A DNA stretch of 64,000 bases from Caryophanales bacterium (GTDB taxonomy: Bacteria > Bacillota_I > Bacilli_A > RF39 > UBA660). This document shows, in pieces, positions 1 through 64,000 of the stretch. A program made the translations under genes and the position numbers. The notes under the pieces are model-generated. The model made no database searches and had not been told where the DNA came from. It worked only from the letters and a program-made list of their open reading frames with translations. Every line of letters starts with the position of its first letter. Position 1 is the first letter of the stretch. The DNA is taken from positions 1-64,000 of the forward strand of contig JAEEJY010000010.1 in NCBI GenBank assembly GCA_016282155.1. The letters are read 5' to 3'.

Positions 1-1
1 T

Positions 2-1840
2 TCTTTTAGCATAAATGTATTCTCTTTGTTGATTAATAACATCATCATATTTTAATAATGATTTACGAATATCAAAGTTATTACCTTCTACTTGTTTTTG
101 AGCTGATTCAATTGATCTTGAAACAAACTTTAATCTAATTGACATATTTTCATCAGCACCAACACGAGCTAATATAGCTTTTGTTCTTTCTCCACCAAAA
201 CGAATCATTAAGTCATCTTCAAATGATACACAGAATTGACTCATACCTGGATCACCTTGACGACCAGAACGACCTCTTAATTGGTTATCAATACGTCTTG
301 ATTCATGTCTTTCAGTACCAATAACACATAAGCCACCTAAATCTCTTACTTCATCAGTTAATTTAATATCGGTACCACGACCAGCCATATTTGTAGCTAT
401 TGTTACTGATCCTTTTTCACCAGCTTTGGCAATTATTTCTGCTTCACGAGCATTATTCTTAGCATTTAATACTTCATGAGGAATATGTTCCTTTTTAAGC
501 ATTGAACTAATAAGCTCACTTGTTTCAACAGCAATAGTACCCACTAATACTGGTTGACCTTTTTCGTGTCTTTCTTTTATTTCATTAACAATAGCATTAT
601 ATTTACCTTTTTTAGTAGTAAAAATTAAATCATCATAATCTTTACGAGCTACTGGTTTATTTGTAGGAATAGTTATAACATACATGTTATAAATTTCTCT
701 AAATTCTTCTTCTTCTGTTTTAGCAGTACCTGTCATACCAGATATCTTCTTATACATTCTGAATAAATTTTGGAAAGTAATAGTTGCTAAAGTCTTAGTT
801 TCTTGTTGAATTTCTACTCCTTCTTTAGCTTCAATAGCTTGATGTAATCCATCTGAATATGCTCTACCGTGCATAAGTCTTCCTGTAAATGGATCAACTA
901 TTACTACTTTGCCATCTTCTACAACATAATCAAAGTCTTTTTTCATAGCAAAGTTTGCTCTTAAAGCTTGATTAATAAAATGTACTAAATTAGTATTGTT
1001 AACATCAAAAAGGTTATCTACATGGAAAGCAGCTTCTGCTTTTTTAACACCTTTATCATCTAAAGTAACAGTTTTTAATTTTTCATCATAGATATAACCA
1101 TCATTTTCTTTTAATGATTTAGCAAATCTATCTGTTTCTTTATAAAGATTTGCTGATACCATAGAACCACCAGATATAATAAGTGGAGTTCTAGCTTCGT
1201 CGATTAATACTGAGTCAACTTCATCAATAATAACAAAGTTAAGAGGTCTTTGGCATCTCTCTTCAGCTTTAACAACCATATTATCTCTTAAGTAATCAAA
1301 ACCAATTTCATTATTAGTTGAATACATAATATCGCAGTTATAAGCTTCTTTCTTCTCTGATGGAGTTAAATCACGATAGTTAACACCTACAGTTAATCCT
1401 AAGAAACGGTAAATATTACCCATCCAATTAGAATCACGTTCTGCTAGGTATTCATTAACTGTAATAATATGTACTCCTTCACCTGTTAAAGCATTTAAAT
1501 AAGCAGGCATTGTCGAAGTTAAAGTTTTACCTTCACCAGTACGCATTTCAGCAATATTACCATAATGAATAGCAAGACCACCTAAGATTTGTACATAGAA
1601 AGGTTTTTCCTTATTAACACGCCAAGATGCTTCTCTAACAGTTGCAAATGCTTCTACTAAAATATCTTCTAAAGTTTCACCATTTTGTAGTCTTTCCTTA
1701 AATTCTACAGTTTTGTTTTTTAAATCTTTATCAGATAATTTACTATATTCTTCTTCTAAAGCCATAATTTTATTGGCTTTTAGTTTAAATCCTTCTAATT
1801 CTTTATATTCATGATTAAAAATCTTCTTTAAAAAATTCAT
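2..1840 (-). CDS. secA: Protein translocase ATPase SecA (3' end beyond window)
   Basis: SecA is the motor ATPase that pushes preproteins through SecYEG at the membrane. I translated this open-ended frame directly: it starts [18 protein letters not shown] and has 613 codons before the window edge. Visible are the Walker A region MRTGEGKT, the DEAD-like IIDEVDSV, the preprotein crosslinking domain, and the second RecA fold with NMAGRGTDI and [11 protein letters not shown]. The C-terminal scaffold and any zinc-binding tail are cut off, so this is a partial gene, not a broken one. The start ATG at 1838-1840 follows a GAAAGGA-type ribosome site. hpf lies upstream in the same direction, as in many Bacillota (hpf-secA). 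Confidence 0.97.
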
Positions 1841-1910
1841 CAAATCATTCCTTTCATCATGCAACTATTATTTTATCAAAAAAGTTTTTAAAATAATAGT
1901 ATTTTTAAAG

Positions 1911-1930
1911 AAAAAAGAGGCATAGCCTCT
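1911..1930 (-). terminator. Rho-independent terminator after hpf
   Basis: Six-base-pair stem AGAGGC/GCCTCT with a 3-base loop, followed on the minus strand by a run of T. It overlaps the hpf stop codon and separates hpf from secA. Confidence 0.8.
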
Positions 1931-2456
1931 ATTTTGCATCAATTATTCCGTAGTTACCATCTTTTCTCTTGTATACTACGCTAATATTATGTGTTTTGGA
2001 GTTTTTAAATATAAAGAAATCATGGCTAAGCAACTCCATTTGTAGAACTGCTTCATCCTCACTCATTGGTTTAGTTTCTAATTTCTTACGTTTAATAATT
2101 GAATTTTTATTATCTTCATCAGATTCAATATCCAAGTTAAATTCATCAAATGCTTTTTTAACTTTCTTAACTTGCATCTTTGTCTTATTCTTTCTAATTT
2201 GTCTTTCTAGTTTATCAACTACTAAATCAATAGATGCATATAAATCCTTTTGTGAAACTTCTGCTCTTAAAGTAAACTTCATCGCAATAATTGTTACTTC
2301 TACAGTTTGCTCAGTTCCCTTAACCTTAATTGTTACACGAGCTCTTATATCGTCTGGATTATTAAAGTATTTATCTAACTTACTTACCTTTTCAACGATA
2401 TAGTCTTTGATTGGTTTTGTAACCTCAATCTTTTGTCCCCTAATAATAAATCTCAA
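1929..2456 (-). CDS. hpf: Ribosome hibernation-promoting factor, long form
   Basis: Long-form HPF (175 aa) binds the 30S subunit and, through its C-terminal domain, dimerises 70S ribosomes into inactive 100S particles. The N-terminal S30AE/YfiA fold covers about residues 1-100 (MRFIIRGQKIEVTKPIKDYI...); after a charged linker the conserved C-terminal dimerisation segment ends YKRKDGNYGIIDAK. The start codon is TTG at 2454-2456: an AGGAGG site lies 8 bases upstream, and the only nearby ATG runs into a stop after two codons. A TATAAT box lies upstream at 2497-2502. Position before secA is the usual Bacillota arrangement. Confidence 0.95.
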   Translation of the reverse strand: MRFIIRGQKIEVTKPIKDYIVEKVSKLDKYFNNPDDIRARVTIKVKGTEQTVEVTIIAMKFTLRAEVSQKDLYASIDLVVDKLERQIRKNKTKMQVKKVKKAFDEFNLDIESDEDNKNSIIKRKKLETKPMSEDEAVLQMELLSHDFFIFKNSKTHNISVVYKRKDGNYGIIDAK

Positions 2457-2496
2457 ATTATCATCCTCCTATGTAAGACCATTATCTTACATATTC

Positions 2497-2502
2497 ATTA
2501 TA
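2497..2502 (-). promoter_or_regulatory. -10 element of the hpf promoter
   Basis: TATAAT on the minus strand about 40 bases before the TTG start, directly downstream of the terminator of the preceding gene. No good -35 match is visible. Confidence 0.55.
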
Positions 2503-2507
2503 ACACA

Positions 2508-2534
2508 AAAGACTACTTTTGGAAAGTAGTCTTT
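2508..2534 (-). terminator. Terminator of the 2533-3174 gene
   Basis: Perfect 12-bp stem AAAGACTACTTT/AAAGTAGTCTTT with a 3-base loop and a T-rich flank on the minus strand. Confidence 0.85.
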
Positions 2535-3174
2535 ATTCGTCTTTATGTATGTACCAATCAAAGAAACTATCGTAAATTTTTTGAGCTTTTTCTTTATTTT
2601 CCTCTGATTTTTTACCAGCTTCATCTTGAATTTGATTGCTTATTCCTTTATAACTATCACGAATAGAAGTAAAGAATTCAGCATTTTTATTAGCTTGATC
2701 TATATTTAGTTCTAGAAAATCTTCTAACTTATCATAAGAATATTCATTATCAGTTTCAATGTCTTTCTTATAATCAGCGATTACTTTATTTACTTTGTCA
2801 TCTATTGTACGAACTTTTTTCTTAAGAATATTTTTGTCTGCACGTATTAAAGTATTATATTTAACGTCTTTAATTTCTTTACCATAATAGATAAAATCAT
2901 ACATTATAGCAACTTCTTTTTGTGCATATTCTTTTAATTCATCTAAATTTTTATCTTCAATATATTTATTGATTTTATCTTCGACATTATTCATATATTC
3001 AAGAACAATATCTCTTCGCTTATTAGATAATTCAACTGCCTCTTTTTGGGCTTTTTCTCTATTACGTTCTTGTATTTTCTTTCCTACAAAAAGACCTAAT
3101 CCTATAAGACATAGAAACGCTAATATAATTAATATTATTTTTGTTATTTTACTCATTTTCCCCATTTTTATCAC
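2533..3174 (-). CDS. Membrane-anchored protein of unknown function
   Basis: A 213-aa protein I do not recognise. Residues about 9-28 (ITKIILIILAFLCLIGLGLF) form one hydrophobic segment, followed by a basic stretch and a long, highly charged, probably alpha-helical or coiled-coil region rich in Lys, Glu and Asp. This suggests a signal-anchored protein with an extracytoplasmic helical domain. It overlaps the end of the upstream SGNH hydrolase gene by 4 bases (ATGA), so the two are probably made together in the same compartment. No catalytic motif is visible. Confidence 0.75.
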   Translation of the reverse strand: MIKMGKMSKITKIILIILAFLCLIGLGLFVGKKIQERNREKAQKEAVELSNKRRDIVLEYMNNVEDKINKYIEDKNLDELKEYAQKEVAIMYDFIYYGKEIKDVKYNTLIRADKNILKKKVRTIDDKVNKVIADYKKDIETDNEYSYDKLEDFLELNIDQANKNAEFFTSIRDSYKGISNQIQDEAGKKSEENKEKAQKIYDSFFDWYIHKDE

Positions 3175-4403
3175 TTCCTTTTATAAATATGATTCTTAAA
3201 GTAATCTAAAGCAACTTTATTACCTGTTTGTGATAGGTGAACTCCTGGAGTTGCTTTCTCATTTCTTCCATATTCACTCTTTAATGTACCATTACTATTT
3301 TTTAATACTTCACTAGTATTTAAGAATGGAACATTTAACTTATTACATAATTCTAATAATCTAAAATTCATCTTATTAATTTTATCATTATTTAATTTTT
3401 TATTACCTGTATCATAACTTATATCTACAGGGAATATAGACTGAACTATTAATTCAGTATTAGGACTTTTTTCTTTTATTTGTTTTAATAATTCTTCATA
3501 CTTAGTTATGAAATAATCTATTTCCATAGTTGCTACACTATTTGTACCTAAAGATAATAAAATTCTTTTTGGTTTTTTACTAGCTATAGCTTCTACTAAA
3601 GTCATATTTGAAGCTTGATGATTTATATATATCTTTTGTGTAAATACTGTTTCTAGGTTTACTCCTTCTTTATGCCAAAGTTGGGTACCTGGAATACATT
3701 TATTCATTACATAATATAAAGCAGTTGAATCACCAGCAAATATTGTTTCATTAACATAAGTACTATCAGCTACTTCTGTTTCTTTTAAAATAGCATCATC
3801 ATAGAAACCTTTTAAACTAAAATCTTTAACACTCATTGTAAGAGGTGATGTTTTAGTAACAGTTACTTTTCTTTTAGCTATTCCTTTATTACCAGCTTTA
3901 TCCGTAACAGTATATTTAAGAGTATATACTCCTTCTTTATTAACATCTACTGTTCCTTCTGTTTTAACACTACTAGTAACATCTTTATCTACATTATCAA
4001 TTGCTGTATAGCCTGGTTCTTCAAACTTAGTACCTAGAACTACCATCATACTATCTCCTGATTTTAATGTTATTACAGGAGCAGCAATATCAGCTATTGT
4101 AACTTCTTTAGTAGCTTTATAAGTTCTTTTACCATCATTATATTCAAATGTAACGGTATAAGTACCCATCTTATCTTTATTAACATTATTTGTTACTTTA
4201 ACTTTACTTGTAACATCTTCTTTATCAAAGGTTGCTTTAAAGTTATCATAATATCCTTCACCTATATTATAGGTAAGTGTCTTTTGATCAATTATTAATT
4301 TTTTATGCGTTATTAATTTATATATACCAAATATAATTAATACAAGTACAACTAGTACTGGGATTAATCTCTTTAGTTTTAGTTTTTTTCTTCTTCTAGC
4401 CAT
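3171..4403 (-). CDS. Membrane-anchored Ig-like / SGNH hydrolase-like protein
   Basis: 410 aa with three parts: a signal anchor (about residues 12-32), a DUF5011-type bacterial Ig-like domain (about 105-183, containing APVITL and GVYTLKYTVTDKAGN), and a C-terminal SGNH/GDSL-hydrolase fold (about 215-408). The nucleophile block is AGDSTALY (Ser226), block III is SLGTNS (286-288) and the histidine block is GVHLS (His389). The Asp normally three residues before this His is a Pro here, so activity is uncertain. Family members deacylate or acylate sugars and cell-wall polymers. It is coupled by a TAATG overlap to the upstream prepilin gene, suggesting a shared surface role. Confidence 0.8.
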   Translation of the reverse strand: MARRRKKLKLKRLIPVLVVLVLIIFGIYKLITHKKLIIDQKTLTYNIGEGYYDNFKATFDKEDVTSKVKVTNNVNKDKMGTYTVTFEYNDGKRTYKATKEVTIADIAAPVITLKSGDSMMVVLGTKFEEPGYTAIDNVDKDVTSSVKTEGTVDVNKEGVYTLKYTVTDKAGNKGIAKRKVTVTKTSPLTMSVKDFSLKGFYDDAILKETEVADSTYVNETIFAGDSTALYYVMNKCIPGTQLWHKEGVNLETVFTQKIYINHQASNMTLVEAIASKKPKRILLSLGTNSVATMEIDYFITKYEELLKQIKEKSPNTELIVQSIFPVDISYDTGNKKLNNDKINKMNFRLLELCNKLNVPFLNTSEVLKNSNGTLKSEYGRNEKATPGVHLSQTGNKVALDYFKNHIYKRK

Positions 4404-5092
4404 TAACTATTAACGTTTACGGAAAATCTAGTTGTTAAATTAAATAAATCATCTGTTACTACTAGATATCCTCGATCATTGAAACTAGGATAAGCGAAAT
4501 CCATAGTTACATTATTTCCATCAATAACGCACACATTATTTTTAATTCTACCTATTTTTAAATCAGTATTGTAACCTTTATAAGCACAATATGTTTTAGA
4601 TAGAATTTGAACTTTATAATTAAGTTCTTCATTATATTCGATAATACCAAAACTATTTTCTAGATTACCACTCGTTGGAACTGGTAAATTCATATATTCA
4701 TTATTTTTGCCATATATTTTACTACCAACTTTATCTAAAGTTAGGCCATCAATATCGTATTTGTAGTCTGCTTGCTCATCATAAACCACAGTATCATCAC
4801 TGTTCTCTTCATCATAGCTATAGTACTCTGGATCGTAGAATTGTTCACAATATTTACATTCACTATTATTAACAACATTATCTCCTATATAAGTATATAT
4901 TCTTGGAACTTTATAATTATCTGCTTCCATATTATTCTTAGCAGCTTTAATTATTCCTTTTACTGAAGTTTCATAAGTTTTAAGTTTATTTCTTTCCAGT
5001 AAACGAGTTGTTGCTGGTATAGATACTAATGTTACTAAAGCAAGTATTGCTAGTACAGCAAGTATCTCAACTAGCGTAAATCCTTGTTTCAT
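4403..5092 (-). CDS. Prepilin-like protein (type II pseudopilin/type IV pilin N-terminus)
   Basis: 229 aa from the ATG at 5090-5092; longer upstream readings lack a ribosome site, whereas AGGTGATA lies directly before this ATG. The N-terminus MKQGFTLVEILAVLAILAL is a class III prepilin signal: cleavage after Gly by a PilD/ComC-type peptidase, then a methylated Phe and an E5-containing hydrophobic helix. The C-terminal domain contains paired cysteines (CKYC) and acidic stretches and is not a family I recognise. No pilus assembly ATPase, platform protein or prepilin peptidase is in the window. It heads a three-gene overlapping set with the SGNH protein and the 2533-3174 protein. Confidence 0.85.
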   Translation of the reverse strand: MKQGFTLVEILAVLAILALVTLVSIPATTRLLERNKLKTYETSVKGIIKAAKNNMEADNYKVPRIYTYIGDNVVNNSECKYCEQFYDPEYYSYDEENSDDTVVYDEQADYKYDIDGLTLDKVGSKIYGKNNEYMNLPVPTSGNLENSFGIIEYNEELNYKVQILSKTYCAYKGYNTDLKIGRIKNNVCVIDGNNVTMDFAYPSFNDRGYLVVTDDLFNLTTRFSVNVNS

Positions 5093-5190
5093 ATTATCAC
5101 CTATTTTAATTATATACCAATACCGCATTATTATCAACAATTATCTTGCTAATTTCTTACTATAGTGTTAAAATATATTTAGGTGATATT

Positions 5191-5523
5191 ATGAAAAAAA
5201 ACAAAGAAGAAGCAATTAAGTTAATAACTAAGAAAATTAAAAATGATTCATACCTTACTTATGATGAAATATCTTTAATTACTGGTTATCATACAAAATA
5301 TCTTTTTAAGTTAAAAAATGATATTTTAAATGGAACAATATCACTAACTCATGGAAATAAAAATAAAACTCCACATAATGCAATGAGTGAAGAAGAAAAA
5401 GAGAAGATTAGACAATTATATGCGAGATCTTCGGCTAGTATTAGAAAGTTTGCTAAATTTTATGGCAAACATAGTTATTCATGCATTTATAATTTAGTTC
5501 ATGATATCGAAAAGAAAAAATAA
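5191..5523 (+). CDS. Small helix-turn-helix protein, transposase-N-terminus-like
   Basis: 110 aa from ATG 5191 (AGGTGATATT lies directly upstream; a longer frame exists but has no ribosome site). The sequence EAIKLITKKIKNDSYLTYDEISLITGYHTKYLFKLKND looks like a DNA-binding helix-turn-helix, and a second short helical motif follows (RKFAKFYGKHSYSCIYNLVHDI). It resembles the DNA-binding part of some insertion-sequence transposases, but no catalytic domain or inverted repeats are present. Divergent from the prepilin gene, 98 bases apart, so it could be a regulator of that cluster or a relic. Function unknown. Confidence 0.6.
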   Translation: MKKNKEEAIKLITKKIKNDSYLTYDEISLITGYHTKYLFKLKNDILNGTISLTHGNKNKTPHNAMSEEEKEKIRQLYARSSASIRKFAKFYGKHSYSCIYNLVHDIEKKK

Positions 5524-5536
5524 TTTTTCTTTTTTT
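5511..5536 (+). terminator. Terminator after the small HTH gene
   Basis: Stem AAAGAAAAA/TTTTTCTTT with a 4-base loop and a following T run, overlapping the stop codon. Confidence 0.65.
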
Positions 5537-5554
5537 AAATAGAAAAGGTGTAAT

Positions 5555-7177
5555 ATGAAGAAAAAAAATAGTTTTGTTAAAGACTCCTTTATTTCTATTG
5601 CTGGTGTTGTTGCATGTAAAATTATAGGTTTACTATATGTAATACCATTCTATGCAATGATTTCAACAAGTGGAGGAGCTTTATATAGTTATGCATATTC
5701 AATATATGCTTTATTCTTAAGTTTATCAACGAGTGGTATTCCAGCTGCACTAAGTAAAATAATAAGCGAATATAATACTTTAGGTTATAATCATACAAAA
5801 GTAAAAGTTTACAAATTAGGGTTATATCTAATTACAAGTTTAGGAATACTTGCATTTATTGCAATGATGGTATTTGCTGAACCTTTAGCCTATATGCTTA
5901 TCGGTAATATGGAAGGTGGAAATACCATTGCTGATATCGCTTTAGTAGTAAGAATTATATCGTCTGCTTTATTAATTGTTCCTCTACTTAGTGTTACTAA
6001 GGGATATTTCCAAGGACAAAAACATTTCAAAGCAGCATCACTTGCTAATGTAGTTGAACAATTAGCTCGTGTAGCATTCCTATTACTTGGATGTTATTTA
6101 ATCTTATATAAATTTAATTTAGCTGAAAAATATGCAATTGGAGCAGCAGTATTCTCTGCTACTATTGGAGCTATTGTAGCTTATATCTACTTATTTGTTA
6201 AAATGAAAACTAACAAAAAAGAATTTGGTATAAATAATGAAGAAGCTAAAAAAGAAGAAGTAAAATATACTAACAAATATTTAATTAAACAAATTATCAA
6301 TGTAGCTGTTCCTTTTATAATTATTGATTTATTAAAAGCAGCTTATGGTATGGTAGATGCTCTTACCGTAATACGTGGTATGACTAGCTTAGGATATTCA
6401 GCTGATGTATCCGAACTTGCCTTAAGTACATTTGCTACATGGGGAGCCAAACTTACAATGATAGTTATATCAATATCTGTAGGTTTAACAATTAGTTTGA
6501 TTCCTAATATCGCAGCCGATAATATAAAAGGTGAACATGATAGAGTTAATCATAAAATTAATTTATCTATTCTAGCTATTATCTTTATTACTTTACCTAT
6601 GTGTATAGGTATATCATTCTTAGGACAACCAATATGGATTATGTTCTATAAATATAATGAAATTAGTATTGATATTTTTAAATTCTTTATCTTTACAGCC
6701 GGAAGTTTTGCTATATATTCGGTAATTATCAATATAGCGCAAACACTTAACCATACTAAACAAGTACTAATTACATTATCAGCAGCATTTATACTTAATT
6801 TAATTGGTAATATTCCATTTATGTATTTATGTCATTATATGGGTATTCCTGCATATCATGGTGCTATTATATGTACGTTGATTACTGAATTAGGTCCTGC
6901 TTTATACTTATTATTATATTTAAAGAAAACCCATAATCTTAAATTTAAAGAGCTTACAATTAATACTATTAAAACAGTAATATGTAATATAATTATGTTT
7001 GCTTCTTTATATTTATTCAGTTATGTTTATCCAATAACTGCTCATACAAGAAAAGGAGCAATTATTGAAATTGGTTTATATATGATAATTGGTATTATTG
7101 TATATGCAGTTGCAAGTTACTTACTTGGACTTATTAAAGAAATTTTAGGAGAGAGAATAAAAAAGATAGGTTTATAA
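5555..7177 (+). CDS. MOP-superfamily flippase, MurJ/YtgP-SpoVB family
   Basis: 540 aa, polytopic, with about 14 hydrophobic segments. It matches the polysaccharide-biosynthesis/MurJ branch of the MOP flippases (KDSFISIAGVVACKIIGLLYVIPFY at the N-terminus; VTKGYFQGQKHFKAASLANVVEQLARV in the middle). The length equals that of YtgP (MurJ) and SpoVB of Bacillus. The likely role is flipping lipid II across the membrane for peptidoglycan synthesis. I cannot tell from sequence whether this is the essential MurJ or a SpoVB-like paralogue. It has an AAAGGTG ribosome site 8 bases upstream and its own bidirectional terminator. Confidence 0.88.
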   Translation: MKKKNSFVKDSFISIAGVVACKIIGLLYVIPFYAMISTSGGALYSYAYSIYALFLSLSTSGIPAALSKIISEYNTLGYNHTKVKVYKLGLYLITSLGILAFIAMMVFAEPLAYMLIGNMEGGNTIADIALVVRIISSALLIVPLLSVTKGYFQGQKHFKAASLANVVEQLARVAFLLLGCYLILYKFNLAEKYAIGAAVFSATIGAIVAYIYLFVKMKTNKKEFGINNEEAKKEEVKYTNKYLIKQIINVAVPFIIIDLLKAAYGMVDALTVIRGMTSLGYSADVSELALSTFATWGAKLTMIVISISVGLTISLIPNIAADNIKGEHDRVNHKINLSILAIIFITLPMCIGISFLGQPIWIMFYKYNEISIDIFKFFIFTAGSFAIYSVIINIAQTLNHTKQVLITLSAAFILNLIGNIPFMYLCHYMGIPAYHGAIICTLITELGPALYLLLYLKKTHNLKFKELTINTIKTVICNIIMFASLYLFSYVYPITAHTRKGAIIEIGLYMIIGIIVYAVASYLLGLIKEILGERIKKIGL

Positions 7178-7190
7178 CCTATCTTTTTTT
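7161..7190. terminator. Bidirectional terminator between converging genes
   Basis: 12-bp perfect stem AAAAGATAGGTT/AACCTATCTTTT, loop TAT, with T runs in both directions. It serves the flippase gene and the ATP-grasp gene that ends at 7189. Confidence 0.88.
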
Positions 7191-8415
7191 ACCACTGATT
7201 ATTTTTATATTTCTTAGTATAGTTAATATCTCTTGCTTTTAACCATAATTTTCTTTTAAGATTTTTATCTTTCTTATAATGAAGAGGTCTTACAAATTTA
7301 TGAGCTTTAATAAGTTCTTTTATTATTTTCTTTAACTTATCATTTTCTACATACTTATAAATTACATTCTTAGGAACAAATGATAAAACCATTTCTTCTT
7401 TAATAAATTTAAATTTAAGTTTCTTATTATAAATAATATCATCTACTAAATATTTAGCTAAATTATAGCCGCAAGCAGTTAAATAATAACTACTTCTTGC
7501 TTGTCTTGGATTAACTTCAAATACTTTAAATTTACCATCACGAACATCATATTTTAAATCAAATTCAGCAAATCCTTGATACTTAATATCTTCTAAGAAT
7601 TTAATTAATCTATCTTTAATGATATCTGTGTTATTAAATTCATTATAACCATTTACTAAAACAGTACAATTACCAATACCCGTAGGTGTATGTTCTTGAA
7701 GACCTATTTGGGCAAAGCTCATAAGTTTAGCTTTATGATCTTTACCTACATAGAATATCGAATCAAAAAGCATACTATCATTGCCAGGAATAAATTCCTG
7801 AATAATTAATTTATCATCATATCCAGAATCTTCAATAGTCTTAATAACACTCTCTAACTCTTTTTTATTTTTTAACTTATATACCTTCGCTTGATTTTCA
7901 AACTCATGGAAATGATATTTAACACCATCGCCCGGTTTTAAAATAAGTGGATACATAAAATCTTTTAATTCTTTAAGACTCTTAGTCTTTTTACATTCGT
8001 AAATAAATGTTTTAGGAATATCAATATCATAATCTTTAACAAATTCATAGAACTTATCTTTCACTAAAAGATTATCAATAATTTTTAAACTAGGATAATT
8101 AAAAATATAATACTTTTCTAATAATCTTTTATTTTCTACTATTAAACGAACATAATGATCATTAGAACCTATTAAAATTATATTTTCACCTTGATGGGCT
8201 TTACCATAATCTTCAAGAACTTTACGGAAGCATTTAGTTTCCCATAAATCTTTATGATATTCAATATCAACAATATCACTTAATCTTGTAAAGTTCATTG
8301 GACTTTTACCAATTAAATGAGCATTTATGTTGTAAGCTTCATGAAAGTTTCTTGCCATATAGTAGGCATTTATATCTGTACCTAAAATAACAACTTTAAA
8401 TTCTTTTTTACTCAT
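7189..8415 (-). CDS. ATP-grasp ligase, D-aspartate-ligase-like
   Basis: 408 aa. ATP-grasp enzymes couple a carboxylate to an amine through an acyl-phosphate. Visible are an N-terminal Rossmann-like preATP-grasp part (VVILGTDINAYYMARNF), the ATP-binding PLILKPGDGVKY (Lys160) and the metal-binding VFEVNPRQARSSY (Glu300, Asn302). The opening and the final motif resemble the D-aspartate ligases that attach D-Asp to the peptidoglycan stem Lys in enterococci and lactococci (family knowledge; substrate here is inferred). It overlaps the alanine racemase-family gene by 8 bases, implying that the racemase supplies its D-amino acid. No signal peptide; cytoplasmic. Confidence 0.78.
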   Translation of the reverse strand: MSKKEFKVVILGTDINAYYMARNFHEAYNINAHLIGKSPMNFTRLSDIVDIEYHKDLWETKCFRKVLEDYGKAHQGENIILIGSNDHYVRLIVENKRLLEKYYIFNYPSLKIIDNLLVKDKFYEFVKDYDIDIPKTFIYECKKTKSLKELKDFMYPLILKPGDGVKYHFHEFENQAKVYKLKNKKELESVIKTIEDSGYDDKLIIQEFIPGNDSMLFDSIFYVGKDHKAKLMSFAQIGLQEHTPTGIGNCTVLVNGYNEFNNTDIIKDRLIKFLEDIKYQGFAEFDLKYDVRDGKFKVFEVNPRQARSSYYLTACGYNLAKYLVDDIIYNKKLKFKFIKEEMVLSFVPKNVIYKYVENDKLKKIIKELIKAHKFVRPLHYKKDKNLKRKLWLKARDINYTKKYKNNQW

Positions 8416-9592
8416 AGTCTATTTCCTTCTCTACTCTACCATTTTTAATATATACACGAGGTATATTAGCATTAATTCCTGTCATTAAAATATAAGGTAT
8501 TACATGCGTAATAGCAGCTTCTTTCTTAATATTATTACCAATTACTGTTACTTCGTCTCCTACTTTAACTGTTTCATCTACTAAGATTGCTATCATACCC
8601 ATCATAACTGTTCCTACAATTTTATATTCTTTGTTATTTATCATAACAGATAAATATTTATGATTTTGAGTAATTCCATCAGCATATCCGATAGGACATA
8701 TAGCTAAGATAGAATCTTTTTCGGCTTTATATGTTCCACCATACCCAACAGTTTCACCCTTTTTAAATCTATTTACTTCCATAACAGTTGTTTTTAGTTT
8801 AAATCCAGTTTCTAATTCTAAATCACTTGATTCATATACTTTAGACATATGATTCTTTTTAACAACCATATCATGTTTAATATGTCTTAATTTACCTCTT
8901 AGTCCTTCATAACGACTAAATGATTCTCCTACACCATACATCATAATACCCAATCTAATACCATTAGCTTCTTTAATATGGGGATGTAATTGTAGAGTAG
9001 CAGATCTACCTAAATGAACCATTTCAATCTTTGTTAAGTCTATATCTTTAGTTAATTCTCTAAATCTTCTTAATTGATAATCGAAGATAGTATCCCATAC
9101 ACCTGTTGTACTAAAATGAGTAAAAATACCTTCTAATTTAATATTTTTATTATTAATTAAATTATCATATATTTCTTTAACATCTTCACTATTACTAATA
9201 CCAATTCTGTTCATTCCTGTATTAAGTTTTAAATGTACTTTAAGACTCTTAATTTTAGTCTTTAGTAATTTCTTATAATATTCCATAGAACTTAATGTTA
9301 TTGAAATATTATTTTTCACTGCAATATCTAAAAATTTAATATCAATTGGTTCTAAACATAACATAGGTGTATCAACATATTTTCTTATTTCTAAGCCTTC
9401 TTCTAGCGAAGAAATAGCTAGGAAATTGATACCTGCTTCTACTACATACTTACTTAAGTATGATCCATGACCATAGCAATTTCCTTTAACAACACCTATA
9501 TAGTATTTATAGTCACTATATTTCTTTTTTATATTTTTAATATTCTTTTGTATCTTATCGACGTCTACTTCAACATATGTTTTTCTATACAT
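8408..9592 (-). CDS. PLP amino-acid racemase, alanine racemase family
   Basis: 394 aa with the fold III PLP barrel and C-terminal beta domain of alanine racemase. The PLP lysine is in VVKGNCYGHG (Lys36; usual motif VVKANAYGHG), the second catalytic residue is Tyr288 in VGYGGTY, and the Arg of LNTGMNRIG is present. Two active-site-adjacent motifs differ from canonical Alr: ANA is GNC, and the usual CMD near the substrate pocket is MMG (GTVMMGMIAIL). This could be ordinary Alr or a racemase for another amino acid. It is translationally coupled to an ATP-grasp ligase, fitting D-amino-acid supply for peptidoglycan. Confidence 0.85.
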   Translation of the reverse strand: MYRKTYVEVDVDKIQKNIKNIKKKYSDYKYYIGVVKGNCYGHGSYLSKYVVEAGINFLAISSLEEGLEIRKYVDTPMLCLEPIDIKFLDIAVKNNISITLSSMEYYKKLLKTKIKSLKVHLKLNTGMNRIGISNSEDVKEIYDNLINNKNIKLEGIFTHFSTTGVWDTIFDYQLRRFRELTKDIDLTKIEMVHLGRSATLQLHPHIKEANGIRLGIMMYGVGESFSRYEGLRGKLRHIKHDMVVKKNHMSKVYESSDLELETGFKLKTTVMEVNRFKKGETVGYGGTYKAEKDSILAICPIGYADGITQNHKYLSVMINNKEYKIVGTVMMGMIAILVDETVKVGDEVTVIGNNIKKEAAITHVIPYILMTGINANIPRVYIKNGRVEKEIDYE

Positions 9593-9649
9593 AAAATCAC
9601 CTTTTACCCTAAGTAAATTATACTATTTATACTATTATTAGTCAATTAA

Positions 9650-9668
9650 AGGGAGTCTTAAACTCCCT
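9650..9668 (-). terminator. Weak terminator after the 9675-10355 gene
   Basis: Stem AGGGAGT/ACTCCCT with a 5-base loop; the following T tract on the minus strand is short and interrupted. Confidence 0.55.
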
Positions 9669-9674
9669 CTCTAT

Positions 9675-10355
9675 TTAGTATTTTTTCTTTTTATTTTTCA
9701 TATATTCAACAATATCAGATATCGACATAGAATCTAATAAATCATTATATTCCTTTAGATTTTTTACATTTTTAAATCCCATTAAATCAAAAAATCTATA
9801 TCCATTTTCATCTTCAAATGATAACAAGCTATTTTTAACTCCTCTAGTTAAGTGTTTTATGTTATATCTGATAGCTTCTTCTTTGTTTGTACGTTCGTAA
9901 GAACAAGTATCTATCGCATAGATATTTTCCCCATCAAACATCAAATTACTTTGAATATCTATTGCTTTTATTCCTTGCATAGCTAACTCATATAATTCAA
10001 TTTTTATATTATTAAAAGCTGGCTCAATAGAATCTAAATTTATATCACTGATACATATTCCGTTTTTAAAATAGTTATTTTTTATATAAACTGTCTTATA
10101 ACCAAACACATTATTAGATAAATCTCTAAATAATTCAGTAGGTAGTAAAACATATTTGGTAGCTAAATCATCTTTAGTAATAATATCGGTCGCTACTAAA
10201 TCATGAGATACAAATTCCTCACTAGGCATTATAACTTTATACCCGCTATCATCTTTCTTCGAATGATAAAATATTCCTTCGTTACCGCGGCTAACATATT
10301 CAAGATCTTTTTCAACAAGATATCTTTCAAAACTATCTCTATCTCTAAAAACCAT
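9675..10355 (-). CDS. Uncharacterised protein, possible kinase-like fold
   Basis: 226 aa, no signal peptide or membrane segment. The order of features is reminiscent of a small or degenerate protein kinase fold: GNEGIFYHSKKDDSGYKVIM as a beta hairpin with a Lys, a middle helical part, and MQGIKAIDIQSNLMFDGENIYAIDTCSY, where D-x(2)-N and the later D resemble the catalytic loop and the metal-binding Asp. The HRD histidine and a DFG are not present, so it may be a pseudokinase or unrelated. Monocistronic, followed by a weak hairpin. Function unknown. Confidence 0.6.
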   Translation of the reverse strand: MVFRDRDSFERYLVEKDLEYVSRGNEGIFYHSKKDDSGYKVIMPSEEFVSHDLVATDIITKDDLATKYVLLPTELFRDLSNNVFGYKTVYIKNNYFKNGICISDINLDSIEPAFNNIKIELYELAMQGIKAIDIQSNLMFDGENIYAIDTCSYERTNKEEAIRYNIKHLTRGVKNSLLSFEDENGYRFFDLMGFKNVKNLKEYNDLLDSMSISDIVEYMKNKKKKY

Positions 10356-10388
10356 ACTATCACCTATGAGGACTTATTCTAACATAAA

Positions 10389-10411
10389 AGACTAATTTGT
10401 CAAATTAGTCT
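10389..10411 (-). terminator. Terminator of the Mbeg1-like operon
   Basis: 10-bp stem AGACTAATTT/AAATTAGTCT with a 3-base loop followed by TTTTA on the minus strand; it overlaps the last codons of the lipase-like gene. Confidence 0.8.
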
Positions 10412-11514
10412 CTTTTTAATAAATTTCTTATACTAAATTTACTTTTTAAATACTCACGATTAACATGTCTTACTAAAGAAGCTAAATCACGAGACATTTC
10501 TTTAAATTTATCACTAGTATTACCTAGTTCTTTAATAATAGATATAACAAGTTTATAATTTTTCATTATATCTAGTAAACTTTCGATGTTATTTTTATCA
10601 AATACATTGAAGAATGATTTAAAATATTCTTCTCTTTCTTCAGCCGAATATTTTTGTAACCATTCTGTTATTCCGCGATCAACAATCTTACTAAAGGCGC
10701 TTAAGTCGGCAGTTACAAATGAATCTTCTTCTACTTGCCATGTAGCAGCATTATGGGAGAAAAAAGGTAAAGCATTTGATTTAACAACTACATATCTTCC
10801 GTCATTACGAAGTAATAATCCTACTACAGAAGTATTAGGAATAACAAAATGATACTTTCTTGTTATTTCTTCGAACCTATTTGTAAAAAATTGTTTGTTT
10901 CTTAGGCCTGGACCATCAAAATTCCATACCTCAACAATTTTATTTTTAACGATAAAGTTAGCATACATGGAAGCTACTAAAGCCAAGTTTCCTCCTTTGG
11001 AATGTCCACCAACAATAATCTTACAATCTCTTAAAGTAAAATGGAAATTTAAATATTTAATAGCGTGACTTTGCGATGGTATAGGGAATTTGTAAGATAA
11101 AGCTCCATCTTCTTCCCAACCACTCATTAATTCATCTGTTCCTTCAAACGAAACATATATTAACTTAGGATTGATCTCAATACACACAGCAGAAAATTGT
11201 TTATTATCATCACCTAAATATACGTCATTAAACATCTTTAAGTTCATATATCTTTCTTTATTTTTAATTCTATCCAACACTTTGATAGCTGTTCTTATAG
11301 CAGTAATATTAGTTTTTATATCTGTTCTTGTTTTATCTTCAAAGAACTTATCCGCAATGTCTTTTATTGTACGACGATCAAAAGAATTTGTAGATATAGA
11401 TCCGTCATATTTAACATATGATAATAGAGCAAATATTAACTTATCAATATCATTCAAAGGTTTTTCTTTAAATGTTAAATTACCATATTTATCTATATAT
11501 CTAAATATTGTCAT
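10405..11514 (-). CDS. Mbeg1-like alpha/beta hydrolase (DUF2974)
   Basis: 369 aa matching the Mbeg1-like family of serine hydrolases: nucleophile elbow VGGHSKGGNLAL, the following VEVWNFDGPGLRNKQF typical of the family, and a later His (FFSHNAATW) that may complete the triad. The N-terminal YDGSISTNSF and DVYLGDDNKQFSAVCIEI segments also fit. No signal peptide is seen. Family members are presumed lipases or esterases, but the substrate is unknown. It is the last gene of a three-gene overlapping operon (4-base ATGA overlap with the membrane gene upstream), so it may act at the membrane with those partners. Confidence 0.8.
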   Translation of the reverse strand: MTIFRYIDKYGNLTFKEKPLNDIDKLIFALLSYVKYDGSISTNSFDRRTIKDIADKFFEDKTRTDIKTNITAIRTAIKVLDRIKNKERYMNLKMFNDVYLGDDNKQFSAVCIEINPKLIYVSFEGTDELMSGWEEDGALSYKFPIPSQSHAIKYLNFHFTLRDCKIIVGGHSKGGNLALVASMYANFIVKNKIVEVWNFDGPGLRNKQFFTNRFEEITRKYHFVIPNTSVVGLLLRNDGRYVVVKSNALPFFSHNAATWQVEEDSFVTADLSAFSKIVDRGITEWLQKYSAEEREEYFKSFFNVFDKNNIESLLDIMKNYKLVISIIKELGNTSDKFKEMSRDLASLVRHVNREYLKSKFSIRNLLKRD

Positions 11515-12287
11515 TTCTTTGCCTTCTTTCTATCATATATATCAAGTAAGATATATCCAAGTCCAAATAATACTAGTCCCGTTACAGTAATAAAACTAGC
11601 AGATACGGATACATTACTTCCTATCATACTGCTTGCTAGAAAAGTAAGTATTTGACGGAATAACAGTGACATTACAACAAATATTCCACCCAATATCATA
11701 AAATTAATCCCATATATTTGAATTAATTCTATTTTTTCTTTTACTAATAAGTATAAAAATATATTTACTAAAATAATTATTAATCCTGCATATATTTTAT
11801 ATTTTAAACTAGTTAAAGTTTTAAATACTTTTATATAACCTGTATTTTCTTTAACAACTTCTTCTTTTAAATATCCTAAAATATTACGATATATTCGATT
11901 AAAATCTATACTATTAATTTTATCAATAATCAGTTTTTGATAATTACTTGGTATGTCATTTAAATTACTAATTACAATAGTTCTTATCTTTTCATTTACG
12001 CCATCATCAGTAACAGTATTATTTTCTAAATCATTTATCAAATTATCAAAATATAAATCTGTAACTTCATTAAAAGATTTATTATTTTTAATTTTATTCT
12101 CAATATCAATTAAAGAATAATTATCAATTTCACTAACATTATCTTTGATAGAACTAATTACCATATTAGATACTTTTTCCTTCAAAAATGCGTTAGAAAA
12201 TTTATATACAACCATTACTTTCATACCAATACTAAGAATTAAGAATATAAAAGCGATACTTCCTATTAAACATAACAGTTTTTTCAT
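11511..12287 (-). CDS. Integral membrane protein of unknown function
   Basis: 258 aa. One hydrophobic segment at the N-terminus (about residues 3-28) is followed by about 130 polar residues predicted outside the cell (NNTVTDDGVNEKIRTIV...). Three more hydrophobic segments (about 167-185, 192-210 and 225-245) and a basic cytoplasmic tail RKKAKK complete it. I know no family for it. It lies between a DUF gene and a lipase-like gene with overlaps on both sides (stop and start share bases), so it is probably their membrane partner. Its TGA stop confirms standard code use. Confidence 0.7.
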   Translation of the reverse strand: MKKLLCLIGSIAFIFLILSIGMKVMVVYKFSNAFLKEKVSNMVISSIKDNVSEIDNYSLIDIENKIKNNKSFNEVTDLYFDNLINDLENNTVTDDGVNEKIRTIVISNLNDIPSNYQKLIIDKINSIDFNRIYRNILGYLKEEVVKENTGYIKVFKTLTSLKYKIYAGLIIILVNIFLYLLVKEKIELIQIYGINFMILGGIFVVMSLLFRQILTFLASSMIGSNVSVSASFITVTGLVLFGLGYILLDIYDRKKAKK

Positions 12288-13363
12288 TATCTCACCATTT
12301 TATTACTTTTAAATGTTTCATTTAAAAGTTGATTGCTACATTCATCTTCTTCAGTAATATCTAGTACCATACTACTTTCAGGATCAAATGGTAAATACTT
12401 TACACTTACTCCTGTATGGTGGAAGTCAAGACGTCTAAAGACACGAAGAAGCTTTTCTGTTAGATTACTTTGGATTCTTTCATGTTCATTTCTTAGTTCG
12501 GTAATTAGTTCAATCTTATCAGGAACATCTTTTAATTTAGCTTCCTTATAAGAAATATATAACTCTTTAGCATTCCATCTTTCTACTAAGAATGATGGTA
12601 CTTCAATATGGTTTATTCCATATTCTTTTAACATACTTAATAAAATATTTGCGGTATATAAGAATGATGGCGTAATATCTTTTAAGTTACCAATACCATA
12701 TTCTTCATAGGTATCTTTTTTAGTATCAAAACCGTCATTAACTTTATATAAAAGACGATTAACAATTTTGTCAAAGGTACTCTTCTCTTTTACAATCTTA
12801 TTTTGAATAGAATATATATACGCCGTATCTTTACTAATTCCAAAATAAATTGTAGGTAAAATAGCCTTATCATCTTCATTAGTTAAAACCGTTTCTAACT
12901 TATATGGGGTTTCCATATTAATTTGTCCTTTTTTAATTGAGGCTGAAACTGTACTTTTTAGTATCTCACTATTAAACTTTTTATCATCTAATTTATTATC
13001 AAAAAAATCTATTCTTCTTCTTAAATAAGCACATGGATTTTGAAAATCTTCCATAGTTGCATTACTAAATAATAATGTCATGATAGTTTTAGCTTTCATA
13101 TGAAAATCATTTTGTATTTCTTCACAAAAACTATCAGTATCATAAAATTCTAAGGCTTTTGCTAGGTATTCTGTTAGTAATAGGTCAAATTCCTTTTTAT
13201 TTCTTATAACAAGGGTAGGTATAATTAGATTTTCATTGCCTACATTAGATATGTATTTAATACCCTCTAAATCAGTATTAAATACCATATTATAGAACAT
13301 ATAGCAATCTACTTTACCAGTTAATGCTTCTAGAATTATCTCATCATAGAATATTTCTAACAT
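12287..13363 (-). CDS. Uncharacterised soluble protein heading a lipase-like operon
   Basis: 358 aa, no signal peptide or membrane helix. I do not recognise the family. Residues 1-130 are helical and contain FFDNKLDDKKF-type polar stretches; the middle has a beta-rich portion (ILPTIYFGISKDTAYIYSIQNK); the C-terminus is acidic with LDITEEDECSNQ. The segment FLVERWNAKELYISYKEAK and a following long helix could bind a partner. First gene of the operon that continues with the membrane protein and the Mbeg1-like hydrolase. A TATAAT box lies upstream at about 13381-13386. Confidence 0.65.
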   Translation of the reverse strand: MLEIFYDEIILEALTGKVDCYMFYNMVFNTDLEGIKYISNVGNENLIIPTLVIRNKKEFDLLLTEYLAKALEFYDTDSFCEEIQNDFHMKAKTIMTLLFSNATMEDFQNPCAYLRRRIDFFDNKLDDKKFNSEILKSTVSASIKKGQINMETPYKLETVLTNEDDKAILPTIYFGISKDTAYIYSIQNKIVKEKSTFDKIVNRLLYKVNDGFDTKKDTYEEYGIGNLKDITPSFLYTANILLSMLKEYGINHIEVPSFLVERWNAKELYISYKEAKLKDVPDKIELITELRNEHERIQSNLTEKLLRVFRRLDFHHTGVSVKYLPFDPESSMVLDITEEDECSNQLLNETFKSNKMVR

Positions 13364-13442
13364 ACTACCACCTACTATAATTATAACATTATTAGATATA
13401 AATATCTAAATGCTTATAAATACTAGACATATTTATACATAA

Positions 13443-13467
13443 AAAATAGAGGTAAAACCTCTATTTT
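13443..13467 (-). terminator. Terminator of the PLP-enzyme operon
   Basis: 11-bp perfect stem AAAATAGAGGT/ACCTCTATTTT, loop AAA, T-rich on the minus strand. Confidence 0.85.
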
Positions 13468-14681
13468 AATTTATTAACAGCATTTATTATTGCTAATTTA
13501 CCATATTGGTAAGTTAATGATCCCTGTTGATATGCGATATATGGACTTCTAAGTGGTCCATCACAAGATAATTCTATGGAAGAACCTTGCGTAAAAGCAC
13601 CGGCTGCCATAATAACTTTATCATCATATCCAGGCATATCATCAGGAAGTGGTAAAGCATTTGAATCAATAGGTGAATATTCTTGAATACTTTGACAATA
13701 CTTAATTAATTTATCTGGATCATTAAAGATAATATTTTGAACTATATCAACACGATGATCAGTTGATTTAGGTTCAACATTATAACCTAATTCTTCCATT
13801 ACTTTACTTGTTAGAGTAGCTGTCTTTAAAGCTGAAGCTACTACTGAAGGAGCAAAGAATAAACCTTGTAATAATTGTCTATTTATTCCTAGAGTTGGAC
13901 CAACTTCTTTACCTTCACCTGGAAGAGTAAGTCTTTCTCCGGCTAATTCAACTAAATCTTTACGACCAGCAATATAAGCGCCATTAGGGGCGATTCCACC
14001 ACCTAAGTTCTTAATTAAAGAACCTACAATTATATCGGCACCTACTTCTAAAGGTGTCTTATATTCAACAAATTCACAGTAACAATTATCAACCATTATG
14101 ATTACATCTTTATCTACTTTTCTAATTTCTTTAATAACTTTTTCTAATTTTTCTATTGATAAAGATTTTCTAGTTGAATATCCTTTTGATCTTTGAATTT
14201 CAATTACTTTAACTTTATTATTAGTTAAATATTCTTTTATTTTTTCGTAATCAAAATCATCATTTACTAAATCTATTTGATCATATTTAACACCAAAAGC
14301 TTTTAATGATGAATTATTATCCTTAATACCTATTACTTCATGAAGAGTGTCATAAGGAAGACCACTGATTGAAAGTAATAAATCATTAGGTCTTAATAAA
14401 GCAAATAATGTTACACATAAAGCATGTGATCCGCTTACTAATTGGTTTCTAACTAAAGCATCTTCAGCACCTAATACTTCACTAAATACTTTTTCAATTG
14501 CTTCTCTACCAATATCACCATAACCATATCCGGTAGTTGAATTAAAATGTACTTCAGATATTTGATTATGTTTAAAAGCCTCTAATACTTTCTTACTATT
14601 TAGATATTCGTTTTCTTCAATTATTTTAAATTGTTCTTGCAATTCTTTTTCTGCCTTATTTACAAATTCTAATGCTTCCAT
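13461..14681 (-). CDS. PLP-dependent enzyme, methionine gamma-lyase-like (aluminium-resistance family)
   Basis: 406 aa in the family called methionine gamma-lyase-like or aluminium resistance protein (YnbB of Bacillus), fold type I. The PLP lysine is in GSLIKNLGGGIAPNG (Lys224), the ring-binding Asp is in IIMVDNCYCEF (Asp198), and the substrate/cofactor loop STTGYGYGDIGRE and the C-terminal GGAFTQGSSIELSCDGP block (here AGAFTQGSS) are intact. The true substrate of this family is not settled; C-S lyase activity is assumed. It shares one base with the SDR gene upstream, so the two form an operon, perhaps acting on the same metabolite. Confidence 0.87.
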   Translation of the reverse strand: MEALEFVNKAEKELQEQFKIIEENEYLNSKKVLEAFKHNQISEVHFNSTTGYGYGDIGREAIEKVFSEVLGAEDALVRNQLVSGSHALCVTLFALLRPNDLLLSISGLPYDTLHEVIGIKDNNSSLKAFGVKYDQIDLVNDDFDYEKIKEYLTNNKVKVIEIQRSKGYSTRKSLSIEKLEKVIKEIRKVDKDVIIMVDNCYCEFVEYKTPLEVGADIIVGSLIKNLGGGIAPNGAYIAGRKDLVELAGERLTLPGEGKEVGPTLGINRQLLQGLFFAPSVVASALKTATLTSKVMEELGYNVEPKSTDHRVDIVQNIIFNDPDKLIKYCQSIQEYSPIDSNALPLPDDMPGYDDKVIMAAGAFTQGSSIELSCDGPLRSPYIAYQQGSLTYQYGKLAIINAVNKLK

Positions 14682-15418
14682 TATTCTAACTCACCACCAT
14701 CTACTCTTATAACTTCATTATTTATGTAACTTGCTTCATCACTAGCTAAAAACGCGATAACGTTAGCAACTTCCATAGGATCAGCAAATCTTTTCATTAA
14801 TATACCATTAACATAGTCATTTTCATCTAGCTCTTTATTCATTTCTGTCTTTACCCATCCTGGAGCTACAGCATTAACATTTATATCTGGAGCTAAAGCT
14901 TTAGCAAAATTATGAGTTAAAGAAATAACTCCTGCTTTACTAGCATCATAATCCAAACTCTCTGGATAATATGTATCTATTCCATTAGTTGAAGCCACAT
15001 TAATAATTCTACTATTTTTTTCTTTTTTAAGGTGGATAACTGCATGCTTAGATACTAAAAACGTACCTATTAAGTTAGTATCAATAGTTTTTTTGAAGTT
15101 TTCCACAGTTTTATCTTCAAAAGTTGTATCAATTGCGATACCCGCATTATTAACTACAACATTTATTCTGTGGAAAACTCTATCTATCTCATTAAACATT
15201 TCAATTACTTCTTCTTCTTTTGAAACGTCACATTTGATAGCTAAAGCTTTTACACCGTATTTATCCTCTACTTCTTTTTTTAATTCTAAAGCTTTGTCCT
15301 CATTACTTACATAATTTATAACTACATTTGCTCCTAAAGAAGCGAATTTTCTTATTGTAGCCGCACCTATTCCTCTACTAGAACCGGTAACTAAAATTGT
15401 TTTACCTTTAAAATCCAT
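14681..15418 (-). CDS. Short-chain dehydrogenase/reductase, FabG-like
   Basis: 245 aa classical SDR: NAD(P)-binding TGSSRGIG at the N-terminus, NNAGIA structural motif, catalytic Ser in NVASTNG, and YDASK with Tyr and Lys. It is close to 3-oxoacyl-ACP reductase FabG in length and motif spacing, ending IRVDGGELE. No other fatty-acid genes are near and the ORF is paired with a PLP lyase-like gene, so another carbonyl substrate is equally possible. Promoter TTGACT-16-TATAAT lies just upstream and a GAGGGGA ribosome site precedes the ATG. Confidence 0.87.
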   Translation of the reverse strand: MDFKGKTILVTGSSRGIGAATIRKFASLGANVVINYVSNEDKALELKKEVEDKYGVKALAIKCDVSKEEEVIEMFNEIDRVFHRINVVVNNAGIAIDTTFEDKTVENFKKTIDTNLIGTFLVSKHAVIHLKKEKNSRIINVASTNGIDTYYPESLDYDASKAGVISLTHNFAKALAPDINVNAVAPGWVKTEMNKELDENDYVNGILMKRFADPMEVANVIAFLASDEASYINNEVIRVDGGELE

Positions 15419-15442
15419 ATTATCCCCTCAATTTCCGTTAGT

Positions 15443-15470
15443 ATTATAACATTTTATGATAAAAAGTCAA
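15443..15470 (-). promoter_or_regulatory. Promoter of the SDR-PLP enzyme operon
   Basis: On the minus strand TTGACT at 15465-15470, 16-base spacer, TATAAT at 15443-15448; it lies just after the terminator of the Fur-family gene. Confidence 0.75.
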
Positions 15471-15497
15471 AAGAAGGAAAAACTATTTTTCCTTCTT
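15471..15497 (-). terminator. Terminator of the metal exporter-Fur operon
   Basis: 12-bp stem AAGAAGGAAAAA/TTTTTCCTTCTT, loop CTA, followed by T-rich sequence on the minus strand. Confidence 0.85.
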
Positions 15498-15890
15498 CTT
15501 TTGCTTCTCAGCACATTTTTCGCATATACCATCAAGCATCATATTATGCGACACTAGAGTATACCCTGTTTCTTTCTTAATTGATTTAGCCATATCATCA
15601 ATAGGACATAAATCAATTTTCTCTTTTTTATGACATTTAATACAGTTTATATAATGAACATGTTCTTCATTTAAAGTGTAATAAACATCTCCCTTAGCAT
15701 CTACATTCTTGATAAATATTCCTTTTTTAATAAATAGATCAATGATTCTATATAATGTTGAAACATCGACATCATTAGTTTTTCTTTTTAAAATTTCTTT
15801 AATTGTTGAAGGATTAGCTTTAACAATATTATAAATTTCTTTTCTTTGTCTTGTTACTTTAATTCCTTTTTCTTTAAAAAGTTCATTCAT
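15483..15890 (-). CDS. Fur-family metal-responsive repressor
   Basis: 135 aa with the Fur winged helix at the N-terminus (KVTRQRKEIYNIV...DVSTLYRIIDLFIKKG), the regulatory metal motif HVHYINC (His78/His80), and a structural zinc site of two CxxC pairs (Cys83/Cys86 and Cys123/Cys126). Which metal it senses (Zn, Mn, Fe) or whether it is peroxide-sensing cannot be read off. It is downstream of a predicted heavy-metal exporter in one operon, and a Fur-type palindrome sits on that operon's promoter, so autoregulation with the exporter is likely. The last residues are a Lys-rich tail. Confidence 0.9.
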   Translation of the reverse strand: MNELFKEKGIKVTRQRKEIYNIVKANPSTIKEILKRKTNDVDVSTLYRIIDLFIKKGIFIKNVDAKGDVYYTLNEEHVHYINCIKCHKKEKIDLCPIDDMAKSIKKETGYTLVSHNMMLDGICEKCAEKQKKKEK

Positions 15891-16738
15891 TATAAGATCA
15901 CTCCTAGCATCTCAATTATAACACCACTTATAACTCCAATGCCATAGATTAAACCTAAAATTATTAAATTTTCCTTCATATTCTTGTTTTCTTTAAATAA
16001 AATTAGTAATCCAATACCTGCTCCTGTAAGTAATCCAGATATTAATGAAGCAAAACTAATAGCTCCATTTAAATATAATTCTGTAATAATAACACTAGCT
16101 CCACAGTTAGGTATTAAACCAATTAAGCATGAGATAAATGGACTAAATATACTATCTTTTAAGAATATCTTGCCAATATTATCTTCACCAATTAAATATA
16201 TTAATGTATTTAGAATAAATGAAGCTAATGCAATAAATAAGATTATTTTAACTGTATGAATTAAACTAGCTAAAACTATATTATGTTTGCAATCACAATG
16301 ATCATGTTCACACATATCATGAATTTCGTTTTTCTTACTTGTTTCTTTTCTTCTTAAGAAGAAATCAATAACGAATCCACAAATAATACCAATTAATACT
16401 TTTAGTCCTACTACTTTAATAATAAATGATAACTCTACTTTTTCTGCAATCATAAGTGGCAACATCTCATCAGATGTTGATAAATATATTGCTATTAAAG
16501 TTCCCATAGTAATAATTCTAGCAGCATATAAATTAGTTGCTAAAGCAGAGAATCCACATTGTGGAAATGCTCCAAGTAATCCTCCAAATAATGGTCCAAA
16601 CTTACCGGATTTTTCAATGACTTTTCTACTTTTCTTACTTAATTTGTGCTCAATTACTTCCATTATTAGAAAAGCTATAAATAAGAATGGAATTAATTTT
16701 ACTGAGTCTAATATTGTATCTTCTATTACCTCAAACAT
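15890..16738 (-). CDS. Putative heavy-metal (manganese/zinc) transporter, ArsP_2-like
   Basis: 282 aa polytopic membrane protein of the family annotated as putative manganese transporter or ArsP_2 exporter. Two repeated signature segments, FPQCGFSALATNLY (about 58-71) and IPNCGASVIITELY, mark an inverted internal duplication with a Cys in each half. A cytoplasmic loop at residues 140-152 is packed with His, Cys and Asp (HDMCEHDHCDCKH), a metal-binding stretch. It shares one base with the Fur-family gene downstream. AGGAGG ribosome site. The metal-rich loop plus Fur partner support metal efflux; direction is inferred. Confidence 0.82.
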   Translation of the reverse strand: MFEVIEDTILDSVKLIPFLFIAFLIMEVIEHKLSKKSRKVIEKSGKFGPLFGGLLGAFPQCGFSALATNLYAARIITMGTLIAIYLSTSDEMLPLMIAEKVELSFIIKVVGLKVLIGIICGFVIDFFLRRKETSKKNEIHDMCEHDHCDCKHNIVLASLIHTVKIILFIALASFILNTLIYLIGEDNIGKIFLKDSIFSPFISCLIGLIPNCGASVIITELYLNGAISFASLISGLLTGAGIGLLILFKENKNMKENLIILGLIYGIGVISGVIIEMLGVIL

Positions 16739-16776
16739 ATATACCTCCTAAATGCCAAAAACTTGCACTTAAATAA

Positions 16777-16803
16777 TATTAACATAAACGCAAATTATTT
16801 GCA
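16777..16803 (-). promoter_or_regulatory. Promoter with overlapping Fur-type operator
   Basis: Minus-strand -35 TTGCAA, 17-base spacer, -10 TAATAT. The perfect palindrome GCAAAT-A-ATTTGC (16790-16802, 6-1-6) covers the -35 and the start of the spacer. A further TTGCACTT-like half lies downstream near 16763. Geometry suits repression by the Fur-family protein encoded in this operon. Confidence 0.75.
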
Positions 16804-16830
16804 AGTAGTTTTTTATCTTTTTTTATTTTA

Positions 16831-16859
16831 TTGAATAAATTATAAATTTTTGCTATAAT
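16831..16859 (+). promoter_or_regulatory. Promoter of mscL
   Basis: TTGAAT, 17-base spacer, TATAAT, ending 15 bases before the mscL ATG at 16875. The ribosome site AGGTGGTGAT lies in between, so the leader is very short. Confidence 0.8.
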
Positions 16860-16874
16860 TTAGGTGGTGATACT

Positions 16875-17288
16875 ATGAAAAAGGAGATTAAAGAAAAAGG
16901 AAAAAATTTCATTCACGAATTTAGAGAATTTATAGCTCGCGGCAGTGTGATTGATTTAGCTGTCGGTGTTGTAATTGGTAGTGCTTTCGGTAAGATTGTT
17001 ACTTCTATAGTTGAAGACATCTTAATGCCAATAATCGGAATTATTATTGGAGGAATAAATTTTAATACTTTAACTATTACTGTAGGAGATGCAACAATCA
17101 GATATGGAGCATTCTTAAATAATGTTATTGATTTCTTAATTATTGCGTTCTGTATATTTGTAGTAGTTAAACTAATGAATAAAATGGTTCGTAAAGAGGA
17201 GAAAAAGAAAGTAGAACCTCCTAAAAAAAGTGATGAAGTTATCCTTTTAGAAGAAATCCGTGATTTATTAAAAAAGAAAACTAAATAG
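16875..17288 (+). CDS. mscL: Large-conductance mechanosensitive channel MscL
   Basis: 137 aa, typical length. MscL forms a homopentameric pore that opens under membrane tension and releases solutes during hypo-osmotic shock. Visible are the N-terminal amphipathic helix, TM1 with [22 protein letters not shown] (the constriction region), the periplasmic loop, TM2 ([16 protein letters not shown]) and a charged cytoplasmic helix ([15 protein letters not shown]). Single gene with its own promoter and terminator, divergent from the metal exporter operon. Confidence 0.96.
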
Positions 17289-17300
17289 TTTTCTTTTTTT
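17273..17300 (+). terminator. Terminator of mscL
   Basis: 11-bp stem AAAGAAAACTA/TAGTTTTCTTT with AA loop and T run, overlapping the stop codon. Confidence 0.8.
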
Positions 17301-17307
17301 GTTACAA

Positions 17308-17329
17308 AAAACAAGCATTTGCTTGTTTT
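17308..17329 (-). terminator. Terminator of the 17329-17781 gene
   Basis: 10-bp stem AAAACAAGCA/TGCTTGTTTT with a TT loop and T run on the minus strand. Confidence 0.8.
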
Positions 17330-17781
17330 TACATTGTCTTATAAGTTAAACTGTCATAGAATTCATCTGTTCCATATTCAAAGTTTTCATTAGGAACAAA
17401 TTCAAGTCCTTGATTGATATACCCCATTACATATCTATCAGATACTCTTCCTTGAAAATCCATATTTTCTTTAGACGTTCTTACTTTATCTACAATTTGT
17501 TTTTTATATTCTTTAGGAGACCCCAATATTACCATTTCTGAAGAATCTCTGAAGCTTTTATTTTTAAGTTCACCAACAACAAAGTTTTCTATGTTATCTA
17601 CGATTTCCTTTGTAATTGGTAAAGTTGTAGTCTCAATTATATTAGAGGCATTTAAGATATTAGTTCCTTCAACTAATAAGCCTTCTTCCATTATTCTTTC
17701 GCCAAGACCTCTACCTGTTACATGGTATAAATAATCATTTTCTTCAAAATCAAACATTTCTTTTAATTCAACTAGTTCCAT
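17329..17781 (-). CDS. Uncharacterised protein, possible ADP-ribosyltransferase-like fold
   Basis: 150 aa from the ATG at 17779-17781, which has a GGTGATAT site directly upstream (a 9-codon longer frame lacks one). The stretch NDYLYHVTGRGLGERIMEEGLLVEG resembles the Tyr-His-x-Thr and I-x-x-x-GL segments of the ADP-ribosyltransferase/RNA 2'-phosphotransferase (KptA) fold. A clear third catalytic Glu is not obvious, though SSEMVILG is a candidate. No signal peptide. Monocistronic between mscL and the tRNA genes. Function unknown; fold assignment is tentative. Confidence 0.6.
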   Translation of the reverse strand: MELVELKEMFDFEENDYLYHVTGRGLGERIMEEGLLVEGTNILNASNIIETTTLPITKEIVDNIENFVVGELKNKSFRDSSEMVILGSPKEYKKQIVDKVRTSKENMDFQGRVSDRYVMGYINQGLEFVPNENFEYGTDEFYDSLTYKTM

Positions 17782-17811
17782 ATCATCACCAAGATAATTA
17801 TAGCACAAAAA

Positions 17812-17833
17812 AACTAGAATTAATATTCTAGTT
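17812..17833 (-). terminator. Terminator of the tRNA-Leu/tRNA-His unit
   Basis: 9-bp stem AACTAGAAT/ATTCTAGTT, loop TAAT, T run on the minus strand 11 bases past tRNA-His. Confidence 0.82.
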
Positions 17834-17843
17834 ATTTTTTAAG

Positions 17844-17920
17844 TGGGGCGCGATGTGGGAATCGAACCCACGCATAACGGAACCACAATCCGCCGTGTTA
17901 ACCACTTCACCAATCACGCC
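17844..17920 (-). tRNA. tRNA-His (GTG)
   Basis: Complete 77-nt cloverleaf. The anticodon loop is TTGTGGT with anticodon GTG. The acceptor stem has the His-specific extra G-1 paired with C73 (GGCGTGAT with ATCGCGCC), the T arm is GTGGG-TTCGATT-CCCAC, and the 3' CCA is encoded. It follows tRNA-Leu on the same strand. Confidence 0.96.
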
Positions 17921-17997
17921 ATCTCAAATTACTGATATAGTATATCAATAATTTTTCTTTTTTGCAAGTACTTTTGTAAAAGTACTTAAAAACTAAT

Positions 17998-18082
17998 TGG
18001 TACCGGTAGTCGGACTCGAACCGACACGGGATAACCCACTTGATTTTGAGTCAAGCATGACTACCAATTCCATCATACCGGC
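17998..18082 (-). tRNA. tRNA-Leu (CAA)
   Basis: 85-nt class II tRNA with anticodon stem-loop CTTGA-CTCAAAA-TCAAG (anticodon CAA, reads TTG), long variable arm (TGGGTTATCCCG), T arm GTCGG-TTCGAGT-CCGAC, discriminator A73 and encoded CCA. The first acceptor pair is G1-U72 rather than G1-C72. A TATAAT box lies just upstream at about 18094-18099. Confidence 0.95.
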
Positions 18083-18122
18083 ATGACCTAATTATAACAT
18101 AATCTTATTAATTTTTCATTAA

Positions 18123-18144
18123 AAAACTAGCAAATGCTAGTTTT
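18123..18144 (-). terminator. Terminator of scpAB
   Basis: 10-bp stem AAAACTAGCA/TGCTAGTTTT with AA loop and T run on the minus strand; it overlaps the scpB stop. Confidence 0.82.
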
Positions 18145-18697
18145 CTTTATCTGTGTATTTAGAATTATATAAATCAGTCACTTTTTCTTCAGTTATTTCA
18201 ACTTCTTTTAATTCAGGTAAGTCTTCAATAGAAGATATACCTAAGTAATCTAAGAATTCATCTGTTACCCCATATAATATTGGTCTTCCTGGTAATTCAG
18301 ATCTCCCTACTTCCTTTATCAAATTCCTATATAATAGTTTTCTTATTTGATAACTACTATCTACACCTCTTACATCATCTACATATCCTCTTGTAGTAGG
18401 AGAATTATAGGCGATTACAGCTAGTGTTTCTAAAGCAGCCTGAGATAACTCACCATTTTTTTCCTCAGCTAATAACTTTTCATAATATTCTTTGTGTTCC
18501 TTTTTGGTTACTAATTTATACCTATTACCAAAAGTTTCAATATTAAATCCTCTATCTTCACTTTGATACTCATCTTTTAATTTATCTAAAATAAGATTTA
18601 ATTCATTTACTGATAAACCAGTTACTTCAAGTAATTTTTCTTCTTCAATACCTTCATTACCTACAACAAATAAGATGCCTTCAATTACTCCTTGCAT
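18137..18697 (-). CDS. scpB: Segregation and condensation protein B
   Basis: 186 aa, normal ScpB length. ScpB is the winged-helix (kite) subunit that dimerises and binds ScpA in the SMC condensin complex, which organises newly replicated origins. Two winged-helix units are visible: MQGVIEGILFVVGNEGIEEEKLLEVTGLS, then LSQAALETLAVIAYNSPTTRGYVDDVRGVDSSYQIRKLLYRNLIKEVGRSELPGRPILYGVTDEFLDYLGI. Two bases separate it from scpA, so they are co-expressed. SMC itself is not in this window. Confidence 0.95.
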   Translation of the reverse strand: MQGVIEGILFVVGNEGIEEEKLLEVTGLSVNELNLILDKLKDEYQSEDRGFNIETFGNRYKLVTKKEHKEYYEKLLAEEKNGELSQAALETLAVIAYNSPTTRGYVDDVRGVDSSYQIRKLLYRNLIKEVGRSELPGRPILYGVTDEFLDYLGISSIEDLPELKEVEITEEKVTDLYNSKYTDKEN

Positions 18698-18699
18698 AA

Positions 18700-19413
18700 T
18701 TAATTCTTCCCTTCTAGATAAATATTACTAAAGTTATTATCTTGTACAATACTTAATTCTTGATTTTTAGCCATTGTTAATATAGAAAGGAATGTTACTA
18801 CAACATATTCCTTTGTCATTATATTAAATAATTCACTAAATTCTACTTTTTTCTTTGTTTTTAAGATATTTCTTATCTCATTACTTCTTTCCGATACTGA
18901 GAATTCTTTAGTAGTTATTCTAGTATTTAGTGGTTTATTTAACTCTTTTCTCGCTAGAATACCATTAAATGCTTCTACTAAATCATCTATTCTAAAATCT
19001 TCATCTATTTTATTATCTTTCTCGATTACAAGTGATAAATCATATGGTTCCTTAGTATAAAGATTTTGTCTTTCTCTCTCATATTCTTTTAATGAGGAAG
19101 TAATATTTTTATATCTCTCATATTCAATTAAACGATTGATTAATTGTTCACGAGGATCTTCTTCATATTCGTCTTCTTGATCTTGTTTATTATTTGGAAG
19201 TAATAATGATGATTTTATTTTCATAAGTTCAGCAGCCATTACTAGATACTCACTAGCAATATCAAGATTTAATTCTTGCATTCTATTAATAAAATCCATA
19301 TATTGGTCTGTTATTTCAACTATATTTATATCAAATATATCGACCTTAGATTCTTTAATTAAATGTAGTAATAAATCTAATGGGCCTTCAAAATCATTTA
19401 TTTTATAATCCAT
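18700..19413 (-). CDS. scpA: Segregation and condensation protein A
   Basis: 237 aa kleisin subunit linking the two SMC heads. The N-terminal domain has the family hallmark FEGPLDLLLHLIKESKVDIFDINIVEITDQYMDF and SEYLVMAAELMKIKSSLLLP; the C-terminal winged helix has EFSELFNIMTKEYVVVTFLSILTMAKNQEL (starting VEFSELF). An acidic linker lies between. First gene of scpAB with a good promoter (TTGAAA-17-TATAAT) facing away from the RNHCP gene. Confidence 0.95.
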   Translation of the reverse strand: MDYKINDFEGPLDLLLHLIKESKVDIFDINIVEITDQYMDFINRMQELNLDIASEYLVMAAELMKIKSSLLLPNNKQDQEDEYEEDPREQLINRLIEYERYKNITSSLKEYERERQNLYTKEPYDLSLVIEKDNKIDEDFRIDDLVEAFNGILARKELNKPLNTRITTKEFSVSERSNEIRNILKTKKKVEFSELFNIMTKEYVVVTFLSILTMAKNQELSIVQDNNFSNIYLEGKN

Positions 19414-19436
19414 ATCATCACTTCCACAGTAATTTT

Positions 19437-19465
19437 ATTATAACAATATAAGTGTTTAATTTCAA
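19437..19465 (-). promoter_or_regulatory. Promoter of scpAB
   Basis: Minus strand TTGAAA at 19460-19465, 17-base spacer, TATAAT at 19437-19442. The plus-strand TATAAT at 19476-19481 for the divergent RNHCP gene lies next to it, so the two promoters are back to back. Confidence 0.75.
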
Positions 19466-19496
19466 GCATATATGTTATAATTAAAGTGGTGATTAA

Positions 19497-19802
19497 ATGA
19501 AGAGATTTAATATGATTGATGAAAATTTTATATGTGAAAACTGTGGTAAAGAAGTAAGTAAATTAAATTATACAGCGAGAGATCACTGCCCTTACTGTTT
19601 ATATTCTAAACATGTAGATATTATGCCTGGAGATCGCGCTAATACATGCCTAGGTCTTTTAAAACCAGTAGGTATTGAAAAATTTAAAGATACATATAAA
19701 ATTATATATAAATGTATGAAATGTGGCGAAACACATAAAAATATCGTCGCGAGTGACGACGATATGAATTTAATTATTGAATTGTCCGTAGAAAAAGGAT
19801 AG
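19497..19802 (+). CDS. RNHCP domain zinc-ribbon protein
   Basis: 101 aa belonging to the small RNHCP-domain family of unknown function. Two zinc-binding Cys pairs are visible: CENCGKEV near the N-terminus with the signature ARDHCPYCLYSKHVD (RNHCP reads RDHCP here), and YKCMKCGETHKN near the C-terminus. Probably binds nucleic acid or is a zinc-structured adaptor; no experimental role is known to me. Monocistronic, divergent from scpA. Confidence 0.85.
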   Translation: MKRFNMIDENFICENCGKEVSKLNYTARDHCPYCLYSKHVDIMPGDRANTCLGLLKPVGIEKFKDTYKIIYKCMKCGETHKNIVASDDDMNLIIELSVEKG

Positions 19803-19822
19803 GTTAATAACCTATCCTTTTT
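19793..19822. terminator. Bidirectional terminator
   Basis: 13-bp stem AAAAGGATAGGTT/AACCTATCCTTTT, loop AAT, T-rich both ways; between the converging RNHCP gene and the tail-anchored protein gene. Confidence 0.85.
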
Positions 19823-20187
19823 ATTATATAAGGCATTGCAAATATGAATGCGACGATAATAAATACAACAATAAGAATAAATATCCAGTTGCGGCGGTTT
19901 CTTTTTTTCTCCGCAATTACATCCATCTTGATTTCATATTCATCAAGTACTTCTTCTTTTGGTTTTGTTGCATCAATTTGTATTTCTTCCTCAGTAGCAG
20001 TCCCACTTAATTTAACTTCTGATTGTTGAGGAGTAGCTACTGGAGCTGGTGCTGGAGTTGGCGCAGGAGCTGAAGCTGGCGCTTCTACTACTGGAGCAGG
20101 TTGTACTGCTGGAGTAGGAGCTGGTTCTACAGCAGGTTGAGCTTCATTTATCATTGAATCTACTGAAGGTATTTGGTTATTATCCAT
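19804..20187 (-). CDS. Pro/Ala-rich tail-anchored membrane protein
   Basis: 127 aa from ATG 20185-20187. Residues about 15-60 are a low-complexity Pro/Ala/Val stretch (AQPAVEPAPTPAVQPAP...), followed by an acidic region, a basic KKRNRRN stop-transfer-like patch and one C-terminal membrane helix (WIFILIVVFIIVAFIFAMPYII). A cytoplasmic Pro-rich arm on a membrane anchor is the likely topology. The start overlaps the upstream gene by 8 bases, so the two are coupled. Function unknown; similar Pro/Ala stretches occur in the Noc-like protein tail. Confidence 0.7.
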   Translation of the reverse strand: MDNNQIPSVDSMINEAQPAVEPAPTPAVQPAPVVEAPASAPAPTPAPAPVATPQQSEVKLSGTATEEEIQIDATKPKEEVLDEYEIKMDVIAEKKRNRRNWIFILIVVFIIVAFIFAMPYIIKRIGY

Positions 20188-20785
20188 TCCACTCACATAC
20201 ATAGTTTAGACCATTTGTAGCAATAACAGCATCAAAGATATTATCATCATATGATCCAGTTACATCTAAACTATCTCCCTCTTCTAATTGAACATCAGAA
20301 AGTTCAATATTTTTTAATAAATAAACAGATTCAACTTCTAAAGAACTTGTTTCTTCTAACTCAGCTACTATACTATATCCAACTAACTCTAAATTATTCT
20401 TTTTTCTTTGTTTATATTTATTTTGCTCCGATAATATATAATTACTATATTCATCTGAACTAGATTTATAAGTTATATTCTCTTGAATACTTCTTAATTT
20501 TTCACTTGAATAATATAATTTTACAGTTGATGTTTTAGTCCCGTTTTCAGATACATCTTGTTTAGTACAAGTAACAATTTGTTCACCTGTAGGTTTATAC
20601 ACTTTATATGTATCTTCTTCTTGTTTAGGGTCTTCCTCAGTTATAATTGGTTTTTTATTAAAGTTTGTACCATTTTTTAATTTATGAATTCCTTGATATA
20701 AAGGTTTCATACCAAAAATAAATCCCGCCATTAAAACAAGCATAATAATAACTACTGTTCTATCGCTTTGGTTTTTGTTTTCCAT
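20180..20785 (-). CDS. Signal-anchored exported protein of unknown function
   Basis: 201 aa from ATG 20783-20785 (AGGAG seven bases upstream; a GTG two codons earlier is less likely). One hydrophobic segment (about residues 9-27) is followed by a polar domain with KPTGEQIVTCTKQ and a C-terminal LNYVCEWNG; these two Cys could form a disulphide outside the cell. No known family recognised. Coupled with the Pro/Ala-rich tail-anchored gene, suggesting the two work together at the membrane. Confidence 0.68.
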   Translation of the reverse strand: MENKNQSDRTVVIIMLVLMAGFIFGMKPLYQGIHKLKNGTNFNKKPIITEEDPKQEEDTYKVYKPTGEQIVTCTKQDVSENGTKTSTVKLYYSSEKLRSIQENITYKSSSDEYSNYILSEQNKYKQRKKNNLELVGYSIVAELEETSSLEVESVYLLKNIELSDVQLEEGDSLDVTGSYDDNIFDAVIATNGLNYVCEWNG

Positions 20786-20854
20786 ACACACACTCCTATT
20801 CTAATAATATTATATCAAAAAAATAATTACTTACATATATCTTTTATAAAAAAG

Positions 20855-20877
20855 AAAGAAAGATATAATCTTTCTTT
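20855..20877 (-). terminator. Terminator of the rlmD operon
   Basis: 10-bp stem AAAGAAAGAT/ATCTTTCTTT, loop ATA, T run on the minus strand, ending at the stop of the 20876-21409 gene. Confidence 0.82.
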
Positions 20878-21409
20878 ACATTGTTTTATTTATTATTTTT
20901 ACTTTATTAAGTTCTTTCTTTAACTCAGGTTTATGAATGTTACCTAATATTTGTAGTAAATATCCGCGATATAGTTTTGTTTTTCCTTCTTCATATTCAT
21001 TTGTTTCATAATATCCGCTTGCTATATGAAATTCTTCTTGCATATTTAATGCTTTCTTACATTCATTTACTAAATTTACTATTTCTTCCTTTGAAATAGT
21101 ATTTCTTAAAACAGTAAATTGGAAATTATCTCCCATGATAAATGGATCCACATAGTTGCCATTATCTACTTTATCCCAAGGATTCTTAAATCTATAATCA
21201 TGAATTATAATATCTTTATTTAATTCCTTTTCCTTAGCAACTAATTTTTCATAAACATACCTAACAATAACATTTATGTTTTCTTGAAGAAGCTGTCTTT
21301 TTTCATTAGATAAGGATTTACTGTTAACCACATCAAAAGATACTACATAGTATAAAGATTTTTTATTTTGTGCCAATTTATATAAATCTAAATATTCAGT
21401 ATAAGCCAT
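20876..21409 (-). CDS. Possible SatD-like palm-domain protein
   Basis: 177 aa. YYVVSFDVVNSKSLSNEKRQLLQENIN and DPFIMGDNFQFTV resemble the D-x-x-x-S-R and GDxFQ motifs of the SatD family, whose core looks like a nucleotidyl cyclase/polymerase palm; two acidic positions (Asp of FDVV, Asp of GDN) could bind metal. The assignment is by motif likeness only. It shares a TAATG junction with a nucleoside 2-deoxyribosyltransferase-like gene, so both may act on nucleotides. No signal or membrane segment. Confidence 0.55.
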   Translation of the reverse strand: MAYTEYLDLYKLAQNKKSLYYVVSFDVVNSKSLSNEKRQLLQENINVIVRYVYEKLVAKEKELNKDIIIHDYRFKNPWDKVDNGNYVDPFIMGDNFQFTVLRNTISKEEIVNLVNECKKALNMQEEFHIASGYYETNEYEEGKTKLYRGYLLQILGNIHKPELKKELNKVKIINKTM

Positions 21410-21924
21410 TATTTCATTATAATCCTATCTTTTAAAGGTAAAATTTCTGTTTTAGAATTAATTCCTATAGAATCAGCTAATCTTTTTGCTTCATCTAATA
21501 ATTCTTCAATATTATTATAAGGATCTCTAGCAGTATCTTTTTTATATAACCAATCTAAATATTTAATTTTACTAGCATTATCAGGTCTTCCGTAGATAAC
21601 TTTACCTGTATGAAGCCAGTACCCAAATTCAACATTTGTAGTTAAGGCAGGCATATCAGGAAATTCTCTTGGAATCCAAAATAATATTACTGATGCTTCT
21701 TTTAAGGCATCACGTTCCCATTCAGCTTGATCAACATAATCTCCTTTAGGTTTCATTGTTGAATATTCTGGTACATACACAACACCATCAAAGCCAATTT
21801 TTTCTAAATACTTGCAAGCATCAACACGCCAAGATACAATCTTATCACTTCTTGGTGTAGGACCCGCTAGAAAAATTGATTTTCTATTTTTAATAACCTC
21901 TTCATCTGAATAATTAATTTTCAT
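21409..21924 (-). CDS. Nucleoside 2-deoxyribosyltransferase-like protein
   Basis: 171 aa with the N-deoxyribosyltransferase fold: KSIFLAGPTPRSDK at the N-terminus, AEWERDALKEASVILFWIPREF in the middle, and the catalytic-Glu motif TTNVEFGYWLHTGK. Enzymes of this fold cleave N-glycosidic bonds of nucleosides or nucleotides for salvage or as signalling hydrolases. Two bases from rlmD and coupled with the following palm-like gene. Biochemical substrate not inferable; salvage is the default, a defence or signalling role is a speculative alternative. Confidence 0.75.
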   Translation of the reverse strand: MKINYSDEEVIKNRKSIFLAGPTPRSDKIVSWRVDACKYLEKIGFDGVVYVPEYSTMKPKGDYVDQAEWERDALKEASVILFWIPREFPDMPALTTNVEFGYWLHTGKVIYGRPDNASKIKYLDWLYKKDTARDPYNNIEELLDEAKRLADSIGINSKTEILPLKDRIIMK

Positions 21925-21926
21925 TA

Positions 21927-23144
21927 TTATCGCCTCTTTAAAAGAACTACATTTTCTACATGATATGTATTGGGGAACATATCAAATGGAGTTACTTCAA
22001 CTACTTCATATTTTTCATTTAGAATTTTTAAATCACGAGCTAAAGTGATAGGATCACAAGAAACATAAATTATTTTTTTTGATCCAATTTTGAATAAATC
22101 ACTGATAACATTTTTATCAAGTCCACTACGTGGAGGGTCGACAATTACCATGTCAGATTTTAGATTATTTTTACCTAAAATTGTCTTAGTATCACCCGCT
22201 ACAAAAGTGGCATTTTTTACGTCATTAATACGTGCATTTTCTTTAGCATCTTCGATAGCTTTTTTGTTGATTTCAACACCAAATAATTTTTCTGTATAGT
22301 CAGAAACATAGATACCAATTGTACCTGTTCCACAGTATAAATCAATTAATGATTTTGGATTTTCTTCTTTAACATATTCAAGAATTTTATCATATAAATT
22401 AACAGTTTGTTTTGTATTTACTTGAAAAAATGCAGTTGGGCTTACTAAATACTCTTTTTTACCCAATCTTCCAATTATCTTACTATTGTTGCTTGTAATT
22501 TCTTTGTTATTCTTGTCTAGTAAAGTTAACTTACTTACTATTTTTTTATATTTATCATAGTTATTTAGGCCATTTTGTAAAGATAGTGTTAATGAATAGT
22601 CATCTTCTATTATGTTTCTAACTGTTACTTCTTTTACCTCTTTATCAAGACCATTTTCATTTAATTTTTTTATAATATTATTTAACTTATCAGATACTAA
22701 ATAACAACTTTCAATATTAATTATGTCATTAGTTTTTCTCTTATAGTAACCTAGTTTCCCGTTACATTTTAGTACTACTTTATTGCGGTAATTATAGACG
22801 TCTGGACTAGGTATAATTTTATTAATTTTAGCTTCTTCAATACCACCAAATTTTTTTAAAATATCTACTACTTTATTCTCTTTATATAGAAGTTGATCAT
22901 CGTATGATAGATGCATTAAACTACATCCTCCACACTCATTATAATATGGACAAATAGGCTCTACTCTCTTTGGAGATTTTTTTATAATTTTTTCTAGAAC
23001 AGCCTCATTAATTTTTTTCTCACTCTTAATAATTTTTATATCTACTATTTCACCTGGTAGAGCATTTTCTACAAATGTAATTTTACCATCTACAGTAGTA
23101 ATCCCTCTACCTTGATGATCCAATCTATCAATTAATACTTCCAT
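21927..23144 (-). CDS. 23S rRNA (uracil-5-)-methyltransferase, RlmD/RlmCD family
   Basis: 405 aa from ATG 23142-23144; a GTG three codons earlier lacks spacing for the GGGTG site. An N-terminal TRAM domain (MEVLIDRLDHQGRGITTVDGKITFVENALPGE) is followed by four iron-sulfur cysteines (CPYYNECGGC plus SCYLV) and the SAM-dependent methyltransferase domain. The SAM loop is LIDLYCGTGTIGI, with VDPPRSGLD, and VSCDPITLARDL carries the catalytic Cys. Methylates uridines in 23S rRNA (m5U747/m5U1939 in the Bacillus enzyme). First gene of an operon with two nucleotide-related genes. Confidence 0.9.
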   Translation of the reverse strand: MEVLIDRLDHQGRGITTVDGKITFVENALPGEIVDIKIIKSEKKINEAVLEKIIKKSPKRVEPICPYYNECGGCSLMHLSYDDQLLYKENKVVDILKKFGGIEEAKINKIIPSPDVYNYRNKVVLKCNGKLGYYKRKTNDIINIESCYLVSDKLNNIIKKLNENGLDKEVKEVTVRNIIEDDYSLTLSLQNGLNNYDKYKKIVSKLTLLDKNNKEITSNNSKIIGRLGKKEYLVSPTAFFQVNTKQTVNLYDKILEYVKEENPKSLIDLYCGTGTIGIYVSDYTEKLFGVEINKKAIEDAKENARINDVKNATFVAGDTKTILGKNNLKSDMVIVDPPRSGLDKNVISDLFKIGSKKIIYVSCDPITLARDLKILNEKYEVVEVTPFDMFPNTYHVENVVLLKRR

Positions 23145-23175
23145 ATATTTCACCCAATTTAATTATACATAAAAA

Positions 23176-23198
23176 AACATCTATTTAAAATAGATGTT
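23176..23198 (-). terminator. Terminator of rpiB-DUF1146
   Basis: Stem AACATCTAT/ATAGATGTT (extendable to 11 bp) with a T run of seven on the minus strand. Confidence 0.82.
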
Positions 23199-23394
23199 AG
23201 TAAATTTGAGTATTTATAAATAAGTCATACATAAAATTAACACTTAAATAAGTTAATCCAAGCCCGATAAATAGAAACAATAATCTTGCTTGAATAACTT
23301 TATTCGCTTTTATAAATTTCTCATAGTTAATGCTTCCCATAGAATATATTACTAGTGGAAGCATTACTATATATAATATTACTTTTAATCCCAT
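23197..23394 (-). CDS. Small membrane protein, DUF1146 (YwzB-like)
   Basis: 65 aa with two hydrophobic segments (residues about 3-20 and 38-58) separated by INYEKFIKANKVIQARLLF. Matches the DUF1146/YwzB family found next to cell-wall or ATP synthase genes in Bacillota. Role unknown. It shares one base with rpiB upstream (stop/start junction), so it is co-translated. Confidence 0.75.
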   Translation of the reverse strand: MGLKVILYIVMLPLVIYSMGSINYEKFIKANKVIQARLLFLFIGLGLTYLSVNFMYDLFINTQIY

Positions 23395-23831
23395 TAATTC
23401 TTATAGGAATCAATCATTTTATTACGGTCTTTATACCGTTTAACAGTACTAGGTTTGGCCCCTAAGAATGCATCTAACATATCTTTTACAATAAACATTG
23501 GTTTTGTAGAAGACATCGCTATTACATTAGCATCATTATGAACACGAGCTAATCTTGCATCGTTAATACTATCAATCTTTGCACATCTAATACCTTTAAC
23601 CTTATTAGCTGCAATAGACATACCTATTCCTGTACCGCATAGTAATATTCCTATATCATCCTTACTCTTTTGGACAGCTTCGGCTACTTTAAAAGCATAT
23701 TCTGGAAAATCTACCATATCTTCGGTATCAGTTCCATAATTTTCCACAGTATAACCTATTTTTTCCAAATACTTGATAATTTTTTCTTTGCGTTTAACCC
23801 CATGATGGTCTCCCGCAATTAAAATTTTCAA
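23394..23831 (-). CDS. rpiB: Ribose-5-phosphate isomerase B (RpiB/LacAB family)
   Basis: 145 aa, usual length. Interconverts ribose 5-phosphate and ribulose 5-phosphate in the pentose phosphate pathway. AGDHHGVKRKEKI forms the phosphate/substrate loop (Asp8, His9), Cys65 in ILLCGTGIGMSIAANK is the catalytic base and His98 in RVHNDANVI opens the ring. LacA/LacB subunits look similar, but a single gene argues for RpiB. Followed directly by the DUF1146 gene. Confidence 0.92.
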   Translation of the reverse strand: MKILIAGDHHGVKRKEKIIKYLEKIGYTVENYGTDTEDMVDFPEYAFKVAEAVQKSKDDIGILLCGTGIGMSIAANKVKGIRCAKIDSINDARLARVHNDANVIAMSSTKPMFIVKDMLDAFLGAKPSTVKRYKDRNKMIDSYKN

Positions 23832-23856
23832 TTATACCACCTTCTTATACTAGAAA

Positions 23857-23872
23857 AAGGGTCTTTGCCCTT
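23857..23872 (-). terminator. Terminator of the FIST-aldehyde dehydrogenase operon
   Basis: Stem AAGGG/CCCTT with a 6-base loop followed by TTTTT on the minus strand at the end of the dehydrogenase gene. Confidence 0.7.
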
Positions 23873-25307
23873 AATCTAATACATTTTTTATTACTATAGT
23901 CTTGGTTCTTGATAATTCTTTTAAGGTAGTTGCTATACCTTCATTACCAATACCACTATATTTCCATCCTCCGAAAGGCATTTCAGCTGAACGGAAGAAA
24001 CTTGCACCATTAATTACTGCTCCACCACATTCGAGAGCGTAAGCAACTTTGAATGCTTTTTTCATATTTTCACTTATTACACAACCACATAACCCAAATT
24101 GGGATTGGTTAGCTATCTCTATAGCTTCATCAATATCATCGAATCCAATAACCGGGATAACCGGACCAAAGATTTCCATGTCTTTTGCGACATCCATATC
24201 TCTAGTTACATTATCTAAAATTGTAGGTTCATAGAAGGCACCATTTCTTTTACCTCCTATAACAATATTTGCTCCTTCTTTAACAGTATTGTTTACTTGC
24301 TCTTCTACCTTAATAGCAGCATTTTCATTTATTAAACAACCTATTTCTGTTTCAGGATCAGAAGGCATCCCCTGTTTCATACTTTTAATTTTTTCAACCA
24401 TACGGTCGATAAATTCTTGCTTACGGGAATTATGAATTAGGAAACGTTTACTTGCACAACATACTTGCCCTGTGTTGTAAAGTCTACCCCAAACTGTTTC
24501 TTCAACAGCTTTATCCATGTCTCCATCTTCTAACATAATGAAGGCATCATTTCCTCCTAATTCAAGCATAACATGAGTTAAATTATTACTACATGTTCCC
24601 ATTGTTTGAATACCGGCAGCAGTACTTCCGGTTAAACTTACACAATGTACTAGAGGATGTGCAGCAAGAGCTTGTCCTACTACTTTTCCATCTCCATGAA
24701 GTACATTTACTACACCAGCAGGCACACCTGCTTTTATTAATAATTCTCCATATCTCGAAAGAGTTAATGGATTATATGTAGATGGTTTTATAATTACCGC
24801 ATTACCCATTATAAGTGCGGAAGGTACTTTTTGCCCAAACAAATCGCAAGGGAAATTGAAAGGTATTATTGTGGCCACTACTCCTAATGGCTCCTGTACA
24901 GTATATTGAACCGTTTTTTCTTGCCCTGGTTCAATTCCAGCAGGAATATTTATACCATACATATGCTTTGCCCTTTCTACATATCCATGGACAAATATCT
25001 TCGTATTCCCAATTTCCGCGATTGCTTCTTTTATGGGTTTACCTGTTTCGTCAGATAAAAGTCTAGCTAAACTCTCTTTATTTTCTTCAACTAGATCAGC
25101 GAACTTATATAATATGTCGCCCCTTTCATGCATAGGCATTTTTGCCCATGCTTTTTGTGCTTCATGTGCTACTTTTACACATGCATCAACATCTTCTACT
25201 GTTGAATTTGGCACTGTATCGATTAATTCTCCGGTTGCTGGATTTATAACTTCTGTTGTGGCGCCATTACTAGCGTCTTTCCATTCTTTACCAATTAAAT
25301 TTCTCAT
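23871..25307 (-). CDS. NAD(P)-dependent aldehyde dehydrogenase
   Basis: 478 aa ALDH superfamily enzyme. It shows IIPFNFPCDLFGQKV (oxyanion Asn), the cofactor-contacting VIIKPSTYNP, SLTGSTAAG, general base Glu249 in LELGGND, nucleophile Cys283 in GQVCCASKR, and the C-terminal EMPFGGWKYSGIGNEG. The overall sequence is near the succinate-semialdehyde, lactaldehyde and GapN-type branch, so the aldehyde is uncertain. Two bases separate it from the FIST gene upstream. Codon third positions look somewhat richer in G/C than in flanking genes, which could mean a later arrival. Confidence 0.9.
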   Translation of the reverse strand: MRNLIGKEWKDASNGATTEVINPATGELIDTVPNSTVEDVDACVKVAHEAQKAWAKMPMHERGDILYKFADLVEENKESLARLLSDETGKPIKEAIAEIGNTKIFVHGYVERAKHMYGINIPAGIEPGQEKTVQYTVQEPLGVVATIIPFNFPCDLFGQKVPSALIMGNAVIIKPSTYNPLTLSRYGELLIKAGVPAGVVNVLHGDGKVVGQALAAHPLVHCVSLTGSTAAGIQTMGTCSNNLTHVMLELGGNDAFIMLEDGDMDKAVEETVWGRLYNTGQVCCASKRFLIHNSRKQEFIDRMVEKIKSMKQGMPSDPETEIGCLINENAAIKVEEQVNNTVKEGANIVIGGKRNGAFYEPTILDNVTRDMDVAKDMEIFGPVIPVIGFDDIDEAIEIANQSQFGLCGCVISENMKKAFKVAYALECGGAVINGASFFRSAEMPFGGWKYSGIGNEGIATTLKELSRTKTIVIKNVLD

Positions 25308-25309
25308 AA

Positions 25310-26479
25310 CTATTTTTCAAATCCTGTAAAGGATAACATTAAACCTCCACATGAATTTCTTGAGTGTTCATTATATCCATATTCACCAAAAGTAAATATA
25401 GTTATAAATGGTACACCATTAGCTTCCTTGACTAAGTTTTTATGAACTTCTTCAAGTCTATCGCCAATTCCTATTTTACGTCCACCACAGTGAACAAAGA
25501 AATATGCAGCCGGATTGTCCATTTTTTTATTTAAATCCTTTAATGTATCTTTAGTGGCATCGATTAGACCATCTATTGAGGATTCCATTTGGATAATAGC
25601 AGTATTCTCTACTACTTTGTTACCAACACTAATTGTGTTGTCTTCGTTACCATTCATAGGGTGACGAATTAAAGTTAAATCTCCTATAGGATCTTTAACA
25701 CCTAACGGCATTGTGATGCTAGCTGTTAAAAGATTCATTCCATATAAATCTTTAACATTTTGGTTTGTCCATTCAGCATACTTTTTAAGTGCTGGGACAC
25801 CATCGATTTCAACTATTTTTCTATCCCCTTCTACCTTAGTTACTATACCAACATTCTCACTTTCCTTGTAAGCGCCAGTATATACTGTTTTGATATCTTC
25901 GGGACATTCAGTAAAGAAGAATGCTACTGCTACACCATCTGAAAAACATTTGTCATCACAAAATATTTTCCATTCGCCCGCTAATGTATCATCAGCAGCT
26001 GATCCTCCAAAGAAAGGTACATCTCCGATAACATCTTGGATACCTTTTACATAGTATTCCTCCTCTTTAGGTGATGCTACCATATAATAGTATGATGGAG
26101 CATAACCTGCACCTATTTTTTCTAAGGCTTCTTGAGCTACCTTTCGCCCAGTTTCTCTAGCTCCCCCTTTTTGAAGTTCGCTAGCAGCAACGCTAACTTC
26201 TAGATCATTATCTTCTAGAGTTAGCATTCCTGCAAATCCATTCTCAGAACTTATTATTCCATCAGGGACAATTATTTTTTCTGAGGATGTACATCCGATA
26301 ACAGGAATATCTCCCATTTCAGACTTAATTCCTTTTATTACTTCTTTTTGGTTATATTTAACCGAAGTATATAACATTCCGATTTTTGGGTTTTTTACAC
26401 TTTTTTTTGCTTTTTTTCCTGTCTCGACACCAGCCTCAAAAGCAGAAATCTGTGTACTATAACTTACATTAGATTTCAT
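25310..26479 (-). CDS. FIST-domain sensor-like protein
   Basis: 389 aa. FIST_N (about residues 30-220, including IPVIGCTSSEKI, VPFFGGSAADD and SDGVAVAFF) is followed by FIST_C (about 230-375, including ITMPLGVKDP and FVHCGGRKIGIGDRLEEV, ending GEYGYNEHSRNSCGGLMLSF). FIST domains are proposed ligand sensors for small molecules such as amino acids. No output domain is attached, unusual for signalling use; the partner is the aldehyde dehydrogenase two bases downstream. An AGGAGGG site precedes the ATG. The large structured RNA region lies immediately upstream on the same strand with no terminator seen between. Confidence 0.88.
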   Translation of the reverse strand: MKSNVSYSTQISAFEAGVETGKKAKKSVKNPKIGMLYTSVKYNQKEVIKGIKSEMGDIPVIGCTSSEKIIVPDGIISSENGFAGMLTLEDNDLEVSVAASELQKGGARETGRKVAQEALEKIGAGYAPSYYYMVASPKEEEYYVKGIQDVIGDVPFFGGSAADDTLAGEWKIFCDDKCFSDGVAVAFFFTECPEDIKTVYTGAYKESENVGIVTKVEGDRKIVEIDGVPALKKYAEWTNQNVKDLYGMNLLTASITMPLGVKDPIGDLTLIRHPMNGNEDNTISVGNKVVENTAIIQMESSIDGLIDATKDTLKDLNKKMDNPAAYFFVHCGGRKIGIGDRLEEVHKNLVKEANGVPFITIFTFGEYGYNEHSRNSCGGLMLSFTGFEK

Positions 26480-26524
26480 AAGTCCCTCCTATTATATTTA
26501 TTCTTTTAATTATTAATTACAATT

Positions 26525-27366
26525 ATCTAACTATTCTGAAAATTTAAAATTCTTAAATTTTTAGATTAGTTAATAGTTCTTTCAAGAATATATTATTATC
26601 TACTTTCCCCTTTTTCTCACTACAATCACACATTTTTTTGGGATTCAAATAATATATTCTTAAACCCTCATTGGGTATTTATTATTAATTATAATGAATG
26701 CACTCTGAATAATAAGTCTCTAATTCATTATTATACTAACCATACCGGCACGGTTATTATGACGTCTAATAACCATACTATTTTTTGCCCCAAATAGTAA
26801 TCTTTTTCGTACCAATACTTTATAGCATTATTACTTATTCAATTTTTTATTCTTTTATTTTTTTAAATTTAATTTTCTATTTAATTAATCCTACGTCATT
26901 TCGGTCTCATATTCTTTATTTGAGTTGTATTTTAATGATGCCTATATAGAAGTCGCTATATAACATTATTAAATTACTTATTAATGATCAAGAAATCAAT
27001 TAAAGTATATAGATATAATTACCATATATTCCCAGACGTTTAATCGGTATATATTCCTTCAACTTTATAATCATGAGAATATATTACCTATTTAGTGCAC
27101 ATATAAATAGACAGATACTAATCAATAATTATTCTAAAAAACAGATAATTGACATTTCTCAATACTATACCCATCTCTAAGATTTAATAAATTCATCATT
27201 AGCTTTCCTATTTACATAAGTACTCTTTGGTACTTAAAACTTCGACTATCGTCTACTAACCAATCCTATATATCTTAGTTTCCTATAAATATATAGGACT
27301 CAAATAGTTGCCTCAACTAAGGTCTTACTTTAGCTATCAACTCTTATGCTTTACTGCCCTCCTTCT
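26525..27366 (-). ncRNA. Candidate large structured non-coding RNA (class unidentified)
   Basis: This gene-free stretch has no coding frame but is dense in helices. Perfect or near-perfect stems in plus-strand positions are: 26529-26535/26572-26578 enclosing 26539-26546/26554-26561; 26584-26597/26648-26661 (14 bp); 26691-26699/26723-26731; 26752-26759/26767-26774; 26777-26783/26792-26798; 26943-26949/26956-26962; 27046-27056/27077-27088 (one bulge); 27088-27094/27104-27110; 27217-27223/27230-27236; 27264-27273/27289-27298; 27306-27310/27338-27342. A TTGCTA-16-TATAAT promoter begins minus-strand transcription near 27366. It could be a free RNA or a leader of the FIST gene. Size and ornateness recall OLE, ROOL and GOLLD RNAs, but I cannot assign a class. 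Confidence 0.7.
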
Positions 27367-27372
27367 AGTTTA

Positions 27373-27400
27373 ATTATAACATCGCCAAATCGCTTAGCAA
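27373..27400 (-). promoter_or_regulatory. Promoter of the large structured RNA
   Basis: Minus strand TTGCTA at 27395-27400, 16-base spacer, TATAAT at 27373-27378; predicted start near 27366. Confidence 0.65.
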
Positions 27401-27602
27401 TAAGTTGAAAAGTAATTTCTAAAATTAGACATTTTTTGTGACAAGTAGGGTATATCTATCTAATTTATTACTTTTACATATTATAAAATAACACATTATT
27501 TTTCGGGAAATATTTTTGAGTAAAAAAATAGGCCTAGAAAAATATTTCCCAGACCTATTTTAGTAAAATACTGTAAAATTTTAATTTTTTTGTTGCAATA
27601 AA
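27401..27602. other. Gene-free spacer with interlocked inverted repeats
   Basis: Between the RNA promoter and the rpmE terminator. It holds a 13-bp perfect inverted repeat (27505-27517/27538-27550, arms GGGAAATATTTTT and its complement) interlocked with an 8-bp one (27525-27532/27554-27561, arms AAAATAGG and CCTATTTT). The second starts in the loop of the first and closes outside it, a pseudoknot-like order. The GGGAAATA arms also match Noc-site halves. Nothing else recognised. Confidence 0.5.
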
Positions 27603-27626
27603 AAAATAATACCTAAGTATTATTTT
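27603..27626 (-). terminator. Terminator of rpmE
   Basis: 10-bp stem AAAATAATAC/GTATTATTTT, loop CTAA, T run of seven on the minus strand. Confidence 0.85.
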
Positions 27627-27831
27627 ATTTATTTTCGATTCCATATTTACGATTGAATTTTTCAACACGTCCTGTCTTAGTTACAGTTCCTTGTTTACCA
27701 GTAAAGAATGGATGACATTGATTACAAACTTCAACATGAAGTTCTGGTTTTGTAGATTTAACTGTAAAAGTATTTCCACAAGCACATGTTACTTTAGTTT
27801 CAACATAATTTGGATGAATATCTTTTTTCAT
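27625..27831 (-). CDS. rpmE: 50S ribosomal protein L31 (zinc form)
   Basis: 68 aa from ATG 27829-27831: AAGGAG sits 9 bases upstream, and a longer in-frame reading begins inside the leader hairpin. L31 bridges the large and small subunits near the central protuberance. [24 protein letters not shown] and [13 protein letters not shown] carry the Cys residues of the zinc-binding (C+) type. Strong promoter TTGACA-18-TATAAT and a leader hairpin suggest autoregulation. Single gene with its own terminator. Confidence 0.95.
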
Positions 27832-27839
27832 ACTCTTAA

Positions 27840-27868
27840 CTCCTTCCGCCATGACTTTTATAAGTCAT
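27840..27868 (-). promoter_or_regulatory. Leader hairpin next to the rpmE ribosome site
   Basis: 7-bp stem ATGACTT/AAGTCAT (27851-27857/27862-27868) with loop TTAT lies directly before the GGAAGGAG site, in the only ~55-nt leader. Possible L31 autoregulatory element; ribosomal-protein leaders for L31 are known in Bacillota, but I have not matched this one to a model. Confidence 0.5.
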
Positions 27869-27887
27869 AGTAACTTTTTGCTCCTAT

Positions 27888-27917
27888 ATTATAACAACAT
27901 TTTATCTTATATGTCAA
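27888..27917 (-). promoter_or_regulatory. Promoter of rpmE
   Basis: Minus strand TTGACA at 27912-27917, 18-base spacer, TATAAT at 27888-27893: full consensus for both hexamers. Confidence 0.85.
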
Positions 27918-27920
27918 CAA

Positions 27921-28559
27921 TTAATCTCTTCTTTTTCCAAATAAATTAAGTAATTTTATAAATATATTAATAAAGTCTAAATATAAGTCTAGAGCGCCTA
28001 AAATAGCTAAGTTATCAGTACCGATACTAGCATATCTTTTTAACTTTTGCATATCATATGCAGTTATTCCCATAAACAAGATTAATCCTATCCATGATAG
28101 GAATAAATTTAGAGAAGGGGAATGTAAGAAAATATTTACTATTCCTAAAATAACAATTCCTAAAAGGGACATCATTATTATAGTTGAAAATCTAGTAAGA
28201 TCTATTTTTGTTACTGCACCAACAAAGGCAAATAAACCAAATACTAGGGCAGCTACCATAAATAAAAATACAATTGAAGCCATCTCATATAATACAAATA
28301 TACTTGAGAATGTTAATCCTGAAACAATTGAATATGCACAGAATAATAATTTTGCGGTAGTAGGTTCCATTTTATTAACACGAGCAGCTAATACTGTTAC
28401 TATTACAAGTTCAGCAATTATTAATACATAAAAGAATCCAGTACCAAATACAAAGTCTATTATTGATTGTGTAGTTGCAGTTACATAAGCAGTTACAAAT
28501 GTAATTAACAACCCAACAAACATCCATTTAAATACTTTTGATATAAATTTACTTTCCAT
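27921..28559 (-). CDS. Bax inhibitor-1 family membrane protein
   Basis: 212 aa, seven hydrophobic segments, matching the BI-1/YbhL/YetJ family of pH-sensitive calcium-leak-like proteins. FIKLLNLFGKRRD at the C-terminus and MGITAYDMQKLKRYA (the conserved T-x-x-D-x-Q-x segment) are family hallmarks. Short N-terminus of about 12 residues before TM1. Physiological role in bacteria is unsettled. Single gene; a TATAAT box lies upstream at about 28575-28580 and an AGGAGG site precedes the ATG. Confidence 0.88.
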   Translation of the reverse strand: MESKFISKVFKWMFVGLLITFVTAYVTATTQSIIDFVFGTGFFYVLIIAELVIVTVLAARVNKMEPTTAKLLFCAYSIVSGLTFSSIFVLYEMASIVFLFMVAALVFGLFAFVGAVTKIDLTRFSTIIMMSLLGIVILGIVNIFLHSPSLNLFLSWIGLILFMGITAYDMQKLKRYASIGTDNLAILGALDLYLDFINIFIKLLNLFGKRRD

Positions 28560-28602
28560 ATTTCTACCTCCTATATAATTATATCATAAATAAATAAAAA
28601 GA

Positions 28603-28619
28603 GTAGGGTGTTAGCCTAC
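28603..28619 (-). terminator. Terminator of murA
   Basis: Stem GTAGG/CCTAC with a 7-base loop, then CTTTTTATTT on the minus strand; it overlaps the end of murA. Confidence 0.7.
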
Positions 28620-29867
28620 ATCTTCAATTGATATAATTGCACCTACATTAGTAAGTTTTTCAATAATATTTTCATATCCTCTTAGGACATGTTCAACATT
28701 AGTAATTACAGATACTCCTTCTGCTTTTAATGCAGCTAAGATTAAACAAGCTCCAGCTCTTAAATCCGTTGCTTCTACTTTAGCTCCATGAAGATTAGAA
28801 GGTCCTGAAACAAATATTTTTCTTTCACTTATAGATATACAAGATCCCATAGTATTTAAATATGGTATATTTTTAAATCTATTTTCATAAATTGTTTCTT
28901 CAAGGACAGATTCTCCTAAACATTGAGTTAATAAAGGAGTAATAGGTTGTTGAAGATCAGTAGGGAATCCTGGATAACCTAAAGTCTTAATTCTAACTGG
29001 TTTTATATCTTTAGTTGCACTTACTTCAACATAATCATCACCAACTATCATATTTACACCCATCTCTTTTAATTTAGATAAAAGCATGTCTATATGACGA
29101 GGAATTATATTTTCGATACGTAATTTCTTACCAACTAAAGCACCTAAGATTACATAAGTACCTGCCTCTATACGATCAGGAATTACTTCTGTAAATCCTT
29201 TAGTTAATTTTTTTACACCTGTGATTGTTATTTTACTAGTACCAGCACCCTTAATATTAGCACCCATATTATTTAAGAAAGTAGCTACATTAACGATTTC
29301 TGGTTCTCTAGCAGCATTTTCAATTACTGTTACACCTTCTGCTTTAGCAGCTACTAACATAGTATTTATAGTAGCACCCACACTAGGCATATCTAGTAAT
29401 ATATTAGTTCCTTTTAATTTCTTAGCTGTTATTGTAAAACGGTTATCTTTTTCTACCACTTTTGCTCCTAAAGCTCTAAATCCTTTTAGAGTTTGATCAA
29501 TAGGGCGAGCCCCAATACTACATCCTCCTGGAAAATACATTTCTACTTTCTTATATTTTCCTAATAGGGCAGACATAAAATAGTAGGAAGCTCTTAATTT
29601 ACTTGATATCTTTTCTGGAATTTCCTTGTTTTTAATAGTCTTAGAGTCAATATATATTGAGCTACCATTTCTTTTAACTTTTGCTCCTAAATACTTTAAT
29701 ATCTCATTTAAAGCATCAATATCAGAGATATTAGGAACATTATCAATAACAACATCTTCATCACTTAAAAGGGCAGCAGGAATAAGTGCAACAGCACTAT
29801 TCTTAGCACCGCTTATTTCAATACTTCCTTTTAAAGTATGATTTCCTTCAATTCTTATCTGTTTCAT
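28611..29867 (-). CDS. murA: UDP-N-acetylglucosamine 1-carboxyvinyltransferase
   Basis: 418 aa, standard MurA length. Transfers enolpyruvate from PEP to UDP-GlcNAc, the first committed step of peptidoglycan synthesis; target of fosfomycin. The N-terminal GAKNSAVALIPAALL carries the substrate-binding Lys, and PGGCSIGARPIDQTLKG holds the catalytic loop with the Cys that fosfomycin alkylates, so the enzyme looks sensitive in sequence. GYPGFPTDLQQP (substrate-binding Asp) and DLRAGACLILAAL are also present. Own promoter (TTGCCT-17-TATAAT) and terminator. Confidence 0.96.
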   Translation of the reverse strand: MKQIRIEGNHTLKGSIEISGAKNSAVALIPAALLSDEDVVIDNVPNISDIDALNEILKYLGAKVKRNGSSIYIDSKTIKNKEIPEKISSKLRASYYFMSALLGKYKKVEMYFPGGCSIGARPIDQTLKGFRALGAKVVEKDNRFTITAKKLKGTNILLDMPSVGATINTMLVAAKAEGVTVIENAAREPEIVNVATFLNNMGANIKGAGTSKITITGVKKLTKGFTEVIPDRIEAGTYVILGALVGKKLRIENIIPRHIDMLLSKLKEMGVNMIVGDDYVEVSATKDIKPVRIKTLGYPGFPTDLQQPITPLLTQCLGESVLEETIYENRFKNIPYLNTMGSCISISERKIFVSGPSNLHGAKVEATDLRAGACLILAALKAEGVSVITNVEHVLRGYENIIEKLTNVGAIISIEDVG

Positions 29868-29888
29868 AACATCACGCTTTCTATTTTA

Positions 29889-29917
29889 ATTATATAGTTT
29901 TTTTAAATAAAAGGCAA
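29889..29917 (-). promoter_or_regulatory. Promoter of murA
   Basis: Minus strand TTGCCT at 29912-29917, 17-base spacer, TATAAT at 29889-29894, about 20 bases before the start codon. Confidence 0.75.
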
Positions 29918-29930
29918 ATATGTTTACAAA

Positions 29931-29955
29931 AAATAGTCATCAAAGATGACTATTT
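29931..29955 (-). terminator. Terminator of the dnaB-walJ-rlmH run
   Basis: 11-bp perfect stem AAATAGTCATC/GATGACTATTT with AAA loop and T run on the minus strand, overlapping the rlmH stop. Confidence 0.88.
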
Positions 29956-30405
29956 ATGATAACTTTCATTTTTTAATATTTTAAAAGCACGATAGATTTG
30001 TTCTAATAGAATTACTCGGAATAATTGATGTGGAAATGTCATTTTAGAGAATGATAGGGGATAATTACTTAATTTTAAGATATTATCAGATAATCCACAA
30101 GATCCTCCAATTATAAAAGTTATATTTGAATTATTTATTAGAGTAGAATCAATTTTACTAGCAAATTCTTCGCTTGTTAACATGTTACCTTTGATTTCCA
30201 TAGTAATTATATAATCTTTAGGATTAAGATGTTTTAAAATTAATTCTTCTTCCTTTTTCTTCATAATATCAATATTATCTGAATCATAGTCATCTACTTG
30301 GATAATTTCTAACTTAGTATATTTAGATAATCTTTTTTGATATTCCAAGATGGCTTCTGATAAATACTTTTCTTTTATTTTACCCACACATATAATCTTT
30401 ATCAT
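29950..30405 (-). CDS. rlmH: 23S rRNA (pseudouridine-1915-N3)-methyltransferase
   Basis: 151 aa SPOUT methyltransferase, dimeric, modifying pseudouridine 1915 in helix 69 of 23S rRNA. MIKIICVGKIKEKYLSEAILEYQKRLSKY at the start and the SAM-binding knot FIIGGSCGLSDNIL with SFSKMTFPHQLFRVILLEQIYRAFKI are diagnostic; the C-terminus NESYHK is the conserved tail. The staphylococcal homologue (orfX) hosts SCC elements at this end, but no insertion is seen here. Overlaps walJ by 4 bases. Confidence 0.96.
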   Translation of the reverse strand: MIKIICVGKIKEKYLSEAILEYQKRLSKYTKLEIIQVDDYDSDNIDIMKKKEEELILKHLNPKDYIITMEIKGNMLTSEEFASKIDSTLINNSNITFIIGGSCGLSDNILKLSNYPLSFSKMTFPHQLFRVILLEQIYRAFKILKNESYHK

Positions 30406-31145
30406 AATTCTATTACCTCTAATCTATCTTCTTGTTTAGCAACTAATAAGTTTTCAATATCTAGATTATCTTTAATATTATTATATGCAAGTACAGGGTC
30501 ATTATTATCATGACTTATATGGGCAAGTACTACATACTTAGTTTTTCCACCCACAAAATTAGTTAAATAATAAAGACAATCTTTATTAGATATATGCCCA
30601 CTATCACCTAAAACACGCATCTTTAAAGGATATGGTCTACTACAGTTCATAAGCATCTCAACATCATGATTACTTTCTAAAATGTAAGCACATCTATTTT
30701 TTAATACATCAAAATAATTTTTATTTATATAACCTGTATCGGTAATATATACTAAATCTTTATCATTATTAATAAAGATATATCCTTTGCATTCAGGAGT
30801 ATCATGTGATAGTTTAATTGTTTTAATCTCTATTTCATCAATATTATAATTATCTTCAATAAATACATAATTATCTATATCCATATCTATCGCATCATAG
30901 ATTTTTTTTGATAAGTAAATAGTAGGATTAACCTTATTAATAAATACTTTTAATCCTTGAATATGATCTTGGTGATTATGGGTAATAAAAATTCCTTCAA
31001 TATCCTTTATATCAACATCGATTTCTTTTAGCTTTGTAGATAGATAAAGGAAATTCCTTCCTACATCTATTAGAAATTTATGATTATTAATTTCTATGTA
31101 AGTTGAATTCCCTTTTGATCCACTCGACAAAACACAAAATTTCAT
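30402..31145 (-). CDS. walJ: WalJ/YycJ metallo-beta-lactamase-fold hydrolase
   Basis: 247 aa from ATG 31143-31145. MBL-fold nuclease family member: FITHNHQDHIQGL is the HxHxDH metal motif, with SHDT, YITDTGY and LAHISHDNN (final His) providing the other ligands. In Bacillus, WalJ/YycJ lies downstream of the WalRK cell-wall two-component system and is linked to DNA replication/repair coordination; here the WalRK genes are absent from the neighbourhood and the M23 peptidase gene is upstream instead. Overlaps rlmH by 4 bases. Confidence 0.9.
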   Translation of the reverse strand: MKFCVLSSGSKGNSTYIEINNHKFLIDVGRNFLYLSTKLKEIDVDIKDIEGIFITHNHQDHIQGLKVFINKVNPTIYLSKKIYDAIDMDIDNYVFIEDNYNIDEIEIKTIKLSHDTPECKGYIFINNDKDLVYITDTGYINKNYFDVLKNRCAYILESNHDVEMLMNCSRPYPLKMRVLGDSGHISNKDCLYYLTNFVGGKTKYVVLAHISHDNNDPVLAYNNIKDNLDIENLLVAKQEDRLEVIEL

Positions 31146-31146
31146 A

Positions 31147-32658
31147 TTATCTGTAACCTCCTGGTGCATAGTAAGGATTTATATTACCTGTTAAACCACT
31201 TTGCCATGGAGCATAACCACGCCATAACTCATAGTGAAGGTGAGGTCCTGTTGCATCACCAGATCTACCCATGTAACCGATTAATTGGCCACGCGCTACG
31301 GTACTACCTGCTTTTAAACCTTTAACGAATCCAGACATATGAGCATATAAAGTATAATATCCATTGTTATGATTTATAACAATATAATATCCATATCCAT
31401 TACCGCCACTTACTCTAGCTGGACTATAAGATGCTGTAGTTACTACACCATTATTAGCCGCATATATTGCAGTTCCGTATCCTACGTAAATATCGATAGC
31501 TTGGTGGAATGAAGATCTACCTTGAGTAGGATGATATCTCCATCCATATCCTGATGAAATACTATATCCAGGTTGAGTTGGCCACTTCCACCAGTTTAAA
31601 CTTCCAACTGTTGAAACTCTATTAGTACCAACCATTATAATTCTATTAATTGCTGGTTCTAATTCAACAGTCTTAGTATTTTGGGCATAAGTAATTTCAC
31701 CATTGATTTTTCTAATTATAGAAGTTACACGTGAAATACCATCCATACCTTGTTGTGAAACATATTCATCACCTATATTCATACTAGAATCATATACTTC
31801 TTGAATAGAGTATTTAACCTCTCTATCTTCAACATTTGTATATTCCGCTACAACGAATACTAGGGAATTTGGTTCAGCAAGGGATAATTCTTGCCCTGTG
31901 TATAATAAATTATCTTTAGAAGTTAAGGAAGAGTTTGAAATAAGTAGGGCTTCAACACCCATTTTATTATCTTCTGCTATCTTCTCTAATGTATCTCCTG
32001 TCTTTACGATATACTTCTTTTGTTCTTCTGTAGAACCAAATAGTAGATACTTAGATAATTTAATTGTATCTATAAATATTTCTTCTGTTACAGGAATTCT
32101 TAATTCTTTTACTAAGATTTCCTCTTGAATGTAGACATTATCTATATAGACACCTGTTGTAGTAATTTGATTTTGTGAATCACTTGCATAAGCTTCATAC
32201 TCTTCAACACCTATATATGTCTTCATTGTATTATCTATAGCTTCTTTAAAAATCTCTTTAGAAGTCGTATAAACATATTTTTGTTCTATTTTACCTTCAT
32301 CATTGGTACGTTTAATAGTAAAACGATATCCTTTAATAGTGAAAGGCTTTAATTTAGTTAACTTACGATAAACAGACTCTACCGAATCTAATTTATCATT
32401 ATAAGTTAATATCCTCTTTATCTGAAGTCCATTTGGTGCGTACACCTTATCAACTTCATATTCTTCTTTAATATTTTTACCCTTATTATCTATGTACTTT
32501 TCAAGGGCATTTTTATCTTTAATAACACCCAACACTTCATCATCAAGATACACTTGATAGTAATAGTTAGGTATTTTAGTAATTTCTTTTTTATAACCTA
32601 ATATACATACTATCCCACTTAAAATTATTATCGCTAATACTTCTAATAATTTTTTCAT
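31147..32658 (-). CDS. Membrane-anchored M23 peptidase with LysM and G5 domains
   Basis: 503 aa: signal anchor (residues 4-20), an N-terminal repeat-like region, LysM (about 214-260, KYIVKTGDTLEKIAEDN) for peptidoglycan binding, G5 (about 264-345), and a C-terminal M23 endopeptidase (about 370-480). Zinc and catalytic residues are His385 and Asp389 in FHQAIDIY, His440 in YAHMSG, and HLH (473-475) in GPHLHYE. The usual HxGxD reads HQAID. Likely cuts peptide cross-links in the wall. Sits between dnaB and walJ, five bases from dnaB. Confidence 0.92.
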   Translation of the reverse strand: MKKLLEVLAIIILSGIVCILGYKKEITKIPNYYYQVYLDDEVLGVIKDKNALEKYIDNKGKNIKEEYEVDKVYAPNGLQIKRILTYNDKLDSVESVYRKLTKLKPFTIKGYRFTIKRTNDEGKIEQKYVYTTSKEIFKEAIDNTMKTYIGVEEYEAYASDSQNQITTTGVYIDNVYIQEEILVKELRIPVTEEIFIDTIKLSKYLLFGSTEEQKKYIVKTGDTLEKIAEDNKMGVEALLISNSSLTSKDNLLYTGQELSLAEPNSLVFVVAEYTNVEDREVKYSIQEVYDSSMNIGDEYVSQQGMDGISRVTSIIRKINGEITYAQNTKTVELEPAINRIIMVGTNRVSTVGSLNWWKWPTQPGYSISSGYGWRYHPTQGRSSFHQAIDIYVGYGTAIYAANNGVVTTASYSPARVSGGNGYGYYIVINHNNGYYTLYAHMSGFVKGLKAGSTVARGQLIGYMGRSGDATGPHLHYELWRGYAPWQSGLTGNINPYYAPGGYR

Positions 32659-32662
32659 CTTT

Positions 32663-34030
32663 TTAATCTTTTACTTGATTTTTACTAGCTTCAATATCTT
32701 TGTTAACACAGTTAACAAATGTACTTGTATCTCTTTGGAAGATTAATGGGATAGTTCTTGTAGGTCCATTACGATGCTTAGCTACAATAAATTCACTTTC
32801 TGATACAGGATTCATATCAGAATCTTGACGTTTATAGTAATCATCACGATATAAGAACGCTACAATATCGGCATCTTGTTCGATAGATCCTGATTCACGT
32901 AAGTCAGATAACATTGGTCTCTTATCTTCTCTTGCTTCAACACCACGCGATAATTGTGCTAATGTTACTACAGGAACTCCTAATTCCATAGCAAGTGTTT
33001 TAAGTGAACGAGAAATTTCAGAAACTTCTTGTTGTCTATTACCACGATATTTTTCAGAACCTTGAATTAATGTTAAGTAGTCGATTACGATTAAAGCAAG
33101 GCCATCAGGTTGACTTGCTAAACGACGACATTTAGCTTTAATTTCGGCAATTGTCATACCGGCAGTATCATCAATAAAGATTTTTGTATCAGCTAAACGG
33201 CTAATTGCTTCATTAACTCTTTTCCAATCATCATTTTCAAGATAACCGTTTCTTAATTTATTTTGTTTAATTTGCCCAACACTTGATAACATACGCATTG
33301 CAAGTTGCTCAGCAGGCATTTCCATGTTGAATAGGGCAATTGCTTTATCTTGACTCATAGCAGCATTTACTACTAAATTTAACGCAAATGCAGTTTTACC
33401 CATAGCTGGACGAGCAGCTATAATAATTAATTCATTTGGATGTAAGCCACTAGTTAATTTATCTATATCATAGAAACCTGTTGTTAAACCAGTTATAGCA
33501 CCTTTATTTTGGGCTAATTTTTCTAAGTCAGATTGTGTTTTAAATAAAACATCTTGAATACTTCTAAATTCTGAACCTTTTCGTGTTTTAACAACATTTA
33601 AGATTTTCTTCTCGGCATCATCTAATACTTCATTAATATTTTCTTTTGAAGCATAAGCATTTTCTGCTATATCAGATGCTTCTTTAATTAAACGACGTAG
33701 AATTGCCTTTTCATTAACAATTTTAATATATTCATCGACATTAGAAGCACTAGGAACTATTTCAATAAGTTCTCCTAAATACTTGGCTCCTCCTACATCT
33801 TTTAACCATTTTCTTTTATTTAACTCTGTTGTAACAGTTGTAATATCTATTGAAACATTATCCTCCATTAAATCTTTAATTACAGTAAATATTTTAGTAT
33901 GGGCATCCATATAAAATAAATCACCAGTTAAATTTTCAACGGCTTTTTCAGAGGCATATTTCGATATTAACATTGAACCTAATACAGATTGTTCAGCCTC
34001 TATCTCGTGTGGTAATGTTTTTGTTTCCAT
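32663..34030 (-). CDS. dnaB: Replicative DNA helicase
   Basis: 455 aa hexameric helicase that unwinds DNA ahead of the replisome (called DnaC in Bacillus). N-terminal primase-interacting domain (LPHEIEAEQSVLGSMLIS), C-terminal RecA-like motor with Walker A ARPAMGKTAFALNL, Walker B LIVIDYLTLIQ, and AQLSRGVEAREDKRPMLSDLRESGSIEQDADIV. Follows rplI with 8 bases between, the conserved rplI-dnaB order of Bacillota. Confidence 0.97.
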   Translation of the reverse strand: METKTLPHEIEAEQSVLGSMLISKYASEKAVENLTGDLFYMDAHTKIFTVIKDLMEDNVSIDITTVTTELNKRKWLKDVGGAKYLGELIEIVPSASNVDEYIKIVNEKAILRRLIKEASDIAENAYASKENINEVLDDAEKKILNVVKTRKGSEFRSIQDVLFKTQSDLEKLAQNKGAITGLTTGFYDIDKLTSGLHPNELIIIAARPAMGKTAFALNLVVNAAMSQDKAIALFNMEMPAEQLAMRMLSSVGQIKQNKLRNGYLENDDWKRVNEAISRLADTKIFIDDTAGMTIAEIKAKCRRLASQPDGLALIVIDYLTLIQGSEKYRGNRQQEVSEISRSLKTLAMELGVPVVTLAQLSRGVEAREDKRPMLSDLRESGSIEQDADIVAFLYRDDYYKRQDSDMNPVSESEFIVAKHRNGPTRTIPLIFQRDTSTFVNCVNKDIEASKNQVKD

Positions 34031-34038
34031 GATATCAC

Positions 34039-34485
34039 CTATCTTTCTTTTGTTAATTCAATTCTTAATACTGCGACTACTTGTTTATGAAGTTCAATCT
34101 TTACCTCATGAACTCCTAAAGAAGTAATGTCATTTTCTATTTTAATACATTTTTTATCAATATTTATATCTTTTTTAGCTAATTCATTAAAAATTTGTTT
34201 AGAACTGATAGATCCAAATACTCTATCTTGTGCTCCAGTCTTAACTTTAAAAGATAATTTTGTTTTTTCAATCTTCGATTTTATTTCTTCACATTTTTTA
34301 ATAAGTTCTTTTTCAGCTTCAGCTTTTTTCATATCTAAAGTTTCTTGATGTTTAACATTCCCTGATGTTGCTGCTACAGCATAACCATTCTTTATTAAAA
34401 AATTCATTCCATATCCATCTTTAACGGTCTTAATATCACCTTTTTTACCTTGACCCTTTAAATCCTTGATAAATATAACTTTCAT
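34039..34485 (-). CDS. rplI: 50S ribosomal protein L9
   Basis: 148 aa. L9 has two globular RNA-binding domains joined by a long helix. N-terminal [40 protein letters not shown] is the signature; the connecting helix is residues about 45-75; the C-terminal part contains [19 protein letters not shown] box lies just upstream (near 34500-34505), so rplI-dnaB may start from there, separate from the ART-like gene upstream. GGTGATTTT ribosome site. Confidence 0.96.
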
Positions 34486-34517
34486 AAAATCACCAACACT
34501 ATTATACTATATTTTTA

Positions 34518-35189
34518 CTAATAAGTCTTTTCTTTTACTGGTTTTGCAGATATTTTATATACGGTTAAATCTTCATCTTCAAAATATTTTTTATCTTGTA
34601 TTTCATAATTTAATGATGGTCCAAAAAGAATTACTTCTTTTTGTGAATCATTACTTGAAACTTGAAGGTGGTATCTGCCATCAACATCTTTTACAACAAC
34701 AGAATAGGGAACAACTAAACATGGTGTCCCTTTAGGAATATCAATACTAAGAAGAGAGTTCTTCTTACCAGGTACATAAAAATTATCTGTTACAGCTACA
34801 TCCGTTGTAGTTGAAACTAAACTATTTTTAAAGATAACATCCAAATCACTATTGGCTGAAACCATTCTATATACACGCATATCATAAGGAATAGTAAGTT
34901 TTCCCTCAATTGAAAATAAAATTTCTCTTACATTTTTAATACTCTTTAAAAATTTCTCATAGTCTGAAAAATCTACTATACTAAAAACACTGAAACGCAT
35001 GAAAGAATTAATTGGGTCTATAACATAACTTCTATATTCCTCAAAAAATTTTTTATATTTTTCATATTTATATGCGTTATTTAAAATTTCATCTAAATTA
35101 TTAATAAATATAAATAATTTAGATTTATATATCATTAAAGCATTCTTTTCCATATCTGATAAATTTTTATATTGCTCTAATAAGGTCAT
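34518..35189 (-). CDS. ADP-ribosyltransferase-like protein coupled to whiA
   Basis: 223 aa. The C-terminal half has the R-S-E arrangement of ADP-ribosyltransferase exoenzymes: Arg in DMRVYRMVS, STTT in SLVSTTTDVAV, and a Q/E-x-E-like QKEVILFGP. The N-terminal half is helical with no signal peptide, so the protein seems cytoplasmic, unlike most exported toxins. Its start overlaps the whiA stop as ATGA, so it is translationally coupled to a regulator of division. The target, if any, is unknown. Motif assignment is by eye. Confidence 0.65.
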   Translation of the reverse strand: MTLLEQYKNLSDMEKNALMIYKSKLFIFINNLDEILNNAYKYEKYKKFFEEYRSYVIDPINSFMRFSVFSIVDFSDYEKFLKSIKNVREILFSIEGKLTIPYDMRVYRMVSANSDLDVIFKNSLVSTTTDVAVTDNFYVPGKKNSLLSIDIPKGTPCLVVPYSVVVKDVDGRYHLQVSSNDSQKEVILFGPSLNYEIQDKKYFEDEDLTVYKISAKPVKEKTY

Positions 35190-36097
35190 TTTACTTTTTT
35201 CGCTAAATCACTAATCTTTTTAAAGCGATGGTATAAACCGGATTTAGTTATTTCCTTTCCTGTCTCAAGACTTATTATTTCACTTAATTCAACTAAAGAA
35301 GCTTCAGGATATTTAAGACGATAAATAGCTACTTCTTTTACTTTATCATCAAGTAAATCTAAACCACCAATACTCTTAATTTTTTCTATTTCTTCTATTT
35401 GACGATTTGCTGTTTCTATCATTTTATCAACATTTGCTTGTTCCATATTATTAAGACGATTAGTCATATTTTTATGATCACGATATATTCTTATATCTTC
35501 ATAATATAATACAGCTTCAGGAGCATTAATAATTCTTAGAAAATCCCCAATTTTCTCTGCTTCTTTAATATATATCATATATTTATTTTCTCTTTTAATA
35601 TATTTACTATTTAGATAAAACTCATTTAAACTTTTTACTATAAACTTAGCATATTCTTCATTATTAACATGAAATTCCAAATGATATCTTGATTTTTTAG
35701 GATCATTAATACTACCAGAAATGATAAATAAACCTCTTAAATAAGCACGCATAGTATCCATATCATCAATAATAAATTCTTTAGGAATACTAGCATCTTC
35801 AAAAATTGCTAGGGTAGATAGAATCTCACTAATATTACTATTTACTTCAAGGATATATATTAAATTCTTATTATAATTGTATCCTTTACGTACGGTTACT
35901 TTAGGATATACACCAAATTGATTACGAAATAAAGAGTATACTCTTCTTGCTACAGAAGCATTCTCCGTATCGATTTTTATTTGCTTATCATTATATATAC
36001 TATTTATAACTACTGCGGATAATTCAGCTATATTCTCTGCTTGAATAGTTTCTAATTTACTAACTTCATTCTTTACTATACTTGTAAACGATGTCAT
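35186..36097 (-). CDS. whiA: WhiA-family regulator
   Basis: 303 aa: degenerate LAGLIDADG homing-endonuclease-like N-terminal fold (DTMRAYLRGLFIISGSINDPKKSRYHLEFHV) and a C-terminal helix-turn-helix (YPEASLVELSEIISLETGKEITKSGLYHRFKKI). In Bacillus WhiA influences chromosome segregation and cell division; in actinomycetes it activates sporulation genes. ATGA overlap with yvcK upstream and with the ART-like gene downstream. The classical rapZ-yvcK-whiA run is present without rapZ here. Confidence 0.95.
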   Translation of the reverse strand: MTSFTSIVKNEVSKLETIQAENIAELSAVVINSIYNDKQIKIDTENASVARRVYSLFRNQFGVYPKVTVRKGYNYNKNLIYILEVNSNISEILSTLAIFEDASIPKEFIIDDMDTMRAYLRGLFIISGSINDPKKSRYHLEFHVNNEEYAKFIVKSLNEFYLNSKYIKRENKYMIYIKEAEKIGDFLRIINAPEAVLYYEDIRIYRDHKNMTNRLNNMEQANVDKMIETANRQIEEIEKIKSIGGLDLLDDKVKEVAIYRLKYPEASLVELSEIISLETGKEITKSGLYHRFKKISDLAKKVK

Positions 36098-37044
36098 TTA
36101 TTAATTACCTCAGAGAAAATATAGAATGATAATTTTAATGTGTCATGTCTTATCATATCATTTTCAATTGAAACTAAATTATCAGAAACAATTTTAACTT
36201 TTAGCTTTTTTAGATTATCCTTATCAAATAATACTGGATCCTTTTGCTCTAAAGTTGCATATTTTTCAATAAGTTCATCTTTAATACGTCCATTATTAGC
36301 AATAACAACATCTATTTTTCTTTTACCTAAATATTTATTTAATGTTTTAACATGATCAGATACAGTAAAATTTTCTGTTTCACCAGGTTGTGTCATCATA
36401 TTACATACATACATGATTTTTGCTTTACTTTTATCTATTTCTTTAACTAAATCTTTGCATAATAAGTTAGGAATTATACTTGTATATAAACTTCCCATAC
36501 TTAAAATTATTAAATCTGCTTCTCTTATCGCTTTTAAAGCTGAATCTGATACTTTAGCTTTTTCTTTGTAATAAACTTCTTTAATACATTTATTAGCCTC
36601 AGTAATAAGATGTTCTCCTTCAATAATAGAACCATCATTCATTTTAGCTACTAGAGTTACACAATCTTCAGTTAATGGTATTACTCTACCTTTTAGGTTT
36701 AAAACTTTACCTAAAGCTTCAATACCATCAGCCATATTACCAGTTATGTTATTCATTGCAGTTAATAATAAATTACCTACAGCATGTCCGTTTAAATCAC
36801 TAGTTGTATTAAAACGATAATTAATTAATTGCTCTACTAGAGGTTCAGTTTCCGCAAGAGAAACTAAAACTTTTCTTATATCTCCAACAGCAGGAGTATT
36901 AAACTCTTCTCTTAATCTTCCTGTACTTGAGCCATCATCACAAACAGAAACAATGGCAGAAATATCAACAGGGTACATCTTTAATCCTTTTAATAAAGAT
37001 GATAGACCAGTTCCACCACCTAAAACCGCAACTTTCTTATTCAT
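36094..37044 (-). CDS. yvcK: YvcK-like gluconeogenesis factor
   Basis: 316 aa UPF0052/CofD-like protein. KVAVLGGGTGLSSLLKGLK and VSVCDDGSSTGRLREEF (nucleotide-sugar binding), GDIRKVLVSLAE and MGSLYTSIIPNLL are family motifs. In Bacillus YvcK is needed on gluconeogenic carbon sources, binds UDP-sugars and affects cell shape and PBP1 localisation. Overlaps whiA by 4 bases; AGGAGGC site before the ATG. Confidence 0.94.
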   Translation of the reverse strand: MNKKVAVLGGGTGLSSLLKGLKMYPVDISAIVSVCDDGSSTGRLREEFNTPAVGDIRKVLVSLAETEPLVEQLINYRFNTTSDLNGHAVGNLLLTAMNNITGNMADGIEALGKVLNLKGRVIPLTEDCVTLVAKMNDGSIIEGEHLITEANKCIKEVYYKEKAKVSDSALKAIREADLIILSMGSLYTSIIPNLLCKDLVKEIDKSKAKIMYVCNMMTQPGETENFTVSDHVKTLNKYLGKRKIDVVIANNGRIKDELIEKYATLEQKDPVLFDKDNLKKLKVKIVSDNLVSIENDMIRHDTLKLSFYIFSEVINK

Positions 37045-37070
37045 AACTAGCCTCCTTATAGTTTAAAAAA

Positions 37071-37088
37071 GCAATTATTCACAATTGC
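37071..37088 (-). terminator. Terminator after the prepilin gene
   Basis: Stem GCAATT/AATTGC with a T run on the minus strand, overlapping the prepilin stop at 37075. Confidence 0.65.
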
Positions 37089-37446
37089 CTTTTGTTACTT
37101 CAAAATTTTCACTTGTTCCTACAGCACAATATTCTCCGTTAGTAATATTAGTTACTGTATATTTTTTAGTTGTCTTATTATATGTGATTGTTCCACCTTT
37201 AATCTCTTTTTTATTTTCGTACTCTAAAAGTGGTCCTGTTACATCAATAGGACTATCGGCAACAATAAAGTCATTATCAGCAATATAAAGTTTTGTAGCA
37301 TCTATTATACCATATATTGTTTCTTTAAATAGTTTTTGTTTTGATTTTTCAACAGAATTCGAAATAATAGGAACTGTTATTAAACTTAATATTCCTAAAA
37401 TTGTAATTACTGCTAAAACTTCTACTAATGTAAATCCTTTTTTCAT
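37075..37446 (-). CDS. Prepilin-like protein (ComGC/pseudopilin type)
   Basis: 123 aa from ATG 37444-37446, which has AGGTGATA just upstream (the 15-codon longer frame does not). MKKGFTLVEVLAVITILGIL is a prepilin signal with Gly before Phe and E5. The C-terminal part holds EYCAVGTSENF and a terminal GNCE, so one disulphide is likely. Size is near ComGC, the main pseudopilin of DNA uptake. No other com or pil gene is adjacent. Sits between lgt and yvcK with its own TATAAT and a terminator. Confidence 0.82.
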   Translation of the reverse strand: MKKGFTLVEVLAVITILGILSLITVPIISNSVEKSKQKLFKETIYGIIDATKLYIADNDFIVADSPIDVTGPLLEYENKKEIKGGTITYNKTTKKYTVTNITNGEYCAVGTSENFEVTKGNCE

Positions 37447-37480
37447 ATTATCACCTAAAATAATTATATCATAACAAAAA

Positions 37481-37501
37481 AGAGTATCCAAGATACTCTT
37501 A
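37481..37501 (-). terminator. Terminator of lgt
   Basis: 9-bp stem AAGAGTATC/GATACTCTT, loop CAA, T run on the minus strand. Confidence 0.82.
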
Positions 37502-38311
37502 AAAATTTATTTGTGATGCTTCTGTTTGATTATACAACTTTTTGAATTTTGAACCTCTACCAAATATAAAGAATAGAAGTATTCCTAAAAGCACCATAAC
37601 TATTGATACTAATTGGGCTGCTTTAAAATTACCAAGCATTAAACTATCTGTTCTTAAGAATTCGATAAAGAATCTTCCTACGCCATACCATATTAAATAT
37701 AATGATAATGTTTGACCTATCTTATTATATTTTCTTCTTCGTAAGAATAGTAATAAAATAAAACCTATAAAGCACCAAATTGATTCATATAAGAAAGTAG
37801 GGAAGTAGTAATTACCATTAATACTCATACCTTTTATTATAAAATCAGGAGTTAATAACATCTTTAATGTTTTTAGTGATGTTACCGCTCCGTGACATTC
37901 ACCATTAAAGAAGTTACCCCAACGTCCTATTGCTTGACCTAATAATAATCCAACCACAATAAAATCCATAATTAAAGCAGGGGGTACTTTATACTTTTTA
38001 CAATAAATAATTGTAAATAGGGAACCAGCTATTATTCCTCCGTGGATAGCTAGACCACCTTCCCAAACTTTTAAAATACTTATTAAGTCATCACTATATA
38101 GATCCCAATTAAATGCTACATAATATAATCTAGCTCCTAAGACACTTATAATAATTGCCCAGAAAAAGAAATTAATTATAAAATCTTCTTCTATGTTAAA
38201 TTTCTTAGTTTCTTTCATTATCACTAAGCCACCTAAAAGGATTCCTAAAAAAACACAGATAGAATACCAATATATTTTTATAATTCCTAAATCTAATAAT
38301 ACGGGATTCAT
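37499..38311 (-). CDS. lgt: Prolipoprotein diacylglyceryl transferase
   Basis: 270 aa membrane enzyme that attaches diacylglycerol to the lipobox Cys of lipoproteins. Seven hydrophobic segments; the Lgt signature GQAIGRWGNFFNGECHG carries the essential Arg and Asn, with GARLYYVAFNWDLY and GGLAIHGGIIAG also typical, and VGRFFIEFLRTDS near the end. One base from the yvlD-like gene, so both are co-expressed, echoing the Bacillus yvlD-hprK-lgt region without hprK. Confidence 0.95.
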   Translation of the reverse strand: MNPVLLDLGIIKIYWYSICVFLGILLGGLVIMKETKKFNIEEDFIINFFFWAIIISVLGARLYYVAFNWDLYSDDLISILKVWEGGLAIHGGIIAGSLFTIIYCKKYKVPPALIMDFIVVGLLLGQAIGRWGNFFNGECHGAVTSLKTLKMLLTPDFIIKGMSINGNYYFPTFLYESIWCFIGFILLLFLRRRKYNKIGQTLSLYLIWYGVGRFFIEFLRTDSLMLGNFKAAQLVSIVMVLLGILLFFIFGRGSKFKKLYNQTEASQINF

Positions 38312-38312
38312 A

Positions 38313-38735
38313 TTATCCTTCCTTCCTTATAAGTGGTTCAACAATTAGTTTTTCTATTAAAATATTCATAGTAGAAATTAATATAGCTACTAATAAAGTC
38401 ATCCATATGCCATTAACTTCAAAATGACTTCCCAAAATTAAATCAGTCAATTTTAAAATTATCACATTTACAAATGGATAAAATAGTCCCATTGTTAAAC
38501 CTGTGATAGGTAAAGTCAACCAAACTATAATTGGTTTAACAGTCTTATTTAATAAATAAATTATGACAGCTACTACCAATCCCCATAGACCAAAATAAGA
38601 ACTATCAATTTGAATTGTTTCTTTAAATACTAGCGAAACAATAGTTAATATTAAGGCATATTCAACCATATTAATTAACCAATCTACGAATAGATTTAAT
38701 CTAAATTTATCTTTGTATTTTACTATTAGTCTCAT
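38313..38735 (-). CDS. YvlD-like membrane protein (phage holin 4_2/DUF360 family)
   Basis: 140 aa with four hydrophobic segments. YLLNKTVKPIIVWLTLPITGLTMGLFYPFVNVIILKLTDLILGSHFEVNG is the family core. Despite the phage-holin domain name, these are chromosomal membrane proteins, in Bacillus near lgt and uvrAB. Same neighbourhood here. Precedes lgt by one base. Role unknown, possibly envelope stress. Confidence 0.82.
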   Translation of the reverse strand: MRLIVKYKDKFRLNLFVDWLINMVEYALILTIVSLVFKETIQIDSSYFGLWGLVVAVIIYLLNKTVKPIIVWLTLPITGLTMGLFYPFVNVIILKLTDLILGSHFEVNGIWMTLLVAILISTMNILIEKLIVEPLIRKEG

Positions 38736-38795
38736 TCTACATCTCCTAGTTTTAAGTATAACATAATTTAATAATATTTTAAATAGAAGAAGAAA

Positions 38796-38820
38796 AAAAT
38801 AGTTTACGTAAAACTATTTT
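38796..38820 (-). terminator. Terminator of uvrB-radical SAM
   Basis: 10-bp stem AAAATAGTTT/AAACTATTTT with loop ACGTA and a T run on the minus strand. Confidence 0.82.
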
Positions 38821-39635
38821 TTAAATGAACAATGCTTACATAATTCTTCTATTTTTTTGTTTTCTCTAAATCCTTTAATCATTTTTTGAGCTCTTTCTGA
38901 ATTTAGTATTTCTTCAAGTGATTTTTCAAAAATATTACCTAAAGCTATTATACCTTCTGCATCTAAACAGCATGGCACTACTGTCCCATCACTTAAAATT
39001 CCTATATGAGACTTAAGTCCTAGGCATGTTCCTGTTAAATTATGACAATTATTGTCAAGAGAAGGCCAAATAAATTCATAGTCTTTATTTACGTATAAAG
39101 TATCATTAATTTTTATATTTAAATCACTATAAATTTTATCTTTAATTTCATTACTTAATTTATAATGCTCTACTAAATTATTAATTTGATAATTATTACT
39201 TCTATTAGTCTTAGATAATATCCAGTATCTATATACTAAATATATTTTTGAATTTTTATTAATATAATCTACAGCTTGAAATAAAGTTTTAAAATCATCA
39301 TCTTTCTTATAAGAGTGAAGACTAATATTTATCTGACGAACAGTATTAGAATTACATATAACTTCTTTATACTTATTTAAATATGTTCCGTTAGTAGTTA
39401 AATTAACTTTAATTTTATTTACTCTACATATTTCTAAAATATCTTTAATATTAGAATGAAGTAATGGTTCACCCTTAATATGTAGATAAATATAATTTGT
39501 ATATGGTTTAATCTTTTCTATAACTTCTTTAAATTCTGAAAGACTCATTTCTTTCTTTTTTCTTTTAGAGATAGAGCAGAAAGAACAATTCTTATTGCAA
39601 GAATTTGTTATTTCAACATAAATCTTTTTAAACAT
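38814..39635 (-). CDS. Radical SAM/SPASM protein, target unknown
   Basis: 273 aa from ATG 39633-39635, which has AAGGAG eight bases upstream and overlaps the uvrB stop by 8 bases. [14 protein letters not shown] is the CxxxCxxC 4Fe-4S motif of radical SAM enzymes, [14 protein letters not shown] and [12 protein letters not shown] are typical of the barrel. The C-terminal SPASM-type region has [19 protein letters not shown] and CKHCSFKK, binding a second cluster. This family modifies peptides (RiPPs) or sulfatases, but no precursor peptide is seen nearby. Confidence 0.87.
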
Positions 39636-41580
39636 TATTTTCTCCTTGGAGTTCAAATAAGATGTCTCTTAATTCCATTGCTCTTTCAAAGTCTAATTCT
39701 TCAGCAGCCTTTTTCATTTCTGCTTCGACATTACTAATTATTTTTAATCTTTCTTCTTTAGTAATCTTATGATCTTCACTTACTATATCATCATTAAACT
39801 TAATAGTTTCTGGAATTTCTTTAATAATTGTTTTTGGTGTAATATTATGTTCTTTATTATATGCTTCTTGGATTTCGCGACGTCTTCTTGTTTCATCAAT
39901 TGCTTCTTTCATTGAATCACTAATGCTATCAGCATACATAATTACTTTCCCACTTGCATTTCTTGCGGCACGTCCAATAGTTTGAATTAAACTACGTGTG
40001 CTTCTTAAGAAACCTTGCTTATCGGCATCCATAATAGCCACTAGAGATACTTCTGGAATGTCTAATCCTTCTCGTAGCAAGTTTATACCTACCAAAACAT
40101 CATATTTTCCCATTCTTAAATCTTTAATTATTTTAAGTCTTTCAAGAGTTTTAACTTCACTATGTAGATAAGCCACTTTAACATTTAATTTCTTTAAGTA
40201 TGTTGTTAATTCTTCAGCCATACGAATAGTTAAAGTTGTTATTAAGACTCTTTCATTCTTTTCACGACGAATATTTATTTCGTTTAATAAATCATCAATT
40301 TGTCCTTCAGTTTTTCTTACTTCGATAATAGGATCTAATAATCCTGTTGGACGAATAATTTGTTCTGTTACATGATCTACTTTAGATAATTCATAATCTC
40401 CTGGAGTAGCAGATATAAAGATAGCTGAATCTATTTTAGAATCAAATTCTTCATATTTTAATGGTCTATTATCTAAAGCACTAGGTAAACGGAATCCATA
40501 ATCTACTAGGATAGATTTTCTAGCTTGGTCTCCATTATACATTCCACGAACTTGAGGTAGAGTAACATGAGATTCGTCTACTACTAAAAGGTAGTCATCA
40601 CCAAAATAATCCATTAGAGTAGTAGGGGTTGCACCTTTTTCCTTCAATGCCATATGACGTGAATAGTTTTCTATTCCACGGCAGAAACCTGTTTCACTTA
40701 GCATCTCCAAATCATAATTAGTTCTTTCATTTAATCTTTGAAATTCTAATAATTTATTATTAGCTTTAAAGTAGGCTAAACGTTCTTCTAATTCTTTCTT
40801 AATATTAACGATAGCTTTTTGCATTTTTTCGTCACTAGTAACAAATAAGCTTGCTGGATAAAATACTATTGATTTTTTGCTAGCTGTAACTTGTCCTGTA
40901 ACAGTATCAAATTCTACAATTCTATCTATCTCATCACCAAAGAATTCTACTCTTATTCCTTTTGTGTGTTGGCTAATAGGAACTACTTCAACAACATCTC
41001 CCTTAGCACGGAATGTCCCTCTTTTTAAATCAATATCATTTCTTTCATAAAGCATTTCTACTAATTTTTCTAATACTTCATTACGACTAATTTCTTGTCC
41101 GACAGTAAGTAAAAGCATTTTATTACGATACTCATCTACTTCACCAATACCATATATACAAGAAACAGAAGACACAACTATTGTATCTTTAAAGTTAAGT
41201 AGAGAAGCTGTTGCACTATGACGAAACTCATCTATTTCATCATTAATTGAAGCATCCTTTTCAATATATGTATCTGTTTTTGCTACATAAGCTTCAGGTT
41301 GATAATAGTCATAATATGATACAAAATATTCTACATGATTATTAGGAAATAGTTCTTTTAATTCCGCATATAATTGACCTGCTAAAGTTTTATTATGGGC
41401 TAATATCAAAGTTGGTTTATTAACTCTATTAATTACGTTTGCAATAGTAAAAGTTTTACCTGTTCCGGTAGCCCCTAGTAATACTTGATATTTTTTCTTT
41501 TCCTCAACACCCTTAACTAATTCATCTATAGCTTTAGGTTGATCACCACTAGGTTGATATTTTGATACTAAATTAAACAT
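39628..41580 (-). CDS. uvrB: Excinuclease ABC subunit B
   Basis: 650 aa, normal length. UvrB forms the damage-verification complex of nucleotide excision repair. Walker [18 protein letters not shown], the beta-hairpin region [29 protein letters not shown], helicase motifs [18 protein letters not shown], and [28 protein letters not shown], and the C-terminal UvrC-binding [20 protein letters not shown] are all seen. uvrA is not in this window. Followed by the overlapping radical SAM gene. Confidence 0.97.
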
Positions 41581-41616
41581 ATTATCACCTCTCTTTAACT
41601 GGCAATATTATATCAA

Positions 41617-41640
41617 AAAAAGAGTAATATTACTCTTTTT
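41617..41640 (-). terminator. Terminator of the FtsX-like gene
   Basis: Symmetric stem AAAAAGAGTAA/TTACTCTTTTT flanked by a T run on the minus strand; it lies between this gene and uvrB. Confidence 0.82.
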
Positions 41641-41644
41641 TTAG

Positions 41645-42829
41645 TTATTTTCTATACTTTAAATATACAAATACTCTAAAATATGTATAAATACAGCTTA
41701 AGATTGTTGTAAATACATAAATTAATATTAAAGATCCTAAATATAGTTCATAAGAATATCCTAAATTAATATATTTAAACATAAATTCTTCTTTACCAAA
41801 ATAATAAATTATTAAGATAATTATCATACTTCTTACGAATGCCTTTGTTATATTTAAAAGAACTTCAAGCATATAAAACATACTAATTTTGTTTATATTA
41901 TTACCTTCAGCTAAATATATATTTATTTGACCTTCTTCTAATTTAATCTTCTTTTCAGCATAATTTAGAATGTATAAAACAGCTATAAGACCTAAGAATA
42001 TTAAGATGATAGGATATAAGAAATTATACATTTCTACTTTTACCTCATCAAGTTCAACATATCTTTTTACATTTTCTTCTGCCCAACCTTTAGCTAAAAT
42101 ATTTTTTTCTGTTTCGGCTAAATTCTCATAACTATCAACAACAACATAATAACTTAAAGAATTTTCTTCTTCAAAATATTCTTTAAATAAGCTTGCCTTC
42201 ATATAGCAAGTATTAAATGTATCAAGTTTTTCCTTAGGATCATAAGTACCAGCTACTCTAAACTTTTTATTTATTTCTTCACTGTCTAAATGCAATGGAA
42301 TTTCAATATTTTTACTTAATACTTCCTCCGTATTCATTATATCATTCTTCTCAAGATTACCAGTACTTGCTTTAGTATCAGGGTAGAATGTAATAGGGCA
42401 TACTAAAGTATAATTATTAATTTTAGAAAAACTTGTTCCTTCAATAATAGTAGGTAAATCTTGGTTAGGGACGGCTTTTAAAATGATATTTCCATCATAA
42501 ATAGTATTCTTTAAATTTGTCTTAACCACTTTTTTTAAAGGAGTTTCTCCTACATCTTCTACTGTGGATAACTTTGATAAAACTTTTTTACCACCATCTT
42601 TATAATTCTTAGTTTTATCAACAATTAAAGTACGATAATCAATATTCTTATTTTTCTTAGCACTTATATAAGAACTGTAATTATTATAAGCAAAAATAAG
42701 TCCAAAAGACATTAAAAAACAAAAGCTAAATATCAGTACTAAATTTCTATTTTTCTCCTTAGTTTTTATTTTTTTTGTATATTCTATAAATTGTTTAATA
42801 GTCTTTATAACATTTTTTACTACTTGCAT
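41645..42829 (-). CDS. FtsX/MacB-like permease-topology protein
   Basis: 394 aa. TM1 (about residues 29-48), a roughly 220-residue outside domain, then three C-terminal TM helices (about 268-288, 320-346 and 362-385): the layout of MacB/FtsX-type ABC permeases. Motif LDEVKVEMYNFLYPIILIFLGLIAVLYILN and the short coupling region KIKLEEGQINIYLAEGNNINKI fit that family. No ABC ATPase gene is adjacent, so a partner would have to come from elsewhere. Alternatively an orphan mechanotransmission protein. GGTGATA ribosome site. Confidence 0.62.
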   Translation of the reverse strand: MQVVKNVIKTIKQFIEYTKKIKTKEKNRNLVLIFSFCFLMSFGLIFAYNNYSSYISAKKNKNIDYRTLIVDKTKNYKDGGKKVLSKLSTVEDVGETPLKKVVKTNLKNTIYDGNIILKAVPNQDLPTIIEGTSFSKINNYTLVCPITFYPDTKASTGNLEKNDIMNTEEVLSKNIEIPLHLDSEEINKKFRVAGTYDPKEKLDTFNTCYMKASLFKEYFEEENSLSYYVVVDSYENLAETEKNILAKGWAEENVKRYVELDEVKVEMYNFLYPIILIFLGLIAVLYILNYAEKKIKLEEGQINIYLAEGNNINKISMFYMLEVLLNITKAFVRSMIIILIIYYFGKEEFMFKYINLGYSYELYLGSLILIYVFTTILSCIYTYFRVFVYLKYRK

Positions 42830-42863
42830 ATTATCACCAACATTATTATAGCATAAAAAAAGA

Positions 42864-42885
42864 AAAAGTAGATTTCTCTACTTTT
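42864..42885 (-). terminator. Terminator of the noc-like gene
   Basis: 9-bp stem AAAAGTAGA/TCTACTTTT, loop TTTC, T run on the minus strand, overlapping the stop. Confidence 0.85.
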
Positions 42886-44704
42886 GAATTTTAAATATAA
42901 CTTGGTAAATTGATTCAAAATCAATTTCTTCAGTGTTAACTACAAATCCAGCTTGCTCTAACTTCTTAGCACATTCTCTAACTGCATTGATTGCATCAGT
43001 TAAATTACGTTTAACTGGTTCTTGAACACCACCTAATGTAGGAACTGGCATATCATCTGAAGATACAGGTTGATTTATATTAACTGGCATTATTGAAGGT
43101 TCAACAAATGCTGGCATCTCTGTAGGTGCTGGAGTCTCTTCTGCTTGAGGAGCTACTGGTTCAACTGCAGGCATAACTGCATCCATACTATTTTGTGGTT
43201 CTACACTTTGAGTTGGTGTAGTATCAAAATTTGGTTGCATAAAGTCAAATACTGGAGCTTCTGCATTAGAATCAGCAATTGGTGTTGTAACTACTGGAGC
43301 TACATTATTTGCTGGGATTGTTGCAGGTTCTGCAGGTACTTCAGCTACAGGAGTAGGTACTGCTACTGGTTCTACAGCAGGCATTGCTACTTCTGGAGTA
43401 GTTACTACAGGTTCAACTGTAGGAATTGCTACTTCTGGAGTTGGTGCTACAGGTGCCTCAACTACTGGAGTTGGTGCAGCTGGTACAACTGGAGCCGCTT
43501 CTACTGGTGCTGCAGTTGGTGCTGGCACATCATCAAAACTGAAATTAAATATATCAGTTGAAGATTCTAATGGTTTTTGATCAGAAGGAAGTTTATCTTG
43601 ACTATTTTCAAATGGATTTGCTTCTTCTTTCTCTTCTTCAATTGGTAAACTAAAGAATTTACCGTTTTCCATACTTACAGGTTCTTGTTCAACTTGAACA
43701 GGAGCTGGAGTAGGTACCTCTACTGGTTTTACAGTAGGAGTTAATAAAGATGCCATATCAGCTGCTGGCTTTTCAACATTGATATCTTGGGCATTATTTT
43801 CAATATTTGTAACATCCATGAACCCTGGATTAGTTGCAGGTACAACTGTACTAGTTGGATCTACATTTGCTACTACAGGTTCTACTGGAGCTTGTGGTTT
43901 AATTAATTCTTGAGCTGCGATTGGTTCATTTGTTGCTGCTAAAGCATCAAATGGAGCTGCAGTTGTTTGTGCATCTTGACTAAAAGGATCAAAATTCATA
44001 TCCATATTTGTCATTCCTTCCTCTTTTTTATTCTTTCTTATTTCATCAAATGGATTTTTTACTTCTCCATCTTCCTCTGCTTCAATTACAATAGGAACAG
44101 GTTTTAACATTTTTTGAATTTCTTCATCTGTTTTTCTAACTGTTAATCTATTTTCAATAATCTTATTAAGCATTTCTACTTGCTTTGATTGATCTTGTAA
44201 TCTTAACAATGATCTTGCATGTCTTTCAGAAATTTTTTCTTCTAAGACTGCTTCTTGTACTTCCTCAGCTAAATTAAGTAATCTTAACTTATTTGCAACA
44301 GTACTTTGAGTCTTACCTAATTTAACAGCAAGTTCTTCTTGTGTTAAATATCCCATATCTAGGATTTTTTTATAAGATATAGCTTCTTCAATTGGTGTTA
44401 AGTCTTTTCTTTGTACGTTTTCAATTAAAGCTACTTCAGCACTGTCTTTATCATTTAGATCAGTTACTATTGCAGGAATACTTCTTTTTCCTGCTAATAA
44501 GCTAGCCTTATATCTTCTTTCACCAGCTATAATCTCATATTTATCTCCCATTGCTCTTACAACAATAGGTTGTATAACTCCATGCTCTTTAATTGACTCA
44601 GCTAATTCATTAATTGAGTCTTCATTAAATTTAATACGGGGTTGAAATCTATTAGGCAATACGTCATTTAAATCTAGTTCTACAACTTTTTTTTCAACTT
44701 CCAT
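42878..44704 (-). CDS. noc: Noc-like ParB-family protein with long Pro/Ala-rich tail
   Basis: 608 aa, far longer than Noc or Spo0J (about 280). Residues 1-200 are a ParB/Noc core: LPNRFQPR, the CTP-binding GERRYKA (61-67) and ENVQR (95-99), and a helix-turn-helix TQEELAVKLGKTQSTVANKLRLL with SERHARSLL, which read as Noc rather than Spo0J (QSTxANKLRLL, ERHAR). The amphipathic N-terminal leader of Bacillus Noc is missing. A low-complexity Pro/Ala/Val-rich region (about 240-560) leads to a C-terminal segment AINAVRECAKKLEQAGFVVNTEEIDFESIYQV. Gene order rsmG-noc matches Bacillus. No ParA or Spo0J follows. The symbol is inferred from order and motifs. Confidence 0.8.
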   Translation of the reverse strand: MEVEKKVVELDLNDVLPNRFQPRIKFNEDSINELAESIKEHGVIQPIVVRAMGDKYEIIAGERRYKASLLAGKRSIPAIVTDLNDKDSAEVALIENVQRKDLTPIEEAISYKKILDMGYLTQEELAVKLGKTQSTVANKLRLLNLAEEVQEAVLEEKISERHARSLLRLQDQSKQVEMLNKIIENRLTVRKTDEEIQKMLKPVPIVIEAEEDGEVKNPFDEIRKNKKEEGMTNMDMNFDPFSQDAQTTAAPFDALAATNEPIAAQELIKPQAPVEPVVANVDPTSTVVPATNPGFMDVTNIENNAQDINVEKPAADMASLLTPTVKPVEVPTPAPVQVEQEPVSMENGKFFSLPIEEEKEEANPFENSQDKLPSDQKPLESSTDIFNFSFDDVPAPTAAPVEAAPVVPAAPTPVVEAPVAPTPEVAIPTVEPVVTTPEVAMPAVEPVAVPTPVAEVPAEPATIPANNVAPVVTTPIADSNAEAPVFDFMQPNFDTTPTQSVEPQNSMDAVMPAVEPVAPQAEETPAPTEMPAFVEPSIMPVNINQPVSSDDMPVPTLGGVQEPVKRNLTDAINAVRECAKKLEQAGFVVNTEEIDFESIYQVIFKIQK

Positions 44705-44806
44705 ATCTATCCCTCTATTCTTCTTATTATATTTTACTATAAACCAAAATAAAAGACAATAGATTTTGGGAAATATTTTTTAACCCTTATTTTATAAAGA
44801 AAAAAG

Positions 44807-44819
44807 AAGAATGATTCTT
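44807..44819 (-). terminator. Weak terminator after rsmG
   Basis: Short stem AAGAA/TTCTT with a T-rich flank just past the rsmG stop on the minus strand. Confidence 0.45.
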
Positions 44820-45521
44820 TTATAATCTCTTCTTCTTAATTTCAGCATATTTCCTGGGAAATAAATTATTATCTTTATTTTTTTCTATTTTTATGATGGT
44901 TCTTTGACCATTTTCATTAGGTAATTCAAACTCAATCTTACCAGTTATTTTAGAAAATAATTTACTAAGTGCATTTTTACTTTCATCTAGTTCGTCTGTA
45001 ACATTAGCTTTCATCGCAATAAAGTTTCCATTAACTTTTGTCATTGGTATAGCATATTCTAATAAAACAGATAGATGGGCTACAGCACGAGCTGTAGTTA
45101 TATCAAATTTATTTCTATTAACTTTTGCATATTCTTCACTACGAGCATGAACAGTTTCGATATTAGTTAGTCCTAATTCTTTAATTACTTCATTTAGAAA
45201 CTTTATTCTTTTTTCTAAAGCATCTACTAAAGTCATCTTTATATTAGGAAAAGCTATTTTAATTACTAATCCTGGAAAACCAGCACCTGTTCCAATATCA
45301 CACATAGTTTCAACTTTTGATAAATCAACTATTTTATTCATTGTTAATGAATCATAGAAGTGTTTTAAATATACATCTTCTTTTTTAGTAATGGCTGTTA
45401 AATTAATTTTTTCATTCCATTCAACTAATAATTCATAATATCTTTCTAATTGTTTTAGTTGATTTGCAGTTAACTCAATATTAATTTTTTTTAATTCTTC
45501 AATAAAATTATTTTCTGTCAT
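44820..45521 (-). CDS. rsmG: 16S rRNA (guanine-527-N7)-methyltransferase
   Basis: 233 aa SAM-dependent methyltransferase (GidB) that makes m7G527 in 16S rRNA; loss gives low-level streptomycin resistance. YYELLVEWNEKINLTAITKKEDVYLKHFYDSL and the SAM motif MCDIGTGAGFPGLVIKIAFP are diagnostic, with ITTARAVAHLSVLLEYAIP later. Starts inside the end of mnmG (14-base overlap). A Noc-site-like palindrome lies within its 3' end. Confidence 0.96.
   Translation of the reverse strand: MTENNFIEELKKINIELTANQLKQLERYYELLVEWNEKINLTAITKKEDVYLKHFYDSLTMNKIVDLSKVETMCDIGTGAGFPGLVIKIAFPNIKMTLVDALEKRIKFLNEVIKELGLTNIETVHARSEEYAKVNRNKFDITTARAVAHLSVLLEYAIPMTKVNGNFIAMKANVTDELDESKNALSKLFSKITGKIEFELPNENGQRTIIKIEKNKDNNLFPRKYAEIKKKRL
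44848..44863. other. Noc-binding-site-like palindrome
   Basis: TATTTCCTGGGAAATA differs by one base from the Bacillus Noc consensus (TATTTCCCGGGAAATA). It lies inside rsmG, about 150 bases from the noc-like start, with a further half-site GGGAAATA at 44768. Confidence 0.6.
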
Positions 45522-47400
45522 ATCGATACTCTTTCTTTAAATATATCATTAATATAGATATATCTGCAGGATTAACACCACTTATTCTTAAAGCCTGTCC
45601 TATAGAAGTAGGACGAACTTCATTTAATTTTTGCCTTGCTTCTGAAGCTATATTTTTAATTTTTGAATAATCTATATCTTCAGGGATTAATTTATTTTCT
45701 AAATCAACCATCTTTTCAGCTTCTTTTTTAGCTTTTACAATATATCCTTCATATTTAGCATTAATCTCAGCTTGATATTTAATTTCTTCATCATATGGTA
45801 TTTCATAGAACTTTTCAATATCAGCCATAGATATTTCTGGTCTTTTTAATAAGTTATATAATGTTATACCATCTTTTAATTCTGTTGAATTAATACTTGC
45901 TAAATAATCATTTGTTTCTTTCTTAGGTGTTAATTTATTTTCTTTTAAATATTCAGTTAATTTTTCTATTTCTTCTATTTTTTTATTTAATTTATTATGT
46001 CTTTCTTCATCAATTAAACCAACTTGATATCCATATTCTCTTAAACGCAAATCAGCATTATCACTTCTTAAAAGTAATCTATATTCTGCGCGTGATGTTA
46101 ATAAACGATATGGATCTCTTATTCCTTTATTTACTAAGTCATCAATTAATACTCCGATATAAGATTCATTTCTTTTTAAAATTAAAGGGTCTTTTCCTTC
46201 TATTTTTAATGATGCATTTATACCAGCTATTAATCCTTGTCCAGCAGCTTCTTCATATCCACTAGTACCATTTATTTGTCCGGCTGTAAATAAGTTTTCA
46301 ATTACTTTATTTTCAAGAGATAATTTCATTTGAGTAGGGTATATAGCATCATATTCAATAGCATATGCATATTTTAATATTTTAGCATTTTCTAGTCCTG
46401 GTAAACTATGTACCATTTTTTCTTGAACATCATGTGGCATACTTGTTGAAAAACCTTGTAGATAAATTGTATTACCATAATTAGGATCTTCTTCAATTAT
46501 ACTTTCTGGTTCTAAGAATAATTGATGTCTTTCTTTATCTCTAAATCTTACTATTTTATCTTCAATTGAAGGACAGTATCTAGGTCCTACACCAGTTACA
46601 TCATCAAGACCACCATACATACTAGCCTTAGATAAGTTATCTAAAATAATTTGATGAGTCTCTGGAGTTGTATAGATTAAATGACATGGAACTTGTTTTT
46701 CTAAATCATAAGGTCTATTGTCATCAAAACTAAAATATCTATATTCAAAATCTCCATTTTCTACTTTTGTTTTACTATAATCAATAGTATTCTTATCGAT
46801 TCTTTGTGGAGTTCCTGTTTTTAATCTTATTATTTTTAAACCATATTTTTTTAAGTTATCACTTAAGTGCATACTAGGTCTTTCTCCATGAGGTCCTTCT
46901 CTATGACGAGTAGATCCAACCATAATATCAGCTTTTAAGTATGTTCCTGTTGTTAGGATAACTGCTTTTGAAGTTATTCTTGTTCCATCTTCTAAGATAA
47001 TACCTTCTACTTTATTATCATTAATAATTAAATCTTCAACCATTCCTTCTAAGACAGTTAGATTTTCTTGTTTATATAATTCTTCTTGCATTAGTTTAGG
47101 ATAAATATTCTTATCAGCTTGGGCTCTTAATGCTTGAACAGCAGGTCCCTTAGCACTGTTTAACATCTTGATTTGAATTTTACCTGCATCGGCACATTTA
47201 CCCATTTGTCCACCTAAGGCATCAATTTCACGTACTACTATTCCTTTAGCACTACCACCAATTGATGGATTACATGGCATATCTGCTATATTATTTTTAT
47301 TACCTGTTACTAATAATGTTTTATGTCCTATTCTTGCAGATGCTAAAGATGCCTCGCAACCAGCGTGACCTCCACCTACAACTATAATTTCATAATCCAT
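45508..47400 (-). CDS. mnmG: tRNA uridine-5-carboxymethylaminomethyl modification enzyme MnmG
   Basis: 630 aa FAD protein (GidA) that with MnmE installs cmnm5/nm5 on U34 of tRNAs. N-terminal FAD fold IIVVGGGHAGCEASLASARIG, GSAKGIVVREIDALGGQMG, GPAVQALRAQADK, FTAGQINGTSGYEEAAGQGLIAGINAS; the C-terminal helical domain interacts with MnmE (ALRISGVNPADISILMIYL). Standard length. Between mnmE and rsmG in the conserved Bacillota cluster. Confidence 0.97.
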   Translation of the reverse strand: MDYEIIVVGGGHAGCEASLASARIGHKTLLVTGNKNNIADMPCNPSIGGSAKGIVVREIDALGGQMGKCADAGKIQIKMLNSAKGPAVQALRAQADKNIYPKLMQEELYKQENLTVLEGMVEDLIINDNKVEGIILEDGTRITSKAVILTTGTYLKADIMVGSTRHREGPHGERPSMHLSDNLKKYGLKIIRLKTGTPQRIDKNTIDYSKTKVENGDFEYRYFSFDDNRPYDLEKQVPCHLIYTTPETHQIILDNLSKASMYGGLDDVTGVGPRYCPSIEDKIVRFRDKERHQLFLEPESIIEEDPNYGNTIYLQGFSTSMPHDVQEKMVHSLPGLENAKILKYAYAIEYDAIYPTQMKLSLENKVIENLFTAGQINGTSGYEEAAGQGLIAGINASLKIEGKDPLILKRNESYIGVLIDDLVNKGIRDPYRLLTSRAEYRLLLRSDNADLRLREYGYQVGLIDEERHNKLNKKIEEIEKLTEYLKENKLTPKKETNDYLASINSTELKDGITLYNLLKRPEISMADIEKFYEIPYDEEIKYQAEINAKYEGYIVKAKKEAEKMVDLENKLIPEDIDYSKIKNIASEARQKLNEVRPTSIGQALRISGVNPADISILMIYLKKEYRYDRK

Positions 47401-47410
47401 ATTATCACCT

Positions 47411-48763
47411 CTATTTTCCTAAACAAAATTGACTGAATAATTGATCTATTAATTCTTCTTGGTATGTTTCACCAATAATTTCTCCTAATTTACTCCAAGC
47501 TTCTTTAATATCTATTTCTACCATATCTACTGGTATATCACTTTCGATATTTTTATTTGCTTCCTCTAGTAAATTCTTAGCTTCTTCGATTAAAGCTATA
47601 CTTCTTGCGTTAGAAAGATATGTCATATCTTCTACTTCTATTTCTTCTAAATTATATATTTCTTTTATTTTTGCTTTTAATTCATCAATACCTGTATCAT
47701 TTAGAGCACTTATTTGTACTACATTCTTTATTCCTTCAGGTAAAGTTAATTTATTAGGTAAATCACTTTTATTTATTACAATAATATAATTCTTATCTTT
47801 TAATTTATCTAATATTTCTTTTTCACTATCAGATAATTCAGTATTATTATTTAATACATATAATATTAAATCTGAGTTATCTATTAATTCTAAGCTCTTT
47901 TTAACTCCTATACTTTCTACTAAGTTATCTGTTTCTCTAATTCCGGCCGTATCAATAATATTAAGAAGTAAACCATCTAAAGATATTTTTCCTTCTACAA
48001 TATCACGAGTTGTTCCTTCAATATCTGTTACAATCGCTTTATCTTCATTTAATAATCTATTAAGTAAACTACTTTTACCTACATTAGGTTTTCCTATTAT
48101 TGAAGTCTTAATACCATCATTAATTAAGATAGCATTATTACTATCATTTAAGATTTTATTTATTTTCTTCAATAAGTTATCCATCTTAGGACCAATATCT
48201 TTTGTTTTTAAATCAACAATATCTTCATATTCTGGATAATCTATATTTACTTCAATATTAGCAAGTATTTCAATAATATCTTGTCTTAATTCTTTAATTA
48301 AATTAGATGTCTTACCATTTAACTGATTAATTGCTAATTTATGACTTTTATCTGTTTTAGCATTAATAAGATCCATTACACCTTCTGCTTCTGTTAAATC
48401 TATACGTCCATTTAAGAAAGCTCTCTTTGTAAATTCCCCTGGTTCTGCTAAACGACAACCATTCTTTAATAATAATTTTAAAATATAATTAGTTGTTGAA
48501 ATTCCTCCGTGAGCATTTATTTCTACTACATCTTCCATAGTAAATGTTCTGGGAGCCTTCATAACACTAATTAATACTTCATCGATTACATTATCTCCAT
48601 CTACTATATAATCATAATTTATAGTATGAGATTCTACTTTATCTAATTTTTTTCTCTTTGTTATTCCATTAACTATTTTTATAGCATCTTTACCACTAAC
48701 TCTTATTATTGAGATAGCTCCAACACCTAAAGCTGTTGAAATAGCAGTTATAGTATCGTTCAT
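47411..48763 (-). CDS. mnmE: tRNA modification GTPase MnmE
   Basis: 450 aa. MnmE (TrmE) binds a folate in its N-terminal domain and uses a K+-activated GTPase domain to drive U34 modification with MnmG. N-terminal DTITAISTALGVGAISIIRVSGKDAI, the insertion after LTEAEGVMDLINAKT, G1 IGKPNVGKSSLLNRLL, G3 IDTAGIRETDN, NKSDL, and the C-terminal FCLGK with the conserved Cys. 10 bases from mnmG. Confidence 0.97.
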   Translation of the reverse strand: MNDTITAISTALGVGAISIIRVSGKDAIKIVNGITKRKKLDKVESHTINYDYIVDGDNVIDEVLISVMKAPRTFTMEDVVEINAHGGISTTNYILKLLLKNGCRLAEPGEFTKRAFLNGRIDLTEAEGVMDLINAKTDKSHKLAINQLNGKTSNLIKELRQDIIEILANIEVNIDYPEYEDIVDLKTKDIGPKMDNLLKKINKILNDSNNAILINDGIKTSIIGKPNVGKSSLLNRLLNEDKAIVTDIEGTTRDIVEGKISLDGLLLNIIDTAGIRETDNLVESIGVKKSLELIDNSDLILYVLNNNTELSDSEKEILDKLKDKNYIIVINKSDLPNKLTLPEGIKNVVQISALNDTGIDELKAKIKEIYNLEEIEVEDMTYLSNARSIALIEEAKNLLEEANKNIESDIPVDMVEIDIKEAWSKLGEIIGETYQEELIDQLFSQFCLGK

Positions 48764-48773
48764 AAGTTCCTCC

Positions 48774-49304
48774 TTATTTTATTTTTTTAAATATCAAAGC
48801 TAATCCTACATATTTATATAACTGTTTAGGATGTTTGAATATTTCTAAAGAAGTAAACTTATCAACAATAGTTATTATCCAGCCCTCACAATATTTAGGA
48901 GGAGTTACAGTTAAAGGAAACATGTGTTTTTTTATTGAATCAGCTATTTTATTATTTATCATATTAGGAAAATAAATTTGCGAATTTATAAGCGCCTCAG
49001 TAGGGTGTATAAATCCATGCAGATTTTTTATTCCTTTTTTAGGATGAAGTTGCCAATCATCATAATAGAAGTCATGTAATAAACCAGCAATAGCTGCACT
49101 TCTATAATCTAACTTCATCTTTTTAGCAATCTTATATGAATAATATGAAACATAAAGACTGTGTGTATATACAGATCTATTTTCATGATGGTGATATTCT
49201 AAACGCTTTTGAAATTCAGGATGTTCTATAATTTCTTTTACAATATCATAATATTCATCATCGATTTTTCTAAATATTTTTTCTAAATCTTTAGTTTCAT
49301 TCAT
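48774..49304 (-). CDS. HD-domain protein (predicted phosphohydrolase)
   Basis: 176 aa from ATG 49302-49304; the 12-codon longer frame lacks a ribosome site. HD superfamily signature: YHHHENRSVYTHSLYVSYYSYKIAKKM, GLLHDFYYDDW (HD), HPTEALINSQ and IVDKFTS (final Asp), consistent with a metal-dependent phosphohydrolase, possibly on nucleotides. Lies between jag and mnmE, where Bacillus has no homologue. Substrate unknown. Confidence 0.82.
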   Translation of the reverse strand: MNETKDLEKIFRKIDDEYYDIVKEIIEHPEFQKRLEYHHHENRSVYTHSLYVSYYSYKIAKKMKLDYRSAAIAGLLHDFYYDDWQLHPKKGIKNLHGFIHPTEALINSQIYFPNMINNKIADSIKKHMFPLTVTPPKYCEGWIITIVDKFTSLEIFKHPKQLYKYVGLALIFKKIK

Positions 49305-49351
49305 AGATATCGCCCTTTCAATTGAATAATTATACACCAAAAAACTAAAAA

Positions 49352-49375
49352 AAAGAAGACTTTTTAGTCTTCTTT
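49352..49375 (-). terminator. Terminator of rpmH-rnpA-yidC-jag
   Basis: 10-bp stem AAAGAAGACT/AGTCTTCTTT with loop TTTT and a long T run on the minus strand. Confidence 0.88.
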
Positions 49376-49963
49376 ATAACTTATTACAACATAACGTTGA
49401 GGTTCTTCACCAAAGCTTTCAGTTGTTAAATTTTTAAAACCACTTACTATTTCATGCACTAATCTTCTTGAATATGAATTCATTGGATCTAATTTTGCAT
49501 CTATTTTAGTATTTAATACTTCTTTAGCAATTCTTTTTACTTCTCTTTCTAAGCGTTTTTCTTTATTCATTTTATAACCTGCAGCATCAACATTAATTCT
49601 AATATTAAATCCTGTAGCGTTATTTAAAGCTTGATGTAAAAGTAATTGAATTGAATTTAATGTTTTTCCTTCTTTTCCTATTAATATAGGATTAGATTCA
49701 CTTATTAACATTACACTATAACTTTTGTTATCTACTAATCTTATTTCAGTATTAACTTTTATATCCATAGCAAGCGCGATATTAATTATGTATTCTTTAA
49801 TGAATTGCTTAACGTCTTCCTTATTTATATAAGTTAATTCATATTTTTTACCTTTAAATAATTTACCTGGAATTTCTTCGATTTTATAGAATACCTCATC
49901 CACATTAATACTGTTTAATAATTCTTGTTCTGATTTTCCTTCGATTTTATTTACGTCTATCAT
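49364..49963 (-). CDS. khpB: RNA-binding protein KhpB (Jag)
   Basis: 199 aa from ATG 49961-49963 with AGGAG nine bases upstream. Short Jag_N domain (EGKSEQELLNSI), KH domain with GxxG loop ILIGKEGKTLNSIQLLLHQAL, and R3H domain (SRRLVHEIVSGFKNLTTESFGEEPQRYVVI). With KhpA it is a global RNA-binding factor affecting cell elongation in Gram-positives. The longer reading overlaps yidC further and lacks a better ribosome site. Confidence 0.94.
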   Translation of the reverse strand: MIDVNKIEGKSEQELLNSINVDEVFYKIEEIPGKLFKGKKYELTYINKEDVKQFIKEYIINIALAMDIKVNTEIRLVDNKSYSVMLISESNPILIGKEGKTLNSIQLLLHQALNNATGFNIRINVDAAGYKMNKEKRLEREVKRIAKEVLNTKIDAKLDPMNSYSRRLVHEIVSGFKNLTTESFGEEPQRYVVISYKED

Positions 49964-50891
49964 TTTTCTTGTCTCCTTTTTTAACATATTTAACATATAA
50001 ATTTTGTAAAATTGTAAATGATGAGTTTGTTATCCAATATAAAGCAATCGCTGTTGATACAGAAAGTGATGCTGTACCAATCATTACTAAGGATATATTT
50101 CTCATTGTTTTCATTTGTTTTTCTTGTTCAGGTCCCATTGAAGCTCCTACATTAAGCTTAAATGAGAAATATGTTACGGCAAATACAAGTACTACTAAAA
50201 TTAAATAATACCATTTACCTGCGGAAATTGCGATTAATGGTGTAACACCTAAATCATAGAATAAGAATTTTCCTTCAAATACTGCTGGTAATCTATATAA
50301 AGCTTCATAGAAAGCTAGGAATAATGGTAATTGAATAAATGAAAATAAACATCCAGCCGCAGGACTAATATTATATTTTTTATATAATAATGACATTTCT
50401 TGGGCTTTCATTACCATACTATTATTATCATTTTTTCCAGCATATTTCTTTTCTAATTTATCCATTTCTGGTTTTATTAATTTCATATTTTCAGATTGCA
50501 TAGCAGCTTTCTTGGTGAAAGGCACTAATAATAATCTTATTAATAAAGTTGCTATTATAACAGCTAAACCAAAGTTTTTAACTAGATAACCAATTTTTAA
50601 TACAAACCATGCTAATGGTTTAACAAATATAGTTGTCCATATTCCTTCATAACCACCGTGAGTAACTTTATAATTTTTACATTCAGGTAATTTTTTAATT
50701 TCAACTTTGTTTTCTACATATTTTTCAATAGTAGATTTTGCTGTTGGCTGACATAAGATATTAGCTACTAGGTTTTGACCTGTAACATCATTCTTAACAA
50801 TTTTATTATCTTTATCTTTTAGGTTTTTACTACATCCTGTTAATAAAAAACACATTATAACAAGAAGTAATAATATTTTTTTCTTTTTCAT
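49947..50891 (-). CDS. yidC: Membrane protein insertase YidC (lipoprotein type)
   Basis: 314 aa. YidC/Oxa1 helps proteins enter the membrane, alone or with SecYEG. It starts with a lipoprotein signal (ILLLLVIMCFLLTGC, lipobox LTGC) like Bacillus SpoIIIJ, then GLAVIIATLLIRLLLVPFTKKAAMQSENMKLIKPEMDKLEKKYAG (with the substrate-groove Arg), and further TM helices to ALYWITNSSFTILQNLYVKYV. Directly after rnpA (one base apart). Confidence 0.95.
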   Translation of the reverse strand: MKKKKILLLLVIMCFLLTGCSKNLKDKDNKIVKNDVTGQNLVANILCQPTAKSTIEKYVENKVEIKKLPECKNYKVTHGGYEGIWTTIFVKPLAWFVLKIGYLVKNFGLAVIIATLLIRLLLVPFTKKAAMQSENMKLIKPEMDKLEKKYAGKNDNNSMVMKAQEMSLLYKKYNISPAAGCLFSFIQLPLFLAFYEALYRLPAVFEGKFLFYDLGVTPLIAISAGKWYYLILVVLVFAVTYFSFKLNVGASMGPEQEKQMKTMRNISLVMIGTASLSVSTAIALYWITNSSFTILQNLYVKYVKKGDKKNDRRK

Positions 50892-50892
50892 G

Positions 50893-51231
50893 TTATGACT
50901 CCCTTATAAGTTTCAATTTTTTAAAATCATCAATTAATGAATTTTCTAATTCTTGATATGAAACGTTTAAAACTTCTTTCTTAAGAATTATTATAGCATT
51001 AAAAGTATTAATATAACTACATTTATCTATTATAGATCTAAGTCTTCTTTTATATAAATTTCTAATTACCGCATTTCCAATTTTCTTAGAAACAGATAAT
51101 CCAAATCTATAATATTTTTGTTCTTCAACTCTTTCTATATATATATAGTAGTATTTTCCCCTATAAGATTTATTAGATTTTATTATTCTTTCAAAATCTT
51201 TACTTTCTTTTAAAACATTTATTTTTTTCAT
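50893..51231 (-). CDS. rnpA: Ribonuclease P protein component
   Basis: 112 aa basic protein subunit of RNase P, which matures tRNA 5' ends with the rnpB RNA. Its signature is FGLSVSKKIGNAVIRNLYKRRLRSII (RNR box) and the N-terminus INVLKESKDFERIIKSNKS. Between rpmH and yidC; the hairpin at 51249-51266 lies between rpmH and rnpA and may tune its expression relative to rpmH. Confidence 0.95.
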   Translation of the reverse strand: MKKINVLKESKDFERIIKSNKSYRGKYYYIYIERVEEQKYYRFGLSVSKKIGNAVIRNLYKRRLRSIIDKCSYINTFNAIIILKKEVLNVSYQELENSLIDDFKKLKLIRES

Positions 51232-51248
51232 TTTATCACTCCAAGTAA

Positions 51249-51266
51249 AAAACCACCCTAGAGTGG
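51249..51266 (-). terminator. Hairpin after rpmH (attenuator-like)
   Basis: Stem CCACT/GGTGG-like (with a G-U) followed by TTTTTT on the minus strand, between rpmH and rnpA. Probably partial termination, as rnpA follows. Confidence 0.6.
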
Positions 51267-51275
51267 CATTATTAA

Positions 51276-51398
51276 TTAATGAGTTAAAACTTTACGACCT
51301 TTTCTTCTTCTTCTTTTAATTACGTTAGATTTAGCACGTGCTAAAAATCCAATAGTTTTAGCTTTTTTTCTATTATTTGGTTGGTATGTTCTTTTCAT
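51276..51398 (-). CDS. rpmH: 50S ribosomal protein L34
   Basis: 40 aa translated by eye: [20 protein letters not shown] followed by [20 protein letters not shown]. Clear L34; most bacterial L34 have 44 residues, so the middle (usually MxTxNGRKVL) is shortened by about four. Ribosome site AGGAGGTGG precedes the ATG at 51396-51398, and promoter TTGACA-17-TATAAT is immediately upstream. Leads rpmH-rnpA-yidC-jag away from the origin. Confidence 0.93.
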
Positions 51399-51444
51399 TC
51401 TTCTCCACCTCCTGGACTTTTATATTAATTGGTTGCTGCAATTA

Positions 51445-51473
51445 ATTATATATAGAAAAGGCTTGTTTGTCAA
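51445..51473 (-). promoter_or_regulatory. Promoter of rpmH operon
   Basis: Minus strand TTGACA at 51468-51473, 17-base spacer, TATAAT at 51445-51450: consensus in both hexamers. Confidence 0.88.
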
Positions 51474-51485
51474 TTATATTTAAAG

Positions 51486-51740
51486 AAATGTGGAAAAAAA
51501 CTCCTTTTTTTATTTCCACACCAAATTTATTTTTATAGTGGAAAATTTAGTCTTTATTTTGTTGCAAATTTTTCTATTTTCCACAATTTGTGTGGAAAAC
51601 TTTTTTAACACATTCTTAAAACTTTTTTCCACCAGTTTTGTTAATAACTTTTTAATATCCATATTTTATAAGATAAAGTTTTCAACATCTCATTTTTTCT
51701 GGGAAATATATTTCCCGGTTTTTTCTTTATTTTTCAACAC
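51486..51740. other. oriC region upstream of dnaA: DnaA-box-like cluster
   Basis: A gene-free segment with repeated TTTTCCACA-type boxes on both strands: 51489-51497 (-), 51512-51520 (+, one base off), 51537-51545 (-, weaker), 51577-51585 (+), 51591-51599 (-) and 51626-51634 (+, one base off). The fourth and fifth form a palindrome with a 5-base centre. A GGGAAATATATTTCCC palindrome (51701-51716) built from two outward Noc-type halves also sits here. Together with the dnaA-dnaN boxes this is a bipartite Bacillota-style origin. Confidence 0.8.
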
Positions 51741-51758
51741 TTTTTTTGAATTTTTGTA

Positions 51759-51787
51759 TTGGATTTTTTTAAAAAATAATGTACAAT
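51759..51787 (+). promoter_or_regulatory. Promoter of dnaA
   Basis: TTGGAT at 51759-51764, 17-base spacer, TACAAT at 51782-51787. The upstream ATG at 51786 lies in the -10 box and cannot be the start, supporting the GTG at 51816. Confidence 0.7.
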
Positions 51788-51815
51788 GAACTTAGGTGAA
51801 ATAGGTGGTGATATT

Positions 51816-53165
51816 GTGGATTATGATGTTATATGGAATAAATTTCTAGATAAGTTAAAAAATGAAATTCAACCAATTAATTTTGAGACATGGTTTGAAG
51901 AAACTAAGCTTATTGAAATGAGTAATAATATTGCAAAAGTACAAGTCCCAATTCCACTTTGTAAAAGACAAATCAAAGAAGTATATGATGATTTAGTAAC
52001 AAAATTATTTAATGAAGTAACGGAATCTAACTTTATAATGGAATATCTTACAGAAGATGAGATTGAAAATAATATTATTATTGATACTCAAACTGTAGGA
52101 ATACCAAACAATAATAATTATTATGAAACAAATCTTGATCCTAAGTACAAATTTGATAATTTCTTACTTGGTAGATCTAATAAATTTGCTAGAGCTAATG
52201 CTTTAGGTGTTGCTGAAAGACCTGGACAATTATATAATCCACTATTTATTTATGGTCCTAGCGGTGTAGGTAAAACACACCTTATGCACGCAATAGGTAA
52301 TTATATAACAAAAAATTCTAATGCTAAGGTATTATATGTAACTACAGAAAAGTTTGTTAATGATTTTCAAAAGATGTATCGTTTAAAGAAAGAAAATCCT
52401 AATGGTAGTTATGTAGATGAATTTAAAAATAAATATCGTAATGTTGATGTATTAATAATTGATGATATTCAATATTTTGAAACATCGCCAGGAACTCAAC
52501 AAGAATTCTTTAATACATTTAATGAATTACACAGTAATAATAAACAAATTATTATTTCTTCCGATAGATCGCCTAACGATTTTAAAAAATTGGAAGAAAG
52601 ACTTAAAACAAGATTCTCTTGGGGATTATCTGTGGATATCCTTCCACCTGATTTTGATTTAAGAATGAGTATTATCAACAGTAAAATTTCCGATGTACAA
52701 GTAGAATTTCCAGAAGATGTTAAAGAATATATTGCTGGTATATGTACAACAGATGTTAGAAATCTAGAAGGATGTATAACAAGAGTATTATCATATGCAG
52801 CCATTATGAATGGTTCTAATATTGATTTAGAGCTTGCCGAAGAAGCTTTAAATGGCTTTATTGGAAAACCTATTATCTCAAGAAATAAAATAAATCAAGT
52901 TCAACAATTAGTTGCTCAAAAATATAATATTTCCGTAGAAGACTTAAAAGGTAAGAAAAGAAAAGCTAATATAAGTTATCCACGTCAAATAGCTATGTAT
53001 ATATGTAGAGTTAAATTGGATGAACCTTTAGCTCGTATAGGTAGTGAATTTGGTGGAAAAGATCATACAACAGTTATGCACTCAGTTAATAAGATTACAC
53101 AAGAAGTAAAAAGGGATAAACATTTAGAAGATGAAATAACTAAAATTGCTGTGCAAATTAAATAA
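51816..53165 (+). CDS. dnaA: Chromosomal replication initiator DnaA
   Basis: 449 aa from GTG 51816-51818; AGGTGGTGATATT lies just before it, and an ATG ten codons earlier overlaps the -10 of the promoter. DnaA-ATP assembles on DnaA boxes and melts the origin. N-terminal domain I (IWNKFLDKLKNEIQPINFETWFEETKLIEM), short linker, AAA+ core with Walker A GPSGVGKTHLMHAIGN and Walker B VLIIDDIQYF, and C-terminal domain IV with signature GGKDHTTVMHSVNKI. dnaN follows. Confidence 0.97.
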   Translation: MDYDVIWNKFLDKLKNEIQPINFETWFEETKLIEMSNNIAKVQVPIPLCKRQIKEVYDDLVTKLFNEVTESNFIMEYLTEDEIENNIIIDTQTVGIPNNNNYYETNLDPKYKFDNFLLGRSNKFARANALGVAERPGQLYNPLFIYGPSGVGKTHLMHAIGNYITKNSNAKVLYVTTEKFVNDFQKMYRLKKENPNGSYVDEFKNKYRNVDVLIIDDIQYFETSPGTQQEFFNTFNELHSNNKQIIISSDRSPNDFKKLEERLKTRFSWGLSVDILPPDFDLRMSIINSKISDVQVEFPEDVKEYIAGICTTDVRNLEGCITRVLSYAAIMNGSNIDLELAEEALNGFIGKPIISRNKINQVQQLVAQKYNISVEDLKGKKRKANISYPRQIAMYICRVKLDEPLARIGSEFGGKDHTTVMHSVNKITQEVKRDKHLEDEITKIAVQIK

Positions 53166-53304
53166 TGTTTAAAAGTTTTATTTAATAACTTTATTATCCA
53201 CAGTAAAAATAAGCTATTAAGCCTTATAAAATAAGTAAATAGTAAAGTTATACACATTTTCCACAGTAATAATAATAATTAATATATAAAAAGGAGAAAT
53301 AAAT
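53166..53304. other. oriC, dnaA-dnaN intergenic: DnaA boxes and likely unwinding element
   Basis: Contains a perfect DnaA box TTATCCACA (53194-53202), TTATACACA (53248-53256) and TTTTCCACA (53257-53265). Immediately after the last lies GTAATAATAATAATTAA, with trinucleotide-like spacing reminiscent of DnaA-trios, in a very AT-rich stretch that would melt first. Corresponds to the Bacillus incC-side origin with the DNA unwinding element. Confidence 0.75.
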
Positions 53305-54420
53305 ATGAAAATAAAAATTAAACAAAATGTTTTAATGGAACATCTTAATTACGCAATAAAAGGTATTTCAACTAAAAATATAATTCCTATATTAAACTGT
53401 ATAAAACTAGAGCTTAATAAAGATGGTTTATATTTATTAAGTACAGATAATGAAATAGCTATTAAAACTTTTATTGATAAAAAAGATATTGAAGATATTA
53501 TTGAAACAGGCGATGTACTTGTTTCGGGTAAATTACTTTTTGAAATTATTAGAAAATTAGATAATGAAGTAATTACTATTGAAGAATTAATGGATTCTAA
53601 ACTTAATATATATACTTCTAATTCATCATTTACTTTAAACTGTAATAATTCTAATGAATTTCCAGAACTTGAATTAGAAGAAAAAGAAAATCCTATTAAA
53701 ATCAATCAAAAAGTATTTAGAACGTTAATTAATCAAACTATTTTTGCTACATCACAACAAGAATCAAGACCAGTACTTACAGGTATTAACTTTAAATTTA
53801 GTAAAGGTTTACTTGAATGTACAGCAACAGATTCATATAGATTAGCTAAGAAAAAAATAGAAATTAATAATGATGAAGAATTCAATATTATTATTCCTAC
53901 TAAAAATTTAAATGAATTAGTAAGAATGTTTAATAATGATGAAGAAGATATTGAAATAAATATATTTGAAAATAAAGTAATATTTAAATTTGGAACTATC
54001 TTATTATTATCAAGAGTTATTAATGGTACTTATCCAGATACTTCTAAATTAATTCCTGAAAAATTCTCATTAACAGTTAAAATTAATTTAAGAAATTTCT
54101 ATAACTCAATTGATAGAGCTTCATTATTAACAAATGAAAGTGAAAAAAATACTATTAAATTTGAAACTAGCAAAGATATAGCGACTATCTCTTCTAATAT
54201 TCCTGAGATAGGAAATGTTGAAGAAAAAGTTAATATTGAAAAAGATAACGAAGAAGAATTAAAAATTGCGTTTAATTCTAAATACATGATGGATGCTTTA
54301 AAATCACTAGAATGTGAAGAAGTTTATGTAATGTTTAATGGTGATTTAAAACCGATTATTTTAAAGAATACTAATAGTGATGATTTAATTCAACTTATCG
54401 TTCCTATCAGAACTTATTAA
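53305..54420 (+). CDS. dnaN: DNA polymerase III beta subunit (sliding clamp)
   Basis: 371 aa clamp that encircles DNA and tethers polymerase. Three repeated domains are visible: starts MKIKIKQNVLMEHLNYAIKGISTKNIIPILNCIKLEL, middle NQTIFATSQQESRPVLTGINFKFSKGLLECTATDSYRLAKKKIEI, and C-terminal DALKSLECEEVYVMFNGDLKPIILKN ending LIQLIVPIRTY. Standard position after dnaA. Ends at a strong terminator. Confidence 0.97.
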   Translation: MKIKIKQNVLMEHLNYAIKGISTKNIIPILNCIKLELNKDGLYLLSTDNEIAIKTFIDKKDIEDIIETGDVLVSGKLLFEIIRKLDNEVITIEELMDSKLNIYTSNSSFTLNCNNSNEFPELELEEKENPIKINQKVFRTLINQTIFATSQQESRPVLTGINFKFSKGLLECTATDSYRLAKKKIEINNDEEFNIIIPTKNLNELVRMFNNDEEDIEINIFENKVIFKFGTILLLSRVINGTYPDTSKLIPEKFSLTVKINLRNFYNSIDRASLLTNESEKNTIKFETSKDIATISSNIPEIGNVEEKVNIEKDNEEELKIAFNSKYMMDALKSLECEEVYVMFNGDLKPIILKNTNSDDLIQLIVPIRTY

Positions 54421-54447
54421 AAATAACTTGAAAAAGTTATTTTTTTT
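54421..54447 (+). terminator. Terminator of dnaN
   Basis: 9-bp stem AAATAACTT/AAGTTATTT with GAAA loop and T run. Confidence 0.85.
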
Positions 54448-54453
54448 GTGTAA

Positions 54454-54480
54454 TTCGACACCGTTCGACACGATTCGACA
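54454..54480 (+). repeat. Three phased TTCGACA direct repeats upstream of comK-like gene
   Basis: TTCGACA at 54454-54460, 54464-54470 and 54474-54480, exactly one helical turn (10 bp) apart, in an otherwise AT-rich spacer. A TATAAG -10-like box follows at 54492-54497 with no -35 at normal spacing. The arrangement looks like an activator operator for the comK-like gene. Confidence 0.65.
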
Positions 54481-54540
54481 TCAAAAAGTGATATAAGAGA
54501 GGCAATTCTCATTATTTGAGATGTGGAAAGGAAGGATTTT

Positions 54541-54996
54541 ATGCAAAATAGTTATGATTATGAGATTAATAAGGGAACACTTTGTCTTATTCAGGAAGGA
54601 GATAACAATACTAAAGTAATAGAAATAAATAATGAATACGAAGTAAGTAAAAACATTCACAAGATAATTGATGAAAGTTGTAGATCTTTTGGAAGTACTT
54701 TAAAAGGAAGAAATGAAGGAACTAAGAATTTAACAGGTATAAAATATAAAGCTCCAATTATAATATCTGAGTATTTATCTATTATAATGATACCTACCGG
54801 ATCTACAAGAGGTAATATATGTCACTGGATATCTTTAAATAGTATAAAAAGAGTGGAAAAAGATGAAAATAACCTAGCTATTATCGAATTTATTAACGGT
54901 AAAAATGTAAGATTAGATGTTTCTTATTATGTTGTGGAAAACCAACTTGCTAAAGCTGTGAGATTAGACTATTGTTTAAAGAAAAAATATGCTTAA
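54541..54996 (+). CDS. comK: ComK-like competence transcription factor
   Basis: 151 aa from ATG 54541 (GGAAAGGAAGG lies upstream; a GTG at 54523 is less likely). Matches ComK: DESCRSFGSTLKGRNEGTKNLTGIKYKAPIII aligns with the RSCRFFGSSxxGRxxGTxxVTxISHKPPIM block, then IPTGSTRGNICHWISLNSI and VSYYVVENQLAKAVRLDYCL. In Bacillus ComK switches on DNA-uptake and recombination genes. It lies between dnaN and recF, where yaaA normally sits, and lacks the long C-terminal tail of the Bacillus protein. Own terminator. Confidence 0.85.
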   Translation: MQNSYDYEINKGTLCLIQEGDNNTKVIEINNEYEVSKNIHKIIDESCRSFGSTLKGRNEGTKNLTGIKYKAPIIISEYLSIIMIPTGSTRGNICHWISLNSIKRVEKDENNLAIIEFINGKNVRLDVSYYVVENQLAKAVRLDYCLKKKYA

Positions 54997-55029
54997 AAAG
55001 GGTAAAAAAACTTAATTTACCTTTTTTTT
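54996..55029 (+). terminator. Terminator after comK-like gene
   Basis: AAAGG-GTAAA pairs with TTTACCTTT across a 9-base loop (one G bulged), followed by a run of T. Confidence 0.7.
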
Positions 55030-55125
55030 GCCCCTTATTTGTGTTATAATTATATTGTGTATAGGTATATGAAAAAAACCTAAAAATCAAAAAAAAGGCA
55101 AATAAAGCGAAAAAGTGGTGATTTT

Positions 55126-56235
55126 ATGTTTTTGGAGCAACTAGACATTACTAATTTTAGAAATTATGATCGACTTCATCTTAAATTATCTAAAAACATA
55201 AATATTTTTTATGGAAAAAACGCTCAAGGTAAGACAAATATTCTTGAAAGCATTTATTATTTATCATTAGGTAAATCTTATCGAATAAAAGATGAAAGCC
55301 AAATAGTTAAATATAATAAAAAAACATTTAAAATTGAAGGAACTTTGAATAAAGATAATTATAAAAGTAAGTATTCAATAAAGTATTCAAATTTAAATAA
55401 AAAATATTATATAGATAATAATGAATATAAAAGACTATATGAATATATATCACACATAAATGTAGTTACTTTTACGCCTGAAGATTTAGAAATTTTAAAA
55501 GGTATACCTGATATTAGAAGAAGATATATAGATAATGAATTAAGTCAATTATATAACCTATATTATAGAGTTTCCTTAGAATATAAGAAGATTCTTAAAA
55601 TGCGTAATGATTTACTAAAAGAAGCAAATATAGGTAAGCAAATTGATATGAATTATTTTAATATCTTAACAGAATATCTTATTGATAAAGCTGTCTTTAT
55701 ATATAGAGCCCGTTTTAAATACATAAAGAAATTAAATGAGAAGATAGAATCTATATATAAAGATATTATTAAGTTAAATGGTTTTCATATTAATTATAAA
55801 ACTCAACTTAAAGATGAGATGTTCACAAATGAAAGTATAAAGAAAGAATTAACTAATCTTTTTAAAAATAGTTTTAAACTAGAAAAAGAAAGTGGTTCGA
55901 CTTTATATGGTCCTCATCGTGATGACTATGAATTTTATGTTGAAAATAACAATTTAAAATATTATGGATCACAAGGACAACAAAAACTCGCTATTTTAAC
56001 TATCAAACTTGCCGAAATTTTAATTTTTAAGAGTCAGACAGATAATTATCCTATTTTGTTATTAGACGACTTATTTAGCGAATTTGATAGGGAAAAAATA
56101 AATAATATTCTTAATTATGTTAATAATGAAATGCAGGTAATAATAACTGCGACAGATATTAAGAATGTAAGTAAGAAAATAAAAGATGATGCGAAAATAT
56201 TCTGTGTAAAAAATGGAATAGTTACAGAGAGATAG
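55126..56235 (+). CDS. recF: DNA replication and repair protein RecF
   Basis: 369 aa SMC-like ATPase loading RecA at gaps. Starts [53 protein letters not shown] (Walker A), with signature [18 protein letters not shown] and Walker [18 protein letters not shown]. Standard length and location before gyrB. A TATAAT box is near 55043-55048 in the spacer upstream; GGTGATTTT before the ATG. Confidence 0.96.
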
Positions 56236-56243
56236 GTGGTATT

Positions 56244-58169
56244 ATGAATAACGAACAACATTATGATGCATCAGATATTCAAGTATTAGAGGGACTTGAG
56301 GCTGTAAGAAAACGTCCTGGTATGTATATTGGTACTACAGATGTTAAGGGATTACACCATTTAGTATGGGAAATTGTAGATAACTCTATTGATGAAGCTT
56401 TAGCTGGATATTGTAATAGTATTGAAATAGTTATTAATAAAGATAATTCAGTTACAGTTAAAGATAATGGTCGTGGTATTCCAGTAGGAATCCATGCTAA
56501 AACAGGAATATCTACAGTTGAAACAGTTTATACAGTATTACATGCTGGTGGTAAATTTGGTGGCGGAGGATACAAAGTATCCGGAGGTCTTCATGGTGTA
56601 GGTGCTTCAGTAGTTAACGCTTTATCAAGTTGGGTTACTGTTGTAGTTTACAAAGATGGTAAAATCTACGAAACTAAATTTGCTAATGGTGGAAAAACGA
56701 TTCAACCTTTAACAGTTATAGGTGAATGTGAACCTACAAGAACAGGTACAACTGTTACTTTTAAACCAGACGCTGAAATATTTGATACAGATATTTATGA
56801 TTATGAAACATTAAAAGTAAGAACAAGAGAATTAGCTTTCTTAAATAAGGGATTATCTCTAACACTTCGTGATGATAGAGATGGTGAAGATACAACTGGT
56901 GAAACTTTCTTCTATGAAGGTGGTATTAGTGAGTATGTAAGATTTATTAATGCTAATAAGACTCCAGTTCATGAAGATATTATCCACTTAAATGGGGAAG
57001 AAGATAATGTTATGTTTGAAGTAGCATTACAATATAACACTGGATATAACGAAAATATATATTCATTTGTTAATAATATTAATACTCATGATGGTGGTAC
57101 TCATGAAGAAGGTGTAAGAAGAGCTCTTACAAGAGTAATCAATAGTTATGCTCGTAAAAATGGTATTTTAAAAGATAAAGATGAATCTTTAACTGGTGAA
57201 GATGTTAAAGAAGGTTTAACAATGATTATTTCTTGTAAACATCCAAATCCACAATTTGAAGGACAAACTAAAGGTAGATTAGGAAACTCTGAAGTTAGAA
57301 AATTAGCTGATAATGTATTCTCTGAAGGATTTGAAAGATTCTTAATGGAAAATCCAGATGATGCTAAATTAATTATAAATAAGGCAATGTTAGCTTGTCG
57401 TGCTAGAAATGCTGCTAAAAGAGCTCGTGAAATTACAAGAAAGAGTGATTTACAACAAACAAGTTTCTTTGGTAAATTATCTGATTGTAAGAGTAAAGAT
57501 CCAAGCGTTTCTGAAATATTTATCGTCGAAGGAGATTCTGCCGGTGGTAGTGCTAAATTAGGTAGAGATTCAATGACTCAAGCAATTCTTCCTTTAAGAG
57601 GTAAAATCTTAAATGTAGAAAAAGCAAGACTTGATAGAGCATTAGGTAATGAAGAAATTCGTACTATTATTACTGCTTTCGGTACAGGTATTGGTGAAGA
57701 TTTTGATTTATCTAAATTAAGATATGACAAAATTATTATCATGACCGATGCCGATGTCGATGGATCACATATTAGAGTTTTATTATTAACTTTATTCTAT
57801 CGTTTCTTTAAACCAATAGTAGAAGCTGGTCATATATATGCTGCTCAACCTCCACTATTTAGAATTACACATAATAAAACAAGAAAATATGTACTTGATG
57901 AAAAAGAAAAAGAAGCCTATTTAAATTCACTTAATGAAACAACAAGATCAAGAGCTGAAATAGCTCGTATGAAAGGTCTTGGTGAAATGGATGCTTCTGA
58001 GTTATATGAAACAACAATGGATATAAATAATCGTATATTAAGAAAGATAACTGTTGAAGATTGTGTTGCTGCTGATGCTATATTTGAAAAATTAATGGGT
58101 GAAGAAGTAGAACCAAGACGTGCATTTATTGAAGAAAATGCTCAATATGTTAAAAATCTTGATATTTAG
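56244..58169 (+). CDS. gyrB: DNA gyrase subunit B
   Basis: 641 aa ATPase subunit of gyrase, introducing negative supercoils with GyrA. N-terminal GHKL ATPase ([50 protein letters not shown]), transducer, and TOPRIM domain ([33 protein letters not shown]), ending with the conserved R-E-F-I-like [20 protein letters not shown]. Eight bases after recF; followed by gyrA after 11 bases. Confidence 0.98.
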
Positions 58170-58180
58170 GGGGTGAAAAT

Positions 58181-60700
58181 ATGGATGAAAAAGAAAATTT
58201 AGAAAATACAGTGGAAAACTCTGAATTTGGAGGAACTTTCCACGAAAGAGATAGTTTATCAATAAAGAATATCGTTGATGAAGTAAAAGATTCTTTTATA
58301 GATTATTCTATGAGTGTTATTACATCACGTGCTATTCCAGATTTAAGAGATGGTTTAAAGCCAGTACATAGAAGAATTCTATGGTCTATGTTTGAAGAAG
58401 GAAATACTCCTGATAAACCTCATAAGAAAAGTGCTACAACAGTAGGTTATGTTATGGGACATTACCATCCACATGGTGATAGTTCAATCTATGATGCAAT
58501 GGTTAGACTTGCTCAAGATTTTAACCAACGTTATATGTTGGTAGATGGACATGGTAACTTTGGTAATATTGAAGGTGATGGAGCAGCCGCTTACCGTTAT
58601 ACAGAAGCAAGACTTGCAAAGATATCACTTGAAATGTTAAGAGATATTCGTAAAAATACGGTAGATATGATGCCTAACTTTGATGAAACAAGTCCAGAAC
58701 CAACCGTACTTCCATCAAGAATACCTAATATCTTAGTAAATGGATCTATGGGTATTGCTGTAGGTATGGCTACTAATATTCCACCACATAACTTAGGTGA
58801 AGTTATCGATGGATGTATTGCTTACATTGATAATCCTGAAATTGATACTTTAGGATTAATGGAATATATTAAAGGACCTGATTTTCCAACAGGTGGTATA
58901 ATTCTTGGTAATTCAGGAATTAAAAAAGCTTATGAAACAGGTAGAGGTTCTATTACATTACGTAGTAGAGCAACTATTGAAGAACATGATGGACATCAAC
59001 AAATTATAATTACTGAAGTTCCATATGGCGTTAATACTGCTGATTTAAAAAATAAGGTAGCAGAATTAGTTCATGAAAAAGTAATTGAAGGTATATCTGA
59101 CTACCATACTGATTTAAAAAATGGTGTTAAAATTACAATTACATTAAAGAGAGATGCTAATGCCCAAGTTGTATTAAATAATCTTTATAAACATACTAAC
59201 TTCCAAATAAGTTATGGTATTATCTTCCTTGTAATAGATATGGGTACACCAAAGACTTTAGGAATCAAAGATATAATTGCTAAGTATATTGATCATCAAA
59301 AAGAAGTAGTTATCCGTCGTTCAAGATTTGATTTAAATAAAGCTGAAGAAAGAGTTCATATCTTAGAAGGTTATAAGATAGCTCAAGATAATATTGATGA
59401 GGTAATTAGAATTATTAAAACAGCTGAAACTGACCAAGAAGCTAAACAACAATTAATGAGTAAATTTGGTCTTTCAGAAATTCAAACTGAAGCAATATTA
59501 GAATTAAAATTAAGAAGATTAACAGGTCTAGAAAGATCTAAGATTGAAGCAGAATTACTTGAATTATCTAAGTTAATTGAGGAATTAAAAGCAATTTTAG
59601 CTTCAGAAGCAAAAGTATTAGAAATAGTTAAACGCGAATTATTGGAAATTAGAGATAAGTACGCAGATGAAAGAAGAACAGCTATTGATATGACAGCTAT
59701 TGAATATATTGAAGATGAATCTTTAATTCCAAATGAAGAAGCAATAATAACAATAACTGAAAAAGGTTATATTAAGAGAGTTTTAAATGATACATATAAA
59801 ACACAAAATCGTGGTGGTGTAGGAGTTAAAGGTATGACTACTAACGAAGAAGATTTTGTTAAATATATGATTCCAATTAAGACTCATGATTATCTATTAT
59901 TCTTTACTACAAAAGGAAAAGTATATAGAATAAAAGGATATGAAGTACCTGAATACAGTAGACAATCTAAAGGATTACCTTTAATTAACTTACTTGCAAT
60001 CGATAAAGATGAAGATGTAACAGCTGTATTAAAGGTTGAAAAAGAAGAAAAGAATGAATTTATTGTACTTTGTACGCAAAATGGTTTAATTAAGAGAACT
60101 GACTTATCAGAATTCGATAGTATTAGAACAAATGGTAAGATAGCTATAACATTAAAAGAGGATGATGTATTATTATCAGCTAAGAAGTCTGATGGTAATA
60201 AACAAATATTAATTGGTTCTTCTAATGGAAGAATGATTAGATTTGATGAATCTGAAATAAGAGTTATGGGTCGTACTGCTTCCGGTGTTCGTGGTATTGA
60301 TGTTGGTGATGGTATTTGTATAGGATGTGAAGTTGCTGATAGCGATCAAGAAATCCTTGTTGTAACTGAAAATGGTTATGGTAAACGTACTATTATTGAT
60401 TCATATAGACAAACACATAGAGGAAGTAAGGGAGTTAAAGCCTTAAATACTACAGAAAAGAATGGTAATATTGTTTCATTCAAGATTGTAGAAGGAAATG
60501 AAGACCTTATGATTATTACAAATAGTGGTATGATGATTAGATTACCTCTAGATCAAATATCAAAAACGGGTCGTGTAGCTCAAGGTGTAAGACTTATTAA
60601 TCTAAAAGATGACCAAAAAGTAAGTACAATTGCTATAGTAAATAAAGAAGATGAAGAAGAAAAGACTGAAGATGTTTCACGTGAAACATCAGAAGAATAA
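58181..60700 (+). CDS. gyrA: DNA gyrase subunit A
   Basis: 839 aa. Breaks and rejoins DNA through the catalytic Tyr in [30 protein letters not shown] and the quinolone-resistance-determining region [20 protein letters not shown] (Ser and Asp-type positions S-I-Y-D: wild-type-like) are seen, and the C-terminal beta-pinwheel repeats with the GyrA box [10 protein letters not shown] / [12 protein letters not shown] (QRGGKG-like). The extreme C-terminus [10 protein letters not shown] encodes a parS site within the reading frame. Confidence 0.98.
60673..60688. promoter_or_regulatory. parS site 1 (inside gyrA 3' end)
   Basis: TGTTTCACGTGAAACA, exact match to the conserved ParB/Spo0J centromere sequence. 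Read in frame as VSRET of GyrA. Confidence 0.93.
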
Positions 60701-60718
60701 TTTTCTTCTTTTCTTTTA
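60691..60718 (+). terminator. Weak terminator of gyrA
   Basis: Stem AGAAGAA/TTCTTCT with a T-rich tail, at the gyrA stop. Confidence 0.5.
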
Positions 60719-60749
60719 CAAAATGAGTAATAAAATTAAAAAATATACA

Positions 60750-60765
60750 TGTTTCACGTGAAACG
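60750..60765. promoter_or_regulatory. parS site 2
   Basis: TGTTTCACGTGAAACG: one base from the parS consensus (last base), in the gyrA-SRP RNA spacer. Confidence 0.88.
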
Positions 60766-60792
60766 TATGGTAAAAATAATTAAATATATGAA

Positions 60793-60808
60793 TGTTTCAC
60801 GTGAAACA
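60793..60808. promoter_or_regulatory. parS site 3
   Basis: TGTTTCACGTGAAACA, exact, 43 bases from site 2. Confidence 0.93.
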
Positions 60809-60817
60809 TAAAATAAT

Positions 60818-60846
60818 TTGCAAAAAAATCATAAATATTATATATT
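60818..60846 (+). promoter_or_regulatory. Promoter of the SRP RNA gene
   Basis: TTGCAA at 60818-60823, 17-base spacer, TATATT at 60841-60846; start predicted at about 60853. Confidence 0.7.
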
Positions 60847-60852
60847 ATCTTT

Positions 60853-60923
60853 GCACAACATTTATGCTTGAACCAGGTCAGATCTGGAAGGAAGCAGCCT
60901 TAAAGGTCTCTAAATGTGTGTGC
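60853..60923 (+). ncRNA. ffs: Signal recognition particle 4.5S-type RNA
   Basis: Small bacterial SRP RNA. The terminal stem pairs GCACAACATTTA with TAAATGTGTGTGC. The conserved apical helix-8 motif is CCAGGTCAG...GGAAGGAAGCAGCC, the Ffh-binding symmetric and asymmetric loops. T run follows as terminator. It lies between gyrA and tadA, near dnaX as in Bacillus (scr). Confidence 0.94.
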
Positions 60924-60946
60924 TTTTTTGTTTTTGAGGTGATAAT

Positions 60947-61366
60947 ATGAATAAATATATGGAAATTGCTATAAAAGAAGCGGAAAAAGCATATAAAAAA
61001 GGTGAAGTTCCTGTCGGAGCAATAATTGTGAAAGACGGAAAAGTAATAGCAAAAGCGCATAATACTAAAGAAACAAAAAAATGTGCTGTTAACCATGCAG
61101 AAATATTATGTATAATAAAAGCTAGTAAAAAACTTAAAACATGGCATCTAGATGATTGTGAGATGTATGTTACATTAGAACCATGTATGATGTGTAGTGG
61201 TGCTATTGAACAAGCACGTTTAAATAAAGTTTATTATTCTACTACATCACCTAGTTTTGGAAATATCGAAAAAAGCGCCAATGTTTCACGTGAAACATAT
61301 ATAAAATTAGAAGATTCAAGAACTAAAAAAATGCTTCAAGAATTCTTTAAAACAAAAAGGAATTAG
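60947..61366 (+). CDS. tadA: tRNA-specific adenosine deaminase
   Basis: 139 aa zinc deaminase converting A34 to inosine in tRNA-Arg(ACG). The zinc motifs are NHAEI and TLEPCMMCSGAIEQARL; the catalytic Glu is the E of HAE. EVPVGAIIVKDGKVIAKAHNTKE is typical. The segment NVSRETY overlaps an exact parS site. 20 bases after the SRP RNA; its own terminator follows. Confidence 0.95.
   Translation: MNKYMEIAIKEAEKAYKKGEVPVGAIIVKDGKVIAKAHNTKETKKCAVNHAEILCIIKASKKLKTWHLDDCEMYVTLEPCMMCSGAIEQARLNKVYYSTTSPSFGNIEKSANVSRETYIKLEDSRTKKMLQEFFKTKRN
61282..61297. promoter_or_regulatory. parS site 4 (inside tadA)
   Basis: TGTTTCACGTGAAACA, exact parS match, in frame coding VSRET within TadA. Fourth site within about 630 bases. 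Confidence 0.93.
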
Positions 61367-61385
61367 ATAACTAATTCCTTTTATT
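61355..61385 (+). terminator. Terminator of tadA
   Basis: 12-bp stem AAAAGGAATTAG/CTAATTCCTTTT with loop ATAA and T-rich tail. Confidence 0.85.
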
Positions 61386-61429
61386 TTCAATGGTTTTTTG
61401 ATATAATTAATAGGTAGAGGTGGATAGAT

Positions 61430-63049
61430 ATGTACCAAGCATTATATAGAAAATATAGACCTACTAATTTTGAAAATGTTGTTGGTCAAGAAACAATCGT
61501 AAAAACATTAAAAAATGAAATAATTAACAATAAATTATCTCACGCATATCTTTTTACTGGACCTAGAGGAACAGGTAAAACTTCAATTGCAAAGATATTT
61601 GCTAAGACTATAAATTGCTTAGATCAAAAAAACGGTGTTCCTTGTGAAAAATGTGTAATATGTACACAAATTAATAATAAACAATTTACTGATATTATAG
61701 AAATAGATGCAGCATCTAATAATGGTGTTGATGAAATAAGAGAAATAAGAAATAAGGTTAATCTAGTACCAGGTGAAGGTAAATATAAAGTATATATAAT
61801 TGATGAGGTTCATATGCTTACTACGGGCGCATTTAATGCTTTATTAAAGACACTTGAAGAACCACCAGCGCATATTATATTTATTTTAGCAACAACAGAA
61901 CCACATAAAATACCTGAAACTATTCTTTCTAGATGTCAAAGATTTGATTTTAAGAGAATAGCAGATGCTTCTATCGTTGAAAGATTAAAATGTATTTGTA
62001 ATGAAGAAAAAATAAGTGTGTCTGATGAAGCACTACTTGAAATTGCTCAAATATCTAATGGTGGAATGAGAGATTCAATTAGCTTATTAGATCAAGTAAA
62101 TGCTTATAAAAATAGTGATATAACTGTAGAAGATGTTCATCAAGTAAATGGCTCTTTATCTAAAAAAGAACTAGATAAATTTATAAGCTATATCTTTGAT
62201 AAAGATATAGAAAATATTCTAAAAGCGCTTGATGAATATGATAACAGTGGAAAAAATATAATTAAGGTAGTAGAAGAAATAACAAAAAAATTAAAAGATA
62301 ATTTATATGATTCTATTACAGCAAATAATAATAAATATTCGGTAACAGATATAACTGAAATCCTTGATAGTATAAATAATAATCTTATAAATATAAAACA
62401 AGCTAATGATGCGAGATTAGCAATTGAACTTATGTTTATAAAGATATGTTATAAGAATAAGCAAGAAGATGTTAAACCTGTTAAAGAAGTAACTATTAAA
62501 AAGACAGTAACTATTGAAAAAAATAATAAAGTGGAAACAATTAAAGTTGAAGAAGCTAAACAAGAACCAGTTAAGGTTATAACCAATAAAGATAATTCGA
62601 ATCTACTTGAGAGAATAGTAGAAAGAAGAATTGATAATACGCTAGCTCGATTTAAAAAATCTGAGTTTAAAAATATAAAAGAAAGTATTAAGCAATTAAA
62701 TGATTATGTTACTGATCCGGAATTTGGAAGATATTCTTCGTTATTAATGGATGGTGAATTGAAAGCAGCCAGTGATGAATACTTATTATTTGTATATGAT
62801 ACAGAGAATTCATCAAAAATATTTAATAATGAACTTTATGATATTGAAAACTTTGTTGCAAAAATATTGCAACAAAAATATAAAGTAATTTCAGTACCAA
62901 AAATTTCCTGGGAAATAATCAAGAAAGATTTTAATTCTAAAAATAGAGAATTTTTATATGTACCAGAAGATTTTGATGTAAGAATGATTAATGATGATGG
63001 TGCTGAAACTTTTGATAATATATTTAATAATATAATAGAATACGAATAG
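61430..63049 (+). CDS. dnaX: DNA polymerase III subunits gamma/tau
   Basis: 539 aa clamp-loader ATPase. N-terminal YQALYRKYRPTNFENVVGQE, Walker A TGPRGTGKTSIAKIFAK, zinc module CLDQKNGVPCEKCVIC, Walker B VYIIDEVHMLTTGAFNALLKTLEEPP and sensor LSRCQRF. The C-terminal tau part is species-variable and short. No evident frameshift signal for a separate gamma was seen. ebfC follows at once. A Noc-like palindrome lies near its 3' end (62902-62917). Confidence 0.96.
   Translation: MYQALYRKYRPTNFENVVGQETIVKTLKNEIINNKLSHAYLFTGPRGTGKTSIAKIFAKTINCLDQKNGVPCEKCVICTQINNKQFTDIIEIDAASNNGVDEIREIRNKVNLVPGEGKYKVYIIDEVHMLTTGAFNALLKTLEEPPAHIIFILATTEPHKIPETILSRCQRFDFKRIADASIVERLKCICNEEKISVSDEALLEIAQISNGGMRDSISLLDQVNAYKNSDITVEDVHQVNGSLSKKELDKFISYIFDKDIENILKALDEYDNSGKNIIKVVEEITKKLKDNLYDSITANNNKYSVTDITEILDSINNNLINIKQANDARLAIELMFIKICYKNKQEDVKPVKEVTIKKTVTIEKNNKVETIKVEEAKQEPVKVITNKDNSNLLERIVERRIDNTLARFKKSEFKNIKESIKQLNDYVTDPEFGRYSSLLMDGELKAASDEYLLFVYDTENSSKIFNNELYDIENFVAKILQQKYKVISVPKISWEIIKKDFNSKNREFLYVPEDFDVRMINDDGAETFDNIFNNIIEYE
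62902..62917. other. Noc-binding-site-like palindrome in dnaX
   Basis: AATTTCCTGGGAAATA, 14 of 16 bases to the Bacillus Noc consensus, within the coding region. Confidence 0.5.
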
Positions 63050-63059
63050 GAGAATGAAT

Positions 63060-63356
63060 ATGAATATACAAGCTATAATGAAACAAGCACAAAAAATGCA
63101 AAAAGATATGATGACTGCAAAAGAGGAAATTGATAATATGGAATTTGAATCAACTAATTCTTTTGTAACAGTTAAAGGAAACGGAAAAAAAGAAATAACT
63201 AAAATAACTATTGATTCAGAATCTTTAGATAAAGATGATATAGAAATGTTAGAAGATATTATTTTAGTAGCTGTTAATGATTTAAATAAACAAGTAGATA
63301 AAGTAACTGAACAAAAAATGGGTAAATATACTCAAGGAATGCCAGGACTATTCTAA
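63060..63356 (+). CDS. ebfC: Nucleoid-associated protein EbfC (YbaB family)
   Basis: 98 aa from the second ATG (63060); the AGGAG site is 7 bases before it but only one base from the ATG at 63054. DNA-binding dimer of tweezers shape: NIQAIMKQAQKMQKDMMTAKEEIDNMEFESTNSFVTVKGNGKKEITKITI. The ebfC-recR pair after dnaX is the classical arrangement. Stop overlaps recR start (TAATG). Confidence 0.93.
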   Translation: MNIQAIMKQAQKMQKDMMTAKEEIDNMEFESTNSFVTVKGNGKKEITKITIDSESLDKDDIEMLEDIILVAVNDLNKQVDKVTEQKMGKYTQGMPGLF

Positions 63357-63958
63357 TGAACTACCCTAAAAGCTTAAAGGATTTAATTGAATCTTTTAAA
63401 AAATTACCAGGTATAGGTGAAAAGTCTGCTGAAAGAATGGCTTTGGCTACATTAGAATTAGATCAAGAAATTCTTGATACTTTTTCTTCGTCACTAAAGT
63501 CGATTAAAGAAAAAATTAAGAAGTGTGAAGTTTGCCATAATTATTGTGAAGATGATAAATGTGAGATTTGTAAAAATGAAGGAAGAGATAAAACTACTAT
63601 ATGTGTAGTTGAAGAACCTAAGAATGTTATTCTATTTGAACGTGTTGGTTCATATAATGGTTTATATCATGTCCTTGATGGATTAATATCTCCACTTGAA
63701 GGAATAACTCCTGATCAAATAAATATTGATTCTTTGTTAAAAAGAATTGAAGATGGCAATGTCAAAGAAATTATCTTTGCTTTAAAACCTAGTATTGAAG
63801 GTGAAACGACAAGTTTATATATAAGTAAGCTTTTAGAAGGTAAAGATATTAAAATATCAAAAATTGCTCATGGTATACCTATGGGCGCAGAAATGGATTA
63901 TTTAGATTCTCTAACATTAGAGATGGCTTTAGAGAATAGAAGTCAATTAAATAACTAG
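63356..63958 (+). CDS. recR: Recombination protein RecR
   Basis: 200 aa. RecR with RecO helps load RecA in gap repair. N-terminal helix-hairpin-helix (LIESFKKLPGIGEKSAERMAL), zinc finger CEVCHNYCEDDKCEIC, Toprim domain beginning TTICVVEEPKNVILFE, Walker-B-like tail IAHGIPMGAEMDYLDSLTLEMAL. Coupled to ebfC by a one-base overlap. Confidence 0.96.
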   Translation: MNYPKSLKDLIESFKKLPGIGEKSAERMALATLELDQEILDTFSSSLKSIKEKIKKCEVCHNYCEDDKCEICKNEGRDKTTICVVEEPKNVILFERVGSYNGLYHVLDGLISPLEGITPDQINIDSLLKRIEDGNVKEIIFALKPSIEGETTSLYISKLLEGKDIKISKIAHGIPMGAEMDYLDSLTLEMALENRSQLNN

Positions 63959-63969
63959 AGGTGATAAGC

Positions 63970-64000
63970 ATGTTTGAAAAGTATTATAATGAGCAGCCAG
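63970..64000 (+). CDS. Start of an unidentified gene (cut by window edge)
   Basis: AGGTGATAAGC precedes ATG 63970; ten codons (MFEKYYNEQP) are visible before the end of the window. It follows recR by 11 bases, so it is probably in the same operon. Too short to identify. Confidence 0.5.
   Translation, partial: MFEKYYNEQP

Follow-up and report, generated by a model that had tools for sequence, protein, structure and literature searches.

What is encoded in a stretch of 0.84 kb that separates the genes of ribosomal protein L31 and of a FIST-domain sensor protein, but holds no gene itself? The stretch is part of the 64,000 nucleotides analyzed here (the window), which come from a 1.17-Mb MAG (G000). 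The genes around it are all located on the minus strand in the order MurA, Bax1-I membrane protein, L31 (27625 to 27852), gene-free stretch, FIST (25310 to 26479; PF08495 and PF10442), aldehyde dehydrogenase (ALDH; 23871 to 25307; PF00171), and RpiB. Between L31 and FIST, no open reading frame (ORF) of at least 60 amino acids was found, in agreement with a preliminary description that had seen no coding frame in the interval 26525 to 27366. Very probably, the product of the stretch is a large folded RNA from a class that has not been catalogued before. Two observations support this: relatives have changed the sequence but kept the base pairs, and an even clearer 1-kb RNA occupies the same place in a related genus. 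The candidate RNA (26525 to 27366, minus strand) is supported by the lack of an ORF, conservation of its promoter and 5' end, the presence of a homologue in each of the two other genomes from the genus, and covariation. Its 5' end lies near 27366; the 3' end is not set by the sequence and falls somewhere between 26584 and 26480.

Gene neighborhood and searches against known families

In most other genera, coding genes are found upstream of FIST, often that of an iron-type alcohol dehydrogenase; in many genera, this enzyme and an aldehyde dehydrogenase flank FIST, which suggests that FIST is the sensor in an alcohol/aldehyde cluster. A decayed alcohol dehydrogenase gene was considered as the origin of the stretch and rejected, as no remnant was detected in the interval. 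In one other genome (G055, locus L096), the region upstream of FIST contains two near-identical tandem antisense ORFs, which by eye resemble small helix-turn-helix proteins. On the other side of the stretch, an intrinsic terminator of L31 (27522 to 27559, minus strand; -18.4 kcal/mol, z = -6.4, followed by U7) is positioned upstream of the RNA promoter and would isolate the RNA unit from L31.

A scan of the interval with Rfam 15 on both strands gave nothing at gathering scores and, below these, only chance matches up to E = 10, and the same holds for the homologues in the two other genomes of the genus (G001 and G002). The scan includes OLE, ROOL, GOLLD, HEARO, raiA, tmRNA, RNase P, and group I/II introns, the families against which the preliminary description had proposed to check the interval, and none of them appeared at E values of 10 or less in the interval or in either homologue. 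That description had left open whether the RNA belongs to a known large-RNA class or to a new one; the absence of any Rfam family match, together with the compensatory changes in the 3' domain described below, supports a new class. Elsewhere in the window, the scan located the L31-Firmicutes ribosomal protein leader expected before rpmE (27840 to 27870, minus strand), a small SRP RNA gene (60847 to 60929, plus strand), and two tRNA genes (17847 to 17919 and 18001 to 18082, minus strand).

Promoter, 5' end, and strand

The previously noted TTGCTA-16-TATAAT promoter is present on the minus strand at positions 27400 to 27373, with the -35 box TTGCTA at 27395 to 27400 and an extended (TG) -10 box TATAAT at 27373 to 27378. 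The promoter scan returned 13 promoter-like sites versus 10.4 expected by chance, a count that is uninformative by itself; the site in question is the best of the 13 (10 of 12 matches) and is kept in position in both relatives. The -10 region TATAATTAAACTAGAAGGAGGRCAG is conserved with G002 and, among 145 family genomes, is restricted to the window and G002. Seven to eight nucleotides past the -10 box follows the conserved 5' end AGAAGGAGGGCAG (27354 to 27366), for which the same layout is seen as ATAGTAAGGAGGTATACAG in genus g34. The promoter sequence is thus observed, and transcription from it is inferred: a sigma-A-type promoter belonging to the RNA itself would drive minus-strand transcription, starting near 27366.

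The 5' end carries the Shine-Dalgarno (SD)-like motif AAGGAGG, but no start codon is found at SD distance behind AGAAGGAGGGCAG in the window. A frame read by eye in G001 and G002, TTG-GTN-AAR-stop (MVK), was rejected as a start behind the motif, as nothing comparable lies at SD distance in the window. In these two genomes (L192, 957 to 1000, and L034, 3215 to 3255), the TTG-Val-Lys-stop frames show only synonymous differences; they are absent from the window and possibly due to chance. The motif GGGRAAAGTAGATA was also looked for in other genera, where every occurrence lies within an ORF. STAB-SD elements are SD-like sequences in the 5' region of transcripts that have no obvious coding role. 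By analogy only, the AAGGAGG of the window, being without a start codon, resembles the 5' stabilizing SD elements of Bacillus mRNAs such as the STAB-SD leaders of cry genes (PMC4113751); a difference from the latter is that part of the AAGGAGG motif in g34 is predicted to be paired.

The folding energy of the interval was lower than that of dinucleotide shuffles for both the minus strand (-181 versus -154, z = -4.6) and the plus strand (-140 versus -108, z = -6.2). Since AT palindromes fold on either strand, this measure cannot choose between the strands, and it was dismissed as proof of strand or of function. The strand of the RNA is the minus strand, as chosen by the promoter, the direction of the genes, and the conserved loops.

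Conserved hairpins and compensatory changes within the genus

The genus of the window (g1) is represented by three genomes only (window, G001, and G002), all of them MAGs. In both of the other genomes, a homologue is located immediately upstream of FIST; the synteny is therefore observed throughout the sampled genus. In G002, a MAG from roe deer, a gene-free stretch of 0.8 kb with the same TATAATTAAACTAGAAGGAGGRCAG start precedes FIST (L034), and its 3' part contains two copies of a module that is also present in the window. The shared layout comprises a 14-bp stem, RAAUYCC, an apical loop, GGGRAAAGUAGAU, and the closing strand. In the window, this 3' domain (26584 to 26661, minus strand) consists of the 14-bp stem, an internal loop UGAA / AAGUAGAU, a 4-bp inner stem, and the conserved apical loop. 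When the three copies (window and two from G002) were aligned, 98% of the cells paired and 11 of the 18 pairs showed two-sided changes. Shuffles gave 3.8 such pairs, and slid registers no more than 5. For this alignment (A4), the apical loop of the first G002 copy was shortened by hand, the window copy and the second copy remaining unedited. Addition of G001 left the number of pairs with two-sided changes at 11 of 18, with 94% pairing; here (alignment A8), one unpaired U was omitted from two rows and one A was dropped from the apical loop of the second copy to keep the register. The preliminary description would have been refuted by pairs drifting without compensation, and for the 3' domain the outcome was the opposite.

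A covariance model (R1) built from the window copy and the two G002 copies was searched in 386 family genomes. It blindly recovered the third genome of the genus, G001, with an E value of 1.2e-6 per genome, or about 5e-4 after correction for the number of genomes searched (E values of the model are rough), and this match sits in the same order as in the window, i.e., L31, RNA, FIST, ALDH. Apart from the source genomes and G001, there was no credible match in the 386 genomes, the next ones (E = 0.015 to 0.1) being located within ORFs. Those weak matches of models R1 and R2 in other genera whose surroundings were read were discarded, as they fall within ORFs or at ORF starts (two loci, L206 and L207, remained unresolved), and model R3 retrieved the window alone from 296 genomes of the class.

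Outside short conserved blocks, the g1 sequences differ greatly. The RNA of the window has diverged furthest; no confident alignment was obtained for its 5' half, and the three whole RNAs were too dissimilar for RNAalifold. G001 and G002 have in common the blocks AGAAGGAGGACAGATAGATTGG, loop AAACUGCGAGUA, ACGUCAAGACCNAAUGGUACGG, loop CGACUU, and UAUUUGGGC, embedded in diverged sequence. The stem of loop AAACUGCGAGUA reads CUGAUC/GAUCAG in one of these genomes and CUAGUC/GACUAG in the other, corresponding to two compensated pairs. In the window, the CGACUU loop is found in a hairpin at 26943 to 26962, whose stem is unlike that of both relatives in sequence with pairing kept, and a hairpin with a UUUGGGGCA loop (26776 to 26799) resembles the UAUUUGGGC hairpin of the relatives; all of these features are on the minus strand. 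The G/C-rich patch that had been placed in a loop or junction near 26784 to 26791 turned out to be the GGGGCAAA loop, and two pairs named earlier, 26584-26597/26648-26661 and 26752-26759/26767-26774, are both exact. The latter pair forms an 8-bp hairpin (26752 to 26774) with the self-complementary loop GACGUC (26760 to 26765), for which a role as a kissing loop is possible, as inferred without interaction data; symmetric kissing loops between chains occur in large RNA complexes (PMC12286853). This loop is the only feature of the window RNA that would hint at a homo-oligomer or RNP assembly. Between the 3' domain and FIST, a 20-nt AT-rich inverted repeat (26528 to 26572) lacks a U-tract, and a counterpart in the relatives was not seen.

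These data bear on the possibility that there is no functional RNA at all, and that AT-rich intergenic DNA or a decayed gene contains palindromes folding by chance. The GC content of 23%, the good folding on both strands, and the fact that the iron-type alcohol dehydrogenase preceding FIST in other genera is missing here would fit such an explanation. It is nevertheless very improbable in view of the lack of a dehydrogenase remnant, the compensatory changes and conserved loops, and the blind recovery of the third homologue, and for the 3' domain it is already refuted.

A 1-kb RNA gene in genus g34

Among about 37 FIST-bearing family genomes sampled, a gene-free stretch of this kind was present only in genera g1 and g34. 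In one g34 genome (G035), it spans 1.2 kb before FIST, and with this DNA as the query, 13 of 15 g34 genomes matched (G035 included; E = 3e-45 or better). The RNA gene of these 13 genomes (L216 to L228) has a length of 1.0 to 1.1 kb, e.g., L218:1396-2470 on the minus strand, and is mostly located beside FIST. All 13 loci contain ATAGTAAGGAGG or ATAGTAGGAGG at the 5' end, directly behind a TATACT/TATAAT box wherever the contig extends that far. From an alignment of 11 of the 13 loci, RNAalifold predicted 198 pairs (covariation term, -22 kcal/mol); 95.6% of the cells pair, and two-sided changes occur in 83 of the 198 pairs, whereas shuffles gave 45 such pairs and slid registers no more than 29. 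The unslid register is favored because a single alignment served both to derive the fold and to count the pairs; despite this, the two-sided changes are well outside both controls. Covariation thus supports the structure of an entire RNA in g34 only, and that of the 3' domain in the window RNA.

The g34 RNA is ended before FIST by a terminator hairpin with two-sided changes in five of its eight pairs. The terminator scan detected it in L221 and left it unflagged in L226, where another terminator-like hairpin comes after it. As read by eye, two genomes have other genes between the RNA and FIST, and in one genome an nrdD-like gene follows the RNA. Rfam gave no meaningful match in G035 and none up to E = 0.1 in the 12 other g34 homologues. 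The g34 RNA resembles a transcription unit of its own that ends in a terminator. It is a finding in its own right, namely a highly conserved gene for a structured RNA that has a promoter and a terminator but no Rfam match.

Are the RNAs of the two genera one class?

The g1 and g34 RNAs agree in their position before FIST, in their similar size, and in the AAGGAGG 5' end right after the promoter. Sequence comparison provided no link: blastn and nhmmer searches between them gave nothing significant (best nhmmer E value, 0.16), and a g34-type core was not found in the three g1 genomes by a search sensitive to close similarity only. It is a serious possibility that two unrelated large RNAs precede FIST by chance, in which case the g34 terminator would be uninformative for the window. 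This would explain the lack of both sequence similarity and a g34-type core; it would leave the shared position, the similar size, the unusual AAGGAGG 5' end behind the -10 box, and the confinement of such stretches to these two genera to coincidence. We regard kinship of the two RNAs, inferred from position, size, and 5' end, as the probable alternative.

Trans-acting RNA or cis-acting leader

The looks of the g34 RNA as an independent terminated unit point to action in trans. For the window, this reading is borrowed only by position, size, and 5' end, since the g1 and g34 RNAs have no detectable similarity. No terminator was seen between the RNA and FIST in genus g1, so that the g1 RNA may run into FIST and a long cis-acting 5' leader becomes the main rival. 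Such a leader would sense, e.g., a metabolite of the aldehyde pathway and control translation of FIST-ALDH or elongation into these genes. The RNA is indeed directly upstream of FIST in all three g1 genomes, with the 3' domain ending 22 to 105 nt ahead of the FIST start codon. However, a leader of 840 nt would be very long, neither a terminator/antiterminator nor a sequestered ribosome-binding site was seen, and the g34 RNA is terminated before FIST and sometimes does not adjoin it. We consider a cis-acting leader rather unlikely.

On balance, we lean slightly toward the view that the interval is an RNA gene whose large, structured product belongs to a class absent from Rfam, is encoded on the minus strand with its own promoter, and probably acts in trans; transcription, processing, and trans action are inferences. 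The folded transcript would consist of successive hairpins, their loops conserved, and of the conserved 3' domain. In g1, it may continue into FIST-ALDH and the RNA may then be cut out, such processing being inferred. Its most likely role would be that of a trans-acting structural RNA or scaffold of an RNP, as for the other large ornate RNAs.

Comparison with known large RNAs

OLE, ROOL, and GOLLD are the best-studied large RNAs; their structures were solved only in 2025, and their functions are still largely open. OLE RNA (RF01071) is, like the candidate, a large structured RNA of Bacillota, but has a length of about 600 nt as compared to 0.84 kb, and the window RNA does not match its model. 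A further parallel is that OLE RNA is tied to alcohol stress (PMC10898510) and the window RNA precedes an aldehyde dehydrogenase operon. ROOL is similar in size range, in its gut and rumen hosts, and in having several hairpins with conserved loops; it is found in phages and prophages, in many cases close to tRNAs (PMC12286853), whereas the window RNA has a fixed chromosomal site, no ROOL match, and no BLAST match in 50,697 phage records. A plasmid BLAST search was likewise without a match. Searches of viral contigs for motif patterns gave 52 matches to the 3' motif, none with a convincing flanking stem, a single match to a g34 motif, which was judged to be chance, and no match to two 5' motifs. 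GOLLD shares with the window RNA a size near 800 nt and a conserved 3' region combined with a less conserved 5' region (PMC12286853), but the window RNA has no GOLLD match and no tRNA island. The raiA-motif RNA, also a structured RNA of Bacillota, was not matched either. The size, the several hairpins with conserved loops, and the Bacillota host would be compatible with a strongly diverged member of OLE, ROOL, or GOLLD past the reach of Rfam models; given the Rfam results for the window, its two g1 homologues, and all 13 g34 homologues, this is improbable.

Bacterial RNAs of such size and complexity are few. We tentatively propose, without considering the case made, a fast-evolving new class of trans-acting RNA of 0.7 to 1.1 kb that has so far been seen in two genera, both from a single family of uncultured Bacilli with small genomes, is linked to the FIST sensor gene, and has its own RNA-protein or RNA-only assembly. 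With 13 g34 homologues, a fold backed by covariation, and a promoter as well as a terminator, the candidate class is ready for synthesis, probing, and cryo-EM. Its recurrent place beside the gene of the small-molecule sensor FIST represents a first functional lead.
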